Origin: Fragilariopsis cylindrus CCMP1102
Taxonomy: Eukaryota > Bacillariophyta > Bacillariophyceae > Bacillariales > Bacillariaceae
Reading direction: 5' to 3'
Length of the DNA: 64,000 bases
NCBI GenBank assembly: GCA_900095095.1
Contig: FMBT01000457.1
Coordinates: 1 to 64,000 of the forward strand
The notes under the pieces are model-generated. The model did not search any database, was not told the DNA's origin, and was given only the letters and a program-made list of their open reading frames with translations. Positions 1-64,000 of the stretch are shown here, piece after piece (positions within the stretch are counted from its first letter, which is position 1; each line of letters opens with the position of its first letter). The position numbers and the translations under genes are program-made.

Positions 1-3000
1 CGGGACTTAACACTAGTGATTCATCGCTAAATAACAATCAATCGCTAACAGAACTGCCTCCATTACGATGGAAGCAGCTCTCTAGAATAGAACCCAATAC
101 TAATGCTTATAATATACATTATCTCACAATAGAAAGCCTCTTCCCTATATACTAGTCTAGGGCATGGCACAGTATCATGAGGAAATTCATGTTCAATTTG
201 TTGTACTTACACATTAAAAATTGCTCCATCTTGCCATGGATGAGGAATAAAAAACTGCAGGCGTCAATGTTGTTGGAAAAATATAGTGTAGTAATTAGTT
301 TTGTTCTTAGTTAGTTGGTAAGATTCATTGGAAGGGGATCCATTGTCAATGGTTGTGATTGGCAACCATTGGAATAAGTGCAAAAAGGTGATATGTGTGT
401 GTTCTCAAAGACGTTGAGGAGCAAAGCGTCAGCTTTTAAATAATAAGTTATATATAAACCTTTCTGTTATGGCCGTTATATTACGGCCACTTTTGGAGGT
501 GTTTTATTTAGCGGTCATATCTCCCTAAACAAACAGAAGGAAATTGCTTTCAGAAAAATGTCCCAGCAGTCCGTCCTAGATGCGTCCTAGATGAATGATG
601 AATGAACCATGATGAATCAGCCAATCCCTCGCTTGACTTTAGATACTTTGCAGCAGGAAAGTCATCTTTCATCCACCCTGTGGTGCCTTCTTCTGACTTC
701 TTCTTTTCTTTGTAGAGTAGCAATAAAAAAATGGTCCAATAAAAGCAGCCTTTAGCTCATCTTGTACAATGGTTATCACATAGGTACTTGGTAGCAGCTA
801 CAGTTTCTGAGCATCATGTTGTGATGGTTGGTTGAACCAACTTGGTTTGTCTATTTTGGTGTCACTCAAACCTTTAAGGCACAAGAAAGTACTTTTTTAA
901 AACAGGTTGTGCACCAGTTGGAGTCTCAAGAATACCATGCATGATATAACCATATTAGTGGTAGAAAATACATAGAAAAAAAAGTAGCTAGTTTTTTTTA
1001 CCAATGGTTGAATGAAGAATCCTGTGGCAAACTCTCTCCTGGGCTACAACTGGTACACAAAATGACACATTGAAGAATCTCCCTTCTTCGTATTATTTCG
1101 GTTATAAGAGCCTTGCACTGTACTCTATTATATTGGGAGTTGACATCTTTTCTTGATTAGTGGTGTAATTTCTGTGTGAAAAGCACAGGTTCCAAGTATT
1201 GTCAGGAGTAGCTGTGTGCTGTTGCACACACACACACACACACACACCTTCAAGCAGTATTTCTTCTTACAATTTATTGATAACGTTAAGCATAACAAGT
1301 TTGATTGATTGATTGATTGATTGATTGCTGTCCAAAAGAACAAAATGATGAATAAATTTCCTATTATTCCCTCGCACAACTAATACTGGAAGTCTGATCT
1401 TGGTATGATGGTTGTGGTTGGTGTTTCCCAAAGCTCAGACAAAATCATATATCTTTATATATCGTATGATGTGTCATGTTAAAGATATCTGATAACAACC
1501 TCTTGTAAGGCAGGCGCCTGTGCCATACTAGTACCAGCAATAATTGAAACAATTCACTAACACACCTTAAGATCTACCGTACATAGTATAGTATGTGCTA
1601 AATATTAGCTGTATACAAAGTTATATTTTTCAGTAACGCGATTTTGAGGTAATCATTAGAAACTAGATTAGCTCTAACAACGCCTACAGTGGCGTTCACA
1701 AAATAATGACAAAAATCTTCTATGCAGTACATCGGATCAGCAACACATCATGGGCCATACAATTAGTATAATCACAATCATAAAAAACTTATTCGACAAA
1801 CAACGATGATGATTTAATTCCTTCGAGAATGGGGATTAATTCCTCTATCCATTGTATGAGAAAGACGCAATACTAGTACGTTAAAGATGGTACGTCGTTC
1901 CTTATTTGTTTTGTATTTATCACACACGCATGGACCTCTGGGCAGCCAAATATGCGGAGGCTTTAAACACCTCTCTATGCATCATTAAAGGCAATCGGCT
2001 CATGCAAGATAAACGACTTTTTTTTAATAGAGAAAAGTTGAACACCCTCGCACATGTTGTAAGAGGTATTAATTGTACCGGTTTTTACTAATTTGTTATA
2101 TGGGTTTTTCATTTCTTTTCTTACTATTTCTCAGACGCTAGTGCAGGATGTTACGGTGTCACAAGTTATACTAGTATCACAATGAAGGAGGCTGGCTGAA
2201 TTGAGATAGAATGAATATTATTCAACGTACACACTCGTCGGTCCTACTATTCATACAAGTACCGCGTCATCATCTCCTCACTACAAAAATTTCAGTTGAC
2301 CGTTCTGATAGAAGATTTTGAATGGACGGAAAGAGAAGAGATGATGTGAGTTTATCTGAGCTTGACATTTATTTGTTCTCTTGTCATTGCATCATATTAC
2401 CGAATATGTGTTGATATTTATGTATGTGTGTAGAAGATTGTCTATGATGAAAGCATTTGTTGCTACAAGCTCGGATAAGAAACACTCTTCAAAGGAGAAG
2501 AATCGGTCATGTCGCCCTCGAAAGTCTAATTCATATTCGAGTATGACCCTTGGGTGTAACTCTCGTATGATACAGTCGCATTCAACCCTAACTGTTTTAT
2601 AGTACTACCAAATAATATGACATTCGTCCTTCATTCATTATTTCATGTTTGTGTGAAGGTTCTTATGGATTGTTATTTATTGTTGACCTTTGTTATATGA
2701 TGAGGAGGTGATTGCACTACAACACGGGTGTTTGTACAAGAGAATCATTCATCAAAAATAGCAAGGTATTTGTCCATTCGAGACTTATCTTTGTAGTTTT
2801 TGTTGAAGTATGTGAATTTTGTACAAATGTGGTTGTGGTGTTGTTGTCCGCCGATTCGTGTTACAAAACAACAACACATAAAACTGTTCCTTGCCCACTT
2901 TATCCTTGGCGACGGTTCTGTTTTCTTGATAAGACGAGGAATGCCGGAATGATGTTGTACCAGGATGGGTCTTGAAATCTGAGTTGGTTGTCTTTCCTAC

Positions 3001-3585
3001 TTAACCTTTCTTGGTTTTTTTTTGATTAGATGATCCCAATAATTGTACGGTTCTTGCACCATCTTGTCGGATACACCGCTGTATCAGCCCTAAGAGATTT
3101 AGGTAGTGGGAGGTTGAAAACGATTTTGAAACATTCGTTTTTCATAAATGTTTTTGCCTTTCTTCTCTTCTCTCTGTTGGGTGACTTGTTTTATTTTTGG
3201 TCTTGAATATCCCAAACGTCTCTTGAGAGCTCCGTGCTCGACTTGGTACCAACCTGAGTGATCATTCCGATAATTAAGACAAGGAACAATACTGAGACAC
3301 CATACCACATATTATATCGTACTATACCTAAGAAACTTCGTACGACTATTTGATGTTTATTATATACATATATACACTCAAATTTTGTATTTCAATTAAA
3401 CTCTTTATTTTAAATAACATTATAATGAATCAATTATGTATCTACCTAATAGTTCTAAATGTGATTGACGTACAAACGCTTGGTCCACAATCGCAGCATT
3501 ATATGCTGATACTTCTTCAATACATTGTTCTCTTCGTTTGTATAATAATATCAAACATTACCTTCGACTACGCTCGACTTCACTT
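1..3585. other. intergenic, no supported gene
   Basis: No reading frame here has family resemblance, good length or plausible splice partners; several short frames begin at TTG, not ATG. Visible content is AT-rich spacer with a CA repeat near 1225-1248 and a TTGA repeat near 1301-1327. An unrecognised non-coding RNA cannot be excluded. Confidence 0.6.
1225..1327. repeat. CA and TTGA microsatellites
   Basis: A (CA)n tract at about 1225-1248 is followed about 50 bases later by six or seven TTGA units at about 1301-1327. Short frames through them are low-complexity artefacts. Confidence 0.9.
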
Positions 3586-4851
3586 TTAAAATCCTCGACG
3601 AGTGATGAGCTTCCAAATAATAGAAAACGGAAATAGAGCAACCATCAATTTGTTTCGAGATTTATTACTAGTATTACCCAGAGCAATGTTCACCTGTTGA
3701 CGAATAAGCCTCTTCAAACGGCGACGATTTAGATACCGGGCAAAGCGCTTGGTTCGACTGTGCTTCTTCGTACCACCTCCGCTCTCCTCTTTCGTACTAC
3801 TGGTTGGACGGCGTTTTTTCGTCCCTTCCTTCGCCGCACTGCTATCGTGGTTTTTGCTACCATCAACATTATTGCCACTATTCGGTGCTATTGTTGCTAT
3901 TGGTGTTGCGGTGGCCACGTTACCACCATCATTACCATCATCATCCTCACCGTTGGCCCAGCTTTCATCGTTGTATGTTGTTTTGTCAACTTCTTTCTGA
4001 CTATTGGTGGTGGTGGAGGTGGTGGTGGTGGCGATCACAATCTCATGTATAAGAGAGGAAATGGTGTCGCATTTGACAACACGAGACTCACTCGAATCAA
4101 TCGTGTAGACTTGATAGTACATCTTGCACAAAGAATAAGGTGACAATTTCTTCGATGAGAACTTTTTTAGAATTTCAATAAATTCTAATGATTCTTTCTC
4201 ATTCAAATAGAAACAAGCTCCAAAATCTGTAGAGAATTTGAAACGGATATGACTCTCAACGTCCTTGTCGCTGTCCTTCTTCTTGTTGCTGTTATTCCCA
4301 TTCTTGCGACGAGTAGGCTGAATGGTCCAAACCATTGGAATACCACCATCATCACTCTTCGTGTTGGTACCTTTAGTATTAGTATTGTTCTGCTTGTTAT
4401 TAAGAGCTTGAATCAATCCTTCTGCCAGATAATGTTCCATCCGTTCTAGCAACCCATCATGACCGATAGTTCTACAAGTAACAGGAGGACTATTATTACC
4501 TTGAGTAGTCTTTGTCTTGAGTCGTTGGCGTTCATTTTCGGTCATTAGTGCAGTCAAATCACAACGATGTTGACGAAATAAATGTGGCTTGGCGTAGTAA
4601 CGACATTCCTCAAGAACTGTTTCGGTCGTTGAAGTGTTCGTTACTCCTTCTAGAATAGATTCCATATCCTCTAAATATTGTGATCCACCATCAAGGATAT
4701 CAGCATCTTTCGATAGTGGTGGAAGATTCACGCATACATCATAAGCATAAGCAGGGCCACCTATATTGTTAGTAGTACAAGAAGAAAAATTATCGTTCCT
4801 ACTACTAAGACGTAAAGGCGTGTTACGTCCAAAGGATGCTGTAGCCATCAT
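3586..4851 (-). CDS. hypothetical basic protein, 421 aa
   Basis: I do not recognise the family. The single-exon frame starts at a double ATG. Asn/Thr/Lys-rich and Asp/Gly-rich low-complexity segments, common in this genome, interrupt it. The best globular part is about residues 200-275 (around HIRFKFSTDFGACFYLNEKE and ILKKFSSKKLSPYSLCKMYY), where hydrophobic and charged residues alternate as in a folded domain. The last 80 residues are strongly basic (KKRRP, KKHSRTKR, RRRLKRLIRQQ), suggesting nucleic-acid binding or nuclear location, and the tail ends in a short hydrophobic stretch (LMVALFPFSIIWKLI). No signal peptide is evident. Short opposite-strand frames are shadows of the low-complexity parts. 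Length and composition support a real gene; function is unknown. Confidence 0.6.
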   Translation of the reverse strand: MMATASFGRNTPLRLSSRNDNFSSCTTNNIGGPAYAYDVCVNLPPLSKDADILDGGSQYLEDMESILEGVTNTSTTETVLEECRYYAKPHLFRQHRCDLTALMTENERQRLKTKTTQGNNSPPVTCRTIGHDGLLERMEHYLAEGLIQALNNKQNNTNTKGTNTKSDDGGIPMVWTIQPTRRKNGNNSNKKKDSDKDVESHIRFKFSTDFGACFYLNEKESLEFIEILKKFSSKKLSPYSLCKMYYQVYTIDSSESRVVKCDTISSLIHEIVIATTTTSTTTNSQKEVDKTTYNDESWANGEDDDGNDGGNVATATPIATIAPNSGNNVDGSKNHDSSAAKEGTKKRRPTSSTKEESGGGTKKHSRTKRFARYLNRRRLKRLIRQQVNIALGNTSNKSRNKLMVALFPFSIIWKLITRRGF

Positions 4852-5722
4852 CGTAAAAGAGATGATCGGTGTTTTTATGGGATATTGTTGTTTTCCGTTG
4901 TCGTTATCGTTGTCGTCGAATATAGGAGAGATAGTAAGGCAGTGTGTGCGTTAAAGAATGCTTGAGAGTATGAATGATGATAGTAGAAGTAATCTCTTTT
5001 GTTTGTATGCCTGTAAATAAGATTGCGGAAATGCAACGAATTTAACTTGACAGAAGCATTTTTTCCCCGTAAAATAGTAGGGAGGTATCGACCACGATGA
5101 TTCGATGAAGGTTGTAACACCACAATCATTCACTTGAGAAATGTTCATGTTCATGTTCGTTCGATCGCTCAATTTTGTTGTTGGTTGTTGAGAAAAACGG
5201 ACGAAGAAAACAGAAACGTCTTTCTCATGAAATAATCCCAACAGCCAAACACATTTTCAGCGAATAAACGGACGAGAGATACAACATAGTTTATCGTGTA
5301 AGACATAGCATTGTAAAGCGATGAAAAACGGAAATTAGAAACTGAAATATAAGTTTCTGTTTCTTTTTTTCTTATCTCTGTTGTCGACAGTCGTCTTCGT
5401 CGATTTTTTGTTTTTGTGTAAATGGTATCTTTTCTCACTATTTTTGAGATTGTGTCCCGCGTGAATGAATCAATCGGTATGACCCTGTGGATTCTTTTGA
5501 AATGAAAAATGCTTTTCGAAATATTTGAAATCTTCAATCCTTCTCATATTTCAATCACCTCTTCATCATCACTGCCTTCGTTCGTTGATCTGATTGCAAA
5601 CTTATTCTCGGAATTGAATCCCATTGCCAAACCTTCCTTCACGTCAAGCATACAAGCGCCACACTTCGAACAGTATAACTCGCAACATTTTGTACTTCAA
5701 ACTCTTCATTTGATGGACATCA

Positions 5723-5723
5723 A

Positions 5724-5756
<33 letters not shown>

Positions 5757-5925
5757 AGAAAGAGTATAATAATTATTATTAGAAATTAGAAAGATTCAAA
5801 TTCAAATTTAGATCTAAATTCAGTTGAGATCTCATCCCATTCCAAATCATTCGTCATACCATACCGTACCGTACCGTACCATACGATACGATACGATACG
5901 ATACGATACGATACGATACAATACG
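5723..5925. repeat. GAC repeat and TACCG/ATACG pentamer tract before a gene
   Basis: A (GAC)n tract at about 5724-5752 is followed at 5861-5925 by pentamers that change from TACCG to ATACG units. The pentamers run up to the ATG of the gene at 5926, so they would be promoter or 5' UTR. Similar degenerate pentamers occur at about 7458, 10817-10870, 17320-17340, 43200 and 57920-57960. Confidence 0.85.
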
Positions 5926-7425
5926 ATGTCGTCATCGTCGTCTTCGATTATATCAAAAATATTGGTTGTTTTGATAATACTATGTTTGGGTGTATCATTT
6001 AAGAAAACTTTTGAATTGATGGGTCATCATGAAACACATATCGCACAAGAAGCTATACATCATGAAGCAATGGGTGGACAAAGTATTAGTGTAGATCCAT
6101 TAGAACATGAGATTATGTATATTGATACAATAAAAGATTGTATCCCAGGAAATGGAAATGATAATAATAAAAAGAAAAAGAAGAAGAAAGACAAATGTGG
6201 GACATTTATACCAAATGAAGAATCGGGTATAGAACGAGTTGCTTTTTTAGCACCACCAGGAAAAACAACAAAGATGTTATTGAAATTTATCAATATAGTT
6301 CTAATGAAAGGAATGAAAGAAGGCAAAGATGGTAAAAGTGTATCAGCGAAGACTGTAATTGAAATAATTTCTGATACGCATATGGTGAGTTTATCTTTCT
6401 TTTTCTTTTTCTCTTACTGTATAATGTACAACTTTTATCTATACATACAACAAAAACTCATCTCATTACAATGCCATTGACTTTTTTTACCAGGCACCGT
6501 ATGGATATGGCAAAACGCACGGATATACAAGAATAATAAGTGTTGTTCCTCAACCTTTACTTATGGGAGCGACTGACACTTTAAAAGCAGCCGTCGAATC
6601 ATTATCAACATTATCAACAGTATCAACACCAGTATCTAAAAACGATATTACATTGAATGATCTAAAAGCTGGATTGAGACAACAAGTACGGTATACTTGT
6701 CGCTTAAATCATATAGCTGCTCATACAGCAATATGGTCTATAGGTACGTTTAAAGAGAAACATTCGATGCGTGTGCTTCTGAAAGATGTTATCGATTTCC
6801 ATTCCTTATTGTAGAGCGGCAAATAAAGATTTTTAATATGTACGAGAGAAAGAGTCCAATACTAACACTTTGTATACCTAATATCTATGGCCATCCATAA
6901 TAATAAACAAATAAATAATATATAGGACTAGAAGATTTTGCTGAGATTGAAAGGGATGTACTGGTAGATTTAGCACAAGATTTTTTTGAATTAAAACCAC
7001 AAGAAAATTTATTCAATGAAGTTATTGCCGAATATGAACAAGCTGTTGCTGATGATAAGGTAATGGGTGATGATGACGATGATAATGCATTGGTTCGACT
7101 TAATAGTATGTATGCGGAAGGTGAATCATTACTGCGTCTTATTCAGATCAATAATAGTAAAAACAACAAGAACAATGACAAGAATAGTGATATATTAAAA
7201 ATACTTGATGCTGTATTATTAGATGAAATGAAAATATCAAAGAATTTAACAGCATGGCCATGTGAATCCTTTTGGACAGTAGGTGAACCAGATAATCGAT
7301 TAGAAATAAGTCCAATAATACGTAGTATATCAAAAGCGATGAGTCCAAATTGTGATGCACCACATACATCATGTTTCGTGAAACGAGACAAATGCGAATT
7401 TAATGGGGATGGTAAGTGTTCTTAA
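5926..7425 (+). CDS. hypothetical type II membrane protein, three exons
   Basis: Inferred exons are 5926-6384, 6494-6743 and 6926-7425 (GTGAGT and GTACGT donors; all joins keep phase), giving about 402 aa. The ATG at 5926 is preferred over an upstream in-frame ATG lying in the pentamer repeat. Residues 8-24 (IISKILVVLIILCLGVS) form one N-terminal hydrophobic anchor, predicting a lumenal or extracellular body. After a Lys-rich patch near residue 85 comes a compact region with AFLAPPGKTTKMLLKF and SDTHMAPYGYGKTHGYTR, then an acidic helical part and a Cys-rich end (WPCESFW, NCDAPHTSCFVKRDKCEF). I do not recognise the family. A perfect GTAAGT lies at 7412 inside the last codons, so the true 3' end may be spliced to an exon near 7576 or 7603. 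It converges with the minus-strand gene ending at 7610. Confidence 0.65.
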
Positions 7426-7609
7426 AATAAATAAATTTTGAAATGATATGTATAACTACGATACGATACATTATTAGAGTAGTGTAGTGTAGTACAATAA
7501 AGCAAGAATTACAGTAAGTAATAGAATGAGCTACGGCATATATTATTTATTTAACATTGTCTTTAATAATTACAGTATAATGATTTTTGTTTCAAATGCT
7601 AGCAACTGA

Positions 7610-7963
7610 CTAATCGTTTGAAGAATCACTTCGATATCTAATTCGTAAACTATGTATGAGTATTCTTCGTACAACCAATAAAAATAGAATTCCTGTAAAA
7701 AAATGTTGTACCTCATTTATGATAAATTCCCAATCTTCATTACTATTATACTGCCATGGTTCTTTTAAAATTAATCCATCCATCCATACACCAACATCGC
7801 CAACTTCTACTGCTACTTCTAGATTTGATTGCAGTCGTCGTCGTACATACAGTTGAGGCAGTTGTTGTTTCTGTTCCGCACTACTTGTACTACTACTACT
7901 CCTACTGCTGCTGCTACTCAATTTTCTTCTTCTATTATCATTACTATTATTATTATTGGACAT
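7610..7963 (-). CDS. small single-pass membrane protein, 117 aa
   Basis: The ATG at 7963 is chosen; the frame stays open further upstream, but that part overlaps the end of LSM2 and is low-complexity. The first 40 residues are Asn/Ser/Arg-rich. A compact segment follows (VAVEVGDVGVWMDGLILKEPW, NEDWEFIINEVQHF), then one hydrophobic span (FFTGILFLLVVRRILIHSL) and a short basic tail. It lies about 120 bases downstream of the LSM2 stop on the same strand. Family not recognised. Better composition in the second half than in neighbouring spurious frames argues for a gene, but it could be an LSM2 3' UTR frame. Confidence 0.45.
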   Translation of the reverse strand: MSNNNNSNDNRRRKLSSSSSRSSSSTSSAEQKQQLPQLYVRRRLQSNLEVAVEVGDVGVWMDGLILKEPWQYNSNEDWEFIINEVQHFFTGILFLLVVRRILIHSLRIRYRSDSSND

Positions 7964-8084
7964 GATAAATGTTATTATTATTTCTTCTTCTTTCCTATTT
8001 TCCCCTTTCTTTTCTAGACAACAACGATGATTGTTCGGACTGCCGTTGTTGTTGTCAAAGTTATTCAAGTTAAAATTTAAAGTA

Positions 8085-8694
8085 CTATTTTTTGGAGGAT
8101 GCAGGTGCATTTTCTCGTCGTGTAGCATCTTGTAATAATTCTGTATCGACATGTTCTGGTGGGATTTGGATGTAACGAACAACACTACCTCTCACGAAGC
8201 AATTTTTTAGTGCAATTAATTGTGGATACTTTTCAGGATTAATAACTTTTACGTTCAATAGTTTTACGTTCAAGTATTGGTCAACGCTATGTAATGTCCC
8301 CGTCATAACCACATCATTCTTTAATTCTACAGCAATTTCTTTTCCAACTAATGTTTTAAAAAATGATAAGAAAATCTTTGTATTGCATATTTTATTGATG
8401 TTGTTGGTGATGATGATAGTCAAGAAAAAAGGAATATAATAATAGATGCGGTGGCAAATTTGGGTGAGACAAGTGAACGCTGAGTAGGGAAAATAGTATG
8501 TGGTGGCAGCTATTGAAATAGTGCTGCCAATGGTCCGAGCGGTTCGAGCGAGGACGTTTGTGACTGTACTGGTTCACATCAATCTTATCCGTCTCGAGCG
8601 GCTCGAGCGAGGACGTTTTTACTGTGCCAGTTCACAATGAATGTTCAATACATGTTCGATACTTCATTATCCGATGAATTCTTCCACTCACCAT
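8085..8694 (-). CDS. LSM2: U6 snRNA-associated Sm-like protein LSm2
   Basis: LSm2 is a subunit of the LSm2-8 ring, which binds the U6 snRNA 3' end in the nucleus, and of the cytoplasmic LSm1-7 ring used in mRNA decay. The main exon (8085-8375) carries Sm1 (FKTLVGKEIAVELKNDVVMTGTLHSVDQYLNVKL) and Sm2 (LKNCFVRGSVVRYIQIPPEHVDTELLQ), matching the LSm2 pattern. Family proteins begin M-x-F-x-S-F-F-K. Here IFLSFFK follows an AG acceptor at 8376-8377, and the only missing residue, Met, is supplied by an ATG at 8694-8692 directly followed by GTGAGT. The product is 97 aa, the usual LSm2 length. The 316-base intron holds a direct repeat. Reading into the intron instead would give an unrelated N-terminus. 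Confidence 0.9.
8533..8636. repeat. 46-bp direct repeat inside the LSM2 intron
   Basis: Two near-identical units lie at about 8533-8578 and 8591-8636. Each has a CGAGCGGxTCGAGCGAGGACG core followed by an ACTG-x-CCAG/TGG-TTCACA end. The second unit contains CTCGAGC-GG-CTCGAG, itself repeated and palindromic. Its GC content stands out from the AT-rich surroundings. Confidence 0.8.
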
Positions 8695-9466
8695 GACATA
8701 TAAATTGATTTCTTCCAATTGATACCTCCCAAGACAGTAATATTTTGTGGAGTACAGTACCAGGTGCTGTGTTTTGTCGTTTTGTCAAAACTTTTTGTGT
8801 CGATGAGTGAGCGCTTTTCGAGAGATTATTTTTGTGTCGTTTCAACGCGATTTTTTTAACCAGCGTTAATAGAGAGTGAAGTGCGCATAATTTTTCTCCT
8901 CGCGCGTACATTTTTTGATTTCGCAATCATTTTCCTCAAAAAGATAGATTACAGTAGTTGCAAGTTTATGACTTTATGGTGAAAAGGATAGTCGAACCTC
9001 CACTCGTACTGATCCGTTTGTTACAAGAGTGGTGTCAAATTGGCCCAGGGGAGGTGGTTTGCTGGAATTTGTTACTGGTAATTGCTGGTACAGCTAGCTC
9101 TTCTCAAAAGCTACCACTTTGCTCTCTGTTACAATAATAGCTCGTGCTGTGTGTTTTCAAGATGTCAACCTCGTTGCCCTTCACGGGTAGGACTGGACCC
9201 TGTCACCACAAATTCACTTCATAATGCATGTACAAGCAAAACCTTCCTCTTGCTATTGCACCGGGTTTATGCACTAATTCAACAAAGTGTCTGGAATGTA
9301 CAATTATTATAAATAACTAAAAATTAAATTTCAAAGTTTTGTAGACCACCATTGACAAAGAGTACGGCTCTATGATTTAATTCAACATTTCAGCATGTCC
9401 ACACAAGTAATGTCCTTGATACAGTCTTCCATTGTTTGGAATAAACTAAAGTAAAAAAAAATCAAA
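8695..9466. other. intergenic spacer upstream of LSM2
   Basis: This spacer lies between the LSM2 start and the terminator of the tRNA locus. It should hold the LSM2 promoter and 5' UTR. The short frames here (for example 9082-9312 and 8645-8926) show no family resemblance. Confidence 0.5.
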
Positions 9467-9467
9467 A
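9453..9467 (-). terminator. RNA polymerase III T-run after the permuted tRNA
   Basis: On the minus strand, TTTT (9467-9464) and a run of nine T (9461-9453) follow the 5' half by 15 to 30 nt. This is the expected Pol III stop and places both halves in one short transcript. Confidence 0.7.
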
Positions 9468-9471
9468 GATG

Positions 9472-9587
9472 GAGACTAGTTCATAAGACCCCCACTCTGA
9501 CCACTGAGTTACACGGGCGAAGAGGAAGATCACTCTTATGCTCGAGATGGGGTTTGAACCCACGACCAAGGGCTAACTTGCTGTCTC
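9472..9587 (-). tRNA. circularly permuted tRNA-Ile(UAU) gene
   Basis: Read on the minus strand, the 3' half comes first. At 9574-9539 lie nt 38, the 3' anticodon-stem strand (GCCCT), variable loop TGGTC, T-arm GTGGG-TTCAAAC-CCCAT, acceptor strand CTCGAGC and discriminator A. After a 20-nt spacer (9538-9519) comes the 5' half at 9518-9482: acceptor GCCCGTG, TA, D-arm ACTC-AGTGGTCA-GAGT, G26, anticodon-stem GGGGT, loop CTTATG with anticodon TAT. Joined between nt 37 and 38, this gives a 73-nt cloverleaf with a 7-nt anticodon loop. The anticodon stem pairs as three G-C plus two G-U. The acceptor stem has C3-A70 and T6-T67 mismatches; I recall T6-T67 also in yeast tRNA-Ile(UAU). Flanks pair (GAGAC 9587-9583 with GTCTC 9476-9472; AGTT with AACT), forming a relaxed bulge-helix-bulge around the junction. 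A degenerate tandem pair of tRNA fragments is the alternative. Confidence 0.75.
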
Positions 9588-9620
9588 GCATGCCATATCT
9601 CGGAAATTTTGGATATATAA
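9540..9620 (-). promoter_or_regulatory. Pol III control elements of the tRNA locus, B box and TATA-like
   Basis: A TATA-like stretch lies at about 9611-9620 (minus strand), some 25 nt upstream of the leader helix. The B-box-like GGTTCAAACCC is at about 9560-9550. The A-box-like TAACTCAGTGG is at 9511-9501, downstream of the B box, the reverse of a normal tRNA gene. Confidence 0.5.
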
Positions 9621-10396
9621 ACTGACTTTTAGTGAAATCGTTTTCTCGCGCAAAATTTTTAAGCCAGAAGGTAATAAACGCTAACTTAACCTTACTATAG
9701 AAAATACCAGATTTTTAACATACATCCTCTTGCCCTTACTCATATTAATATTTCGAAGGTAACAACCATATCATAAGATTAAAAAGACCTTCTGATGCGC
9801 TCTTGGTGGTAACATTCAGCAATCTATGTTCCATTTTTAATACTACTTTTTGATCGGACGGTATATTATAATACCTATCGCCGAAGCAACTTACTACGTA
9901 CATTGCGATAACTATCATTGTTGTTTTGCTATGTTCTGTTCTGTTTTGTTTGTACGAATTCTCTAAAATATAAAGTTAAATCGAAGAAATAAATTATTTA
10001 GTTATATATTTATCTTTCCTTCTTCTGTTTTATTTTATATTATTCTTTCATTCATCTATAAATATAAATTATATTTATTTTAGTGAGAAAATTACCGAGC
10101 CGGTTGGTGTTCCAAACTGTATACGTTTACAAGGAAGGAAGACGGTAACCTTCCTTCTCCCTACAACACCCTCCGCATTATAATTATTATAGTGTTATAG
10201 TTTTTATATCCATCCCAAGCATATACGATTCATTCGTTCGTTTGCAAAAACGAGAATGAAAATGAATGAATCATACATGTACTGTACTGTACTGCACTGC
10301 AAATAATAAGTGGTATTTCTTTTTCACTTTCATTCTCTTCACATTATTCAATACAGCACGTATTTCTTATTCATTTTCTTATCTTAAGGATTTAAT
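9621..10396. other. intergenic, AT-rich
   Basis: AT-rich spacer between the tRNA locus and the 3' end of SKP1. No frame with support was seen. It contains a degenerate CTGTA run near 10277-10300. Confidence 0.5.
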
Positions 10397-11269
10397 TTAT
10401 GAGTCTTCAAAGATCCATTTATGTTCCTCACGTGCTTGTGCTTCCTCTTCAGGTGATAATTCTGGTAGACGTAAAATTTCACGAATCTCCATCAGCAGAT
10501 TTGCCTGTTAATTGAAATGTAACCTTTAAGCAACATAAATCTAATAATTCTTTAATTCCCATAAAGTTAGCAGACGTCAATAAATCAAATAACATGTCAT
10601 TGCCACCTAAATTTTCATCGGAAATAAAATGTTGGTACCATTCTTGATCCATAACCTGGGGTGTGTAGTTACCAAGAGATTTAGAGAAAAGCCGGACGGA
10701 GGGAGAGAGAGTGGTGGAGAGTACGAATGAGGAAAGGAACAGTCGTGAGGTATTTAATTGTGGTTGTTGCTAAGATAATAAAAACAAGATAAAACCGGAA
10801 CGCGTTAAAAGTATCGTATCGATACAGTACAATACGGTACGGTACAATACAAAACGATACGATCGACGGTACGGTTCGGCGAGCGCACAAACAAACCAGC
10901 AAAAAAAAGACTTACCTCATTGAAGGAGGAACCACCTAATGGTGTTGGAATTGCTTTCATTTTATCTGTATGATGATGATTCATAAAATCAACAACTTTT
11001 GCCAGACATGGACCTTTGACACGAGAAATATTAATTTCTAATGGTGGTTTATTCCTAGCATTATCATCATCATCATCGTCATCATCATCATCATCTTCTA
11101 CATCACCAGCAGCATCCACAACTAAAACACTTAAACCAGCAGCTGCTAATGAAATTTCAAATACTTGAGATTCACCAGTACTGTCATCTTCTGCTGATAT
11201 AAGTTTAATCATTATATCATTATTTTCTGCTACAGCGTTTGAATTTGCGTTTGCGTCGTCGGTATCCAT
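10397..11269 (-). CDS. SKP1: SKP1-like SCF ubiquitin-ligase adaptor, with apparent +1 frameshift
   Basis: SKP1 links F-box proteins to cullin-1 in SCF ubiquitin ligases. Exon 1 (11269-10916) encodes a BTB/POZ-like start (IKLISAEDDSTGESQVFEIS) with an acidic Asp run replacing the usual loop, then ISRVKGPCLAKVVDFMNHH. The intron has a GTAAGT donor. Exon 2 (from 10655) encodes VMDQEWYQHFI, LFDLLTSANFMGIKELLDL and then the C-terminal helices that bind the F-box (REILRLPELSPEEEAQAREE, HKWIFEDS, stop at 10397). These two parts are one base out of register. In frame, the protein stops at TGA 10481-10479 after GKSADGDS. Removing one G at 10489/10490 gives GKSADEIREIL, matching the family GKTPEEIRKTF. 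Either an assembly insertion, a broken allele or a +1 recoding event explains this. Full length would be about 204 aa. Confidence 0.85.
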
Positions 11270-11283
11270 CTTGATATATTTCT

Positions 11284-11331
11284 ATTTTGTTTTTGTTTTG
11301 TTTTGTTTTGTTTTGTTTTGTTTTGTTTTGC
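11284..11331. repeat. TTTTG pentamer repeat in the SKP1 5' region
   Basis: About nine TTTTG units lie 15 bases upstream of the SKP1 start codon, so they are probably in its 5' UTR or promoter. Confidence 0.9.
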
Positions 11332-11821
11332 TTGGTGTTGATTTAAAATTATTGAATTCAATCGACGAGAAGATGTTCGGTTTGAATGTTTGAAAGTGTA
11401 ATGGAGTTGTTACGGTAACTTACCGGTAGCAGCAGTTTATTGATTTGGTAATTCTCCTCCTTTGACAATTTGAGACCAGTTTTCAGTGCGAAATAATTAA
11501 TAGCGTGGTCTGTGAAAAGTTAAAGGGCACGATTAAAATTGTGTCGCCACGATAGTACTGCAGTTGTATAGTTTCTCATCAGCATCCGATCTTATTGTAT
11601 ATATTTTTTATATTTTGATAATACTAGATGATGAACCACCTATCGTATTCAAGAAATATGATATATTCAGGAAAAAAACTGTATTGTTTTGAGAATTATG
11701 AACGGATAACATGCAGCAGGCCAATACTGCTTTGATTGCTGCTGCGCTGCGCTGGCTGACTGGGTAGACCTATTATCATTCCTCCTGTTGCTAGACACAA
11801 CAATATTATGTACGCGCACAT

Positions 11822-11831
<10 letters not shown>

Positions 11832-11890
<59 letters not shown>
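11832..11890. repeat. long CA microsatellite
   Basis: About 29 uninterrupted CA units, the longest dinucleotide repeat in the window. Confidence 0.95.
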
Positions 11891-11891
<1 letters not shown>

Positions 11892-13123
11892 CATATTACC
11901 ATCATTCCATTCAAACACTGTGTTGGATGAAACATCAATATGTTGGTGTGTGTAATTAGCTATCTATGGGACTATGCTAATTTAGTTAGTTATATTTATG
12001 CTTGTGTGGCAGATGGTGTTGATGTAGTTAAGGCTTTGGAAAATCTGTCTCTGCTATGTACTTTGTATAGGAGGGTAAGGCACGGGTAACTAGGGAATGA
12101 CTGACCAAGGACTGATCATAGGAGTAGATATATGTCACACACTAAGAAGAGCAACTAAGCTCACACTTCTACTCAAATTTCATAGTTACTTGAATCATCC
12201 TGCATCATGCTCATCAAGTATCATGCTCATCATGCTCAAGAGGAGGAAGGTTGGCTTGAATGCAGTTTTATGTATAATTTCTTTATCCTTCACCCCCCAC
12301 AAGAAATACTGCTTTGGTTTCATCATTATCTTGCCACTTACTTAAAATATGTCAAAATTATTACTGTTACTTTGACAAGTAGTATATGTACTCATCATCT
12401 TGCCAGCTGTATACAGTATATCACGCAAGTACACCAAACCGCCGCCAGTAGTTCATCACCAACCAATCTTTTTCTCTAGCCTCCTGAAAAAGGGGCAAAA
12501 AATGGTGTACCAATTTGTCTTGAACTGCCACAGCAAAGATGACATTGCAACTGCTACTGTGGTTGGGGTTAAGTTGAATTAAATTAAGTAAGTAGTTGAT
12601 CAACACTAGAGAACATAACCATCATAATGTGTCCAGATGAAGATAAGGCATTTTTGAAAGATCTATCTCTACTACACCTGTGTACTTTGGATTGAAAACT
12701 AACCCATGATGGACTGTTACAAACATTGATTTGTTTGCTTTTCACAATATGATGAGCAGTATTTATTCATATCTCTGTACTATCCATGAAACTAATTAGA
12801 AATAGGTGAAAGGGGATGACAAGAAAGGGGGAAATGAGACACAAACCATAATAATAAAAATATAATATATTACTATCGGTAATATTGAATATCAGTCTGA
12901 AGTTACGCGTTGAGTGAAAATGACGGCATAATAATGCCCCATCAATATAAATTTAAAATGACATGTCGAATTCGAATGAGAATAATGTGTACGAATCAAT
13001 CGCAATTCGCATTGTTTTAAAAAGAAGGAAAGACAAGAAAGTAACGGCACATTGTACAATACTTCTAACATAACAATTGTTATTCAATATATATATATAT
13101 ATATATATATATTAAATATTATC

Positions 13124-13729
13124 ATGTCAACGGCGAATAACAACAATGGTTACAATAACAAACGGAGTGCAAGTGATGGTGGCCACAACAATGCCGATGC
13201 CGATGGTGGCGAATCTGAAAAAGAATCGTTCGTTGATAAGATGAAACGTATCATTATTAATTTTGGACATAATACTAAATTATGTTGTTTTAAGGTATCA
13301 AAACAAACAGAAATATCAGTAAGTGATTTTAAGGTAGCACAAATAAAGAAAAAATTTGGTATCGATTATTTAACATTAATTGAAAATGATGCACCAGTGA
13401 CAGAATTAAAAAGTTGTTTAAAAACTGCCTTAAAAGATATTGCGGTATTCCAAGATAAAATTGATGACCATCTGGATCAGATTGATGGGAAAGAACAAGC
13501 AATTAATAGTGAGAAAATCGTAGCACCACCCACCAGAACCAAGAGTGTTACTAAAAAGATGGAAAAAAAAGAAGGAGACAACAACAACAATGAAATACAA
13601 GTACAATTACCTACCGCCACTATCGATGAGATTCATGATCATGATAGTAAGAATGGTACAGCAACCCCAGTCGATCAACAGCAACGAAAAAAGAAGAAAA
13701 AGAAGAAAAAAGTCAACACAACAGAATAG
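13124..13729 (+). CDS. hypothetical soluble protein, 201 aa
   Basis: The ATG at 13124 lies just after an AT repeat; upstream in-frame codons are repeat-derived and not credible as protein. The N-terminus is Asn/Gly/Asp-rich. Residues 40-125 form a compact, probably helical core (ESFVDKMKRIIINFG, SDFKVAQIKKKFGIDYLTLI, ELKSCLKTALKDIAVFQDKI). A disordered charged tail ends in a run of Lys, which may be a nuclear signal. There is no signal peptide or membrane span. I do not recognise the family; the clean core with typical local codon use suggests a real, probably lineage-restricted gene. Confidence 0.5.
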   Translation: MSTANNNNGYNNKRSASDGGHNNADADGGESEKESFVDKMKRIIINFGHNTKLCCFKVSKQTEISVSDFKVAQIKKKFGIDYLTLIENDAPVTELKSCLKTALKDIAVFQDKIDDHLDQIDGKEQAINSEKIVAPPTRTKSVTKKMEKKEGDNNNNEIQVQLPTATIDEIHDHDSKNGTATPVDQQQRKKKKKKKKVNTTE

Positions 13730-14126
13730 TATAGACCAGTAGATATGTGATCATCATTAAAGAGCAACAACCTACATGATAGACACGCACAAGAACGAAT
13801 TGAAAACAGAAATACACACGGTACATATAGCAGTAAAAAAAAATCGATGGTAATGGATACAATAATAAAATGCATCTAATTTATAAAGAAACGTTGGTAC
13901 GCAATTAATGAATTGTTATTTATAGATGTATGCACTTCCAAGTATAAATGAGTATCTACGTAGAAGCTAGTAGTATAGAATAGAATAGAATAGAATAGGA
14001 CAAGAAAACTTTGAAATAATCTTGAATACTGCGTCAAACTTTCATTACTTTTTAGATGTCTATTTTCCCCTCTTCTTCTTAATTATTTCAAACTGTCCAA
14101 TGTAAGTCCTCGAAAGCTTCACGTAA
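13730..14126. other. intergenic
   Basis: No supported feature apart from a short TAGAA repeat near 13976-13998. Confidence 0.5.
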
Positions 14127-15274
14127 CTAATCTTCGAAAGCTATCTGGTTATTTTCATCTCTTTTATCAAACGCCGGTACCGCAATTTTTTCTTTTAAAA
14201 CTTTGATGAACATATCTACCATATCCCAAGGATCATTCAGCAGAGAAGTACGACCACAACCCCATGCACCGAAGATGAGAATTCCTGGCATATTCTTCTT
14301 CTTCTCGGCAGCTTCTTCAGTCTCATCAACAATAATAGAACAATCGTTTTGGGGTAAACAATAACAACACGATCCACCCAGAATAACGTTTTCAATCGTT
14401 TGATACATTAGTTCTGGATATATAAAGTCACTCCTAACAGAAGGGTGCTACTGCTGCAACGAAATCAACTTCAAAAACTCTTTCTTTCTTTAGCACCAAG
14501 TATCTAGTTGATTTATCATCGCGCTGCATTATTGGCACATCCCGTGTTATCAAAAAACTGACGAGTATTCCTTTTTGTAATTCTATAGGAATATTATTCA
14601 TTTTCGGTGTACTGTAGACGGAAGGCCCTTCTTTCATTGCCCTTGACCACCATTCTTTTCTGAATTCCTCTTCGCAACATCAATCACCACAAGACGTTAT
14701 TGTCGCGCCAAATGGATATAACGTATGCTGTCCCTTAGATATCGATGGGTAATAAAGAGAAAATTTGCCGACACCTAGCACTCTCTACCGCTTGAGAACC
14801 ATTCGCAAAAGTCATCACCGTCATGGTTGTTCTCATTTCAGCAGCAGCAGCTTTCATCATAATCTTGTTTTGGGAGACCCTTCTTCGACGAAAAAAATAT
14901 TCGGTAGCTTCAGCCGAATGGAAATGAGAAAAGAAGATCTTCGGACAGATTCCATTGCTATCTATACATATATTGCTGGTGATACATGTATTATTATTAT
15001 TCAGTAAGGATTGAATCTATTCTACTAGTTTTCCTACTTCCTTTCTATTCGACGGAATTTCCTCTACTAGCACAGCACTTGTAGTATTCACACTCTTACT
15101 CACATCATCGTAGTAAAGCTTTCTAGTTTTCGGGATTGTCATCGGGCCGATGATCTCCTCGAGTTTGTTAGCATTTTCTTTATTGGCAACCGCTATATCT
15201 CGATCACCATGTCCATTTAAGAGTTCAACTGCGAACAACTCTCCTGCTCGTTGAGGAGATAGAGATGGACCCAT
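14127..15274 (-). pseudogene. decayed PARG-like gene (TIGR02452 / DUF2263 type)
   Basis: Three fragments lie in order on the minus strand with stops and frame changes between them. 15274-15017 starts MGPSLSPQRAGELFAVELLNG and resembles the N-terminal part of the microbial-type poly(ADP-ribose) glycohydrolase family. Around 14850-14750, a frame with VMTFANGSQAVESARCR looks like the family's FA-x-PGGG-x-QAQEE-x-CR catalytic segment with the glycine-rich loop deleted. 14637-14434 (SVYSTPKM, ILVSFLITRDVP) fits the following strand. 14408-14127 carries PGILIFGAWGCGRTSLLNDP, close to the family signature G-x-LVLGAWGCG-x-F-x-NDP. I found no set of introns restoring one frame with the PGGG loop, so I call it a pseudogene. 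Unusual splicing remains possible. Intact relatives cleave ADP-ribose links. Confidence 0.55.
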
Positions 15275-15315
15275 TTCTTCTTCTTTTTAAATAATAAATA
15301 ATTATCACTCTGATA

Positions 15316-15345
15316 TCTATCTATCTATATATGTATCTAGGACCA

Positions 15346-15383
<38 letters not shown>
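15316..15383. repeat. TATC tetranucleotide repeat
   Basis: TATC units in two blocks, about 15317-15328 and 15347-15383, interrupted by GTATCTAGGACCAA-like sequence. Confidence 0.9.
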
Positions 15384-15392
15384 GTATCGTCA

Positions 15393-15617
15393 TTATCCTC
15401 CGTCACCGTAATTATTGTATATATAGTAACAAAGCCAAAATGCCAAGACAAGAAATCCAATGATGATTAGAAGGACAATGCAGTCACAGCAATAATGTAG
15501 AAAACAGTGGAGTGAGTACTTTGGTCGACGATTAACATCGGAATCTTCACGAACTAACAAATGTTGTCCTCTCCCGTGATGGTATTTAAAACCTACTGGA
15601 TCTAATACGGACGACAT
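15393..15617 (-). CDS. small single-pass membrane protein, 74 aa
   Basis: A complete ATG-to-stop frame. Residues 1-40 are polar (VGFKYHHGRGQHLLVREDSD). They are followed by a strong Cys-containing hydrophobic segment (CFLHYCCDCIVLLIIIGFLVLAFWLCYYIY) and a very short tail, the layout of a tail-anchored or type II micro-membrane protein. No family is recognised. The coherent hydrophobic span makes it more likely real than other short frames. A TATC repeat sits just downstream. Confidence 0.4.
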   Translation of the reverse strand: MSSVLDPVGFKYHHGRGQHLLVREDSDVNRRPKYSLHCFLHYCCDCIVLLIIIGFLVLAFWLCYYIYNNYGDGG

Positions 15618-15980
15618 TGTTGTTTCCTCATATTATAAATGTAAGATGATTATCGTTCTTTATAATGTAATAGTTAATCTACTTCGTACTTATTATGCGG
15701 GAGAAGATTGCTTGATTGTTCCGTCAAATTGAAATTAGGATGATCTTCGCTTTACGCAATTTTTTTTTGATTGTTGCGTGCTTGATTTGGGACTAATTCT
15801 GTTCTTATGAATCTCTTCGTCATGCAAATACCATTAATTGAGATTAAAGAGCATCGAGCATTGAGCATTGAGCAACGAACATTCACATTCACATTGCCGA
15901 CACGAGAGATAGAAGAAAGAGAGAAAGAAAGAGAAAGAGAGAAGGCAATACTTACTAGATATTTTTAAATTCTTTAAAAG
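15618..15980. other. divergent promoter region upstream of EMC2
   Basis: Spacer between two divergently oriented genes. It holds short imperfect repeats (GAGCATT- and ACATTC-like, about 15850-15895) and a purine-rich GAGAAAGA stretch (15905-15945) just before the EMC2 start. Confidence 0.5.
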
Positions 15981-16976
15981 ATGATGGGACCCGGAGATGA
16001 TTTAGATTCGTTGAGTAAAAATAATGATCATTTAGGTGTATTGCGGTACATTCGTGCACATGAATTACGTGAATCGGAAAAGGTCATTCAACACGGTCAA
16101 GCCTTATTGGGAGAACAGGTGAAGAATAGTAAATTTGGACTTCGAGATGAAGCAGCACGATCGGCTGCATTAGAACAAATTTGTTTAGCAGCCATTGATA
16201 TCGATAATCATTTATTAGCAGAACGATGTTTAGAGGAATTAAAACAAACATCGACTGGTGGTGCTATTAGTGGTGGAGGAAAGAATAAAGATGGTAGTCT
16301 GGTAAAAGATTCGGATCGTTATCGTCGACTATTAGGCCGATGTCTGGAGGCTGCCAATGATTACGAGGGTGCATTACTGTTATATGAAAAAATGTTAAAA
16401 GAAAATCCATCGAATTTAATTGCATTACAACGTAAATATTGTATTTTAAGACAACAAAAGTCAGAAACTACTGGCGGCGTCACACCAATGAATGTTGTAT
16501 TGGAGGCATTGAATGAATATTTAGGACAACAATTATCCGATGTGAGTGGTTGGTATGAAATGTCACAATTACGCCTGTCATTAGCAGACTTTAAGGGTGC
16601 GGCATATGCATTAGAACAAGTTATATTAGGTAGTCCATTAGATGCTGATATTCATCGTGAACTGGGTGAAGTATATGCAACAATTGGTGGTGTCGAATAC
16701 AGTACATACGCTAGAAAACATATGGCACAGGCATTAGAATTAGATCCAACTAACATCCGTGCACAATTTGGATTACTTTGTGTTGCTAATCAATACTTGG
16801 ACGAATCGAAGTCATCATCTAAAAAGAATATTGATGAACATGAACGTTTAGTTGCAAAAGAACTTGTTAAATATGGAGCAGATTCTGTATCAAAATCCTA
16901 TAAAGGTAGTAAAGATCCTAAAATGATTGCTACCGTTAAAAGAGTCATCGATGATTATACTGAGAATCTTGAATAA
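15981..16976 (+). CDS. EMC2: ER membrane protein complex subunit 2 (EMC2/TTC35)
   Basis: EMC2 is the cytosolic TPR subunit of the ER membrane complex, which inserts tail-anchored and multipass proteins. The 331-aa single-exon frame starts at ATGATG; animal EMC2 is about 297 aa. TPR-like helices are clear: RYIRAHELRESEKVIQHGQAL, YRRLLGRCLEAANDYEGALLLYEKMLKENPSNLIALQRK, WYEMSQLRLSLADFKGAAYALEQVILGSPLDADIHRELGEVY and YARKHMAQALELDPTNIRAQFGLL. The order and the strong ALEQ-x4-P and ELDPTN-x-RA motifs fit EMC2 rather than a generic TPR protein. A Gly/Lys insert near residue 95 explains the extra length. No signal peptide, as expected. Confidence 0.88.
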   Translation: MMGPGDDLDSLSKNNDHLGVLRYIRAHELRESEKVIQHGQALLGEQVKNSKFGLRDEAARSAALEQICLAAIDIDNHLLAERCLEELKQTSTGGAISGGGKNKDGSLVKDSDRYRRLLGRCLEAANDYEGALLLYEKMLKENPSNLIALQRKYCILRQQKSETTGGVTPMNVVLEALNEYLGQQLSDVSGWYEMSQLRLSLADFKGAAYALEQVILGSPLDADIHRELGEVYATIGGVEYSTYARKHMAQALELDPTNIRAQFGLLCVANQYLDESKSSSKKNIDEHERLVAKELVKYGADSVSKSYKGSKDPKMIATVKRVIDDYTENLE

Positions 16977-17401
16977 AAGAAATAATTAAATCAATTTAAA
17001 AAATAATGGATATTGATATTTGGATACTAAATATTTTCCACGTGTATGGGCATGCTTTTGGTTGGTGACAACTACAGTAACGTTATGCAGAATTGAATAA
17101 TAGTAATAATGAATCTATTATCGTGTCCTATCTATTCCATTCTATTTTATACTACCTTAGTAGCTACTAGCTAGATACTAGCTAGATACTATATGCTTTT
17201 CTCCATGCTTTTACAATTATGGAGATTATTAAGGTCTGCAATCTTAACTTACATTGAAAACATATACATACAGTAAAATCAAATGCGTTCCGACGAGAGC
17301 CACAATCCCGCGGGTTCTGTACCGTACCGCATCGTACCGTCGACATTTCCTTAATTATTCGTCGTCTTTCATCTTACGATCAATCACAGCACACAATAGT
17401 T
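16977..17401. other. intergenic between convergent genes
   Basis: 3' spacer between EMC2 and the minus-strand pseudokinase. It contains duplicated AGCTAGATACT units (about 17170-17190) and a TACCG/CGTAC pentamer run (17320-17340). Confidence 0.5.
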
Positions 17402-18955
17402 TCAAATTATCGACTTTTTCTTCTTCTCCATCCATTGGGTCGGCGTAATAATGAGATCATCGTTAGTTACCCAGGGATGCTCCATTACTTCCTCTAAGGA
17501 CGATCGTTGTTTTGGATCTGCCCTTAACATTTTTCGTAGTAAGTCAAGTAAATCATTGCTTAATAAATTAGAATAATCCTGCCCCAATTGCTTGCCATAT
17601 CGTTCTACTTCGCCTCTGATATCCCCTTTGATACACAGTCTAGTAAAGATCTTGTCTCCAGCAATGGGTGCAAAAAATAAGGCGTTTGTACCCACCACCA
17701 TACTATACAACATCAATCCAGCCGCCCTAACCATAACTCTACTTCTACTACTACTTTTGTCGTCGGTAACACGTAGCGTCCAACCCAAACCAATGATATC
17801 GAAATGATCTCCATCCATAGCAATTGCGTCCAAAGATAGATTGCGATGACATAATCCAGTAGCTTTGAGTGTTTTCAAACCCTTTTTCGTTTTTTATTAT
17901 GTTGTTCGGTAGATGAATATCAAAAGAGAGAAAAAAAGAGGAAGGTGTTTCTTCAGTTGAGAGGCGGCGAGATAAATGAAAGAAAGGAAGTAAAAGTTGA
18001 AGTACTAACATTCGTCTTTTCTTTTCTTTTTCTTACGTACCTGTATAATTTGACGGAATATATACCTCGCAAGGGATTCATCTAAAGGTGAACCAATAGA
18101 TTGACAAAATTGGAGTAATGTACCGTCACGATAATATGGTAAAACAGCATATATTTTATTATTATCGTCGTCGGATGCTGTTGTTGTTGTTGCAATAAGT
18201 TCCGTTCCGACGACATGGGCATTTGTTTTTTGAGGGAAAATGGAACAAGAAGAAGAAGAAGAAGAGGAAGGTTGTTGTTGCGTTTGTTTAGCAATCAGTT
18301 GTAATGCACTTAGTTCATTTAAGGAAGAATTCACAACAACACCAGCATCATCAACTTCGTTATCATCATCATCTCGAGTATTATTGTCTTCTGGCATCAT
18401 TAGTTCATCGTCGTTTAAGATACTGCAGTGGAAAATATGAATCCGTAATAAAGTCAGTCGTCCCAATTCATCTGTATCCAATTCCCATCGAAGATTTTGA
18501 TTTTGATCATCACCTTTCTCATCATCATTATAATTATTATTCCTACTTCTCAGTCGTAATTTGTATCCCAATCTAACAATCGGATGATGTCCTAATTTAC
18601 GTAGTAACCAAAATGCTACTACGACAGGTGGTTGTGATGACGATGAGTTGACGGTGATTTCCATTATTTTTCCAGATGTGGTTTCTGTACGTTCGAGAGG
18701 AACCGGAATGGTCGGAGAAGTTGTAGTCGTGGTCGTATTCGTAGTTGTCCTTATTGATGGATAATATGTTGCGGCAGTAGCATTATCCCATCCTCGATGG
18801 TAAGTAGCAGTAGTAGTAGTAGTAGTAGTAGTAGAGCAATCAACATCGGCATTATCGTCATCACCGTTATCTGCGATCGTTGATACGTCAACAAAACCTG
18901 CCTTTAGTCGTGCTCTAAACATACGAGGTGGATCAAATGGGACGATAGTACTCAT
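17402..18955 (-). CDS. probable pseudokinase, two exons
   Basis: Exon 1 is 18955-18041 and exon 2 is 17881-17402; a GTACGT donor and AG acceptor join them in phase, giving about 464 aa. The C-lobe is recognisably protein-kinase-like: LARYIFRQIIQGLKTLKATG, then HRN at residues 317-319 where active kinases have HRD, IGLG at 335-338 where DFG is expected, and LLDLLRKMLRADPKQRSSLEEVMEHPWV (helices G-I and the conserved Arg). Loss of both catalytic Asp and the metal-binding Asp predicts no phosphotransfer. The N-lobe is hard to trace, with Thr/Ser- and Asp-rich inserts, and I see no clear Gly-rich loop or VAIK lysine. YAVLPYYRDGTLLQFCQSIG corresponds to the hinge region. A scaffold or allosteric role is inference. 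Confidence 0.75.
18803..18833. repeat. GTA trinucleotide repeat in coding sequence
   Basis: About ten GTA/TAC units within the pseudokinase first exon, translated as a Thr run. A polymorphic length is likely. Confidence 0.85.
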
Positions 18956-19888
18956 GACGAGTCTTTGTTTGTTTGTGATAGCACCTGCTGTTGGTGCTGA
19001 TTTTACTGTAGAAGAATACGATGGTTTGTAATTTTGCGATTATTGCAGCTTTCTTTTTATACTTTATGGTGACAAAGAAAGCGAAGAAAGATGGTGTCTC
19101 GACCACTGTATTGTTTTGATTTTTACTTTTGATACTGATGTAGATCTTGATGATGTCAAGCTGAGACAGAGTGATATGAATTTACCGTATCCTCGAAATG
19201 AAGATGAAGAATGAAGATACTACAGTATGTGAAGTAGGTAATGATTGAAACGATGAATGATAAGAGATTAAAAGTGTCGAAGATCAGCCGATATTACGCC
19301 GATACACTATTACGCGATTATGTCCAGATAACGGCATTCAACATCGATCACGTAAAAAGCTATAAAGAGGAGCTAGATCTGTACTTTCAATCCTATTTAC
19401 TTAATTTGTTGATCTCTGGGACAGACATAGCGCTAAGATCCAAATTCTAAAAGGAGGCCCAGGGATCATTGTCGCGCGTGACATGATGCGATGTGAAAGA
19501 AGGGAATTCTGAATAAAGCAGAGCGAAAGATCTCGAAATAAGGTTCACGTCCTCACATCATGGATTCTGAATAAAGCAGAGCGAAAGATCTCGAACTGTA
19601 AGGTTCACGTCCTCACATCACATGATTTCATCATTCATATTGTTCATGGCGGATTAACTGGTAGCGGATTGGCATTCACATTCCGATACATGCATGATAG
19701 GTGACAGCCACGACGACGAGAAAAAGAATTTCAAATTCATGCATAACATTAAATACACATAGAAATTCAATTATTCAAAACTACTACTACAGAGCGACAA
19801 TAATAAATCCTTCAAAATTTACGTCGTAAATATTTACAAAACAACGTTCCTATTATCTTGAAAAGAAGAACAAAAGTCTAATCTCACC
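18956..19888. other. intergenic with a tandem duplication
   Basis: This spacer separates the divergent pseudokinase and Hint genes. A 69-aa frame at 19241-19450 has no recognisable features. A roughly 58-bp unit is duplicated at 19505-19620. The Hint gene promoter must lie in the last few hundred bases. Confidence 0.5.
19505..19620. repeat. 58-bp tandem duplication
   Basis: Copy 1 (about 19505-19560) and copy 2 (about 19563-19620) share ATTCTGAATAAAGCAGAGCG, then AAAGATCTCGAA and AAGGTTCACGTCCTCACATCA. They differ only by a few bases at the start and middle. Confidence 0.92.
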
Positions 19889-21078
19889 ATGAAATTTGAC
19901 TTCGCTTTCGTCTTCGTTTTCGGCCTTTCCTTGTCGGCAAAGGAAGCTTTCGGCCAGGACTCTTGCATGGGCAACTCTCAGTGCAACAGCAACGGCTGCA
20001 CTTACGGCTATGTCGCTGGCAATGCCAAATTGGTAAGTAATGGCGCAAACCGTGCGATCGATAATGATTGTTTGTCACTTCAAGTGTATACGAATATAAA
20101 ATCTCACTGTTCGATATTCTCCCTAGACCGTTACAAACTGCGCCGCAGAGTTCTCCTTCATTAGTCTTTCTGGGAATGGCGAAATTGATGTCCCCAGCAG
20201 CGTCACTTCCGTGACTGGCAGTGATATCTCCGGCAGCGGATGCTTGGCTACAGAGAGCTCGGGCACGTCGGTTTCGGCTCCCACTTCGGGCAGCGGCAGA
20301 ATCGTAAATGGCGGATCATGCGGTTTGTGCATCGCCGGCGATAACCCGCTTTGGTCTTGCACGAAGGACCAAACCGTCCTCGCACGCGATGTCAGCATCG
20401 GCGACTCTATTCGCGTCGCAGCGGCAAAAAAAGATGGCGGCATGACATGCAGCGACGTTTACTATGTGTACCATCACGGGGGATTGTCGCCTGCCTTGCG
20501 CATCCACGTGACCAGCGACGATCAACCCGATAAGACTTCCTCCTTATCGGTGAGCCGTAACCACATTTTGTATGTCGGAACATCCTTTGAGGTAAGGTAC
20601 ACTACAGCATTCACGGAACAATAGTTTTTCTTCCATTTATTGCCCTTTCGTTGTATACATATATCTCCGATAATTTCTTCTCAGCCGTTCCTCTGATTTT
20701 TCTTATTTTCCGCAGGATCGCCTTCCTGTTCTCTCTCAAGAAGTCGTTCCCGGTGACAATCTCGTTACCAGCAAGGGACACGTTCATATCGTCAAGATTG
20801 AAACCGATTTTGTGGACATGGTCAATGTCTTAACCGTCGATCCTCATTTGGAAATCCAGACCGGAAATGATGGTTTGGGCGAAGGCAATGTCATCATCTC
20901 TGCTCATTCCAACGACGAAGAAGCGTACGGAAGGATCTTCGCCCCCGTCAAGTATGCCTACTGGGCGTTCGGTCCTAACGCCGTCGAATACATGAAACCG
21001 ATGTTTGATTACATCGATGCATCGATGACCAAGCCGGGCACCATCCGTGCTGTGGCCGATAAAATGTTGTATGCCTAA
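19889..21078 (+). CDS. secreted Hint (Hedgehog/intein-type) domain protein
   Basis: Exons 19889-20032, 20127-20591 and 20716-21078 join in phase to 323 aa. A signal peptide (KFDFAFVFVFGLSLSAKEAFG) is followed by a Cys-rich region with C53, C88 and C113. The Hint domain appears to start at C116: CIAGDNPLW, a D-x-T-V strand with DVSIGDSIRV, DVYYVYHHGG, SVSRNHILYVG (block-B-like His194), VVPGDNLVTSKG and VIISAHSND. This is the order of Hog/Hint modules, which cleave themselves through an N-terminal Cys. No cholesterol-transfer region is recognisable, so simple autoproteolysis is the likelier outcome. Third positions are clearly richer in C/G than in most neighbours, suggesting high expression or a different origin. 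A plain extracellular protein with a decayed Hint fold is possible. Confidence 0.82.
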
Positions 21079-21333
21079 TTAATGGCAAAGGGGGCACGAG
21101 TGAGTCTCGAGAAGTAAGAAAAAGGAAGCCCATGTGTAGCCAAACAGAAAGTGATGATAATTAGCCAAAAGTTAGTGTTTATTCTTTGTAGTTTCCTTAC
21201 TCTCCCGCTCCATCACACAGCGCTGGATTATCTCGCAGTATGTAAAATAAAGTGATGCTGTTGTCTTTCACCTTTGCCATGACATTTATCAAAAAGAAAA
21301 GATAAAAGAAAGAAAAGATAAAAGATAAAATCA

Positions 21334-21399
21334 TTAACACCATCTAATATTGTGAAGACAAAAACACACAAGACAACAGAAACTAAAATCTGATTCGTT

Positions 21400-21432
<33 letters not shown>

Positions 21433-21975
21433 GTTCTTGCGTTTGCTGCGACCCGCGGAGGATGCTGCTGCTTTCTTTTTCTTGGTCCCTGTTTTTTTCT
21501 GTTTCTTGTTATTCGTTGTCTTCTTCTTTTTCTTTACAACCTCTTCTTCTTCTTCTTCACTACTGCTATCTTCTGCATAGCTGATAGCTTTCTTCTGCGA
21601 TGATGATCGTCTACTAGTAGGGCGTCCAGTAGTAGTAGAAGTAGTATTAGTGGTCACGATTTCTTCTTCTTCCTCGTCGTCGTCGTCGTCGTCGTCGTCG
21701 TTTTCTTCGTCATCATTATCATCATCATTGGAGGATGTTATTACAACAATATCGTTCCTATAATTGTTGTAATCATTCACCAATGCTGCACATTCTGTTT
21801 CGGTAATATCTTCGACATCACCATCTTCATACTGGACAAAATACCATCCGTTTTCCTCATCAAATGATTCGATCGTACCATTATAATATTCACCATCCTC
21901 AAATAATTTTCGAATACCGACCGTGCCATCCGCCACGAATTTAGGTACTACCAGTGTCGTTGTCGTCTTGGTCAT
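21334..21975 (-). CDS. Tudor-like domain acidic/basic protein
   Basis: The 213-aa frame starts at the ATG at 21975. Residues 10-60 (VADGTVGIRKLFEDGEYYNG, TIESFDEENGWYFVQYEDGD, VEDITETECAALV) match the Tudor-like fold seen in plant and algal chromatin proteins, in which Y-x-G-x-I and Y-x-V-x-YEDGD-x-E strands form a methyl-lysine-reading barrel. The rest is low complexity: Asp/Glu runs, a Lys-rich patch (VVKKKKKTTNNKK, TGTKKKKAAA) and another Asp run. Nuclear location is inferred. The last 20 residues (CCLVCFCLHNIRWC) look unlike protein and may be read-through past an unseen splice donor. Confidence 0.65.
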
Positions 21976-21978
21976 TTT

Positions 21979-22421
21979 TTGTTTTGTTTTTGCCGATTAC
22001 TTACTTGCTTTGCTTATAAGTCACCTTCTTCCCAACTCTTAGTTACTAATAGACTTTAGCAAGACTACTTCGAACCAACTGGTTGTGGATATGCCTTTAG
22101 TAAAACATTGCATTATTTATATGAACTTCTGCTTCGTTAAGTTGTTTGTTGTGTTACTCAAAGCGCGCCAAAAAAGAAAAAGAAATCAATACCGTCGTCA
22201 TACAGACACTACTGTAGTACCATTTTGGTCCACTTCTGACGCTGGCAATACAGTATGTAACATGCCAAGAACATGCCAACATGCCAACAGGACAACATTA
22301 TCGATCATCTCGTCTGCCTATTCTTATTCGAACAAAATACAAGTTCGAAATGAAGTAGAGAAGAGCAGGAATAAAGTCGCAGCATAGCTAGCAGTACACT
22401 ACCAGGAAGAATATATACGTC
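21979..22421. other. divergent intergenic region
   Basis: Spacer between the Tudor-like gene and the hydrolase gene, presumably holding both promoters. No other supported feature. Confidence 0.5.
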
Positions 22422-22537
22422 ATGTTTCTTGTCGTCATACGCCGACTACAATTAGTAATCCTATCTACATTAGTGGTGGTATCATTATTAACAACAACAA
22501 AGACGACGACATTCGGGTTTTCAGTTATTTCTTCATT

Positions 22538-22569
<32 letters not shown>

Positions 22570-24161
22570 TTTCATCATCATTTTCACCAGCAGCAGCAGC
22601 ATTGCAACGTTCTGGACTAGGAAGAAGAAATCGTTGTTACCTGTACAATAACAACGCAGCCACAGTAGCAAAGAGCAGTAATAAAATACCCAAAACTGCT
22701 ACTGCTCCTACTACTAAATTTCCAATACTAACATCACGGAGGAATATTATCGGTAGTACATCCTTTTCGGTTTGGGCGGCGTTTATGACAACAAGTAATT
22801 TACTTTTTGCTACTACCCCAGTAGCAGCAAGCGCAAGCACATCTCCTACAACTCCTACTTCTTCTTTTACAATGTCTACTGGTACCAACAACAATAATGA
22901 TAATTCCGTTTCTAATGATGACAATGGAACTACAATAGCAACAACAATCGCATATAAAACAGTTGCATTGCCTACCAAAGAATTTGGTATTGATATTCCT
23001 GTAGCGTGCTGGTACCCTGTTCCTACTACTTCTACTACCAATGAAATTGATTCCTCATCTTCATCTTCATCTACGTCTACGTCTATCAAATACAATTATC
23101 GGATTTCTCTTCGAAGGATTGGACAATTATTGGCGAAATGGGATTTTATTCCAGATTTTATTTCACGTGACTTTACTTTAGATCCGTCCATATCGTTATC
23201 ACCATCATCGAAAATTCGTGTTGTGGATGGTCGGAACATTTCGATTCCTCCTCCCGCTGCCGCACCACCAACAATAACAACAGCTACTGCTGCCGATGGT
23301 ACGAAATTAGTTTTTTTAGCTCATGGATTCTTAGGTAGTCGATTAGATCTTGCTTACATCGCAGAAGATTTAGCACGACAAGGTTTTGTTTGTATTGCAC
23401 CAGAATATCCAGAATCATTAGAGGCCTCATATCCAAGATTGGATGGTCTTACTCGGACTGTTATCAATGACAATCTTCTTCGATGCATACAACAACAACA
23501 ACAACAACAACGTGATGATTCTGATTCTAATTCTAATGATGCATCATTATTTAATATGATCCCGAAACCGATCATTTCTTATTCTGCTATTGGTCATTCC
23601 TTAGGATGTTCTACTGTTTTACAAATCGGAGATAATTCATGGAATCGAATTTTAATGGGAAGTGGAAAGGCACCGGAGATACCGTCGTCGTCGTCGTCAT
23701 CGTCATCGACATCGACTAATAACAATAGTGTAGGTGGTCGTCTATTATTTATATCTTCGATCAATGATGGACTTACAAAATGGTCAGGTGGAATAAAAGT
23801 ACCAGATGGATATACTATGTTGAAAGAATCTCAACTAAGTAGTAGTAGTAGTAGTAGTAGTTCAAGTAGTAGTGGTACAAGTAATAATGATGAAACCAAG
23901 ATGCAACAACAACAAATAATAATACCAGACCGTGCCGCATTAGTATTTGATCGACAAGATGCACCGAATCATATTTCATACTTATCAGCAAATACTAATG
24001 ATGCGATGCTTTCTTTCTTATCACCTCTATTACCGATAACAAATGCATTAGGTATTCCAGTATTAGATTTTGATAAGTATATGATAAGTCGAGATTCGAC
24101 TCGAACAGGAAACATTCTAAAGCCATTAATATCAAATTTCTTATTGTCGGCAAAACCCTGA
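22422..24161 (+). CDS. PAF-acetylhydrolase-like alpha/beta hydrolase, probable thylakoid-lumen targeting
   Basis: A single exon of 579 aa. The hydrolase core has the oxyanion strand LVFLAHGFLGSRLDLAYIAEDLARQGFVCIAPEYPE and the nucleophile elbow GHSLG (Ser393). DGLTKW and APNHISYLS may supply the acid and the His. This arrangement fits the PAF-acetylhydrolase/plasma-lipase family, which cleaves short or oxidised acyl chains from phospholipids. The N-terminus has a signal-type stretch (VVIRRLQLVILSTLVVVSLL) with a later FGFS motif like the plastid ASAF site. About 100 residues in comes RRNIIGSTSFSVW with a hydrophobic core and VAASA, a good Tat-type lumen signal. Lumen location is inference. 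Ser and Gln runs (TCA, AGT and CAA repeats) sit in loops. Confidence 0.83.
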
Positions 24162-24339
24162 TAAAAAAATATAAATAATTAACTCTGATTTTTTTTGATA
24201 TATGATTTTTAATGTAATTTATTTAAATATGCATAGTCAATATTATTCTCGCACGCATTTATCTTTATTTAGCTCTTCTTTCATTAAATTTTCCGATGTG
24301 TTGCGAAATAATAGTGGTGAAATAATACAGCAGTATCTA

Positions 24340-27300
24340 TTAATTAAACGGTGGTGTCTCGGAGAAATCTTCTTGGTATCCAGGATAGCCTGCTGGCGAT
24401 GGAGATGGGTTGGCATAATCATTATCGGTTGGTTGTGCGTATTCATCATTTGTTGGATTGCTGTATCCTCCATCAAACGTCTTGTACACATCGATTCCAG
24501 CCTCATCAGCATCTACGGCAATTGAATCTCCATCTCCATATTGACCATCTAAAATTCCTCGAGCGACGACAGTTTCGAGTTGCTTCTGGATAACACGCTT
24601 CAATGGGCGAGCACCGTATACGGGATCAAACCCAACATCCGTTAAATAGTCTAGTGCTGCATCAGAAACGGCAATAGTAATTTCCTTATCGTCGAGACGT
24701 TTCTGGAGTCTATTGATTTCCAACTGGACAATCTGACGGAGGGCAGGCTTGTCAAGTCTATTGAAGATAACATGCTCGTCGATACGGTTCAAAAATTCTG
24801 GTTTGAACTTCTCCTTCATGGCTTGAGATACACGTGCTTTCAACATTTCTTTTTCTGTCTCCGTTCCGTCACCGCTCAAGTCTAAAATGTCTTGACTTCC
24901 GACGTTACTGGTGAAAACAATTAGCGTATTACGGAAATTTACGCTGGTGCCTTTACTGTCGGTCAGACGACCATCATCTAGAAGCTGCAACATAACATTG
25001 AATACGTCAGGATGAGCCTTTTCCATCTCATCAAAAAGTAACACAGAATAAGGTTTGCGACGAACAGCATCAGTAAGTTGACCTCCTTCATCATATCCGA
25101 CATAGCCAGGCGGTGCACCTAACAATCGAGCTACCGTATGCTTCTCCATGTATTCGGACATGTCAATACGGATAATAGCATCCTCGGAGTCAAACATAAA
25201 TTCGCTCAGTGCCTTACAGAGTTCAGTCTGCACAATAAAAACAACACCAGTAAATAAATAGACAGAGTTAGTACCACTGTGCCAAGATCATAAATCGAGT
25301 CAGTCAGTCACGTTTTTTAATTTATCTTTTTCGTTTCTTACCTTTCCTACTCCAGTAGGACCTAAGAAAATTAAGGATGCAATGGGTTTCGTGGGATCGT
25401 TAAGACCGGCTCGAGAGCGTTGCACGGCCTCAGTGACCACCGAGACGGCTTCATCCTGACCGATGACGCGGTTCTTCAAATTTTCCCCCATGTTGAGGAT
25501 GCGACTTCGTTCACTTTCTAGAAGCTTTGTTGGTGGAATTCCAGTCCAAACTGCGACCACAGCGGCGATATCATCTGCGACTACTTCATCACGGAGCATA
25601 CGCTCTTCGTCACCTCCTGCCATACCCTTTTCTTCCGCAACAGCTTCTAGTGTAGCTAGTTCTTCCATTAACGGAGGTAATTTTGCATATTTCAATTCCG
25701 CCGCTTTGTTAAGATCGAACTCCCGTTCGCACTTCTCAATTTCGAGGTTGACTGATGCAATATCAGTTTTGACAGTCTTGATACGATCGACGCCTCCCTT
25801 TTCGGCCATCCATTTTAGATTAAGTTCTGTTTGTTGAGTTTGTAGTTCTTCTAATTCTTTGTCAATCCCTTTCAGACGCACACCTTCGTCGATTTTATCT
25901 ACAGTCTCCTCGCTAGATTCAAAATCGGATTGGAGTGACAGACGCTCCATTTCCAATTGAATGACACGACGATCGATTTCATCGAGGATGGTAGGTTTAG
26001 AGGTGAGCTCGTTCTTTAACTTAGCACAAGCTTCGTCAACCAAATCGATTGCTTTGTCAGGAAGGAAACGATCCGGAATGTACCGATGGGAGAGTTTCGC
26101 AGCAGCGAGGAGTGCCTCGTCACGGATACGGACACCATGATGGGTTTCATATCGAGGCTTAAGACCTCGAAGAATACTAACAGTATCCTCGGGTGTCGGC
26201 TCGTTAATCATGACTTGTTGGAAACGACGCTCCAAAGCCTTATCTTTTTCTATGTATTTACGGTATTCGGTGATTGTGGTTGCGCCGATACATCTAAGTT
26301 GTCCACGAGCAAGGGCGGGCTTTAACAAATTAGAGGCGTCCATCGACCCTTGGGCAGCGCCTGCCCCAACAACGGTATGCATCTCATCAATGAATAAAAC
26401 AATTTCTCCATCACTTTGCTGGACTTCCTCCAAAACCGATTTTAGTCGTTCTTCGAATTCACCACGCATACTGGCTCCGGCTACCAACGCTGCCAAGTCT
26501 AGTCCAATTAGTTTACATCCCTGCAAAGTGTCAGGAACATCGCCTGCAACCATTCGTAGAGCGATACCCTCAGCAATTGCGGTCTTTCCCACTGTTATAT
26601 AGATATTAATTTCAAACGATAAATAATAGTAATAGACAAAAATATACATCTGGTCAGATAAAGGATAAAACACAGCAGAAGCTAATGGTATTCAAAAATA
26701 AGTGAAAGGATACTACCAGCTACAATTTTCTCATTTTTTCTACCTACCACCTGGATCACCGATTAATACAGGGTTGTTCTTGGTTCGACGACTCAAGATT
26801 TGAATTGCTCGTCGAATTTCGTCATCTCGACCGATGACAGGATCGAGCTTTCCCTCTTCGGCCCGTTCGGTGAAATCAATGCCATACTTCAACAAAGCTT
26901 CATAATTTTTCTCAGCAGATCGTGAGATGATCGGTCCAGCCTTTGTTCTGATCTTAGTCACCACATCGGAAAGGTCAGTGTATTTGATATCTTGTTTTAA
27001 AAAGGCGGCGGTGGTAAATTTATCGTCCTCCTTGACCAGTCCCAGTAATAATGTCTCAGCTGAGACGAAGGAATCTCCCAATGTTGACGTGGCGCTTCGT
27101 GCAGCCTCCAAGACCTTGGGGAGATTATAACCCATGGTTTTCTGGACGGAGCCCGTGTCACCTTGCATTTTAGGTTGACCGGCGAGGAAGGTCTCTAATT
27201 CCTTTCTTAGGACAATAACGTTACAACCAGCACTTTTCAAGACCTTTTCGACGGCCTTCTGAGCTGATACGGCATCATCACCAGCTTTATGCTTAGCTGG

Positions 27301-27663
27301 ATTGAGCAATAGGTCCAATAAAATGGGACTCTCTACTGTGGATGTCTGATAGAAATCGGCCGCCTTGGTAAGAGCGGCGACGACAGACCAACCAGCCTCG
27401 GTATACTTCTGCTCATTGAAATCGTCAGAGGACATACGTAAAGCAGTAATACCGCCCTTCTTCTTTTGATTCGAAGTGATATGTCGACTATTGACTATTC
27501 TGTTTGACCCCAAAAAGGAAGAGCTTAAAGGATCGACGCGTGTCAAACCGCTACTGTGTCGAGGTGTGGCAGGGACAAAAGCTTCCGTCGAAAGAACACT
27601 GAAAGCAGTAGTCGCCGATAGCATAGCAAGAACCGCGGAACGCTGTTTATTTACAATCATCAT
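24340..27663 (-). CDS. clpB: plastid ClpB/Hsp100 disaggregase, three exons
   Basis: ClpB is a hexameric AAA+ disaggregase working with DnaK. Exons are 27663-26748, 26591-25342 and 25227-24340; both introns fall in Walker A motifs (GDPG|VGKT near residue 305, GPTGVGK|T near 722). The total is about 1017 aa. The N-terminus has a signal sequence and STEAFVPA, a plastid-import motif. Then come the Clp N-domain, NBD1 (Walker B LFIDEMHT), a coiled-coil M-domain ([20 protein letters not shown] through [15 protein letters not shown]) that separates ClpB from ClpC, NBD2 ([15 protein letters not shown], sensor FTSNVGSQ) and the C-terminal D2-small domain ([14 protein letters not shown]). About 75 residues of Asp/Tyr/Pro-rich tail ([20 protein letters not shown]) follow; this is unusual for ClpB and its role is unknown. 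Confidence 0.93.
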
Positions 27664-29574
27664 CGTCGTTGTTTATTATTTCTTCTTCTTGACTTCAACT
27701 GGATTTTGTTCTCTCTCAGCTTTAGTGCAATAAAAATGATGTGTTTATTTTTATGTTTTATTTATTTATGATGATCGATGTGAATAAAATGTTTTGCGCT
27801 CATTTATTTTTTGAATTTTACGGATGCAGATTTTCAAAAAATTGCCGTCGTTCTTGTTAGACAGATGAATTTAGAATTGCCCCCGTTTATTGTTTTTTCT
27901 TCGAAGATCGTTGACTCAGTCCTGCTTGCTAGTACAGTACACTTTTCTCTTCGTCCCCCTTTTCTTCGAAACTCCGAAATGCTTCAAACACAGCCAGCCA
28001 CGTGAACAAAATGCTCAAATCCGGCCTGCGCGTAAGATGTGTACAGTATTATGTTTTCTTGACACCACTACTTTTTCAAACACGGCCACATTCAACACGT
28101 GGACAAAGAGAGCACAGCACGGATGTGAAAATAAAAATTGCGAAATTTAGATTTGCCTTTCCCCAATGCTTTATGATTGCTACCAGAGAAATTATATGTC
28201 GACAGCAACATTCCCTTGCTTTTGCTGCTCGCTTCTTTCAGACTCCTTGTGTCCAAACCAAGATGAAAGATAGATCTCTAGAGTGAACCATATCTTGTGA
28301 CAAGAGATGACTGATGAGTTGAGTTTTGGGAAACTCAACAAGATTCTATTCTTGTTGACGACAACATGACATGTCAATCACCACTCGGTTATTGGACCAA
28401 TGATGATACCATACACACTAACATTGGGCATTGGACGGCATCTTGTTGTATGTAATCTGCTGCTGCAGCTATAATTACAATCACAATTGCAACTGCAACT
28501 GCAACAGCTGCAACAGCTGCAACTGCAACTGCAACTGCAACCATTACCACTACACCTACAACGTCAACAGCAGTGGCAGATTTGGATACACAGCGATGAT
28601 ATGTGTGCCATGGATGCTATCCAACATGACCATGATGATATTGAGCACAATAGGTGGGAAAAGCGACTATGATTAAAAGGGATGTCATGACATATGTATA
28701 CATAATATATATATATATATGTATATGTATGCCAATCTTCTTGGAATAGGAGAGAGTGTTTTTAAAATTTCAACCACAATAAGAAGTGTGGGTGGACATT
28801 TGGTCTTTTTGCTATTGAATTGACCTTTATTATTGTTGTTTGTTGCTTGATTGACTGACCACCATAGTTCCCTGTGCCAGCAAGTGGTGGAGTCCAAGTT
28901 CCATCCTTCCAAGTTGCTCATCAACTATTCCAAAGCCTTCATTGTAAAGCTTTTTTTGGTTTGTTTTGTCAACATCATATCATGTTAGTTGGCTCCTGTC
29001 TGTATATATATCACATTCAAGATGTCACAAAGCCTCTTGATTTGAGCTAGACTGATATAAGCTGTAATGGAATGTCTTGAAGTTCATTTCTTTTTCACTG
29101 TGACATACTACTCTCTTCCTTTTTGTTCCCTCCTACTGTAGATAAGTTGTACTTGTACAAGTACTTGTAGGTCCTACTGTACTACTAGTAGTACATAGAT
29201 TCTATTAGAATAAAGGAATGCACGAGAGCTGTCTGGCCCTCGACCGTCGTTCTGAAAAGTGATTGTTATTGTTTTTGTGTGAACAAGAGATCGAACCTCA
29301 CAATCGAACGTTCTTGCAGAGTTTAGGCAGAGCTGAAGAATACGCTGAAGCAAGCAACGAAACAAAATCAAAAAAGAGACAACAATAAAAATCTGAAGCA
29401 GAAGGGATATTCATTTTGAATAGCAAATAGATACTGAATACGGTAGCTTATCAGTGACTGTTATCACCAATTCGCTAGCTAGTTGCGTCTATCATTTCTT
29501 TTCGTCCCTTCAAGAGTGCCATAGTAGTAGAAGAAGTATCTACCATACAAAAAAAAAAAACAATCGTCATAACA
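27664..29574. other. intergenic between divergent ClpB and bL21m genes
   Basis: Nearly 1.9 kb without a supported gene. It contains a CAACTG hexamer repeat at about 28485-28541, a TA-rich tract at 28706-28720 and a GTACTTGTACAAG palindromic stretch near 29150-29165. Frames through the hexamer repeat are compositional artefacts. Confidence 0.55.
28485..28541. repeat. CAACTG/CAGCTG hexamer repeat
   Basis: Nine or so CAACTG units with two CAGCTG variants in the middle. Confidence 0.9.
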
Positions 29575-30822
29575 ATGCATGCCACAACCGCATCCATTAT
29601 TGCTCGGCGTGGTTGTTGTACGATATCATCTCCTTTCCATACGAGGACAATAACAGCAATAGCGACAGTTACAACACCACAACTATATTTACCGGCACAA
29701 CCACAGCAGAAACGCCATTTTGGTGGATTATTTCTAGTAAATGAAAATAATCATTATTTAAGAAGTAATAGTATTCGACGTGAATTTTCATCCACGACGA
29801 CGACGACGGATATTACGGCTGCTGCTGAAGGTGATGAAAATGACGATAATGCTGCTGGTGGGGTCGGTAATTTTGCTGTAATTGACCATTCTGAGGCCTA
29901 CGGAATGGCCATGGAGGGACGTCATGGACAACAATTAGCTTTAGCACGATTAGAGGGTATTGGAAAAGATAATCTACCATTCGATCCGTTCTTAGAGGAA
30001 GAAGAACAGCTACTAGAAGAAGAAGAACGTCAACAGCAACAACTCTTAGAGGCAGATGGAGGAGAAGAAGGAGATGCTAAGAATAACAATTCCATGAGAG
30101 ATACAGACCACGATGATGAGTATGATGATGAGTACGACGAGGACGATGATTTTGATGACGAGGAGGAAGATGATGATGATGATGATGATGACGAGGAGGA
30201 TGAGAATAATGATAGTATTTACAATCGTGATGGATCACTTCGAAGGAAAAAATCAACATTGGCAACACTTCGTGCTGGTTATCCCGCGGGTGGATTATTT
30301 GCAGTATTGGAAATTGTTGGTTCTCAACACAAGGTAACGACCGATGATTTATTAGTCGTCCATCGATTACAACCCGTTGATCAATATAAGATTGGTTCGG
30401 TACATACCTTCGGCGGCGAAGGTGATAATTCTAAAAATATTCTTTTAGTTGGATCAACTCATCTTACCATAGCTGGTATGCCATACGTGCCTGGTGCAGA
30501 AGTTGATGTTATGGTAGAAGAAATTACACAAGATGCTAAGGTTATTATCTTCAAAAAACGTCGTAGAAAGCATTCACAACGAAAGAATGGTTTTCGACGT
30601 GATTTGACATTACTACGTATTTTGGATATCCGGTTACCCGAACAGTACAAAGACCATAAATATGTTGGAAGAGATAGTGTAGATGAAATAGACCATAACG
30701 AACTAGAAGACGCAGACAACAGTCCTGATACTACCGTCATTTCGCCATCATCAGAAAATACTGTTAAATTTGATAATAATGAGAAGGAAGATGTAGGACA
30801 ATTAAAATTAGCTAAACAATAA
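29575..30822 (+). CDS. ribosomal protein bL21, mitochondrial type
   Basis: A 415-aa single exon. Residues 235-350 are the bL21 fold: GGLFAVLEIVGSQHKVTTDDLLVVHRL, YKIGSVHTFGGEGDNSKNILLVGSTHLTIAGMPYVPGAEV and AKVIIFKKRRRKHSQRKNGFRR, which is the basic 23S rRNA-binding end (consensus KY-x-RRK-x-RRK-x-GHRQ). The N-terminus (HATTASIIARRGCC, PFHTRTITAIATVTTPQL) is Arg/Ser/Thr-rich without a signal peptide or ASAF motif, favouring mitochondria over the plastid. A long Glu/Asp/Gln-rich insert (residues 130-225) and an acidic tail make it much larger than bacterial L21 (about 103 aa). Such extensions are typical of mitochondrial ribosomal proteins in these algae. Confidence 0.87.
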   Translation: MHATTASIIARRGCCTISSPFHTRTITAIATVTTPQLYLPAQPQQKRHFGGLFLVNENNHYLRSNSIRREFSSTTTTTDITAAAEGDENDDNAAGGVGNFAVIDHSEAYGMAMEGRHGQQLALARLEGIGKDNLPFDPFLEEEEQLLEEEERQQQQLLEADGGEEGDAKNNNSMRDTDHDDEYDDEYDEDDDFDDEEEDDDDDDDDEEDENNDSIYNRDGSLRRKKSTLATLRAGYPAGGLFAVLEIVGSQHKVTTDDLLVVHRLQPVDQYKIGSVHTFGGEGDNSKNILLVGSTHLTIAGMPYVPGAEVDVMVEEITQDAKVIIFKKRRRKHSQRKNGFRRDLTLLRILDIRLPEQYKDHKYVGRDSVDEIDHNELEDADNSPDTTVISPSSENTVKFDNNEKEDVGQLKLAKQ

Positions 30823-31306
30823 TATAATACATGATTATAAAATTAAAATGAAACAAAATGTTTAATTTTTATTATCTTATTCGATTTTCCATAGTGATTG
30901 ATCATTTGTTTGCCCTCATAATCAAGAAATATGTACCATATTATCATACCTTGCATTGAATTGCAAATGATTATCTGTTGTTGTGACAACAATCAGTCCA
31001 AATTTAACCCAGCACCATCAAAATACAATTAAATTGAGTGTGCAAATATCAACTTGTCGTCTTCTATTATTGTGGTACCAGTGAAAAAGCATTATTCATG
31101 TACGAATCACTTTTATAAAGAAAGTGTGAGTATTTTTGAGACAGGCAACTGTGCAATATCTAAAGATAGTGGGTGGAACAATAATGAATTTGCATATGAA
31201 AGTGACCTAAAAACTATGCACATAATATAATGGAAAACCCCATGTAATAATATTTGTGGCAGGCTATGATACAATTTACCATTTACCACACATACACACA
31301 CTACAC

Positions 31307-31343
<37 letters not shown>

Positions 31344-32319
31344 TACACTACACACACTACGCACCACATTACACTATATGAATCAAAACTACTAACTAAT
31401 ATCCTACTGCCAGAACAGAACAGAACCGTGGTACAAAAAATCTTCAAAATATAGTCATATATCTGAAAAATCCGGTCCAACAGACATTACATGTGTGTAA
31501 ACAGACGGACCAATGGTGGTACTTGCAAAGCATACATAGTTACTCTTATGAATACTGTATGCTCTCCTTGACAATTCTCAAACTTGATTCCAACTCTGAA
31601 TAATTCATCATTCCTTGTCAACTACATCTTGTACAAGAAACAACTCCACAATCTGTCGTTATAAATTGATTGTTTGTACTGTACATAAAAAAATAAGTGA
31701 GGGTGATTGGTGCATAACTTCAGACGTCGTTGTGCGTTTTGTGGATTAATGAGAGAGAGTTTTAGATTTTTAGGTTAAACAGAACGCGACCAAATTTAGT
31801 CGCATTCTTATTGGTTACCTATGAGAACACGTCATCAAGGCATTTTCGAATTTTACTACGTTTTCACACGAACTAGATTTTCGTGACAACAAAGTTGTCA
31901 AAGAGGAGGTGCGAAAAATAAAATGCAACGGCATTAAATTGCTTTTTGTGGACGATTGATTGAGAATGATGTGATGAGAAAATAGAAAATAGAGTTCTTT
32001 TTAACAGTACCGCATGGAAAAAGGCATATCGATCATTCTACATTTGGCGATCACAAAACCAATCAATTATGTTATGTTGATGTGACACGTAACATCTCTC
32101 AACGCTCGGGCATTCACTCTAAAACATCAACAAAACAAGCAAGACCAAAACATCACTTTTCGCGCTTATTCCTATCTGTATCGACGACGAGACAACCAAC
32201 ACTCTCACAAAACACAAATCAGCAAGAACTCACAAGGCAGTAAACAAACAAAATAAAAACCACATTAACCAATACTCAATAATCAAGAACAAGCAAAGCA
32301 AATCGCACATAAATACAGT
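30823..32319. other. intergenic with hexamer repeat
   Basis: No supported gene. A CATACA hexamer repeat lies at about 31297-31348. The stretch 32100-32310 is probably the 5' region of the next gene. Confidence 0.55.
31297..31348. repeat. CATACA hexamer repeat
   Basis: About seven CATACA units flanked by CACTACACA variants. Confidence 0.9.
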
Positions 32320-32922
32320 ATGACGAAACGCAGTAATATCCGAACAATGACATTATTTCCATTGGCAGCATTCGTGGCTGCTAGTGCTATCGTAACGATC
32401 GATGCATTTTCGATGCCCCCTACCGTGGCTACAACAAAAGCAATAGCAACAGCGCCTTCATCATCGACAACAGCGATTAGTTGGTCAATGCAAATGCCTG
32501 ACTACATAGCTTTTCCTAAAAGCACTTGGTACAACGAGGTTGCTAATCCAACAGCTCGCCGAATAGTATATGATGAGTAAGTAACATTAATTGTACGGTG
32601 TTGTCTTCATTGCTGCGATTTTGAACTATTGTTCTTTTCTACTCAAAGTGATTGATTGTTTTCTTTCTTGCTTGCTTTCTCACAATATGTTTTTCTATCC
32701 ATCCCCATCTTCATAATCATACAATCACAATCACAAACACACAGTGGCCCTGGAAGCGAATTCGAATTGATGTTTGCTACCGCTGGGAATAATTGGCCAG
32801 ATTTTAATGATAATATGTCTGAGGAAGGTGGCGAAGATGAAGTAGAATCAACAAAGCAACCTCAACGGATAATTTGGAATCCTATACGACGTGCGAGAAA
32901 TTTGATTAAACGAATACTATAA
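32320..32922 (+). CDS. small plastid-type hypothetical protein, 144 aa
   Basis: Exons 32320-32576 and 32745-32922 are joined through a GTAAGT donor in phase (YDD-GPGSEFEL). The N-terminus has a basic start, a hydrophobic stretch (LFPLAAFVAASAIVTI) and DAF-S, the pattern of a plastid bipartite presequence. The mature part has MPDYIAFPKSTWYNEVANPTARRIVYDDGP and FELMFATAGNNWPDFND, then an acidic linker and a basic C-terminal helix (IRRARNLIKRIL). No family is recognised. The introns, targeting signal and long 5' spacer support a real gene encoding a small plastid protein. Confidence 0.62.
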
Positions 32923-33841
32923 TGGAGTGAAATGCAATACAATACAATGCGTTATATGTTTATATGTTTATATGTTTGTATGCCAATCAATGGTTACTGA
33001 ACGCTTTCTTTCGGATTCACTTATTTAATAGAGATACAAACGAATAAAGGAAACAAGGAAACAAAACAAACAATCTGTACAAAAATTACTACGTTTGTAT
33101 GTTCATTATATATATGTGTGTGTATAATATCTACCTGGCTGAAAATCAGTCTATCAATCAGCACAAGCATCTTTTTTGTGTGCGGGTGTTTATCTTTTCT
33201 ATAATATATGTTTTATATGTTGCTAACGCTAACGCTAACTAGACTAAATCACGATAATACAATTAAAAATACAGTTAAAATAATAGTACTATTCAATATA
33301 TAGACTTCTCTCCAATTTCATCTGACACAAAGACGTGTCTCCTATCATGATATTCTTGTGATAGATCAATTGCATATTGCATCATAGCCCTACAGCATCA
33401 TGATGAACGATTAGCATTTTTTATTCCATTTTATACAATACGAATGCTTTACGATCACTTATCGCGGAAAATTTATGATGTCACAAATAAATACGGTCAA
33501 CGTAAGATTTACGCACGGTAATTTATAGGTACGGCGAACCTTTTCTTTTTGTTAGAGATGGCGTTTATGCGTCAGAAGAGAGAGAGATAAGCGAGTTAAT
33601 TTTTGTTTTCGAGAAATAGCGCAGAAGGCGCGCTACTAGTACTTCAGTAGCTAGATAGAACTATGCTAACAGTACAGTAACCAAACAAATAATAACAGCA
33701 ATGGGTCGAATGATAGATCGTAGTAACATCACACATAGAGAATAATTCCAAAGTTATTGGTAGAGTATCTACTATTAGAGATTTTATGACTGTAGCAGTT
33801 AGTAAACTGATTGTATTATTCCTTATGTACTACCATCAATA
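32923..33841. other. intergenic
   Basis: AT-rich 3' spacer between two convergent genes. Short TATATGTT-type repeats occur near 32955-32980 and GCTAACGCTAAC near 33221-33238. No gene seen. Confidence 0.5.
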
Positions 33842-35047
33842 TTATTTTTTCTCATTTTTTCCTTCAAAATCAGCATCTAGGGACGGATCTCCTGTAGCAT
33901 TATCTAGCTCTTTTCTTATTTCATCTGGACCTAAAGCATAGGTTTTACTACAAAAATCACAACGTGCTTCAATTTTTCCTTCTTCTTCTAGAATTTCGTC
34001 CACTTCCTTACGCGGAATGAGACGTAGGGCTCGAATTAGTCTATCTGAGGAGCAACTACATTGAAATTTCGGTGATATCTGTTGTAATGGCACCATACCC
34101 AATCCGTCTAGAATGGTTTCCGCTATTTCTAAAGGAGTTACACCATTTAAGAGTAAGTTAGCTGGTAACTTATCACTACCATCCTTCTCTACCAAAGTCG
34201 CTAGATTCTTTTCGACTCGAGCTAAAGTTTCCGGTGTTGCGTTCGGAAGTTGTTCAATCAGGTAACCACCTGCAGCGGTACAAAGAATACCATTTATCGA
34301 TGTCGCTGCCGCAAGTGCACATGATCGTTGTTCACTTTCAGCAAGATATGCACCGATATCACGATCGATATCACCATGTCGGATGGAAGTGATACCGTTG
34401 TACGGATTGGACCAATCTGGATGATTTTTTACCACCTGTACCATCCCCTGACCGAGTGCCTCTGGTAGTTCAATATCTCCTAACATCGGAGAACCGACAT
34501 AGCCACGGACGTTGCCGACTCCATCAGAAATTGCAACTACTCCTCTAAGCGGACCATCCGCGTTGAATGTAATTTGACATGTTTGTTCCTCCTGCATCCC
34601 ATTACTCATCATTAAAGCGCAAACAACAGTCCGTCCGATAGCATCAGCCGGTACGGCTGTCATAGTGTGCATAATCATTAAATCGTTGACGATGTTTCGA
34701 GCTGTACATGCTGTAATTTTTACACTCCCATCCTCAGAAAGTGCAGAAAATACTTGATCATTTCTATTTGATGGGTTGGCATAATCTTCTATCGACGTTG
34801 TTGATACCGATGATTGTTTGTATTCAGCAACTTTTTCCTTAGCTTTGCTACTATCACTTTCATTACTAGTACCATCCTTACTGGCAAGTCGTGTGAATCC
34901 AGCGGAATATGAAGATCGGCAACGACGACCCAGTGATGACGACAAAGTAGAAGAAAATCCCCGTACCAATAGAAATTGAACCATAAATATCAATACTACA
35001 AGACTATAAAGACGGCGGCACCTTGAATGAATATTTGATTTGTCCAT
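33842..35047 (-). CDS. hslO: Hsp33-type redox-regulated chaperone, probable plastid
   Basis: Hsp33 is a holdase activated when its zinc-bound cysteines are oxidised. The 401-aa single exon begins at the ATG at 35047. The N-terminus has a signal-anchor-like stretch (LVVLIFMVQFLLVRGFSS) with Phe at the expected plastid cleavage site. The core shows VKITACTARNIV, GRTVVCALMMS, CQITFNADGPLRGVVAISDGVGNVRGYVG, the Hsp33 S-x-G-P-x-GYV signature in relaxed form, and YLAESEQRSCALAA. The redox switch is complete: C330 and C332 (FQCSCSSDRL) and C363 and C366 (ARCDFCSKTY). Bacterial Hsp33 is about 290 aa; the extra length is the presequence and a polar tail. Oxidative chaperone activity in the plastid is inferred. 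Confidence 0.92.
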   Translation of the reverse strand: MDKSNIHSRCRRLYSLVVLIFMVQFLLVRGFSSTLSSSLGRRCRSSYSAGFTRLASKDGTSNESDSSKAKEKVAEYKQSSVSTTSIEDYANPSNRNDQVFSALSEDGSVKITACTARNIVNDLMIMHTMTAVPADAIGRTVVCALMMSNGMQEEQTCQITFNADGPLRGVVAISDGVGNVRGYVGSPMLGDIELPEALGQGMVQVVKNHPDWSNPYNGITSIRHGDIDRDIGAYLAESEQRSCALAAATSINGILCTAAGGYLIEQLPNATPETLARVEKNLATLVEKDGSDKLPANLLLNGVTPLEIAETILDGLGMVPLQQISPKFQCSCSSDRLIRALRLIPRKEVDEILEEEGKIEARCDFCSKTYALGPDEIRKELDNATGDPSLDADFEGKNEKK

Positions 35048-35396
35048 TTCGTTGCTCTGGGTATGTTGTTAGATGTACGCTATCACTTTTTATTCCCGTC
35101 CTCAAAAACTTTTGGTGTACAACGTACTACTATTAGTCATACATCATAAATCATTTTCAGTGATTTTGTTATTCACTCGGATCCATCATAATATCATTCA
35201 CGAATGAGATTTAATGGTCGTCCCTCAGCCGTTGGCCAAAATGGAAAATTATTTTGCTTGTTAATAAAATTTGACATTTTGAATTTTATAAGTCGTCATA
35301 ATATACTCCGGAGGAAGAATCTCGAGATCTTGTGCATTTCTTCACCTTCATCCGCCATCTCAATCATCCAAACAGCATCTTGTTTGAATCCATGGA
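35048..35396. other. divergent intergenic region
   Basis: Spacer between the divergent Hsp33 and TatD-type genes. A frame at 35204-35467 overlaps the TatD start out of frame and is not supported. Confidence 0.5.
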
Positions 35397-36593
35397 ATGA
35401 AATTGTTGAGTGGACCGAGCAGAGCATATCGATCATCTTGGATTGCTATATCCATTTTCTCGAATAGGATATATCATAAGCAGACACAGGGTTTTCTATA
35501 TCAAATCAATAATTCTCCAATAAAACGCTCATTGTTTTACAACAACGCTGATGCAACAAGTACCACAAAAATAATACGTGGGAATATGGCACCTGGGATA
35601 ATCGACGTTGACTGTAATCTACTTCATGGGGACTTGTATACACTTCAAAAGGCTTCTACGACGACGACGACGGATACAGACAATGCATGGAATATCCTGC
35701 ACGAAGATGCTATCAAAGATGCCAATATAGTTGCCATCCTATCGCCGTCATCGACGATACTGGAATCGGAAAAAAGTTTAGAGCTATTGAAATCAGATCC
35801 TCCTCCTCCTATCCTTATAAAGACTACAGTAGGAGTACATCCATATCATGTTAATGACGACGACTTACTATTTTCTTCTTCTAATGGTGAAAGAATCACG
35901 ATGGAGGAACAAAAGAAAAGAATGAAGAATATAATAATGATGGATAGAGAAGAAGAAGAACAAAACACGAACACAAATCGATTCTGTGCAGCTGTTGGTG
36001 AATGTGGCTTAGATGCTAGTGAAGGATTCCCATCATTAGAACATCAGGTTCCGTGGTTTCAAATGCAAATAGAAATTGCATCGGAACTTGAGATGCCCCT
36101 TTTTGTTCATGAACGTCTTGCTTTTGATAAAACACTAGAATTGCTTGAAAAAGCAGCACCAAAGATTCCAATCATCATTCATTGCTTTACGGGAACTAAG
36201 GAAGAATGCATTGAGTATATCAAACGAGGATATTTCATTTCTATTTCGGGTTATATCCTGAAAGAAAGTAATGACAATTGCGCGGAAGTTATTTCATGTT
36301 TAGAAGAGGGTGTTATACCCCCGTCCAAACTTATGATAGAAACCGATGCTCCTTATATGGGTTTTTCAGGATGTAGACAATTATACTTAGATCACAATCA
36401 AGAGTACGTATCAAGCTTAAATTCTAAGAAACGAAAACGATTACAACAATCTATTTATCCCAACGTTCCGAGTTCGCTACCGATGGTTCTCTCGAAAGTA
36501 ACAGAATGCTTACAAAAACATGATTCTACTTTGACTAGAGAAAAGATTGCGGAAATGACAACAGCTAACGCCCGTACATTTTTCGGACTTTAA
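35397..36593 (+). CDS. TatD-family metal-dependent hydrolase
   Basis: TatD proteins are TIM-barrel 3'-5' DNases with two metal ions. The 398-aa single exon starts at ATG 35397; MAPGIIDVD at 35586 could be an alternative start. With the long form, a basic N-terminus (SSWIAISIFSNRIYHKQ) suggests mitochondrial import. Metal-site elements follow in order: IDVDCNLLH in place of the usual D-x-H-x-H, TTVGVHPYHV, AAVGECGLD (Glu ligand), PLFVHERLA (His), PIIIHCFTGTKEE (His) and IETDAPYMGF (Asp). The C-terminal PSSLPMVLSKVTECL and NARTFFGL are also typical. The first motif lacks the second His, as in several eukaryotic TatDN proteins. Thr, Asp/Glu and Met runs form surface inserts. Confidence 0.88.
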   Translation: MKLLSGPSRAYRSSWIAISIFSNRIYHKQTQGFLYQINNSPIKRSLFYNNADATSTTKIIRGNMAPGIIDVDCNLLHGDLYTLQKASTTTTTDTDNAWNILHEDAIKDANIVAILSPSSTILESEKSLELLKSDPPPPILIKTTVGVHPYHVNDDDLLFSSSNGERITMEEQKKRMKNIIMMDREEEEQNTNTNRFCAAVGECGLDASEGFPSLEHQVPWFQMQIEIASELEMPLFVHERLAFDKTLELLEKAAPKIPIIIHCFTGTKEECIEYIKRGYFISISGYILKESNDNCAEVISCLEEGVIPPSKLMIETDAPYMGFSGCRQLYLDHNQEYVSSLNSKKRKRLQQSIYPNVPSSLPMVLSKVTECLQKHDSTLTREKIAEMTTANARTFFGL

Positions 36594-37255
36594 TAAAAAA
36601 TTACCTACAGTAGTACCATAAGAATAATATTCTAGATACGGTAGTAGAGATTTTAAATAAAGTCTAAATTATTTCCTACAGTCCAATTAATAATTAGGCA
36701 CAAGATTTTTTTTGTGATAGTCCAAAATTGGCTAATGTCTGCGACAATAGCGACGAAGATTTGTTTTAATGTGGAAGGGGTGTTCAGCTTCCCAAAAGAC
36801 GGCAGAAACAATGGTTATTGGTTTGGCTTCATCGTAATTACGAGATGCCTCTACGACTAGCTAGAGTACTGTATATTGATTTCTCCTATTTGTGAAGGAA
36901 TAATGAGTAAATAACGTGTGACTCTAATTTTTTACAGGATTTTGGTATCGTAGGCAGATAGTAAGCGGTGTCTTCACACATTGCTTTCAATTTTGCAATC
37001 TTATACCATCCGAGGTAATTTTTTTTAGCAGTGATCCGTACTCAATCGATATGCAACAAATAAAACTGAGCAGTCTTATATTTGTTTTTCCCTCACGCAT
37101 GCATTACCATGATCAGGTTCAAGCGGTTCTCAATATCACTATACGCGATGGTATAATGACATTTTGAATCTCAGCAGAGCTCCCGCAAACAAACAAGGAC
37201 TGTTGTTGAAAGAAATATTCAACGCGATACAAGGTCAAAATAGATTCGAATTGGA
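36594..37255. other. intergenic between convergent genes
   Basis: No supported feature in this 3' spacer. Confidence 0.5.
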
Positions 37256-39133
37256 TTAGGCCGAGGCTTCAACCTCCTTAGGAGACTCCTCCTTAGGCGA
37301 CTCCTCATTCTTCTTCTCTCCGTGATCTTCTTCGATCACCTTTGCCTCGACGTCTTCGTCTTTCTTGTCAACTTCGTCTTCCTTGTCAAAGGGAAGCTCG
37401 AAGAGTGGGCGTCTGGCAGCCTCTTTGCCACGAATCAAAAATATCCAAGTGGGTGAAGACATAGGTCCCAATTCCTGCCATAATAGGTGTCACAATGAAG
37501 GTAATCATCGTTTCAGAACCACAGAGAGCGCAAATAGCACCGTTTCTTAGCCAAAAGTATTCGAAACCGTTGACGCCGTTGATTGCCCCGATGACGAGGA
37601 CAGTGACAATTCCAGAAATAATTCCCATAAAGGCTCCCACTTCGGTGGGCGCGGGCAACAAACCTCCCAACTTGTCTTCTTCTTGCAATCCCAAAAAGAC
37701 AGGGAAGAGACCACAAGCGCAGACTAAATCAGCGACCAAAAACAATCCCAAAACAGAGAGTTTCTCGGATGCCAACCAAATGGCTGGAATGTTCATAAGC
37801 ACAACTAGGACAGTTGCAGTAGCTTGCGCGTTGAGTCCTGCACGCAATGCGTCGCGGTAAAAGATGGAATTGAGTCCGTTTTGCAACGAATCGAGCGAGG
37901 ATGCTGCCAAAGCCGTGACAAGAATCAAGACGATAACATGCCATCCATTTCCGAGTGGCACCAAGAGATCAAAGAAGGCAAGATAGGCATATTTCTCGAA
38001 GTTGTCGTACGCTTCAGGATCTTTGGCGTACGCGATCATTGCAATGATTCCGAAAAACATCATCAGAAGGAAGATTCCTATAGTACCAAGAGTAAATCCC
38101 TATTTTTTCATGAGAGATATACAAAACATAAATTTGCGAACGGAAGTGTAAGATGATCGAAAATCCTCCTTTTATTGCAATTACGTTGTACAATAATATT
38201 ATTTACCTTTCTCATAGCCGGAACGCTTTCAGCGGCCCAAACACGCTGCCAAGTGGCTTGATTGAAGAGCTCGGCGGAGAGAATAGCAATAATCAAAGTG
38301 ATCATGGCCATGAAGCCCTCGACAGTCCACGAAGATGCTAAGCCAAATTCTTCTGGGGTTACTTTGTTTTCGTCAAACGCACAGAGCGTGATGGTGATGA
38401 TGATCACCAAGATTCCCATGAGAAATCCCTGAAACCGATCGGTCACAATGGAAGAGGGTAACCCGGCGTATGCCGTGTAAGACAAGGTAGCAACACCGAT
38501 CACGACGGTGACACCGATCGTAAAGCCCTGGCTGTTATTGTTCGTCAAAAGTGCAAAGATGTTGGAGATACTAGTCAATTCTGCAACCATGTAAATGAAC
38601 ATGTAGAACAAGGAGATTGCCGCAATCGACAACTGCATGAGACGACCATAGCGTTCGCGTCCGAAATCGGTCGTCGAAAAGGCTTTGTCGGTGCACCTTT
38701 CCTTGATTTGAGGTCCCAAGTAACAAATGGCGGCGGCAGGGAAGGCAGAGGCACCGCTGTAGCCAATGATTCCAAGCCACGATAGCGAGGGAGTCGCTCC
38801 CATTTCGGTCGTCCCGTAGACAACCCAGGCACCCATTCCGGAGGCAAAGTAACTCAGGGCGATGGTCCAAGCACCTGCCGAGTTTCGTGCGCTCAAGTAA
38901 TAATCCACACTTTTGACATCCTCTTCACTCTTCTTGTTTAACAAACACAAGCCCTTGATCTGGTTGGGGAGGAAACCGAGCTGACCAGCGGAACCAACAG
39001 CGATGATTCCGAAAAAGACGCATACTGCGACCAAGACAACCCATGCGGTGGCAGTTGTAACGTCAAAAGTATCTACCACCGCGAGGATGGTAGGAACGAC
39101 CGTCGCTGCGATAGATGCGGCGGTATCAGACAT
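37256..39133 (-). CDS. sodium:solute symporter family transporter, apparent frameshift near the end
   Basis: Exon 1 is 39133-38207 (309 codons). A GTAAAT donor and an acceptor at 38100 join it in phase to exon 2. About 13 hydrophobic segments fit the SLC5/SSS fold. Motifs include YYLSARNSAGAWTIALSYFASGMGAW (the SSS helix 1 region), GPQIKERC, DRFQGFLMGILVIIITITL (DRYQ-x4-G-like) and ALAASSLDSLQNG (helix 8 Ser pair that binds Na+). The closest remembered relatives are DUR3-like urea/solute symporters, but the substrate is not assignable. Downstream of THLDIF the main frame ends at 37386 with an unlike tail (WQRGCQTPTLRASL). The +1 frame continues RGKEAARRPLFELPFDKE and a Glu/Lys tail, stop at 37256, in the same C-rich codon style. 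The real protein probably follows the second frame, about 600 aa. High C/G third positions suggest strong expression. Confidence 0.87.
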
Positions 39134-41042
39134 GATGGAATGAACGTATTAGAAAAGGTACGTATTCTTTGCGAGTAGCAATTGGAACTAATTATTGAAT
39201 GTAGTTATCAAAAATTTGTGAGGTGTCAATCATATTCCGATTTTGAGCCCTCCTTCTGCAAATGATGGATTTTGATTCTTTTGAAGGGTCGAAAGGATCA
39301 GCGTGCGTCGAAAATGTGAGGCGCACATGATCGTCTCATTTTTCCTACAATGCACGCGCACCTTTACGTAGGTACTTGAAGTAGGTAGACAGACGTTCAA
39401 TACTGGTCTCAATTCTCAATACAGTACACAACTAACTTGAACAAGACGACGGACAGTACGCGTTCTTAGTATTCTTTTTGCTTCCATTTCTAATTTTAGT
39501 ACTGTAGAAGCAATGAGGCGGATTATGTCAATGATGGAAACAAGTAATTTCCTATGCTCTTCTTTTCGATTGAATTCTAATAAAAGTATCAGAATTTCCT
39601 TTAATATTAATATTACCTATATTGATGTTATACTGACAATGGTGATATAGGTCCTATATATATTTCTAGTAACTACTAACGGACAACGGATATATGCATC
39701 TGCATCATGTTCGTCTTCTGGGAGAGTTGATAGTCTTCTCATACTCATTGTTGACCTGAACAGTAGGCAAATCACCAACCTCATCATCACCATCCTCCTC
39801 CTCTTCCTCCTAATCATCATCAACATCAGAAGGGATGCAATGTTGTGGAAGAGGACTGCTGAGATTACTATTGGTCTTGTAAAGGAATGTAGTATTCGTA
39901 TACATTTACTACTTGTTGTTGTTGTTGTTGTTGTTGTTGTTGAGGATGTTGTTGATGTTGTTGATGGTGTTGATGGTGATGATGATAGTGAGGAGAAGGA
40001 GGAGGAAGAAGAAGAGGAGTGAGATTAAGAATAAAGAAGAATTAGTAGTCAGTTGATATCATTTTACATTTTACTTACTGCATTATTATTGGTATCGGGT
40101 ATCGTATATCATGTATCATGTATGGTATCACTTGTTATCATTATTATAGTTATTATTTGTTGTCATTATTGTTATTCTTCGAAATAATGACATATACATG
40201 TATATGTAATCCTACCACCTGGAACCAACTCCCTGTATGGGGGATTCCTGTACAATCCATAAATTGGCAAACCTCATAGGATGGTATGATCATTATCAGG
40301 AAGAATCCAAATTATGTCTCTGTTATAAAGCAGGGACGAATTGTATTCAACGAGTTTACTGATGCTTAATAACTAGGCTATAGCCAAACTGAATGCATCA
40401 TCTTTTCGGACAAACGAAATGATGCCAACTGTTAAAAAGGATTTGGCTACAGCGATGAAATGTTAATACATATAACCTCTTGTTCAGTCAACCCAAACAG
40501 CGTATGCTTGTTTGGTGAACACTATACTGCGCCAGATTAAGATGTGCCCTCCTTGTGGATTTCAAGGAAGAATTTATTCACTGATCCTAGGAATTGACTT
40601 GAATTGTTGTTGAAGACGGTCTTAGCAGAAGTAACGTCACGCGTTGCGAAAAAGTGGAAAATTGAATTCAAGTTGTATGATATGAGATTGTTATTTCGCT
40701 CTGTCTCTGAATAGAGAAAGGAATCATACAACTTTTGAGCATGCGTTATTAGGTTTGAAAGGAGATAAATCATTCTAGCAAGAGCATTGTAATATAAACT
40801 ATTATCTTGATAGATCTAAAAAGCCGACTGATAGTAGTTTAGTAACGCGACCATTCAGTAGTAGTATATAGTAATTCAGTTTGTTGGGGAAAATTTTATT
40901 ATACAGCGAAGCCATCATATCATAGATCGCTATGTTATATATATATAGGACCTTTATATATATATATTGATATAAAGCCGCATTCACTATTCACGTCGTA
41001 AACACTGACTACTCGACTCCTGTGTCGTGATCCTTGTAAGGG
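39134..41042. other. intergenic with repeat copy
   Basis: No confident gene. It contains one copy of the inverted repeat pair (about 39866-40190) including a TTG repeat at 39910-39945. A 78-aa minus-strand ATG frame at 40773-40537 (LYDSFLYSETERN, VFNNNSSQFLGSVNKFF) looks more protein-like than its neighbours but matches no family I know. Confidence 0.5.
39866..40190 (+). repeat. dispersed repeat copy A, inverted partner at 43.1-43.5 kb
   Basis: Shares GTAGTATTC, a TACTTGTTGTTG run, GATGATGATAGTGAG, GAGGAAGAAGAAG, AGTTGATATCATTTTA and ATTTTACTTACTG in the same order as the reverse complement of about 43504-43105. The copies differ by many substitutions and repeat-length changes. Confidence 0.75.
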
Positions 41043-41900
41043 TTATTGTTGTGCTGCTGCTGCATCTGCCAATCTTGCATCACGACTCTTCACCTTTTCT
41101 TCAAAACTCCGTCCTTGGACACGACAGGCTGCACGTCGGATTTCATCGACACTTGGTATATCCCCCCCTCCATCTGGTCCTAGTAGTCGTCCAGCAGTTC
41201 GATACTTCAACAAGGCTGATGAAAGTTCCTCTAGTGCAGCACTACTCTTTTGTTGATCCTTCTTACCTATGGCTTTCACTAATGCCTTCTGTGACTTCTC
41301 GAAATCTTTTGCTGAGTCTTGCATATCTTTCGCGAAAGTCACCTTAACGTTTGTTCCGCCACCAAGTAAACTCGATGTGTATAACTTCATGGGTAGGATA
41401 GTATCATCAGCGATCTTGAGGGCAAAATCGGATACGGCCTCCCAATTTTCTTCGCCGATCATTGCTGCAGCATCAGGTATAGCATCATTGCATTTTTTAA
41501 TTCTTGGTAGGTATCTTTTCTTATTAGTCGGGTAGTAGTAATTCGAACGAAGGTTGGGTTCGAAGTTACTTTCCTCTTTTGACTGTGCAACAACAGCTTC
41601 ACGAGAAACTTTCTTCGGTTTGTTAACGATTTTCGTTGGATCGCTACCAAATTCGTCTAATAATCCTCCAGCGAAAGCTGGTTTCGACAGTCCAAAACCG
41701 ATCATAAATGCAGAAGCTGCCGTCGCTCCATTAGAGACAAAAGACCTCCGAGAAGAATTGGAATTACTTGTGGCCATCGAGAGTGCTACTCCAGTATTTC
41801 GTTGCGTCGACGTCGACGTCGACGTCGGCTGTTGAAAGCCCGAAACTGACGACGATGCCAGTCCAAATACTAACAAGTTGAGAGCTATTGTCAGTTTCAT
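41043..41900 (-). CDS. thylakoid-lumen PsbQ/Psb31-like photosystem II protein
   Basis: The ATG at 41900 is chosen because it starts a signal peptide (MKLTIALNLLVFGLASSSVSGFQQ) with the ASAF-type SGF site; upstream codons in frame lack an ATG. The next segment, SSRRSFVSNGATAASAFMIG with KPAFA-GG, is a Tat lumen signal with a clear cleavage site. The mature part (about 190 aa) is helical and Lys-rich: YLPRIKKCNDAIPDAAAMI, WEAVSDFALKIADDTILPMK, FAKDMQDSAKDFEKSQKALV and AALEELSSALLKYRTAGRLL. Such a four-helix bundle fits the PsbQ fold, including diatom Psb31, extrinsic proteins stabilising the oxygen-evolving complex. Family placement rests on architecture, so another lumenal helical protein is possible. 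Confidence 0.75.
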   Translation of the reverse strand: MKLTIALNLLVFGLASSSVSGFQQPTSTSTSTQRNTGVALSMATSNSNSSRRSFVSNGATAASAFMIGFGLSKPAFAGGLLDEFGSDPTKIVNKPKKVSREAVVAQSKEESNFEPNLRSNYYYPTNKKRYLPRIKKCNDAIPDAAAMIGEENWEAVSDFALKIADDTILPMKLYTSSLLGGGTNVKVTFAKDMQDSAKDFEKSQKALVKAIGKKDQQKSSAALEELSSALLKYRTAGRLLGPDGGGDIPSVDEIRRAACRVQGRSFEEKVKSRDARLADAAAAQQ

Positions 41901-42139
41901 TCTTGGTATTTTTTTAGGAATGTAATTTTGAAATCTGATAGGCTTATCTCTAACTTGCTGCAACAATGCTCGAACAGGGTACAGTACTCTCAACTTGATA
42001 CCACAAAGCTTCTGGCGTGGTCGTTAGCAACAACCCACAACGCATTTCAATTTCTATTTATTTGGTTAGGATTTTCTCGAAAAAACGTAAGATCATAGTA
42101 TTTTCGTGAAGAAGTGCGTGCCGATGCATGAGTGATGAT

Positions 42140-42536
42140 GTGGTATTCTTATTTTGAAGTACAGAAACAGTTCTAATAGTTAAGGTGCACGACTCAGACG
42201 ACATGGTGAGAAATGTACAGTACAATAAGTCAATAATTAGCCTATACAAATCAAGAAAGAAAACATATTTTCAGATTTGATGTACAGTACATCAATTATG
42301 TTTGTTGATCTCCAACAAGTAAAGGTGGTAGGATCATGTGGTATTCTTATTTTGAAGTACAGAAACAGTTCTAATAGTTAAGGTGCACGACTCAGACGAC
42401 ATGGTGAGAAATGTACAGTACAATAAGTCAATAATTAGCCTATACAAATCAAGAAAGATAACATATTTTCAGATTTGATGTACAGTACATCAATTATTGT
42501 TTGTTGATCTCCAACAAGTAAAGGTGGTAGGATCAA
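42140..42536. repeat. 198-bp tandem duplication
   Basis: Copy 1 starts at 42140 and copy 2 at 42338, a 198-base offset. They are nearly identical, differing by one substitution (AAAGAAAACA versus AAAGATAACA) and one T insertion near the end. Each copy contains the inverted repeat TTGATGTAC-A-GTACATCAA. Confidence 0.95.
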
Positions 42537-43104
42537 GATCAGCGCGAATTTTTGACTTGCCTTTTTGGTCCTCATTGTAACCCCCAATTCTGCAATTCAA
42601 TGACATCAACAATAGGAACAGGAACAGATGTAACCTCAGTGGAAAGAGACAACATTGTTGTAGATGTATCCCACTGCAGCAATGATTGCACTGTTTGATC
42701 CTAATGGTTTAAAAATTCTTCATTCATTGTGAAAAATTCAGATGTAGAATTGAATTGTAATTTAGAAAACCGTTTCAATTTTTATTCAAGGGCTACGATG
42801 AAGAAGAAGACAGGAGACAACAGCAACGATGGTACATTAAGTAACACTGACGGCATTAAATAATAACAACATCTGATTTGAATTAATGAATTACCATCCG
42901 GTCCCAGTTCAACAAGAGGTATATCATTATCCATACTAATCAAATTGATTAATACTACTCCAACAGGATAGCAATAGTAATGATACGGAAGGAAGGAAGG
43001 ACAACAACAAGTTGAAGCAATAACTAATGTACCTCACTTGTGGCTGTCCGGTCTTCTTTTCTTTCTGTTCACCTAACAAAATGAGCCGATTTAAATACAA
43101 GATG

Positions 43105-43504
43105 TAAAATTCATTATTTAAGATAATAACAACAACAACAATGTTCAACAACAACAACAAATAATAATAATGATAAAAATGGAATAACAACAACATACTG
43201 ATACGATACGGAATAACAGCAACAACAAATGATAATAACAACTGCTATACCATATGATACCAAAAATAATACTAGTACAGTAAGTAAAATATAAAATGAT
43301 ATCAACTAATTCTTTATTTTAATTCTTTATTCCTCTTTATACTATATCCAACTCCTCTTCATCTAGGACGTCTTCTTCTTCTTCCTCCTTCTCACTATCA
43401 TCATCACCATCATCAACATCATCATCAACAACAACAACAACAACAACAAGTACTATATGGATTTGAATACTACAACAAGTAATAATAATAATAACAATTG
43501 ATTG
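43105..43504 (-). repeat. dispersed repeat copy B, inverted partner of copy A
   Basis: On the minus strand this reads like 39866-40190, with the same ordered blocks and a similar Val-run then Asp/Glu-run if translated. It has extra AAC/TTG repeat units. Confidence 0.75.
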
Positions 43505-44665
43505 ACAACAAGGAATAATGATATGTCGAGATTTGAGAGATGACGATGTGTCGATATTTACTTTCACCTGTTTTTTTCGTGTATCAATTTTCTCGTGTGT
43601 TTTCTCGTCTTAATCAGGATATGCCATATCATGCCAATATGCAAGGAGACTAATAAGCTGAGATTGGATGCTTCTGACTGATGATAGAGAGGTCTCTTTG
43701 ATGCTTTGAAGAAAAACTTGATGGTATTGAGAAAATGAAGTCAACAGACAGTACAGCTGATGGGAGAACACTTGAATTTGATGTGATCCCTAAAATGATG
43801 TGAGATCACAAATCACCCTACCCACACCAACAAATGTTTTGGGCCCAACAAAGCATCCTCTTAAAGACAAAACATTACACAGCATGTATATTATGTCTAA
43901 CTAGCAACATCATCATAGTTGTAAATAATTTATCTAAAGCTTCTAAAAATCTTCTTCTTTTACTACATTATGAATGTTGTGAGTGAATACAACAACATTA
44001 CTACCAGCATTGAGCAGAGCTTATGGGCAAGCACTTATATTACCCCTATCCAGTAAATTAAAGTTTCAGGAATCCATTATAGGAGATCAGGAGATCAACC
44101 TTGTTTCAAAAAATTAAGAGTGATGAAGAAACACCCCCCCTGACTGGCCTACTGCTGAGTGAGAAGAAAAGATGAATAATAATAATGTATCTGACTTGAC
44201 TATTGAACTGGAAACATGTAACTGATGACTCACTCAGTTTGAGAGTTTTTCATCCCTTAGTATATAAATTTATAGATCCAGTTGATACGATGCATCCTTT
44301 AACCTACAATGTATTATACTACTAGTACTGTACCTCTGTAATCAAATGATGTTGATGACATACCATTATTTTTTGCTATGTTTTTAGAACTTTAGCTTCT
44401 TGCCGTCAACCGAGAACAAAGAATTTTAAGCGCTGCCTGGCTGCAAGCCGATCAAAACCTACGCTTCCTTTTGCGTTATCGTGCGAATTTTATGCAAATA
44501 AAAAAAAAATCACATCTCTTGTCGTTGTGCTGTTCGACTGTCTTCTTTTCAAGCAAATCATAGCGCTTAATAAATCAAATTACGGGGATCTAATCTCGTA
44601 GAAAATCAATTTACACACAATATTTAAGTAGACATCACAACAAAAATAATTTGGGAACATGGCCC

Positions 44666-47600
44666 ATGAGCGAGATTGGACAAGTACAAAATCAGGAGCA
44701 GTATCATAACATTGTATCTAGTTTGATCAACGAGACGTCAGAAGGGAGAAACTCTGAGGATTCGTCAAACGATCGGCTTCCAATTAGAAGACCCCGGGCC
44801 CCGGGGGCTCTTCGTCTTTTCCAAGTCTACGAGCAAGAACAAGGACAACGAGCTAAAGGAAAAGGGGGAATAATTGCACCTCAAAAAGTCTTATTCGATT
44901 GGGTAAAGAAATTGGTTAGTAAAAATTAGTCTCTAATTTGGGGAGAAAATAAAATCCCCCCATAGTTCTTATTTTATGTGTTACTTGTTTGTAATTAATT
45001 TATAAGTTAGTCAGTCAATCTTCATTCTCAGCTTTTTCTGACTTCGTTTATATTTTGCTTACTGTAACTTTCTGTATTGATATTCATCGCAGGTGAAGTC
45101 TATCGAAAAAGGTAACAAGACTAAATCAACTTCAAGAGACGCACTGGATCTTTTTGAAGCAACATCTATTGCAACTGAGAACGGACCAATTAATTGTTGG
45201 GACGAAGATCTAGTGGCTCACGTCGTTGACATTTTTGAAACACATCCGGTACGTGCAATAATAAGAACGGAATTGAACTACTACAACCAGTAGTAGCAAT
45301 ACACATACACACGACAATTGTTTAACTAAAATAACAATTTATATCTCGTTATTATTTTTTGGTATGGTTAGGTTTTTGAATCCAACAATATTCCATCGTT
45401 CGGTATAATTCTTGAAAGACTTAAAGATCCAAAACAGGATATTGAAATAAAGATGGACAACAAAAATAATAACAACAACATCAACTCGCAGTCGTTGTCG
45501 CTCGGAGCGCTAGCTTCGGGAGTTGCTAGTAGCGTGTCCCCATCCGACGGCTCTGGTTCGTCGATCGGGATATCGAATATTTTACAAGACATCGGACCAG
45601 CGTGTACTCAAAACCGATCAACGTTTCGAGAAACTTTGGCCGAAATTACTGCTAATAATACTACACCTGGACTGAACGAAGCGGCGCTGGCTAGAGTTAT
45701 ACATTTCTTTAGCGACAAGGGAAAGGATTCAGAGGGATCCTCATCAGCGATAGGTGTATCTTCGTCACTTTTGGGAAGTCTCATTCCGGGGAGAGGAAGT
45801 GAGGTTTCTGCAGACGGTTGGAATCTCAAATCTGTAGCGGAGGTACTTGAACAAGATTATTCCTCTCGGGATTGGAATTTAGTTGCTCAGTGCTGGGATT
45901 TCGCTGGATTTGTTATAAAAGATGTAGACCAATTTCGTAGTTTGTTGGATCTATATCGGGCGGGAGCGAAGCGAGCTCCACCTTTGTCTGCATTTACTTC
46001 GCAATGGAGAAATGCGACAGGGCAGCTTTGTATTATTGAATCTATCATGACTGTGCCTCAAAATGTTTTCATGACTCCATTAAATGAAGAAGAATCTGCT
46101 GACGCAGCTACGGCTGCTGCTGGGGCTACTGGAATTGATCCACAATCTTTTGCATCGATGGAAATTCTTCAACGGCTTCTATTCCTGTCGGACATTCCGT
46201 CTTTGTATCGACGAGTAAGAGATTTGTTTGTAAGGGGATTACTAAGCTGTCCTGAGGTTCTACTGTGCTCGTTGGTTCGTTTGCAATTGCACGTCGCAAA
46301 TACACCACCTCAATCCGGGAGAGAAGCTTTGGCCAATGCGGGGCTACAGATTAAAACAGAACTCATGAGGGAATTGATCCCTCTATTCTTTCGACCCAAT
46401 ACTCATCATCGGGTACAAAATGCACCAGCTGCGCTTCGTAGACTTTATGCAATTTCGCCAAATACAGTCACAGCTGCTTGCTTCGAGGCATGGCGGAGTA
46501 CAATCGGAGACAACTCTCAGATGCGGGTTGCCACCCTAGTTCATATCATCAACATTGCCCGTCTTCTGCCTTCTCCTGCAGATGCAGTCGCTTCGTTGCT
46601 AAACGGAGGCAAAGATCCTGAATTTAGTGTTGCAATCGCATTCGTGATGGCTGATAATGACTTCCTCCAACTCAAGCCATGGTTGAATGAAAAATTATCG
46701 CAAAGGAATACGGTAGGCATATTCGCAGCGGCTATTGTATCGTACATTGCCAAGACGCATTCCACCGCGTCACTTCGAGGAACCGAACCTACCCCTCTTG
46801 TGAGCTTGGAGAATATTGTAACGGCATTACAAATTTTGAATGCACTCGATGCTACTACACTTTCACAACCATTTTCAAATGCCGATGGAACTCAAATGCA
46901 GGGCACGACACTTGGTGACAATGTGAAGGCTGTTTCAGAAGCATGTATTACTACTCACCCGAACTTGAGAGGAAGTTTAAGTGTGTCTAATACAACAATG
47001 AAAAATAACAATGGCGGCGGTGATGGAACTCCTGCTGGTCCTACCTCATCAACAGGAGCATCAGATGACGTTGAAGAAATGGCCACTGCCTACTTTCAAA
47101 AGATCTACACTTCCGAACAGAGCATTGGTGAGGTTGTGGAGATGTTGAAGCGGTTCAAAACTTCTGGTAACTCGAAAGAAAATGAAATCTTTGCATGTAT
47201 GGTTCATAATCTCTTTGACGAGTACAGATTCTTTTCTAAGTATCCTGAAAAGGAGTTACGGATTACAGGTATTCTATTCGGAACACTTATAGAAGAACAA
47301 TTGGTTAGCAGCATTACACTTGGTATTGCCTTGCGATATGTATTAGAAGCTCTTCGTAAGCCACCATCGTCTTCGGGATCCACCACTAGCAGCGGAAAGA
47401 TGTTTCAGTTTGGTATGTTTGCCTTAGAGCAATTCAAAGGGCGTTTACACGAATGGCCTCAATATTGCTCTCATATTGTACAAATCCCTCATTTGAAGGA
47501 AGGTTATGCAACTTTGGTAGCAGAGATTGAAACTGCTATGCTTGATAGTCAGAATCGAACTTCCGGGGCGGCAGCCGCAGGCACCACGACCCAAAGCTCC

Positions 47601-50600
47601 ACTGCGAATATTTCTGCAGCAGTACCAACCCCTGAAGAGCAAAATCCCAACGCAAACAATACTTTTGCATCAAATATCGAAGGAACAGTTCCATTACAAA
47701 GCACCAAATTTGAACGTGCCACTTCCATTTCTTCCGCGTCTTCGATCGGTGATCTTTCTGCACCCGTAATACCTGTAGACGAAAAGCCAAGAATCGCCGA
47801 ATTTGGACCTATGCTTGGAAGAGCAGTAACAGACCTAGCCGACGAGGAGCAAGAGCATGAAGCTCCTCCTGAAAATTTATTGGATCGTATTCAGTTTTTG
47901 ATCAACAATCTTGCTCCGTCGAACGTAGAAAAGAAATCTAAAGAGCTGAAGGATTTATTGGAACCCAAATACTTTAGCTGGCTTGCACACTTTCTTGTCG
48001 TGAAGCGAATCAGTACTCAAGCGAATTACCACCAATTGTACCTTAGCTTTCTAGATAACCTTGGCGAGTATGGAAAGGGTCTATTCGAAGCAATTTTAGA
48101 CAGTGCATATCGAAATATCGGAAAATTACTTAGGTCTCCGAAGATCACCACATCGTCCTCAGAACGTAGCTATCTAAAAAATCTTGGAATTTGGCTAGGT
48201 CAAATTACGTTGGCGAGAAATAGACCTATTTTACAAGTTATGTTGGACTGTAAAGAACTTCTACTCCAAGGGTATGAAACAGGGAAGCTGATCGCCGTTG
48301 CTCCTTTCCTTGCGAAGACATTGGAAGGGGCAAAGAATTCCTTTGTTTTTCGTCCACCAAATCCGTGGCTAATGGGATTACTTGGGGTGTTCCGATCAGT
48401 TTACAACGTAGACGGGCTCAAGATGAATATCAAGTTCGAAGTCGAAGTCTTGTGCAAAAATCTTGGAACCAGATTGGAGGATATTCCATTAAGGGACCTA
48501 GAATTGGCTAAGAGAGTGGCACCAGTGAAGGAAAAGAATCCTGACTTCAACGTCAAAGCTAGCTTGAAGGTACCTGTAGCACCTTCCTCGAATGCACTTT
48601 CCACGCCGGATGCAAAGAACGCCTTGAACATATCGCTACAAGGTGATTCTACTCGTTCGGCAACTTCTGGTGGTGGCGACGACGAAGCTACTGTAATTCC
48701 TAATCTTGCTGCATACGTGACGGTAAATCAAAGTTTGAATGAGCTTTTGCAGCAGTCTGCACAAGCAGGGACTTTGGCTTCACTCAATACCGCAGCTTTG
48801 AAGAGAGCCGTTCCGATTGCAGTGGATAGAGCAATTCGAGAGATCATTCAACCTGTAGTTGAACGTAGTGTTACGATTGCATGCATCACAACCAAAGAAA
48901 TTGTTACAAAGGATTTTGCCATGGAAAGTGATGAGAATAAAATGCGTAAGGCTGGGCAACTCATGGTTGCGAATCTTGCCGGAAGTCTTGCTCTTGTGAC
49001 ATGCAGAGAGCCGCTTCGTTCGAGTGTTTCAACGCATTTGCGACAACTTTTGACACCAACCACGTCGGGTTCGGCGGATGGAAAACTAACAGAACAGGAA
49101 CAAAACATTATTGAACAGTGTGTTCAGATTTGCGCCACCGATAATCTAGAACTTGGTTGCATGCTAATTGAAAAGGCTGCGACAGAAAAGGCTGTTCGTG
49201 ATGTAGACGAGGCCCTTTCGCAACAGCTAAACTTGAGGCGGAAGCATCGCGAACAAACTGGTCAGCCATTCTATGATATGTCGATCTTCGGGAACAACCA
49301 ACGTTACCCTGCAGGCCTACCAGACCAACTTCGTCCCAAACCAGGTGGTCTCAGAGCCGAACACTTTCAGCTTTATGATAGTTTTCAAAGGTTGCCGCGA
49401 CAGACTCCAACTTCTGGGGGTGCCTTGTCACCAAACGCTGCATCTGCAGGTGCTGGAATGGCTCCCGGACGGGCTGGTCCTGCTCGTGCTCCTGAAAATG
49501 AGATACAAGCTGCTGGTCAGAAACCTCAACTTGGAATTGAAGCATTATCTGCTCTAGCAGCGAAACTCGACAGTGCCGTTACAACTCTTTTGGCTTCTGC
49601 AGGACCTCGTGCACCAGAGGTGAAGTTGCAAATGTTACCACAAGAGCATCAAATTCGCCAATTGCTAACAGCCGTCAACCAGATTTTACCAAATCTAAAC
49701 GCATCTGGTGAAATCACTCGTGTATTGGCTCAAACTGAACAGGATTCAGTACTTCAGTTCTCTCAGGGAATTTTCAAGCGTCTGTACGAGCTTAGCTTGG
49801 GAGAGCCATTAAGACTTGAAGCCCTAGTGGCTCTTTTGGAAAAGATTAATGCGTCCTGTCCAAAACTTGGAAAAGATATGGGTACCTGGGCTACGTACGC
49901 TCCAACTAATACGGAAGCTCAACGACGTTTGCACAGAACGGTTCTGCTTCTACTTGTAAGGAGTCGTCTTCTGGCGGTCGCTGAATTAGATCAATTCCTC
50001 GCTGCTCGTGCTGATAACGGACGAAACCCTGTTTGGGTAGAGTTTGCGCTGCTCTTCATTCGAACTGCTTTCATGGAGAGAATTTCACTACCAAATGACT
50101 TTCCCAAGGTCATTGATTTGATGACTAGGATTGCTGATGGTCGTAGCCTAGCAGGTCAAGATGTAATTCAGGCTTACAAGAAACCAATACTTCGTATGTT
50201 GGAAGAAATGCGTGGGTTAGGACCAGCTACATCATCTGTAAATCCTGCTCCTCCCGGACAGGTTGCCAATGGAGCAGTAGCATCCACCGCCAATGATCGA
50301 TGGGGACAATCTAATGGAACAACTCAGGACAGTAGTAGTCTATCAGTAGACTCGCTCTCGAGATTCTCGGCGGCAGCTGCTAAAGTGGCTGAAGCGACTG
50401 AGGGTTTCTCCCAAAAGGACCCACCCAATGCTAGACAGCAGGTCACACAGCTACTTGAAAATTGGATTCGAGTGAATAATGAGGCCACAGGAAATGAACA
50501 GATCAACGCGCAGTTCCTCCAATACCTTCAACAATTTGGTGTTGGAACGGTTGAAGAGCACACCGAACGTTTTATTCGTCTCGCAAGTCAGGTCGTTGTC

Positions 50601-52091
50601 GACGCCGTTTTGAAGTCTGCTACTGGTGGAGAAAACGGCAGAACCGTGTTGAATTATGCCGTTGCGGATGTCTATTGCAAACTGTTGGTCCTGATGTTCA
50701 AGAATTTGAACGCTGGCGGATCGACACCTGAGCAGATCAAGGTTCAACGATTGGCTATGCTGAACAAAATTCTTGGATGTACTGTCCGCACTATGATGTG
50801 GGACGTTGAGAGGTTGAAAGCTTCAGGAGCTAGAGGTAAATGGGATCAGAGACCATGGTATCGTATCTTTATGAATCTCATCATTGATATCAACAAACCA
50901 GATCCAGAACTCGAGCCTATTCGACTCGGAATTCTCAGCGTCTTTGCAGCGACCTTCCATGTTTCGCAGCCGTTGGTTGTACCAAGTTTTTCTTTCTCTT
51001 GGTTCGAGCTTGTGTCACATCGCCATTTTTTACCCAATCTATTGCTCATTGAAGGACAGCAAGGGTGGGATACTATTCATCAGCTTTTGATCGATTACTT
51101 ACTGTTTTTAGAACCCTACATCAACGTTGGGGAGATGACTCCTCCTGTCAAAAAGTTATACGAGGGAACACTCCGTGTTTTCTTGGTTCTTTTGCATGAT
51201 TTTCCTTCCTTTTTAGCTGGATATCACCTTTCGTTTTGCAACGTAATCCCGCTGAATTGCATCCAACTTCGAAATATGATTCTTTCAGCAACACCCAAGG
51301 GGATGAATCCACCAGATCCTTTCACACCAAACTTGAAGATCGATTTACTCCCTGAGATTTCTCAGAGCCCAATCATACTTTCGAATGTACTAGGACCAAT
51401 CGAGTCATTCAGAGGTCACTTGGATGCTTTCCTAAAGGATGGCCAAATGAGAGACTTTCTCGAGGCATTCCCAATCTTTTTTAAGAAAGAACGTACAAAC
51501 GAAATTGATGCTCCGAAGGTCAACTCCCTTGTTTTATATGTTGGCATCCATGCTCTCGCACGGCAGAGCTCTCAGATCTCATTGTCTCATACACCGGAAA
51601 TGGAGGTCCTTCAAAAGTTGATGGATTTTGATGATAAGGGTCGATACATTTGCTTGAATGCGATTGCAAATCAACTTCGCTATCCATCTAGTCATACCCA
51701 TTATTTTTCTTGCGTCATGCTATATCTATTCAGCGAGTCCAAGAATGTGGCAGTCAAGGAACAGATTACCCGAGTCCTCCTCGAACGATTGATTCTTCAC
51801 AGGCCTCATCCATGGGGATTGCTGGTCACGTTCATTGAATTGATCAAGAATCAAGAACGATACGGATTTTGGAATTATCCCTTCACTCGGTGTTCCTCCG
51901 AGATCGAAAAAGTTTTCGAATCTGTAAGTTTATTTTTATCTTATTTCATCTATTTATGTGTTGTATCCTGTATCATCTTTCTTCTGTTTTTTCTTCTCAC
52001 ATTGATTTCTTTTATACCCCATTTCTTATCTTGACAGGTCGCAAGGAGCGTGATGCCCCCTGGTGTTGCACTTGGAGGACGAGAAGAATAA
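44666..52091 (+). CDS. CNOT1: CCR4-NOT complex scaffold subunit 1 (CNOT1/NOT1)
   Basis: CNOT1 scaffolds the cytoplasmic deadenylase that shortens mRNA poly(A) tails. Exons 44666-44914, 45093-45248, 45372-51923 and 52038-52091 join in phase to about 2336 aa (human about 2376). The start is ATG 44666. N-terminal HEAT helices come first. The MIF4G domain that binds the CAF1 nuclease begins near residue 970 (LDRIQFLINNLAPSNVEKKS, YFSWLAHFLVVKRISTQANY). The DUF3819 region that binds CNOT9 lies at about 1240-1390 (AVDRAIREIIQPVVERSVTI, ETLE-like AFATKEI segment, LAGSLALVTCREPLR). The NOT1 C-terminal domain is at about 1960-2320 (WYRIFMNLIIDINKPDP, LPNLLL, FHVSQPLVVPSF-like helices, HPWGLLVTFIELIKN). 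A short 17-codon last exon ends the protein. Only one long exon carries almost everything. Confidence 0.95.
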
Positions 52092-52383
52092 AAAAATTAT
52101 AGAAAGAACAAGAACAAAAATGTTTCAAATGTACAGTAACTTCCAATTCATATTTACACAATCCATTAATTATACACATAAACTCATTAATCTGCACATG
52201 ATGTAAAAGAGCTAATAAAATTTAATTATATAATAGAAGCCAATTTTAAGTTTAAAACATCTGTATGAAGCAGAAATTGTGTACTAGCTAGCTAACTCAG
52301 AAATTTGATTACGAGCTACTATAGTTGGGGTCAAACTACTTCGAGTACAGTAGTCAGCCAACTAAGTTAATTACAATTACCAA

Positions 52384-53214
52384 TTACCGATTATAAAAAA
52401 TCTCCAGCGAAATAGGAATGAGCGTCAAAACAATATTTATTGAAGCATTGAAAATCAATCCTGCTGATGGAGCCGATGAAAGTGGTAAAACAGATTCCAA
52501 TATTGGTAGTTCATCTGCTGTTACTACTCCGCCATCACCACCACCCTCCAATCGATCCAGTAGTCCTACTGTCATATCATTTCCAACATCAAAAAAGTCC
52601 ACCACTGGATAAAATGGTCCTTCTTGCTGGTCTGGTGTTAATTTTTCGATTCCAGTTAAATTCCTATTATTTTTCACAACGACCGTCTTGGTTGCATAAA
52701 AGAATGAATTACCATTGTTGTCATCTTGGATGGATTCTTGTAGTGTAAGTACTAGCATATCATCAAACATTCGGGATGCATGTTCATCATTAAAGTAAAA
52801 TTGAGAAGTTAGTAACTCTTGTCCATTTTGCCAAATTTTAAAATGGATATGTGTGATTGGTCTGGACGGGTACAACCCAGGACGTTGTGTTTTCAGTAAA
52901 AAAATTCCCATTGCATCTGTGTCGGCTGTACCAAAATAACTGAACGTATCATTGCATAATTCATACCCATCCACATCATTATTAGAAGGATTGCGGTAAT
53001 AATTACCATTATAATCGGCATGCCAAAATTGTACCTGTGCCTCTGGAACTGATTCTCCTACATCATTACGCAAACTTCCATATAATACTATATGTGGATT
53101 ATTGGATGGTCCTTCTTGTTCTAGTTGCTGCTGTTGACAGTCAGAATGCTTGATGTAAAAGGAAAAATACAAGAGCAGAATCTGTAGAGAATAATTCCAT
53201 CGGGGAATAGCCAT
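52384..53214 (-). CDS. secreted intradiol-dioxygenase-like protein, probably GPI-anchored
   Basis: A 276-aa single exon. A signal peptide (SLQILLLYFSFYI) is followed by a beta-sandwich domain like protocatechuate/catechol intradiol dioxygenases, which open aromatic rings with Fe(III). Visible elements are GSLRNDVGESVPEAQVQFWHAD with a following GNYY (Tyr72/73), a later RPGLYPSRPITHIHFKIW (Tyr115, His122, His124) and TSQFYF. These supply the Tyr/Tyr/His/His iron ligands. Unusually, the motif EGPFYP (198-203, in LTPDQQEGPFYPVVDFFDVG), normally N-terminal to the catalytic core in this family, lies after it. The C-terminus (SSAPSAGLIFNASINIVLTLIPI) is small residues then hydrophobic, as in GPI signals. 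Substrate unknown. Confidence 0.83.
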   Translation of the reverse strand: MAIPRWNYSLQILLLYFSFYIKHSDCQQQQLEQEGPSNNPHIVLYGSLRNDVGESVPEAQVQFWHADYNGNYYRNPSNNDVDGYELCNDTFSYFGTADTDAMGIFLLKTQRPGLYPSRPITHIHFKIWQNGQELLTSQFYFNDEHASRMFDDMLVLTLQESIQDDNNGNSFFYATKTVVVKNNRNLTGIEKLTPDQQEGPFYPVVDFFDVGNDMTVGLLDRLEGGGDGGVVTADELPILESVLPLSSAPSAGLIFNASINIVLTLIPISLEIFYNR

Positions 53215-53833
53215 GGTACAGTAATCTCTCTCTCTCGTTCTTCTCGCTCTATTATTGCCAACGATGATGTTCTAATACCTGTGTCTATGATGCCGTGTTT
53301 TTCGGGATACCAATTGAGTTTTTGTATGTTAGTATGAACTTTACTGAAGCTCTTCCTCAATTGCAATGGTCGAATGGTTAACTTGTGATCTATCACGGCC
53401 GAGATTTTGTAACTGCTCTGTTCCTAGTCTGCCGTATCGATCAAACAAGTTCAACTTCAACCTTCCTTGTTCTACATTCGTTGTCACAATAGAAATAGAA
53501 ATGACAAATAAATGTACGATTGATTATAGTTGTTATCTTGATTCATTCATCGAATTCGTTGATGTGATGGAATGGAATGATATTGTACAGTACAGTCTCT
53601 CACTCGTCCATCAGCAAGATTTGTTTCCATAAAAATTTGAAAATTTTCACTTTCAATGCACGACTCAAAAGTGAAAGGGCAGGCAGACAGAGTACGAAAA
53701 AAAATTATACATTAATAATAAGTAAATAAGTAGATACCTTGTCGAATATGAATGACGATGATGAGCCTTTTTATGACATTAATGCAATCATCTTCATGAC
53801 CTCTACCGGTACAGGACCAGCAACACATAAAAT
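53215..53833. other. divergent intergenic region
   Basis: Spacer between the dioxygenase-like gene and the DUF3228 gene. A match to the Pol III A-box consensus (TGGTCGAATGG, near 53367) has no accompanying tRNA fold and was not called. No gene seen. Confidence 0.5.
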
Positions 53834-55066
53834 ATGAGACTAGCCTCGTGTTTATATGCCCTTCAAGCTTCATATATTTTACATCCATCTGCTGTTCGTA
53901 GTGTACGTGCCTTCGCAACAACAACAACAACAACATCAACCTTAGCATCAAACTCAAGCTCAACATCAACCTCAGCAATGGCATCATCAACAACAAAGAA
54001 TCTTGTAGTCGATCCATTCTGCTATCGACAATTCCAACAATATGAGCAAAGTAAATCATACGGTGGTACTGTCTTTTCATTAAGTATAGAAGAATTTGAA
54101 AAGATTGTTAATGAACGGTACAACACTGAAAATTTACAAGATGGATATGCACCATTTTGTAAACATATATTTTTAATTAATGATTTTACAGGCAGTGATG
54201 GAAAAGCAAACACGTTACCCGTGAAGGGTAATGAACATTTGATTCGTTCAGAATATGCAGCTCGGAATGAAAAGGAGGTACCGGTTCTACAACGTTTCAT
54301 TCCACTTGATGCCGTTGTGGGTGGTATTGAAAAATTACCGGTCGCAAAATATTTAGATTTGATTCTATATTCTCGTGAACAGATTCAAAAAGAGAATGCA
54401 AGTATGGATAAAGGTAAAACAGAAGAGGAAGAAAATGAAACAGCACCATGGGGTATCGTTAGTATTAAGGCACAAGATGAAGACTTTGAACTGCCAATGA
54501 ATCCGTACGTATTTATTTATTTATTTGTTCGTTTCATGATTTGATAATTTCGAACTTGACCTCCTCTGTCTCGGATATTTTTTGTTTTTGTTTTTTTTGT
54601 TGGAATGCGTCGATCGTGAATTATGGGAATTGTTGTGCTGGGCGTATCCAACCCTTCTATATTTTTATTAATACAAGTATCAACCCTTTCCTCTCTCGTC
54701 AGATAATGTTTGCCCAATTAAATGCATTGTTTTATAATCTATCTTTGTGTTGTACAATGTACTGTTGCTTTGCGTAAGAATAATACGTACGCGATTTCTT
54801 TTTTTTTGTTTCGTTTCTAACTTTCTGTATCTCTCTTGAAACGATTATGGATCTGAAATTGCCCTATTCAACGACAAAATAAAATAAAATAAAATGAAAT
54901 AAATCTAACGCGTTATTATCAAAAAATCATCAATGATATAACAATCAGGATTACCCAAATGCGAAATGCACTAGGCAAAGAGGAAGGAGGTTCCGGTATT
55001 CCAATCGATCGTGATGCTTACATGAAAAGTGTTGAATTCTGGTCCACAAATGTCAATATATCCTAG
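53834..55066 (+). CDS. DUF3228-family protein, two exons
   Basis: Exons 53834-54504 and 54949-55066 (GTACGT donor, CAG acceptor) join in phase to 262 aa. Key segments are VVDPFCYRQF, LQDGYAPFCKHIFLINDFTG, LIRSEYAARNEKEVPVLQRF, KYLDLILYSREQI, PWGIVSIKAQDEDFELPMNP and then NALGKEEGGSGIPIDRDAYMKSVEFW. I recognise this set as the DUF3228 family of plants, algae and some bacteria, whose biochemical role is unknown. The N-terminus (LASCLYALQASYILHPSAVRSVRAFATT) is Arg- and Ser/Thr-rich, suggesting organelle import, with RAF-A possibly a plastid-type site. The second exon completes the conserved C-terminus that the first lacks, which supports the splice. Confidence 0.78.
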
Positions 55067-55370
55067 GCTAATATACTAATTATATAATAATAATAATAAT
55101 AATAGTAAACATGCTACAAGTTCCTCAAATAACTATAATGTAATTAGTTGACTCAGCGTTCCATGATTTTTCCTTCCCCTATCTTAATGAATCGTGTTGG
55201 TAACCTCGTTATTATAAATCACCTCCTTCATAGTCAGCAGCGTTATCGACATACGTTTTGGTCAAATCTAATTCGCATCTTGCCCTTGTACTCTTACTTA
55301 TTTGTTCATTTAGATTGTATCTCAGCAAATGTTACAATTTGAGAAAGAATGGATACGATCTAAAGTTATT
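55067..55370. other. intergenic between convergent genes
   Basis: 3' spacer with a short TAA repeat near 55086-55103. Nothing else seen. Confidence 0.5.
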
Positions 55371-56885
55371 CTATTTCTTTCGCAAGTAAAGCGATTGTTC
55401 CAGTGTCAGAGTTGATTCTTTATTGTTGTCTTCACCGTTTCGTTGTTTCTGAAAAAGCTCCTTCTCCTTCTCCACCTCTTCTATATGCTTAGGTGTCGGA
55501 ACGATGGGAAACGCAGCGCAATCGCTTACGCCACAAAGGTTTTCACCACGTTTCATCCAGAAATGTCCTTCCATTCCCCAGGATGTACCTGCGATGTGAT
55601 GGATTCATTTGTTTCCGGATAACAAAAAGATGGTTAGATTCTATTAATTACAAAACGCAATGAATATTATTGACAACAGATTAAAGTTAAACGATATCAC
55701 AGAAGAAGACAAAGAAAAAACAAAGCAAGACAAGTACCGTATCTGCGAAACTAAAGAAACAGTAACGATTTTTCTTTTCTTACCCCAGGAATTTCTCACG
55801 ATATAATATGGGGTACCGCCGTCATTGTTATTGTTGTGTTTGCTGATGGCTGTTGTTCCGAGTCCAACCGCTACCACGGCGTGGTTCACGTCATTATTGG
55901 TGTTGTTGCACATGGTCGAATTCGTCGTTGCGTTAAAGCTGTCGTAAACACCGTGTTGATAAAATCGAAAGTCCGGTGATACCTGGTATGCTATCGAAAC
56001 AGGACCGACCTTCGAAATTGCATCGACTAGATCGTCTTCGTCGCCGCTAGTTATGTTATATACCTCAGCTACGACCGCTCCTACGGTCCCATCTTTGGCG
56101 AGGCATTTCGGTCCGTCTGTCGCTTCATACGTATAACTCGTTTCTAAATCCATACCACCGTTGTATTTGATATACTCGTATGCCTGACTGGGAAGCCCTC
56201 CACTGCAACCGAAATTGTTAAAATCTCCTGCACAATCAACCAATTGCTGTTCAGCGAGTCCATTCCAATGTGTGCAATCTTTCTTGTGCGCCAAGCATGT
56301 GTGGGCTTCCAGACACCCTGAAGTCGAAAATGTCCAACAAGAACCGCAATGTCCTTGATCCTTGACAGGTGTCATGATTCCTTTGGTTCTCCAATCGACG
56401 CTGATTTTCTTATCCTTCGCGGTTATCTTCGTCTTCATATTTGTATCCTTTGTATTTGCTTTCTCGTCATTGATCCAATTATCCTTATGTTGCCTTTGCT
56501 GACTACTTGTGCTGCTTGTACTTGCACTAGTAGTTGCCGAACAATGCTGTGGGTCCATTAAATACGAAGCAGCAAATTCGTCCGAAGTTAGATCGGCGAA
56601 AGGTGACTCCATTGTCATCTTCCATGACGTATGTCCTGCATCGTATGCAACGTTGTGCTGTTCTACAGAAACTTTGTTTTCGTTCCAAATTATTTCACGC
56701 AGCAAACGTTCATTTTCCGACGGGTACTTGTTTTTGTTTTGATTATTCATCAAAGTGACCCATCTATCGAAATCGAATTCAGACTCATTAAAGTCTTCCT
56801 CAACAGCAAAACTGCTGATCTTACTGCTGGGATTAGCAACAAGAAAGAACACCAGCGAAAATAGAATATTCATAGTTATTTTCAT
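55371..56885 (-). CDS. papain-family (C1A, cathepsin-like) cysteine protease
   Basis: Exons 56885-55784 and 55588-55371 join in phase to 439 aa. The ATG at 56885 is used because it starts a signal peptide (MKITMNILFSLVFFLVANPS); the frame upstream has no ATG. Residues 35-110 resemble an I29 propeptide (FDFDRWVTLMNNQNKNKYPS, NERLLREIIWNENKVSVEQHN, FADLTSDEF). A Ser/Thr/Lys-rich linker precedes mature ISVDWRTKGIMTPVKDQGHC. Catalytic residues are Gln177, Cys183 (GSCWTFS), His335 (NHAVVAVG) and Asn365 (VRNSWG). GCSGGLPSQAYEYI and the C-terminal SWGMEGHFWMKRGENLCGVSD complete the fold. The splice lies in Gly368 just after NSW, and both flanks contain a TCCTGGGG copy, giving NSWGTSWG. Secretory or vacuolar location is expected. 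Confidence 0.93.
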
Positions 56886-57304
56886 TTTTATTCTGGGGCA
56901 ACAAATTATTGTTTTGTGAAGACTCAAGATATGAAACAACGAAACAGTCAGGCAATCTTGCTAAAGAATTGCAAAATTCTCAATTTTTGTTTGAGCGATT
57001 ACAGTGATGATGATGTGATAGGATTTGTTCCAATAACTTTAGGCTAAAAAACAAAGATTCTTTTCAAACTGTGACTACAATTAGAGTCCCGCGCGAATCA
57101 ATAATACATAATACGCACTTTGCGTGTGTTGCGTTGTTTGAATTCGCTTTGTCCCCGACGCCAATGATCGATGAGGATGATGTTGTGATGATATTGATTG
57201 ATTGTACTTGTAGTAGAAACAATATATTCAGGCATTCAGGCTACTTCAAACAAACAAACAACCAAAAACAATTCACACAGAAACAATTGTGAACCGTGAC
57301 TGTC
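56886..57304. other. divergent intergenic region
   Basis: Promoter region between the protease and MATE genes. No other feature seen. Confidence 0.5.
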
Positions 57305-59503
57305 ATGTGGATCTCAAAAAATTGTTTGCTGCCCACGTGGATATTAGCTTCGGTCGTCGCAGCAGATGCTTTTATTCCAGTTTCAGGATTACATCGTAAT
57401 TCCAAAAGCATTGCATCCAACTTCCTACCATTGTCAACGACGGGATCATGTCGATTGAAATCGATCGAGACATCGGGACGGGACGAAAATTCCTCCGCAG
57501 AAGAAATTCCACGTGGTGGAAGTAGCGTTTTGAAAGATAAACCTCCCGCACTACCAACTTGGAAGGACTATCGAAAGTTTGCAATACCTTGCTTAGCGTT
57601 ATGGGTCGCCAATCCTCTGTTGTCCTTAGTCGATACATCATTTGTTGGACTTTCGGCAGGAGCAGCAGAATCTGCTACTCAACTCGCTGCACTCGGTCCA
57701 GCCACCACTTTCTTTGACGGAGCAACGTACCTATTTGCGTTTCTTAATGTAGCAACCACCAACTTGTATTCTTCGGCAATAGCTCAAAAGGGGGAAGCAT
57801 CAGATCAAGCCGAAGCGGTTGTTACCACTGCTAGTCGAGTAGCTTTGAGATGTGGGATCGGGATCATGTTGTTTCTTTGGGCCTTCGCTCGACCGTTGTT
57901 AGCTCTATACATCGGTACGTATCGTATCGTATTGTATTGTATTGTATCATGTCATGTCATGTCAAATCGATTGGTTAAAACAGCCATAGTTTTTTACTAT
58001 TATATTATCTTCGCTATTCTTTTGTCTTTCTCGCAGCTGTATCCCATAGGTTTTTTTCCAATATTCTTACATCGTACAAACCTTTGGTTATATTACTTTT
58101 TCTTTGTGATACCACTCGTGTGAAGGACACGGACCTGATGATGTACCAGCATTGCTCGACTCGGCAGTGGCTTATGTCAAAATCAGAGCGTTTTCCCTGC
58201 CGACCTCTTTGCTGTTGGGGGTTCTCCAGTCGGCACTCTTGGGTGCTAAAGACTCTGTAACACCATTGATCGCCATATTGTATTCGACTGTGGTCAACCT
58301 TATCGGAGATTTTTTGTTAGTAAAGATTTTTGGAATGGGACTTCGTGGAGCGGCAATTGCCACCCTAGTTGCACAATTAGGTACGTGATACGTGTAGGTT
58401 CAATTGACACACTCCGGCTTCCTTATTTAGAGATGCAGCATGCTGCTTGTGTCATAGAATACAAAGTATTGATGAGTATTTTGACATATTTGTTCTCTTA
58501 ACCCTATCAATCGAACAAGATTATCACCACGATCATGTCTTCTTTCTCATCTTTTGTATCTGCTCCTTTTGTTCTTCGACGATCTTTCTTCTCCACCTCT
58601 ATTTCGCTCCGCTCCTCGTCGCTTCTACTTCCTCTAGCCGCTACCGCTGCATTACTTGGGCCTGCTCGCAAACGACTAGTTCGGGATGGTAGTTTGAGAT
58701 TATGGAAGAAAAAGACAATAGTGACCGCAAACGGCGATGATAGTGTCGTCGGTGGGAAAGCATTCTTGGGTTTCGCCGCTCCAGTTCTCACCTTGATTCT
58801 TGGAAAGTTGGCTGCCTTCGGATTTATGACGCATTCAGCAGCTGCTGTTCCCGGTCAACCCACGTCCTTGGCATGTCATCAAATTCTCCTATCATTGTTT
58901 TTCTTTGTGAGTCCATTTATGGAAGTTATTAGTCAAACGGCGCAAACCTTCATCCCTCCATATCTGGCACCCGTGACCGATTACGTCACCAAAAACAAAA
59001 TTAGCAGTCCATCAACGGACCCTGTCGTTAAACCATGGCTGGATAGCGCTTTTTCTGTTGGTTCGAGCTTGATGAAGTTGGGATTCGTCGTAGCAACTGT
59101 TGTTGCATCTCTTGCGTCGCTGATTCCCGCATATTTTGGTGGTATTTTGACATCTGATACGGTAGTTACAAATAGTGTCAAACCACTTGCGAAGTATCTG
59201 TGGGCGGGTGCGTTTTTGACAGCACCAGTCGCTGTTGCGGAAGGTATTTTGTTAGCAAGAAGAGAACTGAAATTTTTAGCAGGAGTATACCTCTTTACTA
59301 CCGCCTTGCTTCCACCCGCACTATTGCGTGTAAAGACTACCGGTGGCGTCGAACAAGTTTGGTTTTGTTTCGCTGTCTTTCAGTTAGTTCGTGCAAGTTT
59401 CTTTGTAGGTCGTATCTGGTCAGGATCAATGATCAATGCGATCATGAACTTGTTAGGTAGAAATAGAAGTATAGAAGCGGTCAAGGGATCAACAGCTACG
59501 TAA
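57305..59503 (+). CDS. plastid-type MATE efflux transporter, three exons
   Basis: MATE proteins export organic compounds using H+ or Na+ gradients. Exons 57305-57914, 58126-58380 and 58638-59503 join in phase to 576 aa. The start is ATG 57305; the preceding in-frame codon is GTG. The N-terminus ([21 protein letters not shown]) is a signal peptide with ADAF-IP, a clear plastid motif. Twelve hydrophobic segments follow a linker; typical MATE features are [24 protein letters not shown] (helix 1), [51 protein letters not shown] and [24 protein letters not shown]. These resemble the DinF/EDS5-type plastid branch. Location in the plastid envelope is inferred and the substrate is unknown. The third exon's acceptor follows a pyrimidine-rich stretch that also reads open. 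Confidence 0.87.
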
Positions 59504-59868
59504 AAGGAAAGGGTATCCTGTATATAATAACGTCTATTAATTCTATCATAAAATCAATTTTTCTGTGACGAAGCGTTAAATTGAATTATCTTTGATCATT
59601 AAATTACCTATGATATCTAAATTGTATTGCTTGCAATGTGTGCGTGTGTGTGTGTGTGTGTGTTATGTAAACATGACACCAATCACTTGAATAATTTGTA
59701 CGCTACTCTTTTTTTGAAATAGATAATACAAAATCCAAGTTCTTACGATGCTCGAACAAAATAAATTCTAGAGCGTTTTGTTTCGTTTCGTTTTTAAAGA
59801 TGGAAGCCTTTACCTGGAGATTGTTGGTTTTTACACTATTAGTGTGCTTTAAAATGTCGCAATCACAA
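59504..59868. other. intergenic between convergent genes
   Basis: 3' spacer with a GT repeat at about 59639-59662. Nothing else seen. Confidence 0.5.
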
Positions 59869-61227
59869 TCAAAATTTAAACTTAACACGGGGATCCAAGT
59901 CAATTTTTTCGTATAGAGCATACAGCATTTCCGCATTTTGTACCGGCGCATGACAAGTCACGGAAACCCATTTTCCATTTACCTTAGTTGAATGATTGAT
60001 CTGTTCAAACTCACTCTCACAGGCTTCGGCTACTACGGCAACTATCTCTTCGACAAATAATCCCTCGTTAGCACCGACAATTTTCTTAATAATGAAAGAT
60101 GAGAAGGTGAATGATAAGATATGGAGAGAGGCGCATGCAAAAGAGAGAGAGAGAGAGAGAGAGAGATGGAAAAGGAATAAGATATATTTCGTCGTGATAT
60201 AGAAACCTCATCAATAACAAGGCATAACAAATAACACAGCATTTTTTGGATGAAATTGGAGAGACTGATAATTGAAAATGAAGGCGAATTTTTAAATGAT
60301 TGATGATAGATCATATAGTAAAACGTTTGGGCCACAATTCTTTCCCAAAAAAAGGTAGACCTACTGAACGTTTCGGATATGATGCAACTATCACTCGGCA
60401 TATCTATTGGCGCATTTACGAGTTCGAGATCGATCGTCATTATAATACAATTTTCTGAATTTCACCAATACGATTGATCAAGAAATTCATATCACGGGGT
60501 GGACAGAGCAAAAAAAAAAAGACATGTGCGTACATATAACATAACGTACCATCGTAAAGATAGACGGGTACTCAATTAAGGCCTCAAATACACGTGATTT
60601 TTTTCCAGTCTCCGTATCTGTGTAGAGTGTATATCCTTGATCATCACGTTCTGGTTTTGATGGATCATTGATGGGTTGTTGTTTATTATCGGGTTCTCCT
60701 ATTGCAACGTATGGTTTGGTGGTTGGTTTTTCCTTTTGCACGCCAGTACTACTACTATTTTGGGATTTTCCAAATCCGGTACCGGCTTTTTCTGTAGGTA
60801 CACCATCGATGGTACTGGGTCGACTTGCAAGAGGAGGTTCCCTCCTTTTTCTTATTAATTGAGAAATAGATTCATCAAAATCGGGGACAATATCATTGTT
60901 TTCATCGTCACCTTCTTTTTCGTTGGATGACGACGAATCGTCGTCGGATGGAGGAACTTCATGGAAGAAACTTCCCGCGGGAGGCTTGTCCGCCATTTTT
61001 AATGAACAACACGTCGACTTCGACGACGGCTGCGATGATGATGATGTTCTCGATGAAAACGACGAAAGACAAGTTATTGGCGGAGGAGCACTTGAAAAAG
61101 CTTGTGTTTCTTTCAATAAGGCACCACTACCACATAGAGATAAAAGCAAAAGGCCAGCATGTGTCATTGCAATGATTTTTTTCTTTGTCATGGTCGTCAT
61201 AGTGAAAAATATTGTTGTCAACATCAT
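59869..61227 (-). CDS. plastid-targeted DUF493 (YbeD-like) protein, two exons
   Basis: Exon 1 is 61227-60550 and exon 2 is 60084-59869; a GTACGT donor and an AAG acceptor join them in phase to 297 aa. The conserved DUF493 fold is split by the intron: FEALIEYPSIFTM in exon 1, then KIVGANEGLFVEEIVAVVAE, NGKWVSVTCHAPVQNAEMLYALYEKI and DPRVKFKF in exon 2. This is the small alpha/beta regulator-like family seen in bacteria and plastids (role unknown). The N-terminus has a hydrophobic core (HAGLLLLSLCGSGALL) and TQAFSSAP, the plastid motif. A long acidic, Ser-rich linker separates it from the domain. The exon 2 part is too short and offset to be seen as a normal open frame. The 465-base intron has a GA repeat (60141-60167). 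Confidence 0.8.
60141..60167. repeat. GA microsatellite in an intron
   Basis: About twelve GA units in the DUF493 gene intron. Confidence 0.9.
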
Positions 61228-61656
61228 ATGTTTCCAGAATAAGAATAATACTACTAGTAGCTAACAGCGAATTGTTGGAGATTGATTCGATTCGAAGTTC
61301 GAAGAGAATTGCGAATTTCAGAAATTGTCGTGGCTAAAATTCTATTTTCAAGGTTTTTTAATCGAGTGAGTCGAGTCGAGTCGAGTAAGCTTACACGTGG
61401 AATCCAAGATCTTTTTTTAAAATTCCGATCGAAATACCGGTATCTTGTGCTGGAGTTTATGGTACGATCGAAAATGCTACAAAAATTTGGGAATATCATG
61501 CCACCATCATCATTGACCGTTGTTGTAAGCTGTCAGTAGAAAATACTTCACATACCTCATTACTTTCTATTTCGTTCTTCCGTACGACGTTGCAGCCTGC
61601 TATCGCAGTCTTTGTTGCATAAACTACTATTCGATTAAAAAAAATTGGAAGCTACA
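61228..61656. other. divergent intergenic region
   Basis: Spacer between the DUF493 and carbamate kinase genes, with a short TCGAG/GTCGA repeat near 61367-61386. It should contain both promoters. Confidence 0.5.
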
Positions 61657-63861
61657 ATGATGAATCATAGTAAACAGGCTATATATCGAACGACGAGCCA
61701 CTTGACTCGTCGAATGTTGCTATCGACGGCAACGGAAGCATCGACTGCTACGGCTACGACGACGACGACGACAACCAAGGCAACCCCTACTAGTAGTCCT
61801 GACAAGAAAAAGAAGAAAAGAATAGTTGTAGCTGTGGGTGGAAATGCTCTTCAACGTAGAGGTGATAGATTAACAATCGAGAACATGTTGGTGCGTATAT
61901 AGGAGTTGAGTAAAGACAAGACAAGACAAGTGAGAACGGCACTGGCTATCACATTACATAATAAAATTCTCAGATTTATAACGCGCCACTTACATTTCCA
62001 TCTCCTTTTTCTTCCTTTACGATTGATTCGGATCTATTCATAGAAAGCTGCAGCTGAAATGGCACCTACATTGGCAGAACTTGCGAAAGAAAATGAATTG
62101 GGTAAGTCGGATTTTTTTTTTTCTTCTTCTCTCTGTTTGGCAAATATGATCTGGTGGAAAGAAAATATATCCAACAATCTTACAATTATTCTCTGTCGTT
62201 TTTTTTGTCGATTTTATCATCTTGTCATTGATCACTCGTAGTATTAACACATGGGAATGGGTGCGTTTGATTGAATTTTGCCCTTCCGAATACAAGGTTT
62301 TGAACTACGCTTTGTTTTTACCTAATATCTGATTTGAAATACATGATAATCGGTCTCTAACCGGTATCTCCCTCTTTCACAATGTATTTGACAATTTTAA
62401 TTCCATTTTTAATATTCACATGCAGCCCTCAAGTTGGTGGTAAGTGCACTAAATAAATGCATATCTGATACTCGATACCATCAAAAAAGGAAAATTCTCA
62501 CCATTTACATTATTTTATAATATTACAATATAATATTAAACAGAATTGGCATTGGAGCGTTCGGCAGCTTCATTTGATGTGTTAGGCGCTGAAAGTATGG
62601 GACAAATTGGTTATGTTTTGGCTCAGGCATTGCAATCTGCGGGATGTACAGCTATACCGATCCTCACACAGGTAGTCGTCGATCAATATTCGGATGCATT
62701 CAAGGATCCATCCAAGTTTGTTGGTCCAATTTATGGAAGTATAGAAGCTCAAGCATTGGCACAATCGCTTGGGTACGTATTTGATGGTTTCAATTATATT
62801 GTGTGACATAGAATATTTCCATCTTACAACCTTCCGCGAATCTATCTTTTTTGATTAACCAATACTTACCTACTATTTTTCTTTTCGATCTGTGATTTTC
62901 TGATCATATTTCTAATAGATGGACAGTCAAACCAGATGGGGAGGTATGTATGACTTTTTACAACGTGTAACTGAAATTATATTCATACTTTTATAACGCA
63001 TTTGCGATATCCTCCTATGAGAATCTCATCAACTCCTTCTTCTTTCGCCTTCGCAGTATTTTCGTCGTGTCGTCCCTTCTCCACCACCAATGGAAATTTT
63101 GCAAATCGAAGCGATCAAGACTCTAATAGAACACTCGCCTGGTACTTTGACGATTGCTTGTGGAGGTGGAGGTATCCCAGTAGCTCGTGTACCGGCAAAT
63201 CCACAAACATTAATAGGTGTTGAAGCTGTCATCGACAAGGTAAAATCAGAAATAATACATAGCGATGCTAATCCGAATAAATACATGATGCGCATCCACT
63301 TATCTTTTTTTATTTTCATCCATTTTTATTGTTTTGTTTCTGTTCATTCCAATGCTCCAGGATGCTTGCGGAGCTAAGCTTGCCAACGAAATTGAGGCAG
63401 ACGGATACATTATTTTGACCGATGGAGGAGGTATTTGGGAGAATTTTGGGAAGCCAGATGCGAGGGAAATGAAGGAAGCAACACCCGAGTATCTTAAAGG
63501 TAAGTAATGAAAAAGAAAAATGACGATTCCAAAATCCAATACACATAAAGTATCTGCTTACCTTTCATTTTTTTCTCTTCTTGTTATTTTTTTTCTATTC
63601 ATTATACAATTTCTAGGTACAAAAACAGGAGAAAAGTTCCCGGGATCAATGGGTCCGAAGGTGCAAGCCCTTATTGATTTTGTAGAAAGATCAAATAAAC
63701 CTGGTGTTTGGGCTGCAGTAGGAGATTTGAAGGATTGCGCAAAGATTGTCGCCGGCGAGGAAGGAACATTTATTCGACGAGACGTCAAAAATGGTGTTAC
63801 ATGGAGAACGGGAAAGAAAGGCCCACCACGAAAGGAATCCAAAAACCCACCTCCATTCTAA
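61657..63861 (+). CDS. arcC: carbamate kinase, mitochondrial-type, nine exons
   Basis: Carbamate kinase interconverts carbamoyl phosphate + ADP with ATP + carbamate. Nine exons (61657-61890, 62044-62101, 62242-62260, 62426-62439, 62544-62772, 62919-62943, 63057-63239, 63361-63499, 63617-63861) join to exactly 382 codons. Three are only 19, 14 and 25 nt; skipping any breaks the frame or a conserved motif. The core motifs are VVAVGGNALQRRG (phosphate loop), VLTHGNGPQVGELALE (built from exons 2-5), AESMGQIGYVLAQAL, ILTQVVVD, GGGGIPV, VEAVIDKDACGAKLANEI, ILTDGGGIWENFG and SMGPKVQALIDF. The N-terminus (KQAIYRTTSHLTRRMLLSTA) is an Arg/Ser/Thr-rich helix typical of mitochondrial import. No arginine deiminase or ornithine transcarbamylase gene is nearby. 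Length (381 aa) is the bacterial about 310 plus the presequence. Confidence 0.94.
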
Positions 63862-64000
63862 ATTAAACATACACGAATAGTATGCATTAGAAAAATGTAG
63901 AAATATCAAGAATTTATTTAACATTAATTTATTCGTCCCCGTAATGAATGATCACTGTTCAATTTGACGCTGTCGTTTTCGCATTATCCATGCCCGGTGA

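Follow-up and report, generated by a model that had tools for sequence, protein, structure and literature searches.

On its minus strand, the window (the whole stretch of 64,000 nucleotides analyzed here) carries the two halves of a tRNA in swapped order, which raises the question of whether they are a circularly permuted gene or the remains of a scrambled one. An earlier note, made from the sequence alone, had placed the 3′ half ahead of the 5′ half with a 20-nt spacer between them, and its coordinates proved exact, with 9574-9539 lying ahead of 9518-9482. It had also stated that joining the halves gives a 73-nt cloverleaf with a TAT anticodon and a junction at 37/38. In the joined sequence, TAT occupies positions 34 to 36 and the junction falls between G37 and A38. 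ARAGORN, run on the joined halves placed in arbitrary flanks, called the join tRNA-Ile(tat). The junction is ambiguous by one base (A), A9481 being identical to A9574. The observation of a permuted tRNA-Ile(UAU) in the window thus holds, and its parts are listed in the table below together with two further permuted genes found elsewhere in the genome.

Table. Components of the permuted tRNA-Ile(UAU) gene in the window, together with two permuted tRNA-Cys(GCA) genes from other contigs
Feature	Position	Strand	Basis
TATA-like element TATATATCCAAAA, 45 nt upstream of the 3′ half	9607..9619	-	motif scans
Leader, containing the 3′ cut site and one strand (leader side) of the bulge-helix-bulge-like fold	9575..9587	-	sequence; register read by hand
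3′ half, tRNA-Ile(UAU) positions 38-73 (3′ anticodon-stem strand, variable loop, T arm, 3′ acceptor strand, A73)	9539..9574	-	sequence; permuted-tRNA model; ARAGORN on join
Spacer between A73 and G1, 20 nt	9519..9538	-	sequence; alleles differ here by one base
5′ half, tRNA-Ile(UAU) positions 1-37 (5′ acceptor strand, D arm, 5′ anticodon-stem strand, TAT anticodon, G37)	9482..9518	-	sequence; ARAGORN; permuted-tRNA model
Trailer after the 5′ cut site	9472..9481	-	sequence
T-runs, presumed Pol III terminator (T4, 9467-9464; T9, 9461-9453)	9453..9467	-	sequence
Permuted tRNA-Cys(GCA)	L057 1483-1561 (contig C83)	-	pattern search; R1 62.2 bits
Permuted tRNA-Cys(GCA)	L062 1487-1564 (contig C595)	+	pattern search; R1 60.1 bits

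Type II permuted genes have the 3′ half upstream of the 5′ half on the same strand, separated by a short spacer, and this is the layout found here. The join folds as a cloverleaf with the conserved tRNA residues U8, A14, G15:C48, U33, T54T55C56 and A58, and 19 of its 21 pairs are standard. The two mismatches that remain, C3-A70 and U6-U67, do not figure in the earlier note; both are in the acceptor stem, which keeps 5/7 pairs. The cloverleaf is not the minimum-energy fold of the Ile sequence (-34.7, versus -29.9 when the cloverleaf is forced). As expected because the halves are swapped, neither ARAGORN nor Rfam at gathering thresholds reported an ordinary tRNA in the window, and RF00005 had no match at E ≤ 10 in 9300-9800.

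A permutation-aware tRNA search, which the earlier note had suggested, was performed with a covariance model (R1) made by rearranging 13 ordinary tRNAs of the same genome, with no tRNA-Cys and no tRNA-Ile(UAU) among them. In the window, R1 matched 9482-9574 of the minus strand at 54.3 bits (E = 2.3e-14), and its sole other match there scored 8.1 bits (E = 3.8). Chance origin of the Ile arrangement in the window is thereby excluded. As a control, R1 was run on 64 loci that included ordinary tRNAs as well as other DNA. Three of the 110 matches were permuted genes, namely the two tRNA-Cys genes described below and a second Ile copy on contig C438 (62.2, 60.1, and 53.5 bits); the best of the others, at 35.6 bits, was a partial tandem duplication of tRNA-Asn. 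Ordinary Asp-Gly tandems scored 24.0 bits. Among the 13 tRNAs, Ile-AAU was closest to both halves of the Ile gene, by narrow margins: 27/38 aligned columns for the 5′ half (next, 26/38) and 27/36 for the 3′ half (next, 26/37). The 5′ half of yeast tRNA-Ile(UAU), taken from a published Northern probe (PMC10945473), agrees with the window gene at 29/38 positions; this likeness is not specific, because the Ile-AAU tRNA of this genome matches the yeast half equally well (29/38).

We scanned the genome for a B box followed by an A box within 15 to 45 nt and obtained seven matches, against four for a reversed-pattern control. They comprised the two Ile alleles, two ordinary Asp-Gly tandems, a site on contig C462, and two permuted tRNA-Cys(GCA) genes. 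The C462 site was rejected, as ARAGORN found no tRNA and the permuted model no match. When the genome was scanned with a second pattern that allowed a longer D loop, the search yielded nothing beyond a mitochondrial Met-Val tandem. The two permuted tRNA types are a lower bound, as the two patterns covered particular forms of the B and A boxes, at most 45 nt apart, and junctions in the anticodon loop. In viral contigs, exact-pattern scans gave no relatives of the permuted genes.

Both Cys genes have all 21 cloverleaf pairs, including 7/7 in the acceptor stem, a GCA anticodon and U73, and in both a T-run directly follows the trailer. With its cloverleaf forced, the C83 precursor lies 1.0 kcal/mol above the minimum and shows a leader-trailer helix. 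When the surroundings of the two genes were compared over 3 kb, and likewise over 10 kb, only 98 bp were shared, corresponding to the transcription unit. Within it, the spacers (7 and 6 nt) have diverged, and 4 of the 72 mature positions differ. These four changes form two compensatory acceptor pairs: G-C to C-G at 1-72 and U-A to A-U at 4-69. A fraction of 3.65e-5 of random four-change sets keeps all pairs with two double changes. Two double changes in the acceptor stem, with no other change in the mature sequence and with diverged spacers, point to selection on the folded Cys product, i.e., to pairing that selection has maintained. Because the Cys paralogues carry these compensatory pairs, the evidence that permuted tRNA genes exist in this genome is strong. 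The reading of the window locus as a permuted tRNA-Ile(UAU) gene draws support from its model score, its T-run and the position of its TATA-like element, but above all from the two permuted tRNA-Cys genes.

The Ile gene has a TATA-like element upstream and a T stretch downstream. For comparison, we scanned without restriction the 120 nt upstream of 39 ordinary nuclear tRNA genes, a set from which 10 short or near-duplicate genes had been dropped and organelle loci left out. The best TATA-like site fell between -52 and -38 in 19/39 genes, and it exceeded the 95% level of random sequence in 23/39. In the same kind of scan, the four permuted genes had their best sites at -47, -45, -48, and -46 from the 3′ half, with scores reached by 21% (the window Ile gene), 66%, 4%, and 36% of random 120-mers. 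When starts were restricted to -62 to -27, the sites lay at -45, -45, -48, and -45, a median that proves little because the range is itself centered near -45; random sequences reached these scores in 4.5%, 11%, 17%, and 3.5% of cases, the 4.5% for the window Ile gene referring to random 80-mers of the window over the fixed range. A first, cruder motif search had picked up nothing but A-rich sequence and had not set the permuted genes apart. The position of the putative element thus agrees with that of ordinary genes, and its strength, given the modest scores, proves little. The presence of a common TATA-like element in about half of the 39 genes suggests that tRNA transcription by Pol III is promoted from upstream in this genome.

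The earlier note had described flanks that pair over 5 bp and 4 bp around the junction, resembling a bulge-helix-bulge motif. The complementary segments, GAGAC/GTCTC and AGTT/AACT, are present in the sequence, but the motif they would form is noncanonical; the 4-bp helix would bury both cut sites. GAGAC in the leader (9587-9583) pairs with GTCTC in the trailer (9476-9472) as an off-register outer helix. Read by hand in the canonical register, the Ile precursor has three of four central pairs, 32:-3, 33:-4, and 34:-5, which place G-3, A-4, and A-5 of the leader opposite C32, U33, and U34. The Cys leaders likewise form three of four central pairs by hand, with positions 33, 34, and 35, and have a U:U mismatch at 32:-3. 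Their in-register outer leader-trailer pairs, also read by hand, number 5/5 in C83 and 4/5 in C595.

A DNA search of the 67.9-Mb assembly identified one further copy of the Ile gene, on contig C438. Because about 20 kb of surroundings are collinear, in blocks 84 to 98% identical with unaligned gaps between them, we regard this copy as an allele rather than an independent gene. It is identical to the window over the 73 mature nucleotides, the near leader and the near trailer, and across 9472-9587 the single difference is one base of the spacer. Downstream, the C438 allele keeps TTTT, and the longer T run is shifted. The neighboring 3.8 kb are 94.5% identical, with 109 mismatches in 3,794 aligned columns. 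By our estimate, the 96 nt of the Ile unit outside the spacer should have gathered about three changes at the local substitution rate, and the chance of none is about 6%; allelic identity is therefore a weak, only suggestive sign of constraint. An allelic inversion of about 1.9 kb also distinguishes the contigs (window 9697-11547), with a breakpoint some 50 to 120 nt upstream of the Ile 3′ half.

Whether the genome has a normal tRNA-Ile(UAU) was a point that the earlier note had asked to be checked. Within the limits of the BLAST and pattern searches, none was found, and a BLAST search with the join returned only halves of the permuted copies. Genome-wide patterns that required a B box no more than 44 or 45 nt after CTTATAA or CTTATA gave 0 and 1 matches, in searches that would miss longer introns and unusual B boxes, and BLAST missed the Ile-AAU genes too. 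The lone CTTATA match, on contig C108, was discarded as an ordinary tRNA-Ile(UAU), as ARAGORN found no tRNA there. For tRNA-Cys, BLAST with the joined sequence returned only the two permuted genes, which as a BLAST-only search is a weak test of the presence of an ordinary gene. The set of ordinary tRNAs is incomplete, as the RF00005 genome search scored 63 of 2,708 candidates.

Three other explanations of the Ile locus were weighed against these data. It could be functionless tandem tRNA debris, in which a 3′ half was left beside the 5′ half of the next copy after duplication and decay. The two acceptor mismatches are compatible with this, and the genome does contain a truncated tRNA-Asn about 118 bp upstream of an intact copy (L019/L020 1537-1741, minus strand) that the permuted model scores at 35.6 bits. 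The Ile gene, however, reaches 54.3 bits and is kept as a unit in both alleles. There are no outer halves near it, since BLAST over the whole window and locus L002 returned the two gene copies and otherwise only matches with E ≥ 0.63; moreover, the Cys genes, on other contigs, keep 21/21 pairs with compensatory changes. We therefore consider debris highly improbable. Still harder to credit is that the locus encodes no tRNA but a Y-RNA-like (YrlA) RNA imitating one with swapped arms. The YrlA model (RF02553) aligned to the window gene over its full length, with the T arm ahead of the D arm, but its scores of 22.2 bits there and of 29.2 and 24.9 bits for the Cys genes are all far below the gathering score of 69. 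The 7-position acceptor stems, the anticodons and the discriminator bases also fit tRNA-Ile and tRNA-Cys. All Rfam families searched against 9300-9800 at E ≤ 10 gave only this weak YrlA match and two families at chance level. A genome search with the YrlA model found nothing at E ≤ 10 but carries little weight, having scored 46 of 815 candidates and missed the known permuted genes.

The alternative with the most in its favor, which we nevertheless judge unlikely, is that the Cys genes are functional and the Ile(UAU) gene is a decaying or dispensable relic, AUA being decoded by tRNA-Ile(AAU) read as IAU. tRNAs that read ANN codons normally have A37, and the Ile copy has G37 in addition to C3-A70 and U6-U67. 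Four tRNA-Ile(AAT) loci were seen, two of which may be alleles, and AUA accounts for 12 of the 125 Ile codons in the CNOT1 ORF, so that AUA could alternatively be read by tRNA-Ile(IAU). Against a relic, the 73 mature nucleotides are unchanged between alleles whose neighboring 3.8 kb are only 94.5% identical, and no other Ile(UAU) gene was found within the limits of the searches. U6 is moreover shared with yeast tRNA-Ile(UAU), where U67 is its partner. G37, C3-A70, and U6-U67 make function less certain for the Ile gene than for the Cys genes, and the Ile gene may be the less active. On balance, we consider it very probable that the locus is a nuclear tRNA-Ile(UAU) gene, circularly permuted (type II, 37/38), whose transcript would be processed via a circle, and that its host is a photosynthetic alga, probably an ochrophyte.

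For such a permuted gene, Pol III would initiate downstream of the TATA-like element near -45 and terminate in the T-run, so that the transcript would begin with the leader and run through the 3′ half, the 20-nt spacer and the 5′ half into the trailer. Leader and trailer would together play the part of a split intron, folding onto the anticodon loop. Cuts by the tRNA-splicing endonuclease on both sides at 37/38 would be followed by ligation into a circular pre-tRNA, from which RNase P and tRNase Z would excise the spacer, with CCA added afterward. Cutting, ligation to a circle, and opening by RNase P and tRNase Z are the established pathway for permuted tRNAs as described in PMC3978253. We infer transcription, circle formation and charging of the permuted tRNAs in this genome. 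Ordinary tRNA splicing is suggested here because a tRNA-Ser(GCT) has a short intron in its anticodon loop (L050 571-674, plus strand, contig C62). For the splicing endonuclease, PF01974 gave one match, an exon at C665:23901-24023 (locus L068) with 34.7 bits. The reading frame after that exon (L068 1755-2096) seems, by eye, to hold the catalytic lysine motif.

The earlier note had listed permuted genes from red algae, green algae, a nucleomorph and an archaeon. Table 1 of PMC3978253 holds 34 genes, 11 from Cyanidioschyzon merolae, 19 from four green algae, two from a nucleomorph and two from an archaeon, with no Ile and no stramenopile entry, and Cys(GCA) at 37/38 in three of the four greens. 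The C. merolae genes (Soma 2007) resemble the present ones in having the 3′ half before the 5′ half with spacers of 7 to 74 nt (20 nt here), a TATA-like element within 50 bp upstream, a T-run downstream, and a 37/38 junction in 6/11 (PMC3978253). They belong to another lineage, however, and the permuted set given there lacks Ile; tRNA-Ile(UAU) of C. merolae is instead broken by three introns (PMC9602550). In Ostreococcus and Micromonas (Maruyama 2010), the junction is at 37/38 in 18/19 genes, and a permuted Cys(GCA) is tabulated for O. lucimarinus, O. tauri, and M. pusilla, where this genome has one too; these are green algae, and Ile is absent from their list (PMC3978253). Chlorarachniophyte nucleomorphs, which are green-derived relict nuclei, are described as having permuted tRNA-Ser only (PMC4494063), and the Bigelowiella natans junction is also at 37/38 (PMC3978253). 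Thermofilum pendens follows the same general principle but is an archaeon with a junction at 59/60 (PMC3978253). Auxenochlorella (PMC12633428) and another nucleomorph (PMC4494063) are further green-lineage cases. The novelty claimed for stramenopiles stands as far as the literature searched and Table 1 of PMC3978253 extend, as no stramenopile report was found there. Genes of this kind are established; what appears new within the literature searched is their occurrence in this lineage, a permuted Ile(UAU), and the evidence from the Cys pair.

As to the host, the window contains ordinary eukaryotic genes, e.g., CNOT1. Contig C419 looks mitochondrial, with cob, cox3, and nad genes named by eye except for cytochrome b, which was assigned from the domains of its relatives. 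Among the 120 best matches listed for that cytochrome b, the only two that carry a species name are both from diatoms, at 70 and 72% identity, and the closest matches reach up to 97%. There are 104 matches to light-harvesting proteins in the genome. The two examined resemble FCP, ACP, and VCP chains among others, the best matches being long LHCI chains of entry 9vfj. We take the FCP, ACP, and VCP names to denote algae of the chlorophyll a/c type. Judged from these sequences, the host is likely a photosynthetic stramenopile.

Two different permuted tRNAs in a secondary alga of probable red lineage would extend the known distribution of the arrangement, and such a case would argue for repeated origin or transfer. 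In the compensatory acceptor changes of the Cys genes, selection on a scrambled gene can be seen directly. ARAGORN, and Rfam at gathering thresholds, reported no tRNA for any of the four permuted copies; the case would thus show that standard tRNA annotation can miss important genes. It is possible, if slightly the less probable outcome, that the host is a stramenopile relying on permuted genes, via circular RNA, as its only source of tRNA-Cys(GCA) and of a tRNA-Ile with a UAU anticodon, that these either were acquired from a green alga or arose independently of red and green algae, with convergence on a 37/38 junction in Cys(GCA), and that permuted units have spread, perhaps through RNA. That permuted genes can spread as units is suggested by the Cys copies, because they are alike only across a transcript-sized unit.

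A published model derives permuted genes from an intron-bearing gene by duplication and loss (PMC3978253). Yeast tRNA-Ile(UAU) has its intron after position 37, which fits such an origin; the published probe runs past position 37 and detects both precursor and mature tRNA (PMC10945473). In the partial tandem duplication of tRNA-Asn at L019/L020, an upstream repeat is common to both copies, and the arrangement may represent debris or an intermediate toward permuted genes.
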